DNA of 35,111 nt from Aurantimicrobium sp. (lineage in GTDB: Bacteria; Actinomycetota; Actinomycetes; Actinomycetales; Microbacteriaceae). Location: positions 15,998-51,108 of the forward strand of contig JAHEGZ010000002.1 in assembly GCA_024644865.1 (NCBI GenBank), read 5' to 3'. The position numbers and the translations under genes were made by a program. The notes under the pieces are model-generated. The model saw nothing but the letters and a program-made list of their open reading frames with translations, was not told the origin of the DNA and did not search any database. Shown piece after piece: positions 1 through 35,111 of the stretch. The number at the start of each line of letters is the position of its first letter. Position 1 is the stretch's first letter.

Positions 1-508
1 GAGTGAAGTAGGCGTCCACCTTGCCGAACCCGAGCAGTGCGTCGAGATCGAGGGGGTGGGCGTCGTTTTGATCAAGGATGCACGCCGTGCCGTCATCCAG
101 AGACAGAGATGAGTCACCGATCGGGCCATCGCTCGGGGCACGCATGGGCGTGACCATGATGCGCAGGCCGTTCTCGTCGATGATCTCGCCAGCGCGAGTG
201 TAAATAATGTTGTGAAAACCAAGGGACCGCAAATCGGTTTCGAGATCATCGGTCGGGTATTCCGGCAGAAGGACCTTGATCGATTTGGGCACGTACTCGT
301 TGAGCAACCACGGGTCAAAATGGTCTCGGTGTCGGTGCGAAATATAGAGATAGTCGGCGTTGCCGTATTTCTTCCAATCGAGGCCACGATTGTCAGGAAA
401 GACAAACCAAGATCCAAAGAACGCCGGCTTGACCCAAGGGTCGCACAGCACGGTGCCCCCCTTGGTTTCAATGAATAGCCCTGCGTGACCGAGGCCAGTG
501 ACGCGCAC
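1..508 (-). CDS. MBL-fold metallo-hydrolase, C-terminus cut by window edge
   Basis: Only the first 169 residues are inside the window. The protein opens with VRVTGLGHAGLFIET and then GTVLCDPW, the first strands of a metallo-beta-lactamase fold. The metal-binding motif HRHRDH sits at about residues 58-63 and fits HxHxDH. A second conserved patch, PMRAPSDGPIGDSSL, resembles UlaG-like or Rieske-linked MBL proteins found in actinobacteria. The GTG start shares one base with the TAG of the upstream TetR gene (TAGTG) and has a purine-rich GAAGAG ribosome site before it, so the two genes are translationally coupled. The substrate is unknown; MBL-fold hydrolases act on esters, phosphoesters or lactones. 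Family call is firm, function is open. Confidence 0.8.
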   Translation of the reverse strand, partial: MRVTGLGHAGLFIETKGGTVLCDPWVKPAFFGSWFVFPDNRGLDWKKYGNADYLYISHRHRDHFDPWLLNEYVPKSIKVLLPEYPTDDLETDLRSLGFHNIIYTRAGEIIDENGLRIMVTPMRAPSDGPIGDSSLSLDDGTACILDQNDAHPLDLDALLGFGKVDAYFT

Positions 509-1125
509 TAGTTGCTCGTCTCTTCAGCACCAAAGGTCTTTTCGACGAGACGATTGATGAGTTGAATCCACTTCTCGGGATCGAGATGTGGCTCTGTGAT
601 GTCGTCCAACGAGCGGCCAAGGGTATAGGCCTGAATGAGCACGGCAGCAGCAAGCGCGTCGAAATCTGAGCTAATCCAGCTTTTATTTTGACCCTCGTGA
701 ATCAGGTCGGCGAGTGCTCCATTGAGGCGCTGTTGCTCAAAGTTCAACAATTGTCGAAGGTGGGGATTTCGCGCTGCTCGCCCGACCGTCTGAACTCGTT
801 CGAGGCGATTCGGTCGCGAGTCGGGAGACTGCGTTGCCACAGTAACTCTGGCGATTCCTGCGAACATCTCGTCACGCGTCTTGGAATTGGTAACGATGGG
901 CACGATAGACGCAACCGTTAGGTCGACGTAATGGGCGAATCGATATGCCAGGGCCTCATCAACCAAATCGGCCAGGTCGGTGAAGTGGTGATAGAGCGAG
1001 CCTTTCGAAATGCCCGAGACGCCAAGGACCTCATCAACACTGATGTCGCCAGGACCGCAGTCGTCGAGCATGTCTACTGTGACAGCAATCAACCGCTCCC
1101 GGGTCGGATGCTGACTGCGCTTCAT
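508..1125 (-). CDS. TetR/AcrR family transcriptional regulator
   Basis: A 205-residue protein of normal TetR length. The N-terminal helix-turn-helix is clear at about residues 28-60 (ISVDEVLGVSGISKGSLYHH, then FTDLADLVDEAL). The rest is a helical ligand-binding domain with no identifiable ligand. It is translationally coupled by one base to the downstream MBL-fold gene, which it may control. The ATG follows a TAGAAT box by exactly 6 bases with no Shine-Dalgarno sequence, so the message is probably leaderless. It begins only 19 bases after the stop of the secreted-protein gene but seems to have its own promoter there. Confidence 0.88.
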   Translation of the reverse strand: MKRSQHPTRERLIAVTVDMLDDCGPGDISVDEVLGVSGISKGSLYHHFTDLADLVDEALAYRFAHYVDLTVASIVPIVTNSKTRDEMFAGIARVTVATQSPDSRPNRLERVQTVGRAARNPHLRQLLNFEQQRLNGALADLIHEGQNKSWISSDFDALAAAVLIQAYTLGRSLDDITEPHLDPEKWIQLINRLVEKTFGAEETSN

Positions 1126-1131
1126 AGAACA

Positions 1132-1137
1132 ATTCTA
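1132..1137 (-). promoter_or_regulatory. -10 box (TAGAAT) of the tetR-type gene, leaderless
   Basis: On the minus strand TAGAAT is followed by 6 bases (TGTTCT) and then the ATG at 1125. Transcription would begin at or next to the A of the start codon. No ribosome-binding site is visible. This matches the spacing seen at several other genes in the window. Confidence 0.5.
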
Positions 1138-1144
1138 GGTCGCG

Positions 1145-3613
1145 CTATGGCACGACAACGGTCGACAGCGACCAGCGAACCTTCTGTGTCTCCTGCACAC
1201 CGGAAGCCGTGACAGCTACGACCAAGTACTTTGTGCGATCTGCAGCAACCGGAGTGTACGTGGGGTCGGTAGCTCCGGAGATTGCGAGGCAGCTCAATGG
1301 AGCCTGAGTGGGAGCAACAGTCGGAGTGACCGTCACGGCGCCGGCGCAGCGCATCCATTGGTAGGTATATGACGGAGGCGTTGAAATCGTGAGCGCACGC
1401 ATCGCCTTCCACGTCATCTCACCGACATATCCATCTGGGTTGGGAACGCGATGGCGCAACTGGAACTTGCGCACGTCACTGACGGTTCTCGCGTCATAAA
1501 CACCGGTGAGGGGCGTGCCGTAGCCGTCGGCACGCAGTGCTTGTTGGACACCAAGAACCGGATAGCCGCCGTACATGCGACCGGTGGTCGTCAAATGGAT
1601 GCGCGTCGTCGCACCTGTCCATGCACCCGAGCTTGCCGTCACCGCATGACCGACTGACGGCGCTCCTGTCATCAACGGAACAAGTGGGTCGTCTGCGACT
1701 GCCGTGCTCGACGGCGTGAACTCGACGGTTGACCCGACTGCGTTAGTTGCAATCACCTTCGCAGTGATGAACTTACCCTTGACCGATGCCGGAACGGCCA
1801 CGCCCGGAGTGCTCGACGCGTTGCCGAGCGAGACACAGGTGTTCGGAATGGTCGTCACCGACGTCTTGATGGCGGCTGGGCAGGCGAAGAACTGGTAGCT
1901 CAGGGTAGCGACCGGAACGGCCGTGTACGTGCCAACTGTTGCCGAAACCGTTGCCCCGACCTTGGCGCGACCACCCAAAGCGGCGTGCTTGATCACCAGA
2001 GGAACCGACTGCACCTGCAGGCTGGTCGAGGTCACGACCGTGGCTGCGGACGTGTTTTTGGCCGTCACTTTCGCCTGGTAGTACTTTCCGATGTCAGCTA
2101 CTCGAGCAACAAAAGTCGACTTCGTCGCCCCGTCGATTGCCGTACACGTTGGCGCTGGCGGCACCACGGGAGTGGGGCGAGTCGCACTCGGCCGAACGAC
2201 CGTGGTTGTCACCACAGGGGGTTGAGGAATCTCGCCGGTACACACGCTCCACTGGTACGAGTAGGTAGGCGCCGGCAGGCCGGTCCAGGTGCCGGTCGAA
2301 ACTGTCAGCGTCCGAGCCGGAAGCACAGTGCCTGAAATCGCCGGCAGCACAGTGTTGGCCGGAGCGAGGTAAACCTTTGCGGTCGTTGCAGTCAGGCGGT
2401 AGGTCGTTCCGGCAACGTTAGTGACCTTGATTCGGGGGGCAACAAACTTGCCGACCTCGTTGACCGTCAGCGTGTATGTGGCAGCTGTGGCATTCGGAAT
2501 AGCCGAGCAACCGGTGGGCGCTGCGGTCTTGAGCGCATCGACCTGAGCATCACACTTGAACCACTGATAACTCGGCGCGGGGGTGGGAACACCCTTCCAA
2601 GTGCCCTTCGAGGCCGTGAGGGTCGTGCCCACCTTCTCGAGTCCGACCTCAGTTCCGGTTTGAGTCGGCGGATCTGTCATAGCTGGTGGAATACCGTGGG
2701 GATCACCGAACCACTTGAAGTAATACCTGAAAAAGTTTCGGTTTCCGTAGGCCCCACAAGGGGCAGTTCCCCATCCTGCTGCCAGCGCCGCAGCATTGGG
2801 CGTATAGGGCGTGTACACGTAAAGCACGTGCGTTGCCTGATTAGAGATGTAAGTGCGCTTGGTTCCACAGGAGGTCGAGATTCCATATCGCACGTTGACC
2901 CAGGTATTTACTCTGTGCATCGCCGCGAAGTCAGATTCGTAGTTGGTCCCAGGGCCGGTACCGGCCGGCTGCGTGTATCGCTTCATCATGTAGACGCCGC
3001 GATAGACCTGCTTGAAGAATCCGGCGGTAAGACCGCATCCATCACCCGAATCTGGGCAGTCAGCGCCCATCGCGTAGCGGTATTGCCGAGCACCGGGCCA
3101 GTCATCGCTGACGAGACCCTGCTCCTTTTCGAGAGTTACCAGAATGACCTTGGGGCTGATTCCACATGCACGCCCGACCTTGTAGATGATAAGCGCAGCT
3201 TTCTCATGAACACCGGAGCTGTCTTTGTAGGTCCAACTCGTACGCGCCGGGTTGTCGGAGCGCGTGTACGCCGAACACATGGGGTTGGCCGGAATGTTAT
3301 TCGTGATGTCGAATTTGTCTTTGAGGCAGGTGTACCCGCTGCGACAGCTCGGCACCTTCTCATTGAGGAAGGTCTGGATGTCGGCGACCGTCATCGAGTT
3401 CGGATCGAAAAACAGCTCGTCGTTGATAATCCGGCCGGCATCCCACTTCGACATGTCAATCGTGTACTCGGGCCAACTCACTGCAGCCTGTGCACCGGAT
3501 GTTCCGCCAACGGTCGAGGGCACAACAACGACCCCGACCACCGCCGTCACGGCGGCTATCAGGGTTAGCGTGAGCGCGCGAGCCCACGCTCGAAGCCAAC
3601 GACCCCGAACCAT
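1145..3613 (-). CDS. Large secreted protein: N-terminal lysozyme-like domain, Ig-like repeats, nested peptidoglycan-binding domain
   Basis: An exported protein of about 822 residues. After the ATG at 3613 come basic residues (MVRGRWLRAWARA), a hydrophobic stretch and an Ala-rich cleavage region ending SGAQA, a typical Sec signal peptide. The next 250 or so residues form a Cys-rich domain (ending NFFRYYFKWFGDPHG) common in secreted actinobacterial proteins. Its LVTLEKEQGLV segment recalls the catalytic Glu region of lysozyme-like folds; this is an inference. Four Ig-like repeats follow, each with a G-x-W-x-G and Y-x-Y-Q-W/F core. In the fourth, about 78 residues of a PF01471-type peptidoglycan-binding domain (LGVQQALRADGYG ... 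VRKFQLRH) are inserted. An in-frame TTG at 3631 would add six residues, but the TAGACT box lies between the two starts and favours the ATG. Likely role: cell-wall binding or remodelling. Confidence 0.8.
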   Translation of the reverse strand: MVRGRWLRAWARALTLTLIAAVTAVVGVVVVPSTVGGTSGAQAAVSWPEYTIDMSKWDAGRIINDELFFDPNSMTVADIQTFLNEKVPSCRSGYTCLKDKFDITNNIPANPMCSAYTRSDNPARTSWTYKDSSGVHEKAALIIYKVGRACGISPKVILVTLEKEQGLVSDDWPGARQYRYAMGADCPDSGDGCGLTAGFFKQVYRGVYMMKRYTQPAGTGPGTNYESDFAAMHRVNTWVNVRYGISTSCGTKRTYISNQATHVLYVYTPYTPNAAALAAGWGTAPCGAYGNRNFFRYYFKWFGDPHGIPPAMTDPPTQTGTEVGLEKVGTTLTASKGTWKGVPTPAPSYQWFKCDAQVDALKTAAPTGCSAIPNATAATYTLTVNEVGKFVAPRIKVTNVAGTTYRLTATTAKVYLAPANTVLPAISGTVLPARTLTVSTGTWTGLPAPTYSYQWSVCTGEIPQPPVVTTTVVRPSATRPTPVVPPAPTCTAIDGATKSTFVARVADIGKYYQAKVTAKNTSAATVVTSTSLQVQSVPLVIKHAALGGRAKVGATVSATVGTYTAVPVATLSYQFFACPAAIKTSVTTIPNTCVSLGNASSTPGVAVPASVKGKFITAKVIATNAVGSTVEFTPSSTAVADDPLVPLMTGAPSVGHAVTASSGAWTGATTRIHLTTTGRMYGGYPVLGVQQALRADGYGTPLTGVYDARTVSDVRKFQLRHRVPNPDGYVGEMTWKAMRALTISTPPSYTYQWMRCAGAVTVTPTVAPTQAPLSCLAISGATDPTYTPVAADRTKYLVVAVTASGVQETQKVRWSLSTVVVP

Positions 3614-3620
3614 AGATTTA

Positions 3621-3626
3621 AGTCTA
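3621..3626 (-). promoter_or_regulatory. -10 box (TAGACT) of the secreted-protein gene
   Basis: TAGACT on the minus strand lies 7 bases before the ATG at 3613 and no Shine-Dalgarno sequence precedes that ATG. This suggests a leaderless or nearly leaderless transcript and rules against the upstream TTG start. The identical box TAGACT serves orn in the opposite direction about 100 bases away. Confidence 0.45.
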
Positions 3627-3721
3627 AACAAGCGGTTGAAAGTTCTAGGGATTTGAGCTTCTAAGATTCAGCCAAGAAATCTGCGTGGAACCCTTCGAAA
3701 TTCACTGTCTGTTCGGCTAAC

Positions 3722-3727
3722 TAGACT
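3722..3727 (+). promoter_or_regulatory. -10 box (TAGACT) of orn, leaderless
   Basis: TAGACT is followed by 6 bases (TGCTTT) and the ATG of orn at 3734. No ribosome-binding site is present, so initiation at the first base of the ATG is likely. No convincing -35 box is seen at 16-18 bases upstream. The interval 3614-3733 holds only these two divergent promoters. Confidence 0.5.
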
Positions 3728-3733
3728 TGCTTT

Positions 3734-4342
3734 ATGGCTGCTAGCACTGACCGTTTGGTCTGGATTGACTGTGAGATGACCGGTCTCGACCTTGGTGTCG
3801 ACGAACTCGTCGAAATCGCCGTGATTGTGACCGATTCCGAGCTCGTTCCCGTGCACGAGGGGTTCTCAATGGTCATCAAGCCCAACGACACCGCGCTTGA
3901 GCACATGGGCGACTTTGTCACCGAGATGCACACCAAATCCGGTCTCATCAACGAAATCGCCGACGGCGTGAGCGTGGCCGAGGCCGAGATTAAAGTTCTC
4001 GAATACTTGCAGCAGCACATTCCCGACGGACAACGCCCTCCCCTGGCTGGCAATTCCATCGGAACCGACCGATCATTCCTGGCCCGCGACATGAAGCGCC
4101 TCGACGAGTACCTGCACTACCGCAACGTCGACGTATCGTCGATCAAAGAGCTTGCCCGGCGTTGGTATCCGCGCGTTTACTTCAACGCCCCAGCGAAAGC
4201 GGGCGACCACCGTGCTCTGGCAGACATTCGCGAGTCGATTCGCGAGCTCGCCTATTACCGAGAAGCCATCATGGTTGCTGCCCCCGGGCCCTCGAGCGAT
4301 CAGGCGGCCGCGGCCGCTGAGCGTGTGTCAAAAATCTTGTAA
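3734..4342 (+). CDS. orn: Oligoribonuclease (3'-5' exoribonuclease, DEDDh)
   Basis: Degrades very short RNA oligonucleotides (2-5 nt, including pGpG) to mononucleotides in the cytoplasm. The 202-residue length fits the family. The exonuclease motif I ([12 protein letters not shown], with D12 and E14), motif II ([15 protein letters not shown]) and motif III ([11 protein letters not shown], with the catalytic His and Asp) are all intact. The last 20 residues are an Ala-rich tail ([14 protein letters not shown]). The gene stands alone in front of tRNA-His, an arrangement I recall from other actinobacteria. Its start is an ATG directly after a -10 box. Confidence 0.97.
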
Positions 4343-4378
4343 TACACTTATGCAGTTGGTTTCTTACCGACACCCTTG

Positions 4379-4454
4379 GTGGGTATAGCTCAGTTGGTAG
4401 AGCGCCTGATTGTGGTTCAGGAGGTCGCGGGTTCAAAACCCGTTACTCACCCCA
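4379..4454 (+). tRNA. tRNA-His (anticodon GTG), CCA encoded
   Basis: A full 76-base cloverleaf. The acceptor stem is GTGGGTA with TACTCAC, the D-arm is GCTC..GAGC, the anticodon stem is CCTGA/TCAGG with the loop TTGTGGT (anticodon GTG), and the T-arm is GCGGG-TTCAAAA-CCCGT. The discriminator is C at 4451 and CCA follows at 4452-4454. The base at 4378 is G and can supply the extra G-1 opposite C73 that marks tRNA-His for its synthetase. Confidence 0.97.
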
Positions 4455-4458
4455 AATG

Positions 4459-4490
4459 AAACAAGCCCCGCAGAAATGCGGGGCTTGTTT
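4459..4490 (+). terminator. Intrinsic terminator after tRNA-His, probably bidirectional
   Basis: A perfect 13-bp stem (AAACAAGCCCCGC, 4459-4471, with 4478-4490) and a 6-base AGAAAT loop. The 3' arm ends in TTGTTT. It sits between the convergent tRNA-His and the minus-strand gene ending at 4512, so it can stop transcription from both sides. Confidence 0.85.
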
Positions 4491-4511
4491 ATTGTCTAGG
4501 AAGCCTGTTGG

Positions 4512-4766
4512 CTACTCGTTCTCGTCTTCGGAGACGAACGGATCGCTTGCGCCCTCGTTAAACGAGTAGCGAACGTGAAGCTTGCCCTGTACCTCGCGCG
4601 AGTCAACCTCGAGATAACGGAAAATCGACTCCAGGCCGTCGACGAGCGAAACAACATTCAGCTTCTCGTCGTGCTTGCCGTGGATAAGGACGCGCTCTTC
4701 GGCTTCGCCGGCGCGAGGGCCATCAATAAACTCGGCCGTGTAATAGACATCGTGCTGTTCAGACAT
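4512..4766 (-). CDS. Small acidic conserved hypothetical protein
   Basis: An 84-residue acidic protein starting MSEQHDVYYTAEFIDGPRAG and ending SDPFVSEDENE. It has no membrane segment, signal peptide, Cys or recognisable catalytic motif. I do not recognise a characterised family; it looks like a small conserved actinobacterial protein. It lies just downstream of the kinase-like gene of the thiamine transporter operon on the same strand, but a TAGCCT box 6 bases before its ATG suggests that it is transcribed independently. That box overlaps the stop codon of the preceding gene. Confidence 0.7.
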   Translation of the reverse strand: MSEQHDVYYTAEFIDGPRAGEAEERVLIHGKHDEKLNVVSLVDGLESIFRYLEVDSREVQGKLHVRYSFNEGASDPFVSEDENE

Positions 4767-4772
4767 GCTTCT

Positions 4773-4778
4773 AGGCTA
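4773..4778 (-). promoter_or_regulatory. -10 box (TAGCCT) of the small acidic protein gene
   Basis: TAGCCT on the minus strand is followed by AGAAGC (6 bases) and then the ATG at 4766. It overlaps the TAG stop of the upstream gene. The spacing fits a leaderless start, although AGAAGC could also pass as a poor ribosome site. Confidence 0.4.
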
Positions 4779-5324
4779 GCGGGTCAGCCCGACAAAGAGC
4801 GACGCATGCCGGTGAGGTTGCTCTCGTTCCACGAATTGGCTGAACTGAGCATCCCATTCGTCCCAGTGTTGATCGAAGTCGTCGTCAGCACGCCCGAGCG
4901 CGCGGGTTTTACGAGTTTCTTCGGCCTCATCGACCCATACGGATGCACTGGCTACGCGAGCGGATTGATATGTAATCGCACCGCAGCCTTCGACCACGAG
5001 ATCAACGTCGGCAGCTATCTCGTGCCATTCGGCGGGCTCATGAGCAGCCCAGTCCCAACGTTGCCAGCGTGCGGATTGCCCAGCCAGACGAGCCAACAGG
5101 ATTGAATCTCGAACGTACGCCGAGGCGGAATCGAGCCCCTGCCACCCGGGGTAAAGGTCGTCGAGGTGAAGCACCACGAGTTTGCGCGCTGCTGGCCATG
5201 CGGTTTCTACCTGCGCAGCCAGCGTCGTCTTACCAGCGCCACTAGGGCCATCGATGAGAATCGTGAGTGGTCCTGTTGAGGTTGCCTCCAGCGAGATGAG
5301 CGCAGCCACGGTCGAGCTAAACAC
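4776..5324 (-). CDS. P-loop kinase-like ATP-binding protein (uridine-kinase-like)
   Basis: A 182-residue P-loop NTPase. The Walker A motif GPSGAGKTT is at about residues 26-34 and a HLDDLYPGWQGL segment follows, as in small nucleoside/uridine-kinase-like proteins of actinobacteria; an acidic VVEGCG strand looks like Walker B. The open frame extends upstream to 5480, but the GTG at 5324 is preferred because GGGAGG lies 5 bases before it. This start overlaps the end of the ykoC-like gene by 8 bases, so the two are coupled. It is the last gene behind the TPP riboswitch, so a role in salvage phosphorylation of thiamine or its precursors is possible but unproven. The substrate cannot be read from the sequence. 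Confidence 0.75.
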   Translation of the reverse strand: MFSSTVAALISLEATSTGPLTILIDGPSGAGKTTLAAQVETAWPAARKLVVLHLDDLYPGWQGLDSASAYVRDSILLARLAGQSARWQRWDWAAHEPAEWHEIAADVDLVVEGCGAITYQSARVASASVWVDEAEETRKTRALGRADDDFDQHWDEWDAQFSQFVEREQPHRHASLFVGLTR

Positions 5325-6057
5325 CTGCACCTCCCGAAGCGATTCCAATGATGAGTGCAGCGACCGCGATAAAGCTGGCGCCGCCGACGAGTATCCAGTC
5401 TCGCGCAGACCAGTGTGCCGTTCGCGCATAACTGAACGGTCCTGGGGCGTTGATGCCTCGAGCTTCCATCGCCAGAGCAAGAGTTGATCCGCGGCGAATG
5501 GAAAGTACTAGGAGCGCGAACGCTTGCCCACTCCATCGGCTAATGGCCACAATGGGACCCCGGCCTGAACCCAGCCCCCGAGCCCGACGTGCCATTTCCA
5601 GTGTGCGCCAGTCATCCAGAAACAGGCTCAGCAGCCGGAAGGCCGCCAGTGTACCGAGCACAAAACGACGAGGCATGCGCCACAACTGTGTGAGAGAGTC
5701 GGCAAGATCTGTTGCGTCGATGCGGGCAACGACCACAACCCCAGCAAGGCCAATGGCCAGAATGCGCAGCCCGATCGCCAGCGCGAGCTCGATCGACCCC
5801 TGCGAGATGACGATGAGTCCCCACTGCGCGAAGACAGTGCCCGATGGACGCCCATAGAGCGCCGTGGTGAGTGCGGTCAGTGCGGCCATCACGGCGAGAG
5901 GGACAAGAATGCGCACCAGTCCTCGGGCCGAGAATCTAAAGAACGGCAGCGCGATGAGATCCACCACGAGCACAAAACCGGCCGCTTGAGGGCTGAGGGT
6001 GAGCACGAGGGAGAGCGAAACGACTGTCGCTGCGAGAAACTTTGCGAGCGGATTCAC
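5317..6057 (-). CDS. ykoC: ECF transporter T component, YkoC-like
   Basis: Transmembrane coupling protein of an energy-coupling-factor transporter. About 246 residues, strongly hydrophobic N-terminal half with several membrane helices, then a cytoplasmic part carrying the two EcfT coupling motifs with the Ala-Arg-Gly signature (ARRARGLGSGRG and AMEARGINAPG). These helices dock into the grooves of the ATPase. The GTG at 6057 forms a GTGA overlap with the stop of the ATPase gene; a GTG two codons upstream (6063) is also possible. Together with the duplicated ATPase and the YkoE protein it forms a complete transporter, for thiamine or its hydroxymethylpyrimidine moiety, judging by the riboswitch upstream. 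Confidence 0.9.
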   Translation of the reverse strand: MNPLAKFLAATVVSLSLVLTLSPQAAGFVLVVDLIALPFFRFSARGLVRILVPLAVMAALTALTTALYGRPSGTVFAQWGLIVISQGSIELALAIGLRILAIGLAGVVVVARIDATDLADSLTQLWRMPRRFVLGTLAAFRLLSLFLDDWRTLEMARRARGLGSGRGPIVAISRWSGQAFALLVLSIRRGSTLALAMEARGINAPGPFSYARTAHWSARDWILVGGASFIAVAALIIGIASGGAGV

Positions 6058-7499
6058 GGGCACACCAACTCAATGCGCCGGTGTGCCGCGGCAACGAGGT
6101 TGTCATCATGGGTGAGCGTCACGACGGCTCGGCCAGAGTCGGCCAGCTCGCGCATGAGTTCGACAAGCTGCACCCATGTGTTGGCGTCTTGCCCGAAAGT
6201 GGGTTCGTCGAGAATCAGTACGCTCGGCTTGGCAATGAGTGCCGTGGCAACGGAGAGCCGTCGCTGCTGGCCCCCGGAGAGCATGAAAGGGTTTGCTTGC
6301 GAGTGTGCGCCGAGCGCCAAGCGCTCGAGCATGTCATCGACGGCGCGGTCATTGTCAGCTCCCCTCAGGCCGGCTGTTCGAGCGCTCAATGCGAGTTCTG
6401 AGCGAACCGTTGGACGCACGAACTGGTGAGCGGGAGACTGAAAAACCATTCCGATTCGGGTGTGAAGCGCGCGCGAAGTCCAGCGGTAGGGGCTCGGACC
6501 AGTACCTCGAGCCAGAGCTTCGGTCGCCACAACGTCGCCCACGCCCGGCGGAATGAGCCCACCCAGGGTGAGTCCGAGTGTCGATTTTCCAACGCCGTTT
6601 GCACCAGTCACGGCGAGCAGTTGGCCTGCTGCGACCTGAAAGTTGAGATTTTCAAGCACGACTGGACCACCGGGTCGTCGGATGCCAAGTTCCCGCGTTT
6701 CGAGAAGGTCGACAGCGGATTGAACGTGCGTTGGCTCGGCAGAAAGCGCGGGCGCGTGCTGGGGCAACCAGATTCCCGCCGCTTCGAGCTCGGTGCGAGA
6801 ACCCGAAAGTACCGCCGCGGGTGTTCCGTCGGCGAGAACGCGGCCGCGGGCATCCAGAACTAACACTCGGGTTGCGAAGTTCCACCACAGGTCAAGGCGG
6901 TGCTCAACCACAATGACCGTTGCGTTAGCTTTGTTGGCGACCTGCTCAACGGATGTTCGAACCAGCGCAGCGCCCGCCGGATCGAGATTTGCGGTCGGTT
7001 CGTCGAGCAGCAGAACTCGAGGCTGTCGGGCCATTGCGCCTGCGAGTGCGAGTCGCTGTTTTTGGCCGCCTGAAAGTGCGGTGGTCGAGTGGGCTAGATC
7101 GAAGTCGAGCCCGACCATGTCGAGTGACTGCGCAACTCGGGGCCAGATGTGCTCGGCAGGTAATCCCTGATTTTCAAGACCAAATGCGACATCGTCGCCA
7201 ATTCGGTGCAGAACAGCCTGGGTCTCAGGGTCTTGAAAGACGATGCCCACGTCGCCACTCTGACGGCGAGCGTCGTGGTTTCCGACCGTGAGCGAACCTA
7301 CTGATGTGCCCTCGTCGGCGGCGAGCAAACCCGCCATGGCACGAAGCAACGTGCTCTTGCCGGAACCCGAAGGCCCGAGCAAGAGCACGCGCTCCCCTGC
7401 GTCAATCGTGAATGAAACGTTATCGACGCTGGACGACGGACTGGCGCCGAAGCGCCACCCCCATCCGTCAGCTACGACGGTAGATTCACCCACTGACAT
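6054..7499 (-). CDS. ykoD: ECF transporter duplicated ATPase, YkoD-like
   Basis: A 481-residue protein with two fused ABC ATPase domains, as in YkoD/EcfA fusions. Domain 1 has Walker A GPSGSGKST, signature LSGGQKQRL and Walker B VLLLDEPTANLD. Domain 2 has Walker A GANGVGKST, signature LSGGQQRRL and Walker B VLILDEPTFGQD. Both sets appear catalytically complete. ATP hydrolysis drives substrate release by the S component. The gene begins 18 bases after ykoE with a CGAGG ribosome site and overlaps ykoC. Confidence 0.93.
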   Translation of the reverse strand: MSVGESTVVADGWGWRFGASPSSSVDNVSFTIDAGERVLLLGPSGSGKSTLLRAMAGLLAADEGTSVGSLTVGNHDARRQSGDVGIVFQDPETQAVLHRIGDDVAFGLENQGLPAEHIWPRVAQSLDMVGLDFDLAHSTTALSGGQKQRLALAGAMARQPRVLLLDEPTANLDPAGAALVRTSVEQVANKANATVIVVEHRLDLWWNFATRVLVLDARGRVLADGTPAAVLSGSRTELEAAGIWLPQHAPALSAEPTHVQSAVDLLETRELGIRRPGGPVVLENLNFQVAAGQLLAVTGANGVGKSTLGLTLGGLIPPGVGDVVATEALARGTGPSPYRWTSRALHTRIGMVFQSPAHQFVRPTVRSELALSARTAGLRGADNDRAVDDMLERLALGAHSQANPFMLSGGQQRRLSVATALIAKPSVLILDEPTFGQDANTWVQLVELMRELADSGRAVVTLTHDDNLVAAAHRRIELVCP

Positions 7500-7517
7500 T
7501 GAATGCCTCGAAGGTTC

Positions 7518-8114
7518 TTAGGCGGTTTTTCCGAGCGGGAATCGAGCCAACGCGCCAGTCTTTGCCAGCGCCTGTGCCACGATCAGACCGAGGATGCCTG
7601 CAAACACGATGCCCGAAACAACTGCTGAAACCGTGTAGATGGCAGCGACTTGGAGGGTAACTCCCGGGTAGTACAGCACGAGGCAGACGGCTGCGTTTGC
7701 CACTCCGGCGAGAGCGCCCGAGACGATGGCGACGTATAGACGGCTGCTCGCGTATCCGAATAATGCAATTCCGGCTTCAGCTCCGAGGCCCTGAATGAAA
7801 CCGACCCAGAGGTTCATCGTTCCCCAGGTCGAACCGAGGGCCACCTCAACGAGGGCCGCGACGAGCGAGACGAACACCGCGGCGCCCGGCTTGCGAATGA
7901 CGAGCCCGCCCAGCACCGGAGCGAAAAGCCAGAAGGCGGCAGTGAGTCCTTCGAGGCCCGGTGTGACATCGAGAACAGCGCTCAGCGGGGTGTAAACAAG
8001 ATCGCCGACAAAGAAGATGACACCGCCTGCGACACCAATGACGGCCGCGATAACGATGTCGACAATGCGCCAGGCGAAGCGATTGACAGTGGGAGTGGTG
8101 ATGGATGCGTGCAC
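7518..8114 (-). CDS. ykoE: ECF transporter substrate-binding (S) component, YkoE family
   Basis: A 198-residue, very hydrophobic membrane protein with five or six probable helices. The sequence (RIVDIVIAAVIGVAGGVIFF, then GLEGLTAAFWLFAPVLGGL and a GTMNLWVGFIQGLGAEAG loop) fits the YkoE family, the thiamine or HMP binding subunit of the YkoEDC transporter. The open frame runs back to 8438, but that part would cover the riboswitch and the end of dinB. The GTG at 8114 is preferred because AAAGGGG lies at ribosome-site distance and because the TPP aptamer ends just before it. First gene of the ykoE-ykoD-ykoC-kinase operon. Confidence 0.93.
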   Translation of the reverse strand: MHASITTPTVNRFAWRIVDIVIAAVIGVAGGVIFFVGDLVYTPLSAVLDVTPGLEGLTAAFWLFAPVLGGLVIRKPGAAVFVSLVAALVEVALGSTWGTMNLWVGFIQGLGAEAGIALFGYASSRLYVAIVSGALAGVANAAVCLVLYYPGVTLQVAAIYTVSAVVSGIVFAGILGLIVAQALAKTGALARFPLGKTA

Positions 8115-8117
8115 TTG

Positions 8118-8150
8118 CGTGCCCCTTTCAAATATGGAAATGAGGGCACG
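8118..8150 (-). promoter_or_regulatory. RBS-sequestering hairpin of the TPP riboswitch (expression platform)
   Basis: On the minus strand CGTGCCC (8150-8144) can pair with GGGCACG (8124-8118) across a 19-base loop. The 3' arm includes part of the AAAGGGG ribosome site of ykoE, so the hairpin would block translation. There is no T-run after it, so translational rather than transcriptional control is the better reading. Confidence 0.6.
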
Positions 8151-8160
8151 GGATGTGAGA

Positions 8161-8258
<98 letters not shown>

Positions 8259-8265
8259 GAACAGT

Positions 8266-9504
8266 CTATTCGCGAACAGCCTTTGTTGCACCGTGCGCCG
8301 ACTCGCCGATGGGCGCGTCGGACGGGCTGACCACGAGGGACGCGGGCTTGAGCGCGCCACGCCCGAACTTCTCCGCGACGGCATCTTCAACCCGCTCGAC
8401 TTCTCTCCACTCCTCGTCGGTATCCCAGAGCAGTGCATCTGAACTACCCGCGGGTACCAGTTGCTCAGCCCGAACGCCGATGAGCCTTACCGGGTTGCGG
8501 GGCAACTCTCCCATCTCGCCAAGGAGCGCCTCGAGCAACTCAACGGCGGTCGAGTAAATCGTGCGGCTCACCGAGGTCGCCGCGGGGAGTGTGCGACTTC
8601 GTGACACGGTTTGACGATCGGCGAAGGCAACTTTGAGCGCGATGGTCCGGGCATCCGTGTTTCCCAGCCGAAGCGACGAGCCCACGCGTTCACTCTGTGC
8701 CAGGAGCGTTCGCTTCAGCGTGTCGAGATCGGTGACGTCGTCGTCGAAGGTGATTTCTCGCCCGGTGCTCTTTTCGAGGCGAGTGGGGATGACATCACGC
8801 GTATCTCGCGCCCAAGCGAGGTTGTGCAGGTGCGTTCCGGCAGACTCCCCCAGCGCAGAAACCAGGCTGCGCACAGGGGTATCAGCGATGTCACCGATCG
8901 TGTGAAGCCCGCGTTTTTCGAGCACCTTGGCTGTCTGCGGACCGACTCCCCACAGAGCACGGATGGGCAGTGGATGAAGAAACTCGAGTTCTCGCGCTGG
9001 CTCAATCACGAGCAATCCGTTGGGCTTGCAGTGCCCTGATGCCAGTTTGGCCATGAACTTGCTGGCGGCAACTCCCACCGAACACGTCAGTCCGGTGCGC
9101 TCAAGCACGGCGGCGCGAATATCAGCGGCGATCTTTTCGGGAGGGCCGAGCAGTCGAGTCGCGCCACGAACATCCAAAAATGCTTCGTCGATGCTCAGTG
9201 GCTCGACCAGCGGAGTGAAGTCCCGAAAGACGGCCATGACTTCGGCCGAGGCTTTGGTGTACTTGGCGCGGTTGGGTGGCATGACAATGACGTCGGGAAC
9301 AATGCGCTTAGCCATGGCCAGCGGCATGGGGCCCTTGATGCCCAGTGCGCGTGCCTCATAGGTGGCGCTCAGCACCACCGAACGCCCCGACAACGGGGCG
9401 ACAACGGCAGGCTTTCCGCGAAATTCAGGAAAGTCGAGCAGTTCGACAGACGCGAAAAACGCATCCATGTCGACATGCAAGATGCCTGTGGTCACTTTGC
9501 TCAC
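8266..9504 (-). CDS. dinB: DNA polymerase IV (Y-family translesion polymerase)
   Basis: A 412-residue Y-family polymerase for lesion bypass. The palm domain shows HVDMDAFFASVEL near the N-terminus and LSIDEAFLDV with the catalytic Asp-Glu pair. The little-finger region follows (GREITFDDDVTDLDTLK, then RTIALKVAFADRQTVSRSRT), and the C-terminus is longer than the minimal family core, ending without a clear beta-clamp motif. It starts at GTG 9504 directly after an AT-rich CATAATTAGCT segment. It is followed immediately by the riboswitch, so read-through from dinB into the thiamine operon is possible. Confidence 0.95.
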   Translation of the reverse strand: MSKVTTGILHVDMDAFFASVELLDFPEFRGKPAVVAPLSGRSVVLSATYEARALGIKGPMPLAMAKRIVPDVIVMPPNRAKYTKASAEVMAVFRDFTPLVEPLSIDEAFLDVRGATRLLGPPEKIAADIRAAVLERTGLTCSVGVAASKFMAKLASGHCKPNGLLVIEPARELEFLHPLPIRALWGVGPQTAKVLEKRGLHTIGDIADTPVRSLVSALGESAGTHLHNLAWARDTRDVIPTRLEKSTGREITFDDDVTDLDTLKRTLLAQSERVGSSLRLGNTDARTIALKVAFADRQTVSRSRTLPAATSVSRTIYSTAVELLEALLGEMGELPRNPVRLIGVRAEQLVPAGSSDALLWDTDEEWREVERVEDAVAEKFGRGALKPASLVVSPSDAPIGESAHGATKAVRE

Positions 9505-9541
9505 AGCTAATTATGCGCGTGGGCGTTGCCGGCTGTGTGAG

Positions 9542-11557
9542 CTAAGGCAACACGGCAATCACGCTTGCGACGATTCCGTCGACATCGTCAGGTCGAACGA
9601 GCACGCCCCGGTCCATGACGGACGCGTCGATTGCCTTACCCTCGCGGGTTGCCTGAACGACACGCTTGAGCGGAATCTCGAGACGCTTGCCCGTTGCGGT
9701 TCGAGGAACCGACGGCGTCCACACGATGGTGTCGGGAACGTGGCGCGGCGAGAGCTCGGTACGGATAGTCGTTTTGATGAGCTTCTCGAGCGCATCCATG
9801 TCTTGACCATCTTTAGCAACGGCCAGCAGAACCAACTGCCCCATTCCGCCGGCGGGGTCTTCGAAGTGCACGACCATGGAGTCGGCAATGCCAGGCAGCG
9901 GGTCGAGAACCCCGTAAAACTCGGCTGTTCCGAGACGAACCCCGCCACGATTGAGCGTGGCATCGGAGCGCCCCGAGATGATCCAGGTGTCGCGACTGGT
10001 GTGAATCAGCCAGTCACCGTGACGCCACACGCCCGGGTAGACATCGAAGTAGGAGGCCTTGTACCGCTCGCCATCGGTGTCCCCCCAGAAGAAGAGCGGC
10101 ATCGACGGCAGAGGCTTTGTGCAGACCAGTTCGCCGGGCTCGTCAATCGGCACGGTGGCTCCCTCGGGACTCCACGCGTCGAGCGCGACACCGAGCATGG
10201 GAACGACCATCTCACCGGCGTGAACACCCGCGAGCGACGAACCCGACAGGAATCCCGAGCAAATGTCGGTTCCACCGGAGGCCGGGCAGAGGTACAGGTT
10301 GGGGTTCACCTGGTCATAGACCCACACAGCGACATCCGCAGCCAGGGGTGAACCTGAGCATTGGATTTCGCGCAGTTTGCTCAGGTCCCACTTTTTTCCG
10401 GGCTCGATACCCGCATGCGCACTCGCGGCCAGGTACGCCGAGCCGGTCGCGAAATAGGTTGCCCCGGTCGTTCCGAGCATTGCCCACTGTGACCACTCGC
10501 CGTCGAGGGCCGGCCAGTTGGGGTCACCGTCCATGAGCACCATGGATGCGCCGGTCATGAGCGTCGAAACGCTCAACGTCCAGACCATCCATCCGGTGGT
10601 CGAGAACCAGAAGGTGCGGTCGGTTTCGTCGATGTCAAACATCAGGTGCAAGTCACGCATGTGTGTGACGAGGAGTCCGCCGTGGCCGTGCACGATTGCC
10701 TTGGGCTTGCCAGTTGTACCTGACGAGAAGAGGACGACAAGTGGCGTATCGAAGGGCACCGGCTCAACGATGTAGTCAGCTGCTGTTGAGGTGAAGTCGC
10801 TCCAGACGATGGCACCGGCGGGAACATCCGCATTCTCATCTGCGTAAGGCAAGAGAACCGCGGTAATGCCCGGGATCGCTTCGCGAATCGCGGCGAGTTC
10901 GTCAACGCGACTGATTCGTTTGGATCCCCAACTGTAACCATCAAGTGCGACGATGAGTTTGGGTTCGAGCTGCTCGATGCGGTCGAGCACCGAACGCGTT
11001 CCCATCTCGGGCGGAACCGAGCAGAAAACTGCACCCAGCGAAGCCGCCGCGATGAAGAGTGCGATGGTTTCAGGGATGTTCGGAAGATAGCCGACGACAC
11101 GATCGCCCTTGGCGATTCCGGCGCGAATCAAGCCCTGCTGAATTCGAGTCACGAGGTCGACGACCTCGTGACCGGTGAGCTCAAACGCCTCTCGCGTCTG
11201 ACTGCGAGCGATGAGCATTGGCTTGTCGCCTTGGCTCGACAGACCACGAACGAGGTGTTCACCCCAGTTGATCAGTGCACCCGGGAACCACTTCGCGCCC
11301 GGCATTTTCGTCGAGGCAAGAACGCGCTCATACGGAGCGTGTTCGATGATTTTGGTCTCGCGCCACAGCTCGCCCCAGAAATCTTCGAGGTTGTCGACCG
11401 ACCACTGCCAGGCGTCGCGATAAGTCTCGAAGTGCACACCTGTTTGCGACTCAATTCGGTTAAAGAATCGACCGGCTTGGTAGTTGGACCAGTCTGAACG
11501 CGCGGGCGGCGCCTTGAGGAGCTTGCCCTGGTTAGCGGGCAACGACGGTGATACCAC
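9542..11557 (-). CDS. aacS: Acetoacetyl-CoA synthetase (acetoacetate--CoA ligase)
   Basis: Activates acetoacetate with ATP and CoA to acetoacetyl-CoA in the cytoplasm. The 671-residue length fits the family, and the N-terminus (WQWSVDNLEDFWGELWRE, then PGAKWFPGALINWGEHLVRG) is typical of AacS rather than acetyl-CoA synthetase. The AMP-binding loop VVLFSSGTTGKPKAIVHG begins near residue 274. WRHGDWLIHT and SGRSDATLNRGGVRLGTAEF mark the hinge, and TATGKRLEIPLKR holds the C-terminal Lys. The GTG start is backed by AAGGAAGG at 6 bases. A 17-base palindrome lies just before the ribosome site and matches one at the divergent carboxylase promoter, so this gene is probably part of the IclR regulon. 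It ties the neighbouring carboxylase operon to acetoacetate. Confidence 0.94.
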   Translation of the reverse strand: MVSPSLPANQGKLLKAPPARSDWSNYQAGRFFNRIESQTGVHFETYRDAWQWSVDNLEDFWGELWRETKIIEHAPYERVLASTKMPGAKWFPGALINWGEHLVRGLSSQGDKPMLIARSQTREAFELTGHEVVDLVTRIQQGLIRAGIAKGDRVVGYLPNIPETIALFIAAASLGAVFCSVPPEMGTRSVLDRIEQLEPKLIVALDGYSWGSKRISRVDELAAIREAIPGITAVLLPYADENADVPAGAIVWSDFTSTAADYIVEPVPFDTPLVVLFSSGTTGKPKAIVHGHGGLLVTHMRDLHLMFDIDETDRTFWFSTTGWMVWTLSVSTLMTGASMVLMDGDPNWPALDGEWSQWAMLGTTGATYFATGSAYLAASAHAGIEPGKKWDLSKLREIQCSGSPLAADVAVWVYDQVNPNLYLCPASGGTDICSGFLSGSSLAGVHAGEMVVPMLGVALDAWSPEGATVPIDEPGELVCTKPLPSMPLFFWGDTDGERYKASYFDVYPGVWRHGDWLIHTSRDTWIISGRSDATLNRGGVRLGTAEFYGVLDPLPGIADSMVVHFEDPAGGMGQLVLLAVAKDGQDMDALEKLIKTTIRTELSPRHVPDTIVWTPSVPRTATGKRLEIPLKRVVQATREGKAIDASVMDRGVLVRPDDVDGIVASVIAVLP

Positions 11558-11569
11558 GGTGTACCTTCC

Positions 11570-11586
11570 TTTTCACTAGGTGAAAA
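11570..11586. promoter_or_regulatory. Candidate IclR-type operator 1 (TTTTCAC-TAG-GTGAAAA)
   Basis: A perfect 7-bp inverted repeat with a 3-base centre in the short gap between the iclR stop and the aacS ribosome site. A TAGTTT box on the minus strand at 11590-11585 overlaps it, so bound regulator could cover an aacS promoter. The same palindrome with a different centre lies at 12421-12437. Confidence 0.75.
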
Positions 11587-11587
11587 A

Positions 11588-12373
11588 CTAGTCAGCCTGC
11601 GGGTCGGCCGCGAGCTCTTTGAGACGCCGACCAAGGCCGGCAGCGGCCTCGATCAACTGGGGAACAAAAACTTCTAAATCGTCTCGAAGCTCGTAGTTCA
11701 CGATTCCAATGGCGGCTTCAACCTTGCCATTGACCATGACGGGAGCTGCGATCGCGGTCGAGCCCGGCACATACTCTTCAGTCGAGTGAGCAAAGCCCTG
11801 CTCGCGCACCTGGTCGAGCATTTTGTTCAGGGCGCGAGGCGTCGTCACCGTGCTGTCGGTGAATCTCGGCAACGGCATGCCTGTGATGACGTCTATGAAT
11901 CCTGGGTCGCTGAGGGCAAGGATGGCCTGACCAACGGCGGTCGCGTGCAACGGAATGCGTGCACCAATACGACTTTGGACAGGTGTTTTCGTATCGAGCG
12001 TGAGCTTTTCGATGTAGACCGCATCCACACCATCACACACGGCGAGCTGCACTGTTTCGCGGCACTCATATTGCAGATTGAGCAGGAACGGCATGGCGAC
12101 CTCGCGCATGTGTCCGTGAACCGGGGTGAGAAGACCCATCTCCCACATGCGAACGCCGAGGCTGTATCGCCCGGAGGCGTCGCGCTGCAAGAAACGACCC
12201 TCTTCGAGTTCACCCGCGAGTCGATACACCGTAGCCACCGGTAGACCTGCAACCCGGGCCAACTGGCTCAGCGTCATCGATGGCTCTTGGGCACTCAGTG
12301 CACCGAGGACGGCAAGCGCCCGAGCAGTGACCGACTTGGCCGTGCTCTTGGGAAACTCGCGTGCTTCGCTCAT
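11588..12373 (-). CDS. IclR family transcriptional regulator
   Basis: A 261-residue protein of IclR length. The N-terminal winged helix-turn-helix is at about residues 33-65 (MTLSQLARVAGLPVATVYRL). The effector domain shows RETVQLAVCDGVDAVYIEKL, IPLHATAVGQAILA, and GSTAIAAPVMVNGKVEAAIG, the usual ligand-pocket landmarks. It lies between aacS (same strand, downstream) and the divergent carboxylase operon, and near-identical palindromes flank it on both sides. It is therefore the likely regulator of both units; whether it activates or represses cannot be told. A TAGGCT box ends 9 bases before its ATG, and no good ribosome site is seen. The effector is unknown, but an operon substrate or acetoacetate is a reasonable guess. 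Confidence 0.93.
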   Translation of the reverse strand: MSEAREFPKSTAKSVTARALAVLGALSAQEPSMTLSQLARVAGLPVATVYRLAGELEEGRFLQRDASGRYSLGVRMWEMGLLTPVHGHMREVAMPFLLNLQYECRETVQLAVCDGVDAVYIEKLTLDTKTPVQSRIGARIPLHATAVGQAILALSDPGFIDVITGMPLPRFTDSTVTTPRALNKMLDQVREQGFAHSTEEYVPGSTAIAAPVMVNGKVEAAIGIVNYELRDDLEVFVPQLIEAAAGLGRRLKELAADPQAD

Positions 12374-12420
12374 AGTGGTGCAAGCCTACGAGAGAAGTGC
12401 ACCTCAGGGGAAGAACATTC

Positions 12421-12437
12421 TTTTCACTCAGTGAAAA
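12421..12437. promoter_or_regulatory. Candidate IclR-type operator 2 (TTTTCAC-TCA-GTGAAAA)
   Basis: A perfect 7-bp inverted repeat with a 3-base centre in the divergent region between iclR (start 12373) and the carboxylase operon (start 12523). It differs from operator 1 only in its centre. If CATTAT at 12447-12452 is the -10 box of the plus-strand operon, the palindrome covers its -35 region. Confidence 0.78.
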
Positions 12438-12446
12438 AGGTTCTTG

Positions 12447-12452
12447 CATTAT
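12447..12452 (+). promoter_or_regulatory. Possible -10 box (CATTAT) of the carboxylase operon
   Basis: CATTAT in an AT-rich patch after operator 2; TATTTT at 12450-12455 is an alternative. Unlike the leaderless genes nearby, this operon would have a leader of about 65 bases and a GGAG ribosome site before the ATG at 12523. Confidence 0.3.
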
Positions 12453-12460
12453 TTTGCTCC

Positions 12461-12486
12461 CGGGGTGAGACTGAGAGCACACCCCG
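12461..12486 (+). other. Hairpin in the 5' leader of the carboxylase operon
   Basis: CGGGGTG (12461-12467) can pair with CACCCCG (12480-12486) over a 12-base loop. No T-run follows, so it is not an intrinsic terminator. It may be a leader structure or could lie at the transcription start; its role is unknown. Confidence 0.35.
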
Positions 12487-12522
12487 TACTTCTCAATCCA
12501 CACAGAGCCGTTTGGAGCATCC

Positions 12523-14349
12523 ATGTCAGATCGTCGCTTCCCAGATCCCTACGAGATTGAAACCCCGGCCGGCGCCGAGGGTTGGCAAGACCTTTACGCG
12601 TACCACAACCTGTTTCAGGATGGTCGCCGAGCGGTAGACGGCAAGAAGACGTGGTTCCGAAACTCGCTGCACTTCCCCGAGGTGTCGTATCCCTTCGACC
12701 AAATCACCATCGACTGCGCGTTTATGGGAACCGGCGTGACGAATACTCGTGTTTTCGCCATGCCGCCGGCCAAGGGCCTCGACGTGCGGGTCGTCAACGG
12801 TTACACCTACATGAGTGCACTGCCAGCACCCGAGCCCGACGAGATTGAGCGTCGCGCTGCCGAATTCGGTGTTCGCGCTGGTCACTACTTCGCCAACTGG
12901 GACAACCTCTACGAAGACTGGGTAGAACGAGTCAAGAAGCAGATTAACGCCGTGAAATCGATCGCCATCCCCGAGATGAGCGAATACGAGTCAATTGAAT
13001 ATGTAACCGAGACTCACGGAAACACGCAGGCAAACACTCTCCTGGCCAACTACCTCGATCTGATCGAAAAGGGTGACGGCATCTGGACGCTTCACTCCGA
13101 GTTCCTCAACCTCGGGTACGCCGCCTACCTGCAGTTCCTGTTGCTGTGCAAGGCAAACTTCCCCGACATCACAGACCAAACCATTTCTCGCATGGTTTCA
13201 GGCATCGACGTGATCTTGTTCCGACCCGACGATGAACTTCGTCGCCTGGCCAAGAAGGCTGAAGACCTCGGGGTGGGCGACGCGGTCGTTGCCGCAACCA
13301 CTGAGGCCGAGCTGCGCGCCAACCTTTCGGGAACTGACGCCGGAAAGGCGTGGATTGCCGACCTGGATGAGACGGCAAATCCCTGGTTCTACTTCTCTAA
13401 CGGTTCTGGCATGTATCACCACCACCGCTCGTGGGTTGACGACATGACCCTTCCTATTCAGGGCATCGGTGACTACATCAAGATGGTTCGCCGCGGTGAG
13501 TCACTCGAGCGCGAGCTCGACAAGCGTCAGGCCGAGCGCGACGAAATCACGAACCTGTATCGCGACCTTCTCGACGATGACGCCAAGGCCGAGTTCGACG
13601 GCGCCCTAGGCCTCTCGCGAACGGTGTTTCCTTATGTCGAAAACCACAACTTCTACATCGAGCACTGGTTCATGACCGAGTTCTGGAACAAGGTCCGCGA
13701 ATTCGGCAAGCTCTTCGCGCAGTGGGGCTTCTGGTCCAACGCCGATGACATTTTCTACTTGCGTCGCGCCGAGGTCGTCGAGGCCGTCATTGACTTGCAG
13801 GCCGCCTGGAGCCACGGCACCGAGCCTCAGGGCCCGGCATACTGGCCAGCCGTCGTTGCCAAGCGCAAAGACATTTACAAGGCCTTGGCCGCGTGGACTC
13901 CCCCGCCTGCACTTGGCCCGGTTCCCGAGGATGTCAGTGAGCCACTGACCATCATGCTCTGGGGAATCACTCCCGAGACTGTCGAGCGCTGGCTCGATCA
14001 GGCCGACGGCAGTGGCAGCAAGACCGAACTCGGCGGATTTGCCGCAGCTCCAGGCGTTGCTGAGGGAATCGCTCGCGTTGTGCTCACTCCTGACCAACTC
14101 GACACAGTCCAAGAAGGCGAAATCCTGGTTGCCCCGGTGACCAACACGAGTTGGACCCCGGTATTCAGTCGCATCAAAGCTGCTGTCAGCGACATCGGCG
14201 GCATCATGTGCCACGCGGCCATTGTCTCCCGCGAATACGGGCTGCCTGCAGTCGTCGGAACGGGCTTCGGCACGACCACGATCAAGACCGGCATGCGCAT
14301 CCGAGTTGATGGCGACAGTGGCAAAGTAACAATTTTGGATGAGGCGTAA
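12523..14349 (+). CDS. PEP-utilizing-enzyme family protein with swivelling phospho-His domain, phenylphosphate-synthase-alpha-like
   Basis: A 608-residue protein. The C-terminal 100 or so residues are the mobile phosphohistidine domain of PEP synthase-type enzymes: LGGFAAAPGVAEGIARVV, then GGIMCHAAIVSREYGLPAVVG with the phospho-acceptor His at residue 564. The first 480 residues are neither the ATP-grasp domain nor the PEP/pyruvate TIM barrel of PEP synthase. They include the cluster MYHHHRSWVDD (His 299-301). Size and His position resemble subunit 1 of phenylphosphate synthase from anaerobic phenol degraders, which passes phosphate from a His to phenol; that assignment is by memory. A separate ATP-grasp partner is needed in that system and none is encoded nearby. 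It heads the carboxylase operon and may phosphorylate an enol or help activate the carboxylase substrate. GGAG precedes the ATG. Confidence 0.8.
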   Translation: MSDRRFPDPYEIETPAGAEGWQDLYAYHNLFQDGRRAVDGKKTWFRNSLHFPEVSYPFDQITIDCAFMGTGVTNTRVFAMPPAKGLDVRVVNGYTYMSALPAPEPDEIERRAAEFGVRAGHYFANWDNLYEDWVERVKKQINAVKSIAIPEMSEYESIEYVTETHGNTQANTLLANYLDLIEKGDGIWTLHSEFLNLGYAAYLQFLLLCKANFPDITDQTISRMVSGIDVILFRPDDELRRLAKKAEDLGVGDAVVAATTEAELRANLSGTDAGKAWIADLDETANPWFYFSNGSGMYHHHRSWVDDMTLPIQGIGDYIKMVRRGESLERELDKRQAERDEITNLYRDLLDDDAKAEFDGALGLSRTVFPYVENHNFYIEHWFMTEFWNKVREFGKLFAQWGFWSNADDIFYLRRAEVVEAVIDLQAAWSHGTEPQGPAYWPAVVAKRKDIYKALAAWTPPPALGPVPEDVSEPLTIMLWGITPETVERWLDQADGSGSKTELGGFAAAPGVAEGIARVVLTPDQLDTVQEGEILVAPVTNTSWTPVFSRIKAAVSDIGGIMCHAAIVSREYGLPAVVGTGFGTTTIKTGMRIRVDGDSGKVTILDEA

Positions 14350-14352
14350 GAC

Positions 14353-14832
14353 ATGAGTGAACAGCCCAGTTGGCAAGACCTGCTCGATCTCGTCGCGCAG
14401 CTGAATGAGAGCAACTTTGAGTCAGCGGCCGTCTCGTACGGCAACATCTCGGTGACATTGTCGAACAGCGACACTTTCGTCGGCGGCGCTCCTGTTGCCA
14501 CAGCCGCCCCCGTGGTCGCAGCACCTGCAGTCGTGGCAGCACCTGCAGCCGCACCTGCAGCCAGCCCGGCGGCACCCGCAGCGCCGGCCGGCGAGACGAT
14601 TGACGCGCCCATGATCGGCGTGTTCTACCGTCGCCCCGCGCCCGGCGCAGAGGTTTTTGCACAGCCAGGCGACCGAGTCGAAGCTGATACCACCATCGGA
14701 ATTATCGAAATCATGAAGCTCATGAATCCGATTGCCGCGGGTAAAGCCGGCGTTCTCGGTGAGTTCCTTGCTCAGGATGCCCAGGCCGTCGAGTTCGGAA
14801 CGCCCCTGGTTGTCATCGACACGAACGCATAG
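14353..14832 (+). CDS. Biotin carboxyl carrier protein (AccB-like)
   Basis: A 159-residue carrier. The N-terminal 40 or so residues are AccB-like (WQDLLDLVAQLNESNFESAAV), followed by an Ala/Pro/Val-rich flexible linker at about residues 49-78 and a biotinyl domain. The biotinylation motif is EIMKLMNPI with the acceptor Lys at residue 122, an AccB-type variant of AMKM. The protein carries CO2 between the carboxylase and the carboxyltransferase encoded next. It begins 3 bases after the preceding stop and ends 2 bases before the biotin carboxylase gene. The AccB-type carrier paired with a pyruvate-carboxylase-type transferase is unusual, since acyl-CoA carboxylases use a crotonase-type transferase. 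Confidence 0.93.
   Translation: MSEQPSWQDLLDLVAQLNESNFESAAVSYGNISVTLSNSDTFVGGAPVATAAPVVAAPAVVAAPAAAPAASPAAPAAPAGETIDAPMIGVFYRRPAPGAEVFAQPGDRVEADTTIGIIEIMKLMNPIAAGKAGVLGEFLAQDAQAVEFGTPLVVIDTNA
14521..14560 (+). repeat. Three copies of the decamer GCACCTGCAG in the carrier-protein linker
   Basis: Exact copies start at 14521, 14539 and 14551. They encode the Ala-Pro-Ala units of the flexible linker. This is a normal source of linker length variation by slippage, not a regulatory element. Confidence 0.7.
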
Positions 14833-14834
14833 TC

Positions 14835-16199
14835 ATGACCGAGAAGCCCGTAGTCCTCGTAGCCAATCGAGGAGAGATTGCCATGCGCATCATTGCGGCG
14901 GCGCGCCGAATTGGCGCGTCACCCGTTCTCGCGGCCAGCACGGCGGATGCTGACTCTCCCGCGGCTCGCGCTGCCGATCGAGTCATTGTCATCGGTGCAG
15001 CTCCTGCCGGTCAGTCCTACCTGCGACCCGAGCAGGTCGCTCAGGCAGCAGTGCACGCGGGAGCGGCAGTGGTTCATCCCGGCTACGGATTCTTGAGTGA
15101 ACAACCCAAACTGTGTGAGCTGCTCGAAGAAGAGGGCATCGCTTTTGCCGGACCCAGGCCCGAGACTCTGCGCGCCGTGGGCGACAAGGGGTCAGCACGC
15201 GAGGTTGCTATCGCAGCAGGTGTTCCCGTAGCCGCCGGCGTTGAAATCACCGATGTCACGAATGTCGTACCGCTCGGAGCACAGATCGGCTATCCCCTGC
15301 TTATTAAGGCAATTCACGGAGGCGGTGGCCGCGGAATTCGTTTGGTGACGAACCCCGACGAACTTGCCACACTTGCTCCACAGGCCGCCGCCGAGGCAGA
15401 GGCTGCGTTCGGCAACGGCGCTTTGTATGTCGAGCGCTACTACGGCAAGGCTCGTCACGTCGAGGTTCAGGTTTTCGGCGATGGCTTTGGTCGGGCCTGG
15501 ATCTTTGGTGACCGCGACTGCTCCGTGCAGCGTCGCCACCAGAAACTCATCGAAGAATGCCCGGCACCGAACCTCACAGATGCTCGCCGCAAGGTGTTGC
15601 ACGACTCGTCTCGCGCTCTCGTCGAGGCGCTGAAGTACCGCGGAGCAGGAACGGTGGAGTTCCTCGTCGACACCGAGACCGAGGATGTCGTGTTCCTCGA
15701 GGTAAACGCTCGCATTCAGGTCGAGCACCCGGTGACCGAAGAGGCGTTCGGCGTTGATCTCGTGGCCGCGCAGCTGCGACTCGCTCTCGGTCAAGACCCT
15801 GAACTCCCTGAGGTGGGCCCTGTTCCACCAGCGGCGGTGATTGAACTTCGCATCAACGCCGAAGACCCCGAGGCCGACTTCATGCCGAATTCGGGCACGA
15901 TCAGCAAGCTGTCATGGCCACGCGGGCCGGGCATCCGTGTCGACACTCAAATCGAAGAGGGTTACAAGTTCCCGCCGTTCTACGACAGCCTGATGGCCAA
16001 ACTCATTGTGCGCGCGCACAACCGCGAGGCTGCGGTCGCAGCGATTCGTCAGGCGGCGCGAAACACGAACATCGAGGGCCTCAAGACCACCCTGTCGATG
16101 CACGATTACGTGCTTTCGCATCCTGACTTCATCGCCGGAGCTGTGCCCACCTCATGGTTTGGTCCGGTTTGGGAAGCCCGCAAGGAGAACAACGTATGA
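14835..16199 (+). CDS. Biotin carboxylase subunit (AccC-like)
   Basis: ATP-dependent carboxylation of carrier-bound biotin with bicarbonate. The 454-residue length matches stand-alone biotin carboxylases. The N-terminal domain opens VVLVANRGEIAMRII; the ATP-grasp glycine loop is HGGGGRGI at about 161-168. The metal and bicarbonate site is FLEVNARIQVEHPV near residue 290, where the usual EMNTR reads EVNAR. No carrier or transferase domain is fused. The ATG is 2 bases after the stop of the carrier gene, and its own stop overlaps the start of the transferase gene (ATGA), so the three are coupled and probably form one enzyme. Confidence 0.95.
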   Translation: MTEKPVVLVANRGEIAMRIIAAARRIGASPVLAASTADADSPAARAADRVIVIGAAPAGQSYLRPEQVAQAAVHAGAAVVHPGYGFLSEQPKLCELLEEEGIAFAGPRPETLRAVGDKGSAREVAIAAGVPVAAGVEITDVTNVVPLGAQIGYPLLIKAIHGGGGRGIRLVTNPDELATLAPQAAAEAEAAFGNGALYVERYYGKARHVEVQVFGDGFGRAWIFGDRDCSVQRRHQKLIEECPAPNLTDARRKVLHDSSRALVEALKYRGAGTVEFLVDTETEDVVFLEVNARIQVEHPVTEEAFGVDLVAAQLRLALGQDPELPEVGPVPPAAVIELRINAEDPEADFMPNSGTISKLSWPRGPGIRVDTQIEEGYKFPPFYDSLMAKLIVRAHNREAAVAAIRQAARNTNIEGLKTTLSMHDYVLSHPDFIAGAVPTSWFGPVWEARKENNV

Positions 16200-17761
16200 C
16201 CGACCACATGAGCCTTTCTGAGGGAGCGCCGCGCGTTCGTCGAGGCCCGATCAAGATTGTCGACACGAGCGTTCGCGACGGCAACCAGAGCCTCTGGGGT
16301 GTTGCCGGCATCACCACGGGAATGGTCGAGGCGATGGGTCCGATTTATGAGCGGATGGGTCTTGCTGCGCTCGATTTCACGAGCTCGACACACCTCAATA
16401 TGGGCGTGAAATTCCACGGCGAGAACCCCTGGGAGCGCATCGCGCGCATGCGTGCCGCCGCCCCCAATCTGCACCTGTCGTGCATCACCACGGGCATGAG
16501 ATTTATGTCGTGGGAGAAGGCTGACGAATCCGTTTTTCGCATGTCGCTGCGCGTGATGGCGCGTCACGGGCTGAGCCGTCTCATGATCGCCGAGCCGATG
16601 AATGACATCGAACAAACCATCAAGGTCGCCGAGTGGGCAAAGCAAGAGGGCATCGCCGAGGTTATGGCCGGGGTGGTGTTCACCGAAAGCCCTGTGCACA
16701 CCGACGAGAAGTACCGTGCGGCTACCCGCGCCTACAACGCAAGTGAATTCATCGATGTGGTCTACCTCAAAGACCCCGGCGGACTTCTCACCGCCGAGCG
16801 CACGCGCGAGCTCATTCCGATGATGCGCGCCGAGCTTCCCAATAAGACCCTCGAATTGCACAGTCACTGCACGACCGGAGCTGCCCCTCACCTGTATCTC
16901 GTCGCCGCCGAACTCGGAGTCGATGTGCTTCACACGGGTCTTGGCCCGCTCTCAAACGGCACTGCCCAACCGAGCCTCGAAAACCTGCTCACCAACCTCG
17001 ACACCCTCGGCATCGAGGTCGACATCGATCGGGAAGCGGTGGCCGAGGGCGCCGCACTGTTGCACGAGTTCGCCAAGGCACAAGGGCTGACCCCGGGCGC
17101 AGCCCATGAGTATGACTTGTCGTTCCACCAACACCAAGTGCCCGGTGGAATGATGGGCACGATGAAGCGACAGCTTGCCGAAATCGGCATGTCCGATGCC
17201 CTGCCCGCGGTGATCGCTGAAGCCGGTCGCGTTCGAGCCGACCTGGGCTACCCCATCATGGTTACCCCGTTCAGCCAGTTCGTCGGTAGCCAAGCCTTGA
17301 TGAACGTTTTGGCGCAAAAGAGCGGCCAGGAGCGCTACAGCCGCATCCCCGACGAGGTGTTGAAGTTCGTCCTGGGCCACTTTGGCACCCCCGAGGGTCC
17401 GATCTCGCCCGAGGTGCTCAAAAAAGTGGCTGCTATGCCCCGCACAGCTGAACTCTCGGTTCCCAAGGTCGAGCGCACGCTCGAGCAGCTTCAAGCGGAA
17501 TACGCCGCCAAGTTCGGTCGCGAGCTCTCTGAAGAAGAGATGTTGCTCCGAATCGTGATGCCCGAAGACCAAGCGGAAATCGCCATTAATGCAGCTCCGG
17601 CTCCTGCGTGGAATGGTTCTCGCTCAGCGAGAAAGGCATCCTCGGGTTCGGTCACGAGTGCCGCATCCTTTATTGAGGCAGTCAACGCACTTCCCCACTG
17701 GAAACACCTCAACGTGAACTTCAACGGCGAGTCAATTCGACTGCACCGCACCAACCCCTAA
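16196..17761 (+). CDS. Carboxyltransferase subunit of PC/OadA/transcarboxylase-5S type, altered substrate pocket
   Basis: A 521-residue protein with an HMGL-like TIM barrel followed by the C-terminal half of the pyruvate carboxylase, oxaloacetate decarboxylase alpha and 5S family. Metal ligands are in place (D28 in VRDGNQSL, H222 and H224 in LHSHCTTG), as are the Lys of the YLKDPGG motif (K192, carbamylated in relatives), the catalytic Thr (T357 in VTPFSQFVG) and the VPGGMMG loop. By hand alignment the LLRG Arg that binds pyruvate is T99 (ITTG), the Tyr seven residues on is W106, and the paired Asp is N68. The donor side thus looks active while the acceptor is unlikely to be pyruvate. The ATG at 16196 has AAGGAG before it and overlaps the previous stop; the frame is open further upstream. 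The final 20 residues resemble the 5S tail. No sodium-pump subunit genes are present. Confidence 0.88.
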   Translation: MTDHMSLSEGAPRVRRGPIKIVDTSVRDGNQSLWGVAGITTGMVEAMGPIYERMGLAALDFTSSTHLNMGVKFHGENPWERIARMRAAAPNLHLSCITTGMRFMSWEKADESVFRMSLRVMARHGLSRLMIAEPMNDIEQTIKVAEWAKQEGIAEVMAGVVFTESPVHTDEKYRAATRAYNASEFIDVVYLKDPGGLLTAERTRELIPMMRAELPNKTLELHSHCTTGAAPHLYLVAAELGVDVLHTGLGPLSNGTAQPSLENLLTNLDTLGIEVDIDREAVAEGAALLHEFAKAQGLTPGAAHEYDLSFHQHQVPGGMMGTMKRQLAEIGMSDALPAVIAEAGRVRADLGYPIMVTPFSQFVGSQALMNVLAQKSGQERYSRIPDEVLKFVLGHFGTPEGPISPEVLKKVAAMPRTAELSVPKVERTLEQLQAEYAAKFGRELSEEEMLLRIVMPEDQAEIAINAAPAPAWNGSRSARKASSGSVTSAASFIEAVNALPHWKHLNVNFNGESIRLHRTNP

Positions 17762-17768
17762 GGAAAAC

Positions 17769-18662
17769 ATGACCAGCGCAGAAAACATTGAGCGTCTCGC
17801 ACACACGAACGGCGTGATGTTTGACATTGACGGATGCTTGGTCATCTCCGACGGCCCGGCCGGCCAAGACGGACGAGTGCTCGAGGGCGCCGCTGAGGCG
17901 ATTGAGTACATGAAGTCGAGCGGTCGCAAATACTGCGTGTACACAAACGGCACCGCACAGAAGCCCACCGACATCGCCGAGCACCTGCGCTCGATGGGCA
18001 TCAACGTTCCCGACGAGCTCGTTCTTACCCCTGCCGTTGTCGCCGCCGAGGTCATCAAAGACACTTACGGAGACAAGCCAGTCATGGTCTTCGGTGGTGA
18101 GGGAATGTTGCACGACTTCAAGAAGCGTGGCGTGAACCTGGTCGACATCGAGGCTGCCATCAAGGGCTCAAAACCGGATGTTGCCGCCGTTGTTGTGGGC
18201 TGGGACACCGATTTCGGCAAGAACAAGATTCAGATTGCGGCCGAGGCGATTCTGGCTGGCGCAGACCTCTACTGCACGAGCTTTTCGCCCGCATTTGCGT
18301 CCAAAGATCGTCTCAACGTGGGCGTCTCCGGCTTCATTACCGCGGGCCTTCTCTTTGTGACCGAGACCACGAAGTTTGAAATTCTGGGCAAACCCTCGCA
18401 GCACTCAATGAACATCATCAGTCGCGTGCTCGATGTTCCGATTCCTGAAATCCTCGTCATCGGTGACGACATCGTGCTCGAAGCATCAATGGCGCGCAAA
18501 GCTGGCGCATTCGCTGGAGTTGTGCTGACCGGCACGAGCAAGCAAAAAGACGTCGACGCCGCCAGCGCAGATGTTGCCCCTGAACTTGTGATTCAGAGCA
18601 TGACCGAATTCGTTGACCTGTTCACTCAGGCGGATGCGCAATACCGTCAAATAGCGGGCTAA
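17769..18662 (+). CDS. HAD-superfamily phosphatase, NagD / p-nitrophenylphosphatase type
   Basis: A 297-residue HAD hydrolase. Motif I is MFDIDGCLV (nucleophile D19, acid D21), motif II is VYTNGTA, and motif IV is VIGDDIVLEASMARKAGAF. The long insert between motifs II and III is the type-II cap of the NagD family. Such enzymes dephosphorylate small organic phosphates, e.g. phosphoglycolate, glycerol phosphate or aryl phosphates. It begins 7 bases after the transferase stop with AAGGAAA before the ATG, so it belongs to the operon. Its presence next to a phospho-His protein suggests that a phosphorylated small molecule is made or repaired here; the substrate is unknown. Confidence 0.88.
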   Translation: MTSAENIERLAHTNGVMFDIDGCLVISDGPAGQDGRVLEGAAEAIEYMKSSGRKYCVYTNGTAQKPTDIAEHLRSMGINVPDELVLTPAVVAAEVIKDTYGDKPVMVFGGEGMLHDFKKRGVNLVDIEAAIKGSKPDVAAVVVGWDTDFGKNKIQIAAEAILAGADLYCTSFSPAFASKDRLNVGVSGFITAGLLFVTETTKFEILGKPSQHSMNIISRVLDVPIPEILVIGDDIVLEASMARKAGAFAGVVLTGTSKQKDVDAASADVAPELVIQSMTEFVDLFTQADAQYRQIAG

Positions 18663-18715
18663 CGACCTGGCGGGTGCATCGCATTCGCATTTCAACCATT
18701 CACAAAGGAGTGACC

Positions 18716-19468
18716 ATGGGAACTTTTAGCAATCACGTCGCACTCGTCACCGGTGGCGGTCAGGGTTTGGGCAAGGCGTTCGCGCTTGAGCTGGGTGCCG
18801 AAGGGGCCGCGGTAGTAGTCACAGACATGAACCTCACGACCGCACAGAGCGTGGCTGACGAAATCAAGGCTGCTGGCGGTAGGGCCATCGCGGTCAAGTT
18901 GAATACAACCTCGCTAGACGACCACGAGGCCGCCGTTGCCGCAGCGCTCAAAGAATTCGGCAAACTCACTCTTGCGGTGAACAATGCCGGAATTGGCGAC
19001 CCTGCCGCTTTTATCGGAGAGATGGACATGGATCAGTGGAACCACATGATCAATGTGAACCTCAACGGTGTCGCGTACGGTCTTCGCCATCAAATTCCTG
19101 CGATGAAGGCAGCCGGCGGCGGATCCATCGTCAACATGGCTTCAATTCTGGGTTCGGTGGGCGTTGTCGGAGTTCCCGCTGGCTACACGGCGGCTAAGCA
19201 CGCCGTGGTCGGACTGACGAAACAGGCGGCACTCGAGCATGCTGCCGACGGCATCCGGGTGAACTCGGTCGGTCCGGCTTTTATCAAGACTCCCCTGCTG
19301 GGCAACCTCCCCGACGAGGCCCTTCCCGCTTTGGCCGCCGAACACCCCCTGGGTCGCCTCGGAGAACCTGAAGAGGTGTCTGCACTCGTGTGCTTCTTGC
19401 TTTCAGACCGAGCAAGCTTCATCACGGGCAGCTACCACCTTGTCGATGGCGGCTGGACCGCCAGGTAG
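18716..19468 (+). CDS. SDR-family NAD(P)-dependent oxidoreductase
   Basis: A 250-residue classical short-chain dehydrogenase. The cofactor loop is TGGGQGLG (12-19), with D37 at the end of the second strand favouring NAD over NADP. NNAG is at 89-92, and the catalytic Ser143, Tyr157 and Lys161 (YTAAK) are present. The C-terminal GSYHLVDGGWT is typical. The start at 18716 follows AAAGGAG; upstream in-frame codons lack such a site. It is last in the operon, 53 bases after the HAD gene. In context it might oxidise a secondary alcohol to the ketone that is carboxylated, or act on 3-hydroxybutyrate/acetoacetate; the sequence alone does not decide. Confidence 0.9.
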   Translation: MGTFSNHVALVTGGGQGLGKAFALELGAEGAAVVVTDMNLTTAQSVADEIKAAGGRAIAVKLNTTSLDDHEAAVAAALKEFGKLTLAVNNAGIGDPAAFIGEMDMDQWNHMINVNLNGVAYGLRHQIPAMKAAGGGSIVNMASILGSVGVVGVPAGYTAAKHAVVGLTKQAALEHAADGIRVNSVGPAFIKTPLLGNLPDEALPALAAEHPLGRLGEPEEVSALVCFLLSDRASFITGSYHLVDGGWTAR

Positions 19469-19469
19469 A

Positions 19470-20102
19470 TCAGCTGTTGGGCAGCTCGAGGCTCATCAGG
19501 TGCTTGATTTGAGCATCTGAAAGGCCGACAAGTTCGAGCCCAACACCGAGCATCTCTCGCGCCTGCGACTCGGATGCGGGCCAGCAAGCCACCGAGACTT
19601 CGAACGCGCTACGGATGATGGCCGAAAGTGCCGCGAACCGGGTGTCCACACTCTCCATGGTGAGCTGCCCCTGTGAAACAAGCTCGTGGAGGTTTGCCTC
19701 GAATCCAGCTCCCAGGCGCGGAAGAACAGCCGACACCGCGCGTGGGCTGCTCAGCGCCACTTTCGCCAGCACCGGGTGCGTCTTGGGCATCTTGATGAAC
19801 AGACGCAGGGGAAGAACGAGACGTTCGAGTGGGTCGCTGACGCCAGCGATGGTGCCCTGCATCCACGTTTCCCACTCATCCATTGCGGTGATGACGGCGG
19901 TTTGAATGAGTGCATCTCGATTTTCGAAGTGCTTATAGATCGTGCTTACTGCCACGTTCGCGGCCGTCGCAAAGTCTTCAATGGTGGCCTCATCGCCTCG
20001 TTCGGAAAGAACAAGTTGTGCGGACTGCAGAAGCGCGGCCCTATTGCGCGCGAAATAGGCGTGTTTGCGCCCGGAATTGGCTTCTTGTGCCTGAACTACC
20101 AC
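19470..20102 (-). CDS. TetR/AcrR family transcriptional regulator
   Basis: A 210-residue TetR regulator. The helix-turn-helix is at about residues 38-65 (ATIEDFATAANVAVSTIYKH, then FENRDALIQTAV). The stop is one base from the stop of the convergent SDR gene. The start is uncertain by one codon: ATG 20105 or GTG 20102. The GTG is preferred because a TAGCCT box lies exactly 6 bases before it, as at other genes here. It is divergent from a surface-protein gene, and an inverted repeat covers that gene's -10 box, so it probably represses it. Confidence 0.9.
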   Translation of the reverse strand: MVVQAQEANSGRKHAYFARNRAALLQSAQLVLSERGDEATIEDFATAANVAVSTIYKHFENRDALIQTAVITAMDEWETWMQGTIAGVSDPLERLVLPLRLFIKMPKTHPVLAKVALSSPRAVSAVLPRLGAGFEANLHELVSQGQLTMESVDTRFAALSAIIRSAFEVSVACWPASESQAREMLGVGLELVGLSDAQIKHLMSLELPNS

Positions 20103-20108
20103 CATTCA

Positions 20109-20114
20109 AGGCTA
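20109..20114 (-). promoter_or_regulatory. -10 box (TAGCCT) of the divergent tetR-type gene
   Basis: TAGCCT on the minus strand is followed by TGAATG and then GTG at 20102, the 6-base leaderless spacing. The box lies 8 bases from the inverted repeat at 20122-20154, so the regulator could also control itself. Confidence 0.4.
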
Positions 20115-20121
20115 GTCGATG

Positions 20122-20154
20122 AATGAATATCGGTATAGTCTTTCGTTATTCATT
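20122..20154. promoter_or_regulatory. Candidate TetR operator around the -10 box of the surface-protein gene
   Basis: AATGAATA (20122-20129) and TATTCATT (20147-20154) are perfect inverted 8-mers separated by 17 bases. Between them is TATAGT (20134-20139), the likely -10 box of the plus-strand surface-protein gene. A protein bound here would block transcription. The next gene leftward is a TetR regulator facing away, the usual layout of such pairs. Confidence 0.6.
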
Positions 20155-20167
20155 TCAAGGAGACACC

Positions 20168-20935
20168 ATGACCAATATCTCTACTGGCAAGACATTCTTC
20201 GCTGCAGTTGTAGCCGGGATTGCTGGGGTCCTCCTCGTGACATCGCCCGTGCACGCCCTCCCCGAAGAAACGCTCGATCAACAGTTCGAAACTCCGGCTG
20301 ATTTCAACGACTGGAACGGGATTTATTACCTGCCCGAAGACATTCAGACATTTACCGCAGGTTCTGCTGGAACGCTCTCGTCGGTTCAACTCGAGCTCTA
20401 CAAACTTGGCATGACGCTCGTAAACAATCTGCGCCTGAGGGTTTTCCCGACGGATTCGAACGGAAAACCGGTTATCGACGGGGCTCCCCTGGCGGTGACA
20501 ACCGCGGCTGGAAGCCAACTCACCGATAACAAGGCGTGGGTTAGTTTTTCGTTCTCAACACCGGCCCAGCTAGTTTCGGGAACTCGCTATGCCCTCGCAC
20601 TCACGCTCGACGGTGAGGGCGACCTTGAGGAAAACCCTCACTGGGCCGCTTTCTCAAGGGCGGGTGACACGTTCCCGAGCGGACAAAGTTGCGTCGACAG
20701 CAGTCCGCAGGCAAGTCCCCACGAGTTTCTCTGCAATGACAGCAGTGACTTGGGCTTTAGAACATTCATGAGCTCAGGCGGTGACGGCAGCCCTGAACAA
20801 CCCAGTGCTGCAGGAGAACCCGAAATGCCAAATACCGGCTCGAACCTCGGCACCCTGCTGACCGCTGGCGGGCTCGCCGCCGTCTCAGTCGTTGGCGGCG
20901 CGCTGATACTTTGGCGACGAAAAACTCGAAGCTAA
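20168..20935 (+). CDS. Sortase-anchored secreted surface protein
   Basis: A 255-residue exported protein. Residues 1-30 form a Sec signal peptide with a likely cut after SPVHA. The mature region up to about residue 205 is beta-rich (SVQLELYKLGMTLVNNLRLR, then WVSFSFSTPAQLVSGTRYAL), reminiscent of carbohydrate-binding or jelly-roll modules, with two Cys (SCVDSS and FLCNDSS) that may form a disulfide. The C-terminus is a cell-wall sorting signal: MPNTG at 220-224, a hydrophobic helix, and RRKTRS. The start at 20168 has AAGGAG 6 bases before it; an in-frame ATG at 20123 lies inside the operator. Ligand and sortase partner are not visible here. Confidence 0.85.
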   Translation: MTNISTGKTFFAAVVAGIAGVLLVTSPVHALPEETLDQQFETPADFNDWNGIYYLPEDIQTFTAGSAGTLSSVQLELYKLGMTLVNNLRLRVFPTDSNGKPVIDGAPLAVTTAAGSQLTDNKAWVSFSFSTPAQLVSGTRYALALTLDGEGDLEENPHWAAFSRAGDTFPSGQSCVDSSPQASPHEFLCNDSSDLGFRTFMSSGGDGSPEQPSAAGEPEMPNTGSNLGTLLTAGGLAAVSVVGGALILWRRKTRS

Positions 20936-20946
20936 GGATTGAAAAT

Positions 20947-20978
20947 AATGCCCGCCGGAAGTATTCCCGGCGGGCATT
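20947..20978 (+). terminator. Intrinsic terminator after the surface-protein gene
   Basis: A perfect 12-bp stem, AATGCCCGCCGG (20947-20958) with 20967-20978, an 8-base loop and then GTTGTCTCT. It stands between convergent genes and can serve the minus-strand gatCAB side as well. Confidence 0.85.
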
Positions 20979-20995
20979 GTTGTCTCTAAAACTCG

Positions 20996-21160
20996 TTAGT
21001 CGCGCATCCACTTGAACGGGATAGCGAGGCAGACAACGGCGAGCGTGACGCTACCGCCGAAGATCCAGAAACCGTACTCGGGGTACGCGAAAGCCTGACC
21101 CATTCCCCAGAAGGATGCGATCAGCGTGAGAAAAGCGATGATGAACAGAATGACGCGCAC
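20996..21160 (-). CDS. Small two-helix membrane protein
   Basis: A 54-residue protein, almost all hydrophobic: VRVILFIIAFLTLIASFWGM forms one helix, a short AFAYPEYG loop follows, then FWIFGGSVTLAVVCLAIPF and a basic end KWMRD. The GTG at 21160 is chosen because AAGGAG lies 5 bases upstream; the frame is open further into gatB but without such a site. It follows gatB by 28 bases and is probably co-transcribed with it. No family is recognised. Confidence 0.75.
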   Translation of the reverse strand: MRVILFIIAFLTLIASFWGMGQAFAYPEYGFWIFGGSVTLAVVCLAIPFKWMRD

Positions 21161-21188
21161 GACTACTCCTTGATTTGTTCTGTTGCCA

Positions 21189-22691
21189 TTATTGCGCAGA
21201 TGCGCGCTCGAGAATGAGTTCGCGCACGCGAGCCGCATCAGCTTTGCCCTGCATCGCCTGCATCACAGCGCCAATTACTGCACCGGCAGCCTGCACCTTG
21301 CCCTCGCGAATCTTTTCGAGCACATCCGGCTGAGCGGAAAGAGCCTTGTCGATGGCCTCGATAAGAGCGCCATCGTCACTCACCACCGCTAGGCCCTGCT
21401 TGTCGACAACTTCCTTGGGCGAACCCTCTCCAGCGATGACCGACTCAAGTACCTGACGAGCCAGTCGGTCGGTCAAGGTGCCCTCGTCAACAAGACCTGC
21501 CAGTTCGGCGACCTGCTCGGGCGTGACCAGACTCGTTGCGTCGACCTCGGCGGCATTGGCTAAACGGGCCACCTCACCGGTCCACCACTTTCGGGCCGCC
21601 TGCGGGGATGCACCTGCGGCCACAGTTGCCGCGACCTCGGTGAGTAGACCTGAGTTGTCGATGTCCTGGAACTCGAGGTCAGTGAAGCCCCACTCGGCCT
21701 TGAGACGGCGACGACGTTCAACCGGCTTCTCGGGAAGCGCAGCCTTGAGCTCGGCGATCAACTCAGGGCTGGGAACGACCGGAAGAAGGTCGGGCTCTGG
21801 AAAGTAGCGGTAGTCGTCGGCGTCTGACTTGGGGCGACCTGCGCTCGTCGCGCCGGTGTCTTCGTGCCAGTGGCGGGTCTCCTGAACGATCGTGCCGCCG
21901 TCGGCCAAAATCTGCGCCTGGCGTTGAATCTCGTAGCGAACAGCGCGCTCAATCGAGCGAAGCGAGTTCACGTTCTTGGTCTCGGTGCGAGTGCCGAGCT
22001 TGTTGGAGCCTCGGGGTCGCAGTGAAACGTTGGCGTCGCAGCGCAGGTTTCCGCGTTCCATCTTGGCGTCTGAGATGCCCAGAGCAAGAACGATGTCGCG
22101 GATGGTCGCCACATACGCCTTGGCAAGCTCAGGAGCGTCATGCTCGGCGCCCTCGATCATGCGTGTAACGATCTCGACCAGGGGCACACCCGCGCGGTTG
22201 TAGTCAACCAACGAGTACTCGGCGCCCTGGATGCGTCCGGTTGAGCCACCTACGTGCGTGAGTTTGCCCGCGTCTTCTTCCATGTGGGCGCGCTCAATAT
22301 CGACGTGAAAAACACGACCGTTGGGCAACTCAACCTCGACGGTTCCGTTGACAGCGATGGGCTCATCAAACTGCGAAATCTGGTAGTTCTTGGCTAGGTC
22401 GGGGTAGAAGTAGTTTTTTCGCGCGAATGAGGATGACGGCGCGATGTCGCAGTCAAGAGCCAGACCGAGGCTGATTGAGTAGCGAACGGCCTGCTCGTTT
22501 ACAACCGGAAGTGAGCCGGGAAGACCCAAACACACGGGGGTGATGTTTGTGTTGGGCTCAGCGCCAAAATTGTTGGGCGCGGACGAGAACATTTTGGTCT
22601 GCGTCGACAGCTCAACGTGCACTTCGAAACCGAGAACGGGCTCAAACAACTCGAGAGCCTTGTCGTAGTCCATGAGTTTGGCCTTGCTCAT
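21189..22691 (-). CDS. gatB: Aspartyl/glutamyl-tRNA(Asn/Gln) amidotransferase subunit B
   Basis: The tRNA-binding kinase-like subunit that phosphorylates misacylated Glu-tRNA(Gln) or Asp-tRNA(Asn) before amidation. 500 residues from the ATG at 22691, which has GGGAGG 6 bases upstream and overlaps the gatA stop (ATGA). Typical segments are [50 protein letters not shown] and [14 protein letters not shown]. The C-terminal YqeY-like tail ends [20 protein letters not shown]. Last of gatC-gatA-gatB. Confidence 0.97.
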
Positions 22692-24196
22692 CGCTGGCCT
22701 CCCTTCAGAGCGGGTGCTTTGCTCAGCAGCGTGTGACCCCACTTGTCGACGAGAAGTTGCTCAAGCGCGCCACCGACGTTGTAGAGGCGGGCATCCTCGC
22801 GGGCGGGCGCCAAGAACTGGATGCCCACGGGCAGTCCATCTTCGTCGGCGAGTCCCGCGGGCAGGCTGATTCCAGGGATGCCGGCGAGGTTAGCGGGAAT
22901 CGTTGCCAGGTCACCGCGCCACATTTCGAGCGGGTCATCGAGCTGTTCACCGAGCTTCCACGCGGTGGTGGGAGCAGTCGGAGAGGCGATGACATCTACT
23001 TGGTCGAAGCCGGCTGCAAAGTCACGTTGCACGAGCGTGCGAACCTTCTGCGCGCTGCCATAGTAGGCGTCGTAGTAACCGGCAGAAAGAGCGTAAGTTC
23101 CCAAGATGATGCGGCGTTTGACCTCAGCGCCGAAGCCGGCCTCGCGAGTCGCGCTCATGACCTGCTCAACGGTTCCGCCGCCGGCAGGGGCTACGCGCAA
23201 ACCGAAGCGAACGGAGTCGAACTTGGCGAGATTGCTCGAAGCCTCGGCCGGAAGAATCAAGTAGTACGCAGCGACGGCGTGCTCAAGGCTCGGCAGGCTG
23301 AGCTCAACGATTTCAGCACCGTTCGCCTCCAAGAGAGCGATTGCCTCGTGGAATCGGGCCAGAACGCCGGGCTGGAACCCTTCGCCATCGAGCTGGCTGA
23401 CGACGCCGATGCGCAGGCCCTTGACATCGGCCTTGCGAACAGCCTCGGCCATCGACGGCCACTCGTGTTTTAGCGAAGTCGAGTCGTGGCGATCGTGACC
23501 GGCAATGACGTCGTGCAACAGTGCCGCATCGAGAACGTTGCGAGTCACCGGACCAATCTGGTCGAGCGAGCTGGCCAACGCGATTGCGCCGTAACGGCTA
23601 ACTCCGCCGTAGGTGGGCTTTATGCCGACCGTTCCTGTGACGTGAGCCGGCTGACGAATCGAGCCACCCGTGTCCGAGCCCAGGGCAAGCGGCGCTTCGA
23701 AAGCTGCTACAGCGGCGGCCGAGCCTCCGCCCGAACCACCGGGAATGCGGTCGAGGTCCCAGGGGTTGCGAGTCGGGCCATATGCCGAGTGCTCGGTAGA
23801 GGAGCCCATGGCGAACTCATCCATGTTGGTCTTACCGAGAGGAACGAGACCAGCCTCACGCAGCTTGGTGACGGGCGTGGCGTCGTAGGGGCTCATCCAG
23901 CCTTCGAGAATTCTCGAGCCGGCTGTGGAAGGCATATCTGTCGTGACCAGAACGTCTTTGATGGCGACCGGCACGCCGTCGAGCGCGTGCAGCGGGTCGC
24001 CTGCAGCGCGACGCTTGTCTGAGGCAGCGGCGGCGGCAAGAGAAACCTCGGCGTTGACGTGCAGGAACGCGTGAACATCCCCGTCGACGGCTTCGATGCG
24101 GTCTAGGTGAGCCTTCGTGATTTCAACGCTGGATGCTCTGCCCTCGGCAAGCGCAGTGGCAAGCTCAGCGGCGGTGCGGTGAATGAGCTCGGACAT
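22688..24196 (-). CDS. gatA: Aspartyl/glutamyl-tRNA(Asn/Gln) amidotransferase subunit A
   Basis: Glutaminase subunit that supplies ammonia for transamidation. 502 residues with the amidase signature Ser-cisSer-Lys triad: Lys in [13 protein letters not shown], the Ser-rich [13 protein letters not shown], and the nucleophile Ser in [12 protein letters not shown]. It overlaps gatC by one base (TAATG) and gatB by four (ATGA), so the three subunits are made together. Confidence 0.98.
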
Positions 24197-24498
24197 TACT
24201 GTTCCTCCCCCAAAATCGCGGAAACCTTGAAGCGACTGCCGTCGTGCTCCGGCGCCGAGGCCAAGGCCTGCTCGGGTGTGAGAACGTCGTCGGTCACGAC
24301 ATCTTCGCGGTAGACGTTCGTCAGCGGAATCGGGTGACTCGTTGCCGGAGTATCAGCGTCGACTGCGCTGGTGACCTGGGCCACCACATCCACGATCTGG
24401 CTGAGTTCAGCGGTGAGTGCCGTCACTTCGGCGTCGGTCAGGGCGATACGAGCAAGGCCAGCAAGGTGGCGAACGCTCTCTTCAGAGATGTCAGACAT
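24196..24498 (-). CDS. gatC: Aspartyl/glutamyl-tRNA(Asn/Gln) amidotransferase subunit C
   Basis: A 100-residue stabilising subunit that wraps around Gat[21 protein letters not shown] and a C-terminal region with RFKVSAIL match the family. It is the first gene of gatCAB. A TAGACT box ends 9 bases before the ATG (24508-24513), so the leader would be only 2-3 bases long. Confidence 0.95.
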
Positions 24499-24524
24499 AA
24501 CTTCTCAAGTCTACCGAAGGCGCG

Positions 24525-27712
<3,188 letters not shown>

Positions 27713-27718
27713 GACTCA

Positions 27719-27724
27719 AGTTTA
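27719..27724 (-). promoter_or_regulatory. -10 box (TAAACT) of mnmA, leaderless
   Basis: TAAACT on the minus strand is followed by TGAGTC and the ATG at 27712, the 6-base spacing seen elsewhere in the window. No Shine-Dalgarno sequence is evident. It lies in the 32-base gap after the cysteine desulfurase gene. Confidence 0.5.
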
Positions 27725-27744
27725 AGCGAGCGGACTGACGCGTA

Positions 27745-28989
27745 TCACGCGGATGCCCTACGAGCTTTTTCGATGACTCCGGGAAGCACGTCCATCAAAG
27801 AGCCGATCTCTTCGTAATTGGTGTCATGTCCGAGGGTGATGCGCAGCGCGCTCGAGGCAGTTTTTTCGTCGTAGCCCATGGCCAAGAGCACGTGTGACGG
27901 ACGAGCAACGCCGGCTTGGCAAGCCGACCCCGCAGAAACCGAGATTCCTGCTTCGTCGAGCAGGTAAAGCATGTCGGCACTCGCGGCACCCTCCACCACG
28001 ATGTGCACGTTGTTTGCTAAGCGACTCGCTGTGTCGCCTGTGATACTGACGCCCTGAATCTCACTCAGGATGCGCTCCCGAAGAATTCCGGTCATACCCT
28101 CGATGGCAGCCATCGTGAAGATGTTGAAGCTCCTGGCGGCCCTGATTGCGGCCGCCATACTGCTGGCTGCGGCAGCATTCTGGGTTCCTGATCGCAGGCC
28201 ACGCTGTTGCCCGCCACCGTGAAGGAGAGGCTCGATTGACGTTGAACGAGAGACGTACAGCGCACCAATCCCCGGGACCGAACCGATCTTGTGCCCCGAA
28301 ACACTCATGGCGCTAATCCCGGGAACAACACCAATGCCCTGAGGAGTGAGGTACCCCCCGCCAGCAGCGACCGGGGAGTCATCGTCGGGATACCCGGGCA
28401 TAAACGACTCGCTGACCATAGACATCTGCCCAAATCCGGCGACAGCGTCGACATGCAAGGGAACACCTGCCCGCTCGCAGGCACTGGCCAAGCGAACCAC
28501 CGGCTGTATCGTTCCAACCTCATTGTTGGCCCACAAGCAAGTTGCAACGGCGATTGTCTCAGAGTCTCGCGCTAGGGCGGCTTGCCAGGCCTCCAGCGAT
28601 ATTCGACCCAGCGAATCGACCGGCACCCAGTCGATGACAGCTCCCTCGTGCGCGGCTAACCACTCGACGGTGTCGATGGTGGCGTGATGTTCCGCCTCGG
28701 GAACGACAATTCGGACGCGGCGGGGGTCGCTCGATCGGCGAGCGCGGAACAACCCCGTTATGCCGAGGTTGACACTCTCTGTTCCCCCCGAGGTGAAGAT
28801 GAGCTCGATCGGGTCGCACCCGAGTGCATCAGAAACCACGACACGGGCATCCTCGAGGATGCGGCGAGCGTTTTGACCATCGCGGTGAATGGAGGAGGGA
28901 TTTCCTGTGACAGCAAGCGCAGCCAGGTAGGCCTCCCGCGCTTCCGGGCGCACCGGAGACGAAGCCGCGTGATCGAGATAGATAGCCAC
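27745..28989 (-). CDS. Cysteine desulfurase (NifS/IscS-like, PLP-dependent)
   Basis: Removes sulfur from cysteine as an enzyme persulfide. 414 residues. It opens IYLDHAASSPVRPEAREAYL; EAEHHATIDT, the cofactor Asp in HVDAVAGFGQ, the PLP Lys in SVSGHKIGSVPGIGALYV and the persulfide Cys in VSAGSACQAGVARPSHVL are all present. Between HVDAVAGFGQ and the Lys there is a Gly-rich insertion of about 24 residues relative to IscS (FMPGYPDDDSPVAAGGG and on). The DAxQ motif of IscS reads DAVA, so the Gln near the cofactor oxygen is Ala. The GTG start has CGAAGG upstream. It is placed before mnmA, so tRNA thiolation is its likely use. Confidence 0.92.
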   Translation of the reverse strand: MAIYLDHAASSPVRPEAREAYLAALAVTGNPSSIHRDGQNARRILEDARVVVSDALGCDPIELIFTSGGTESVNLGITGLFRARRSSDPRRVRIVVPEAEHHATIDTVEWLAAHEGAVIDWVPVDSLGRISLEAWQAALARDSETIAVATCLWANNEVGTIQPVVRLASACERAGVPLHVDAVAGFGQMSMVSESFMPGYPDDDSPVAAGGGYLTPQGIGVVPGISAMSVSGHKIGSVPGIGALYVSRSTSIEPLLHGGGQQRGLRSGTQNAAAASSMAAAIRAARSFNIFTMAAIEGMTGILRERILSEIQGVSITGDTASRLANNVHIVVEGAASADMLYLLDEAGISVSAGSACQAGVARPSHVLLAMGYDEKTASSALRITLGHDTNYEEIGSLMDVLPGVIEKARRASA

Positions 28990-29026
28990 AAGACACCTTC
29001 GACCCGAGATAAGCCCGGGGTAACAG

Positions 29027-31105
29027 ATGAGTAACGGAACGTTAACTAGTGTAGGCAGAGTGACTTTAGCCTCAGCCCCCCACGAGCTCGGCGTCTCCCT
29101 CTCCCGAGGTCGAGGCGAAATCCGGGTTTACTCGGCGCACGCGACAGGCATCGACCTTCTCGTCTATGACGAGCACCGCCCCGACCGGGTGGGAGATCGC
29201 GTTCATCTCAAGATGGGCAAAGACTTCGTGTGGTCGGGTAAGTCGAGTCACCTCATCACCGGTGCCCGGTACTCGCTGCAGGCGTGGGGACCTCAGGGCG
29301 CCGGACACCTGTTCAACCCTGAGACTCTTCTCATCGACCCCTATGCACGAGGCTTGCACCAGGTCGGGCCGAACCACTGGCAGTCCGCCGTCATCGACGA
29401 GACCTTTGACTGGGAGGGTGTGCCGAAACCGCACATCGACCCCGACAAGAGCGTTATTTATGAGGGGCACATTCGTGGTCTGACCAAACAGCGCGCCGAC
29501 ATCCCCCTCGAACTGCGCGGCACCTACTTGGGCCTTGGTCACGAGAACATGATTGGCTACCTGAAAGACCTCGGCGTCACTGCGGTCGAGCTGTTGCCCA
29601 TCCACGTTTTTGCTGACGAGCATTACCTTCAGATGCAGGGCATGGTCAACTACTGGGGCTACAACACCCTCAACTACTTTTACCCCGAGCCCTTGTATGC
29701 AACGCGAGCCGGACGCGAAGAAGGTCCGAGCGCAGTCGTGCGTGAGTTCAAGCAGATGGTCAAGTCACTTCACGCTGCAGGCATCGAAATCATTCTCGAC
29801 GTGGTCTACAACCACACTGCCGAAGAAGGCCCCACCGGTCCGGCGTCGAGTCTTCGCGGCATCGACAACGCCACCTACTACCGTCAGACCGAAGACGGCA
29901 CCTACATCGACGTCACCGGATGCGGTAACTCACTCAACACCTCGAAGCCAGCAACCCAAGGTCTCATTCTTGATTCACTACGGTACTGGGCACGGGACAT
30001 GCAGGTCGACGGATTCCGCTTCGACTTAGCTGTCACACTCGGACGCAACGAGGCACACGAGTACGAGCGCGAACACCCGCTGCTTGAGGCCATTCGAACC
30101 GACGCATTTCTGTCTGACGTGAAGCTGATTGCTGAGCCGTGGGACACCGGCATGGGTGGCTGGCAGACCGGCAACTTTGCACCGGGCTGGATGGAGTGGA
30201 ACGACCGTTACCGCGACCGCGTCCGCAATTTCTGGCTCGTTGACATCGCCCACGCTCGAGAGCAGGGTGTTGCTCCCACCGGCGTTGGAGGTTTTGCAAC
30301 GCGCCTCGCTGGGTCTTCCAACACGTTCTCAGAAGATCGCGGTCCGGTTGCTTCGGTGAATTTCGTGACCGCACACGACGGTTTCACACTTGCCGATCTC
30401 GTGACCTACAACTTCAAGCACAACATCGGCAATGGCGAGGACAACCGAGATGGCACGAACGATAATCGTTCGTTCAACCACGGCAGCGAAGGCCCTTCGG
30501 ATGACCCGGCCGTCATTGCCACTCGTCGCAAGGCTATGCGCAACCTGATGGGAACGCTGTTGCTCTCAGGCGGCATCCCCATGATTACCGCGGGTGACGA
30601 ACACGGACGCACGCAACACGGAAACAACAACGCTTACTGTCATGATTCGCCCCTGACCTGGATCAACTGGGAACTCCAGCCCTGGCAAGAAGATTTGCTG
30701 GCAACGACCAAGCACCTCATCAAACTTCGCCAGGAGCTACCTGCGCTTCGACCGCTCAAGTTCGGCCGCTTCGGTGAGACGGTGGCAAACGCCAACCAGA
30801 TGGATTGGTATAACGCTGACGGCAAAGAGATGGAAGCCCAGGACTGGGACAACCCCAACAACCGCACCCTGCAATACCTAGCGGCCAGCACCCCGGTTGA
30901 CGAAGAGTTTTCGCGCATTCTGTTGATCGTGCACGGCGTCGAAAACACCGCAGAAGTAGTTGTTCCCGCCCACGACGGCGTCACTTTCTACGAGCCGCTG
31001 TGGTTCAGCACCAATGCCGCACCTAAAGATATCCCCGGTGTATTGCGCCCGGGCGAGACCATCAAAGTCGGCGGAACGAGCATGCTGCTGTTCAAGGCCT
31101 CCTAG
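29027..31105 (+). CDS. glgX: Glycogen debranching enzyme, GlgX type
   Basis: Hydrolyses alpha-1,6 branches of glycogen limit dextrins. 692 residues, GH13. An N-terminal CBM48-like domain (GVSLSRGRGEIRVYSAHATG) is followed by the TIM barrel: LDVVYNHTAE, DGFRFDLAVTLGR with the nucleophile Asp, LIAEPWDTG with the acid Glu, and VTAHDGFTLADLV with the transition-state Asp. The start may be ATG 29027 or GTG 29060. The GTG lies 7 bases after TAGTGT and gives a protein opening with VTLASAPHELGVSL, where family similarity begins, so it is a serious alternative. First of glgX-glgE-glgB. Confidence 0.93.
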   Translation: MSNGTLTSVGRVTLASAPHELGVSLSRGRGEIRVYSAHATGIDLLVYDEHRPDRVGDRVHLKMGKDFVWSGKSSHLITGARYSLQAWGPQGAGHLFNPETLLIDPYARGLHQVGPNHWQSAVIDETFDWEGVPKPHIDPDKSVIYEGHIRGLTKQRADIPLELRGTYLGLGHENMIGYLKDLGVTAVELLPIHVFADEHYLQMQGMVNYWGYNTLNYFYPEPLYATRAGREEGPSAVVREFKQMVKSLHAAGIEIILDVVYNHTAEEGPTGPASSLRGIDNATYYRQTEDGTYIDVTGCGNSLNTSKPATQGLILDSLRYWARDMQVDGFRFDLAVTLGRNEAHEYEREHPLLEAIRTDAFLSDVKLIAEPWDTGMGGWQTGNFAPGWMEWNDRYRDRVRNFWLVDIAHAREQGVAPTGVGGFATRLAGSSNTFSEDRGPVASVNFVTAHDGFTLADLVTYNFKHNIGNGEDNRDGTNDNRSFNHGSEGPSDDPAVIATRRKAMRNLMGTLLLSGGIPMITAGDEHGRTQHGNNNAYCHDSPLTWINWELQPWQEDLLATTKHLIKLRQELPALRPLKFGRFGETVANANQMDWYNADGKEMEAQDWDNPNNRTLQYLAASTPVDEEFSRILLIVHGVENTAEVVVPAHDGVTFYEPLWFSTNAAPKDIPGVLRPGETIKVGGTSMLLFKAS
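29047..29052 (+). promoter_or_regulatory. Possible -10 box (TAGTGT) for a leaderless glgX start at 29060
   Basis: TAGTGT is followed by 7 bases and GTG at 29060. If real, the ATG at 29027 is not used. The spacing copies other genes here, but a single box is weak evidence. Confidence 0.3.
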
Positions 31106-31165
31106 CGCTGTCGACGCGCGACGACAATTACAGTCATATTGTTTCGTGCAGGCAAGCGCAGGCAC

Positions 31166-31171
31166 TAGTTT
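31166..31171 (+). promoter_or_regulatory. -10 box (TAGTTT) of glgE, leaderless
   Basis: TAGTTT is followed by TTATGG (6 bases) and the GTG start at 31178. There is no ribosome-binding site. The 72 bases between glgX and glgE contain no clear terminator, so glgE may be read both from here and from glgX. Confidence 0.45.
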
Positions 31172-31177
31172 TTATGG

Positions 31178-33169
31178 GTGAGCAACGCCATCGGACGCAT
31201 CCCCATCATCGACGTTTCACCACGACTCGACGAACATGATTTGCACCCACGCGCCTTCGTTGGCGAAGTCATTCCGTTCGAAGCGACGAGCTTTCGCGAG
31301 GGTCACGACGCTCTCGGCGTTGCACTGCACCTGACCCTCCCCTCGGGCACCACTCAACGCTTTAACATGCGCTCTCTGGGTCCGGGCCTTGACCGGTGGG
31401 GAGTCGAGATTGCAGTCGTTCACGAGGGCATGAACACGTTCCGCATTGAGGGCTACTCAGACGACTTCGCCACCTGGGAACACAATGCTGAAATCAAGAT
31501 TGCCGCGGGCATCGACGTTGATCTGATGATGCAGATTGGCGTGGATCTCTTTACTGCCGCATCGACTGACAAGTCCCGCAGCGCGGCTCAGCGCAAGGCG
31601 CTTGCCGCCATCGCCGCTCGTCTGGGTGACGCCTCAGTGGATGCCCTCACGCGGCTCTATGATGCAACGGGCGAAGAAACCCACGCTCTTCTTGAGCACC
31701 ACCCGATCGCGAGCCTCTCGACGATGACCGAGCCGTATCCGTTGCTCGTCGAGCGCACCCGTGCTGGAGTCGGAAGTTGGTACGAGTTCTTCCCACGCTC
31801 CGAAGGCGCCAAGCAAAACGCCGACGGCAGCTGGAAGTCGGGAACCTTCAAGACCGCCGCAAAACGTCTCCCGGCGGTTGCCGCCATGGGCTTCAACGTG
31901 CTGTACATGCCGCCCATCCATCCGATTGGGCGCACCAATCGAAAGGGCCCAAACAACACGCTGACACCCGGGCCACACGACCCCGGTTCACCGTGGGCCA
32001 TTGGTGCGGTTGAGGGCGGACATGACACGATTCACCCCGACCTCGGCACGGTCAAAGACTTTGACGCCTTCATGAAAGAGGCAAAGAAGAACAACCTCGA
32101 AGTTGCTCTGGACTTGGCTCTGCAGGCGTCACCCGATCACCCCTGGGCCAAGGAACACCCAGAGTGGTTCACCACACTTCCCGACGGTTCGATTGCGTTC
32201 GCAGAAAACCCGCCCAAGAAGTACCAAGACATCTACCCCGTGAACTTCGACAACGACCCTGAGGGCATCCGCCAAGAAGTTCTGCGCATCGTCAAACTAT
32301 GGGCAGCGCGCGGAGTGCGCATTTTTCGGGTCGACAACCCACACACCAAGCCGGTCGACTTCTGGCAGTGGCTAATCGAGACCGTCAACGCAGAGTACCC
32401 CGATGTCGTGTTCTTGGCCGAGGCGTTTACCCGCCCGGCAATGATGCAAACACTTGGCAAGATCGGCTTTCAACAGTCGTACTCGTACTTCACCTGGCGC
32501 AACACCAAGGCCGAGCTCACCGAGTTCCTGACGTCGGTTAGTCGCGACACCGCACATTTCATGCGCCCCAACCTGTTCGTGAACACGCCCGACATTCTCA
32601 CCGCCTACCTGCAATTCGGCGGTCCGGCGGCGTTCAAGATTCGCGCCGCCATCGCCTCGATGGCAGCACCGCTGTGGGGAATGTACGCAGGCTACGAGCT
32701 TTTCGAGTCGGTCGCGCGCCCCGGCGCTGAAGAGAACATCGACAACGAGAAGTTCGAGTACAAAGATCGAGACTGGGATGCCCACACGAAGAACGGCACT
32801 ACCCTTGCCCCTTACATCACGCGGTTGAACGCCATTCGAGCTGCACATCCGGCAATCGGCCAGCTGCGCAACATTCGCTTTCACAACACCGACGACGATG
32901 CCATCCTGTGCTTTAGCAAGCACCTCTCGGGCGAGTTCACTCCGTCTGGAGCGGCCGACACAATCATCGTCGTAGCCAACACCGACCCGCACGCCGTGCG
33001 CGAGACGACAATTCATCTCGACCTCGCAGCTCTCGACCTGCCGTGGGATGCCGAGTTCACCGTGCGAGATCTCATCACGGGCGCCGAATTCGACTGGCGA
33101 GTCAACAATTACGTGAAGCTCGATCCCTACGCCGAGCCCGTCCATGTCCTTGCCATAGAGAGGCACTAA
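31178..33169 (+). CDS. glgE: Alpha-1,4-glucan:maltose-1-phosphate maltosyltransferase
   Basis: Adds maltose from maltose 1-phosphate to growing alpha-1,4-glucan. 663 residues of the GH13_3 type. It has the N-terminal beta domain ([12 protein letters not shown]), the segment [20 protein letters not shown] typical of GlgE, and the catalytic set [12 protein letters not shown] (nucleophile Asp), FLAEAFTRP (Glu) and [12 protein letters not shown] (Asp). The start is GTG 31178; an ATG four bases upstream is out of frame. The stop overlaps the glgB ATG by one base (TAATG), so branching and elongation enzymes are made together. Maltose 1-phosphate usually comes from trehalose via TreS-Pep2 or from GlgM; neither is in the window. 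Confidence 0.96.
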
Positions 33170-35111
33170 TGGCAACCAAAAAAACGCCCTCGGAAGAGAC
33201 ACCGAAGGCTCCGCGCAAGAAAGCCGCCCCCAAAACCACCTCCAAGGCCGCGACCAAATCCGGCACGACGGAGTGGCAACTCCCCCACGTCGACAGCGGC
33301 GTGCTGTGGGCAGTTTCGCAGGGGTCGTACTACGACCCGCATGGCGTTCTCGGTCAGCACGAAGTCTGGCCCGAGGGTCACTCCGAAACAGTGAACGTCA
33401 TTCGCGCCCTTCGCCCCCTGGCCGAAGAAGTCACCGCCGTTCTGAGCACCGGCGCGCGTATCTCTCTGGCTCATCGCGAACACGGCGTCTGGGAGGGCGG
33501 CCATGTCTTGGGGTTCCTCGACTACCAGATTGAGACACGTTACCCAGACGGCCAGGTTTGGACGGCTGACGATCCCTACCGTTTTGCCCCCACCGTGGGC
33601 GAGCTCGATCTCCACCTCATTCGCGAGGGCCGCCACGAGCGCCTGTGGGAGGTTCTCGGAGCCCACTACATTCAGCACGCGGGCGTTACTGGCGGAGTTG
33701 CTGGAACAGCATTTGCCGTGTGGGCACCCAACGCGCAGTCCGTGCGCGTCATGGGAACTTTCAACGGCTGGAACGGCACCACACACGCTATGCGAAGCCT
33801 GGGAAGCAGCGGCGTCTGGGAAATCTTTATTCCGGATGTTCACCCCGGCGCAATCTACAAATTCCAGATTCTCACCCAGTCCGGCGCGTGGGTTGAGCGC
33901 GCCGACCCTATGGCGCGCCAGACCGAGTGCCCGCCACTGACCGGCTCAGTCGTTCCGCACTCCTCGTTCGAGTGGTCCGACGGCGACTGGATTACCAAGC
34001 GAACCAAGTCCGCCCAGCACGCTGCCCCGATGAGCATCTACGAGCTGCACGTGGGTTCCTGGCGTCCCGGCCTGTCGTACCGTGAGCTCGCCGATGATCT
34101 CATCGGTCACGTTCAACACCTCGGCTTCACGCACGTCGAGTTCATGCCGCTGGCCGAGCACCCCTACGGCCCGTCCTGGGGCTATCAGGTCACCGGCTAC
34201 TACGCACCGACCGCACGATTCGGTGAGCCCGACGACCTCAAGTACCTCATCAACCGCCTGCACGAAGCAGGCATTGGTGTGCTCGTCGATTGGGTACCCG
34301 GTCACTTCCCCAAAGACGAGTGGGCATTGGGTCGCTTCGACGGCCAACCGCTTTACGAGCACGCCGACCCACGCCGTGGCGATCACCCCGATTGGGGAAC
34401 GTACATCTTTGACTTCGGTCGCAATGAGGTGCGAAACTTCCTAGTTGCCAACGCCCTGTTCTGGATCGAAGAGTTCCATGTCGACGGTCTGCGCGTCGAC
34501 GCTGTGGCATCCATGCTGTACCTCGATTACAGCCGCAACGACGGTGAGTGGCTGCCCAATCAGTTCGGCGGTCGCGAAAACCTCGAGGCGATCAACTTCA
34601 TGCAAGAGACCAACGCCACGGTGTACAAGCACCACCCGGGCGTCATCATGGCAGCCGAGGAGTCGACCAGCTGGGGTGGCGTCACGGCGCCCACTGAGGG
34701 CGGTGGACTCGGCTACGGCTTCAAGTGGAACATGGGCTGGATGCACGACTCGCTTGAGTACATCCACACTGACCCGATGTATCGCAGTTACCACCACTGG
34801 GACATCACGTTCTCGTTCCAATACGCCTTCAGCGAGAACTTCATTCTGCCGATTAGTCACGATGAGGTCGTGCACGGCAAGGGATCACTGCTGGCCAAGA
34901 TGCCCGGCGACCACTGGCAGAAGCTTGCCAACATGCGCGCCTATCTGGCATTCATGTGGGGTCACCCGGGCAAGCAACTGCTGTTCATGGGTCAAGAGTT
35001 TGGTCAGCCGTCGGAGTGGAACCAAGAGCGCGGCCTCGACTGGTGGATTCTCGACCAGCCAATCCACCAGGGACTGCAGAACATGGTTCGCGCTTTGAAC
35101 CTCACCTACAC
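33169..35111 (+). CDS. glgB: 1,4-alpha-glucan branching enzyme, C-terminus cut by window edge
   Basis: Forms alpha-1,6 branches. About 647 residues are inside the window and the end is missing. Residues 2-35 are a Lys/Ala/Pro/Thr-rich extension ([20 protein letters not shown]). Two N-terminal beta domains follow ([29 protein letters not shown]). The GH13 core shows [32 protein letters not shown] (nucleophile Asp), [13 protein letters not shown] (Glu) and [12 protein letters not shown] (Asp). The ATG overlaps the glgE stop. Only the last part of the protein is lost, probably the C-terminal beta domain. Confidence 0.96.

Follow-up and report, generated by a model that had tools for sequence, protein, structure and literature searches.

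The carboxyltransferase (CT) encoded at positions 16196–17761 (+ strand) of the window, the whole stretch of 35,111 nt of Aurantimicrobium sp. DNA analysed here, very probably forms the acceptor side of a biotin carboxylase made of three proteins (HpeCBA/AcvCDE/XccBCA family) and acts on a phosphorylated 4-hydroxyphenyl methyl ketone. The gene does not encode a pyruvate carboxylase (PC) and is most likely the core of lignin-aromatic (4-hydroxyacetophenone, HAP) breakdown in a small-genome actinobacterium. The changes at the Arg, Tyr and Asp positions of the CT are explained by the operon, which comprises an HpeH-type subunit, a biotin carboxyl carrier protein (BCCP), a biotin carboxylase (BC), the CT, a HAD phosphatase and a short-chain dehydrogenase (SDR). 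A sequence-only reading of the window had proposed an acceptor without a carboxylate. This is supported by the Hpe/Acv-type operon and by relatives in Actinomadura macra and Rhodococcus rhodochrous GD02 that act on hydroxyphenyl ketones. The acceptor probably carries its anion as an aryl phosphate instead.

Pocket residues of the carboxyltransferase

The CT reading frame codes for 521 aa from an ATG at 16196. A longer frame opens at 16154, and the residue numbers of the sequence-only reading match the start at 16196. The protein is of the PC/OadA/5S kind, exceeding the Pfam cut-offs of both HMGL-like (PF00682, 36.7 bits, cut-off 29) and PYC_OADA (PF02436, 113.9 bits, cut-off 27). The AlphaFold model (pLDDT 88.2, pTM 0.84) matched OadA (2nx9, Z 42.1), 5S with pyruvate (1rqh, Z 41.4) and R. 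etli PC with pyruvate (4jx5, Z 37.6) in the PDB. The best named NCBIfam match was PC subunit B, with 269 bits and thus under its cut-off of 402.

The CT alignment had 146 rows, the window CT and 145 fetched homologues, and some rows were identical or near-copies (L003 and L154 are one gene of the genome from which the window comes, hereafter the own genome). T99 and W106 occurred together in 89 rows, including the window (T/W rows), and 52 PC/OadA-like rows had Arg and Tyr (R/Y rows). The five other rows were L124 (S/W), L041 (S/F), L042 (A/S), L068 (R/F) and L096 (a gap in an incomplete sequence).

The catalytic residues D28, K192, H222, H224 and T357, described earlier as kept, were identical in 89/89 T/W and 52/52 R/Y rows, and R27 and Q31 were likewise identical across both groups. 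Positions 27–33 do read RDGNQSL, as had been noted. The replacement of Arg, Tyr and Asp by T99, W106 and N68 was confirmed by profile alignment with 5ks8, 2nx9, 1s3h and 1rqb: T99 aligns with the Arg of LLRG, W106 with the Tyr and N68 with the Asp of T-F/Y-D. The LLRG Arg was present in these four structures and in 52/52 R/Y rows, a group drawn by that very residue. Judged by this Arg, the window CT (T99) falls outside PC/OadA/5S; judged by the D, H, H, K and T residues, it falls inside.

An alignment of homologues had been proposed as a check on whether the three replacements are fixed. This held for T99 and W106 (89/89, in a group drawn by T and W) and not for N68, where the T/W rows have A (52), S (22), G (10) or another residue (5 of 89). 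Position 68 was D in 52/52 R/Y rows. Two further positions, which were not used to draw the group, were also invariant: R102 and F103 occurred in 89/89 T/W rows, and the R/Y rows had N (51) or S (1) at 102 and L or T (28/24) at 103. R128 and R325 were Arg in 89/89 T/W rows; the PC-like rows had I/V (52/52) and mostly S/Q (48/52), respectively. The stretch from T99 to W106 (T99, R102, F103, W106; 16490–16513, + strand) replaces the LLRG...Y of PC in the alignment.

A quick tree of 110 rows (89 T/W, 17 of the R/Y rows and 4 other) placed the T/W rows in one group with an SH-aLRT of 100, and L124 fell inside it. The tree gave a long-branch warning, chiefly for L041, L042 and L068, whose positions are unsure. 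The 80 genome loci behind the survey were found by two peptide patterns, one of which was RDGNQSLW, so G29, N30 and W34 are conserved in part because of how the loci were selected; CT positions 99–106 were in neither pattern. With T99, R102, F103 and W106 fixed in 89/89 rows and a single group in the tree, the T/W signature exceeds chance.

In PC, the LLRG Arg binds the pyruvate carboxylate; the residue roles used here follow the PC literature. Y628 and T882 are named in the titles of PC PDB entries. R102, an invariant Arg three residues past T99, could be a candidate for phosphate binding or for the place of the old Arg. In the papers covered, we found no report of a homologue with T99/W106-type residues using pyruvate. 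The main text of PMC9618137 is silent on the active site, on arginine or tryptophan residues and on PC. HpeB goes unmentioned in the available parts of PMC12167813 and PMC13101465, and the latter are also silent on PC.

The operon, tested relatives and the proposed route

BCCP (14353–14832, + strand; PF00364, motif EIMKLM with K122), BC (14835–16199, + strand; PF00289, PF02786 and PF02785) and CT are three contiguous separate proteins spanning 14353–17761, as in the Hpe/Acv carboxylases. Upstream lies the HpeH-type kinase subunit of 608 aa (12523–14349, + strand), with a PEP-utiliser swivel (PF00391), an acceptor part, His564 in SxxGGxxxH and 801 bits to NF006153 (cut-off 578). Downstream follow an HpeD-like HAD-IIA phosphatase (17769–18662, + strand; PF13344, motif DIDG at 19) and the SDR (18716–19468, + strand; PF13561), a candidate 1-(4-hydroxyphenyl)ethanol dehydrogenase. 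An IclR-family regulator (11588–12373, − strand; PF01614/PF09339) is divergent from the operon, and so is an acetoacetate--CoA-ligase-like gene with a GTG start (9542–11557, − strand; 671 aa), a candidate for the HpeE role. Downstream of the cluster, 20123–20935 codes for a protein of 270 aa that carries an LPXTG cell-wall anchor and weakly matches choice-of-anchor R.

The gene set is that of the Hpe/Acv hydroxyphenylethanone pathway, save for the SDR and the absent second kinase subunit. Measured against the complete operon hpeHICBADEF, the HAD phosphatase follows the carboxylase genes, H and I do not occur together, and the operon has no HpeF-type hydrolase; the own genome gave one homologue, on contig 33. 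The SDR is found at the equivalent place in the relatives L074 and L077–L083 and is not there in A. macra or in the Rhodococcus JS3073 plasmid. Its match to 4ure/4urf ('cyclohexanol dehydrogenase', E 1.1e-66) ranked eighth of 13, with seven other dehydrogenases scoring higher. We take 4ure to be Hped. The text of PMC11242144 does not mention 4ure/4urf and gives no PDB identity for Hped. Several points speak against the Hpe reading: the ligase scores as an acetoacetate--CoA ligase and is only 40% identical to that of JS3073, hpeI is absent from the operon and the only PPDK_N gene found in the own genome is of another type, A. macra and JS3073 have no SDR at this place, a PobA-like protein of the own genome passes one of two profile cut-offs, and no intradiol dioxygenase turned up.

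The JS3073 plasmid (L064) has the order H, I, BCCP, BC, CT, HAD, ligase, amidohydrolase. The identities to the window were 70% for H, 48% for BCCP, 78% for BC, 67% for CT, 53% for HAD, 40% for the ligase and 66% for the IclR regulator beside the cluster. The CT of A. macra NBRC 14102 (L091, NZ_BCQT01000001.1) is 66% identical, belongs to the T/W group and has R102 and F103. It shares a well-supported actinobacterial set with the window CT in the tree, which was built without GD02 and SYK-6 sequences.

According to the available parts of PMC13101465, the same record, NZ_BCQT01000001.1, is the source of the A. macra operon, whose first six genes, in RHA1, converted HAP, acetovanillone (AV) and, weakly, acetosyringone to beta-ketopropionates. 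These parts also state that RHA1 grew on neither AV nor HAP when it carried the A. macra genes, unlike RHA1 with the GD02 genes. As the A. macra CT bears the signature and its operon is active on HAP and AV, a protein with the signature works in a pathway with a carboxylate-free acceptor. The GD02 carboxylase takes 4-phospho-acetovanillone and 4-phospho-acetophenone and refuses the unphosphorylated ketones (PMC9618137). Table 1 of that paper gives hpeB as the carboxyltransferase and hpeA as the biotin carboxylase; the masses (HpeA 57.4 kDa, HpeB 49.3 kDa) and the related gene orders fit the reverse.

For Aurantimicrobium, we infer the following reactions. A 4-hydroxyphenyl methyl ketone, most likely HAP, would be phosphorylated on the phenol, and BC would charge BCCP. 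The metal site of the CT (D28, H222, H224, K192), together with R27/Q31 and T357, would enolise the ketone methyl, and CO2 would move over from carboxybiotin: metal-bound 4-phospho-acetophenone, deprotonated via T357, would thus give 4-phospho-benzoylacetate. T99 may free the space of the PC Arg, and R102 with F103/W106, perhaps also R128/R325, may bind the ring and the phosphate. The HAD phosphatase would take off the phosphate, and the acetoacetate-CoA-ligase-like enzyme would form the CoA ester. An HpeF/CouO-like hydrolase encoded on another contig would then release acetyl-CoA and 4-hydroxybenzoate, which would pass through a PobA-like enzyme to protocatechuate 4,5-cleavage.

The downstream genes are present in the own genome. 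The HpeF-like amidohydrolase on contig 33 (61% to A. macra) lies beside a CoA ligase, an SDR and an acyl-CoA dehydrogenase, a set that presumably resembles the hydroxycinnamate (cou) genes. Contig 28 (L192:357-7253) holds a protocatechuate 4,5-cleavage set of two amidohydrolases, a LigB-type dioxygenase, an oxidoreductase that we take to be LigC-like, an IclR regulator and a PobA-like 4-hydroxybenzoate 3-monooxygenase (above the NF006091 and below the TIGR02360 cut-off). A search of the own genome for an intradiol dioxygenase gave none; the LigB-type gene was found instead. The PobA-like and LigB-type genes lie roughly 20 kb from a cre-like cluster on the same contig (L071:2705-12179), which contains an aldehyde dehydrogenase, HD proteins, a ferredoxin-reductase-like protein, an SDR, a PEP-utiliser subunit (606 aa), an ATP-grasp subunit (355 aa) and a P450 (414 aa). 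A 4-ethylphenol route through phosphorylation, P450, SDR and the carboxylase is possible in the own genome.

The shared fold and the best named NCBIfam match, below its cut-off, would also fit a PC or an oxaloacetate decarboxylase subunit that binds the carboxylate by other residues. We consider the chance of this close to nil, since all three of the Arg, Tyr and Asp positions are altered and the operon contains kinase and phosphatase genes. The own genome also has a separate PC-like gene (a 1141-aa open frame of the R/Y group), so pyruvate carboxylation does not need the window operon; the PC reading of the CT was rejected on the strength of its residues and this gene. The divergent ligase, which exceeds the cut-offs for acetoacetate--CoA ligase (NF002937, 722 bits, cut-off 639; TIGR01217, 636 bits, cut-off 521), would fit a biotin-dependent carboxylase of acetone or another aliphatic ketone, in which the kinase-like subunit activates acetone and the acetoacetate formed passes to the neighbouring ligase. 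However, the A. macra and GD02 clusters also hold such a ligase, and these relatives use hydroxyphenyl ketones (PMC13101465, PMC9618137). Together with the HpeF-, PobA- and LigB-like genes of the own genome, this makes an acetone carboxylase very improbable, and that reading was dropped after the JS3073 and A. macra clusters came to light. The biotin-independent acetone/acetophenone carboxylases (Acx/Apc) work without biotin partners, and the operon has BCCP and BC. Apc is another, ATP-dependent carboxylase class in the available parts of the literature.

HpeH without HpeI

Between the HpeH stop and the BCCP start lie 3 nt (14350–14352), at the site of hpeI (the ATP-grasp subunit) in other Hpe clusters, and this leaves no hpeI. 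The same 3-nt spacing between the H stop and the BCCP match occurred in L074, L078, L079, L081 and L082. In L077, L064, L085 and L091, the distance between H and BCCP was 1130–1268 nt, with hpeI within.

The own genome had one PF01326 (PPDK_N) match, in the cre-type cluster on contig 28; at 94.79% completeness and 121 contigs, this genome alone does not prove that HpeI is absent. One PPDK_N gene per genome (completeness not given) was also found in the five relatives with the same junction and in L080 and L083, where H lies beyond the stretch covered. The PPDK_N genes of these seven genomes are of the cre type and lie beside a P450 (73–86% to the own contig-28 protein vs 41–43% to the JS3073 hpeI); the L078 copy is fragmentary. 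Two PPDK_N genes, one cre-type and one hpe-type, are present in Alpinimonas (L077), where hpeI is retained. In the genome of L096, an hpe-type H occurs with part of hpeI at the end of a contig, alongside a longer PEP-synthase-like gene.

HpeH is not decaying, as judged from the presence of His564 and a low dN. Its dN to L074, L078 and L082 was 0.099, 0.081 and 0.077, compared with 0.137, 0.257 and 0.258 for the CT. HpeH was among the slowest-changing genes of the operon, with only BC in L074 lower (dN 0.084). As synonymous differences were high (HpeH pS 0.59–0.67), dN/dS is not given. Gene conversion of the HpeH swivel towards the cre type was not seen: the identity of the own cre-type H was 0.64, 0.64 and 0.62 to the window-type swivels (window, L074, L078) and 0.61–0.65 to HpeH with its own HpeI (L064, L077, L085, L091, L093). 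Without such a shift, the swivel lends no support to an adaptation to a cre-type partner.

In the available parts of PMC12167813, no stable complex forms between HpeH and HpeI, His581 proves essential, and GD02 HpeH by itself transfers phosphate from 4-phospho-acetophenone to AV. HpeH without HpeI might be charged in one of two ways, a proposal to which we give an even chance. Either the cre-type I serves the HpeH of the operon (hydroxyacetophenone) as well as the cre-type H (alkylphenols), or HpeH is an ATP-independent exchanger that uses aryl phosphates of the cre-type pathway. A shared subunit, if real, would mean that a two-component dikinase has turned modular in small-genome actinobacteria; an exchanger would link 4-ethylphenol and 4-hydroxyacetophenone breakdown. 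HpeH without HpeI thus opens a test of mixing parts of two-component small-molecule dikinases.

An idle, leftover HpeH would fit an operon without hpeI and the cre-type H, I, P450 and companion genes on contig 28. The carboxylase would then be fed only by 4-phospho-acetophenone, formed from 4-ethylphenol via the cre-type kinase, P450 and dehydrogenase. An idle HpeH would also fit the Aurantimicrobium loci L075 and L076, where the carboxylase genes occur without an HpeH-type H and near cre-type genes. Yet His564 is kept and HpeH changes slowly, and we regard this explanation as unlikely. In Aurantimicrobium minutum (L075, L076), the cre-type set near the carboxylase genes (SDR, H, I, P450) is convergent.

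Distribution and comparison with known systems

The locus survey covered 84 loci, 80 from the genome scan and four from plasmids. The 80 genome loci are the best 80 of 502 confirmed relatives and hence a sample of the nearest relatives. H and I were counted whether of hpe or cre type and whether inside the operon or not: 43 loci had H and I, 19 a Tm-1-like gene, 8 only H and 14 neither kinase type. Twelve of these 14 were shorter than 20 kb (the exceptions were L140 and L152), and 41 of the 47 loci of at least 20 kb had H and I or a Tm-1-like gene. The phosphatase was present in 73 of the 84 loci, BCCP in 80 and BC in 75.

Several loci deviated from the usual gene set. The Thermomicrobium-type loci L110 (Bacterium HR28), L112 and L130 had H, BCCP, CT and HAD, with no BC or ATP-grasp subunit seen in the stretch examined. 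L105 (Sphaerobacter) had two H and one I, and no biotin carboxylase was seen. A Rhodococcus oxybenzonivorans plasmid (L068:2077-14232) carries a PEP-utiliser, a PPDK-like gene, BCCP, BC, a distant CT (34%), a thiolase and a tyrosine-phosphatase-like gene; these may encode a further carboxylase for an activated aromatic. The metagenome bin L142, whose title names Klebsiella pneumoniae, has an Hpe-like cluster with a CT beside the gammaproteobacterial bin L133 in the tree, and that title may be wrong.

Current annotation overlooks this CT family: the T/W CT of L065 is named 'hypothetical protein' and those of L066 and L067 'biotin carboxyl carrier protein'. The T99, R102, F103 and W106 signature separates the carboxylases of the Hpe/Acv family from pyruvate carboxylases. 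The lignin-ketone pathway is extended to Microbacteriaceae with small genomes, Aurantimicrobium among them; some of these bacteria are cultured. Publications on the family date back to 2022; what appears to be new is the signature and the variant of HpeH without HpeI, as far as the papers covered could show. Neither HpeH without HpeI nor an Hpe cluster in Aurantimicrobium was found in the titles and abstract openings covered, which does not amount to absence from print.

Compared with the CT of PC, OadA and transcarboxylase 5S, the window CT is the same in fold and catalytic residues and differs in the pocket (Arg to T99, Tyr to W106, Asp to N68 and Asn to R102). As in the Hpe pathway of GD02 and A. 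macra, the window has H, BCCP, BC, CT and HAD in one operon and a ligase nearby. Unlike in the Hpe operons, hpeI and hpeF are missing from its operon, and the phosphatase gene is followed by an SDR; its ligase gene is divergently oriented, and the product is only about 40% identical to those of A. macra and JS3073. The Acv (Sphingobium SYK-6) and MarK-type pathways, as described in the available parts of PMC13101465, also combine a carboxylase, a phosphatase and a phenol kinase. The window differs from these in holding an HpeH-type subunit, with no Tm-1-like gene seen. Loci with a Tm-1-like gene, assumed to be MarK-like, carry T/W CTs as well.

The closest characterised homologue of GD02 HpeE is acsA2. 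In the p-ethylphenol cluster of Aromatoleum aromaticum EbN1 (acsA, xccABC, hped), going by its description, an AcsA-like ligase, a biotin carboxylase and an SDR occur together, as they do in the window; hped was renamed from ChnA and is clustered with acsA in the available part of PMC4630880. As in the cre cluster of Corynebacterium glutamicum (CreHI kinase), the second H/I pair of the own genome lies beside a P450. The cre-type cluster is separate from the window operon, on contig 28, and its H is 47–48% identical to the window-type H of L074 and L078.
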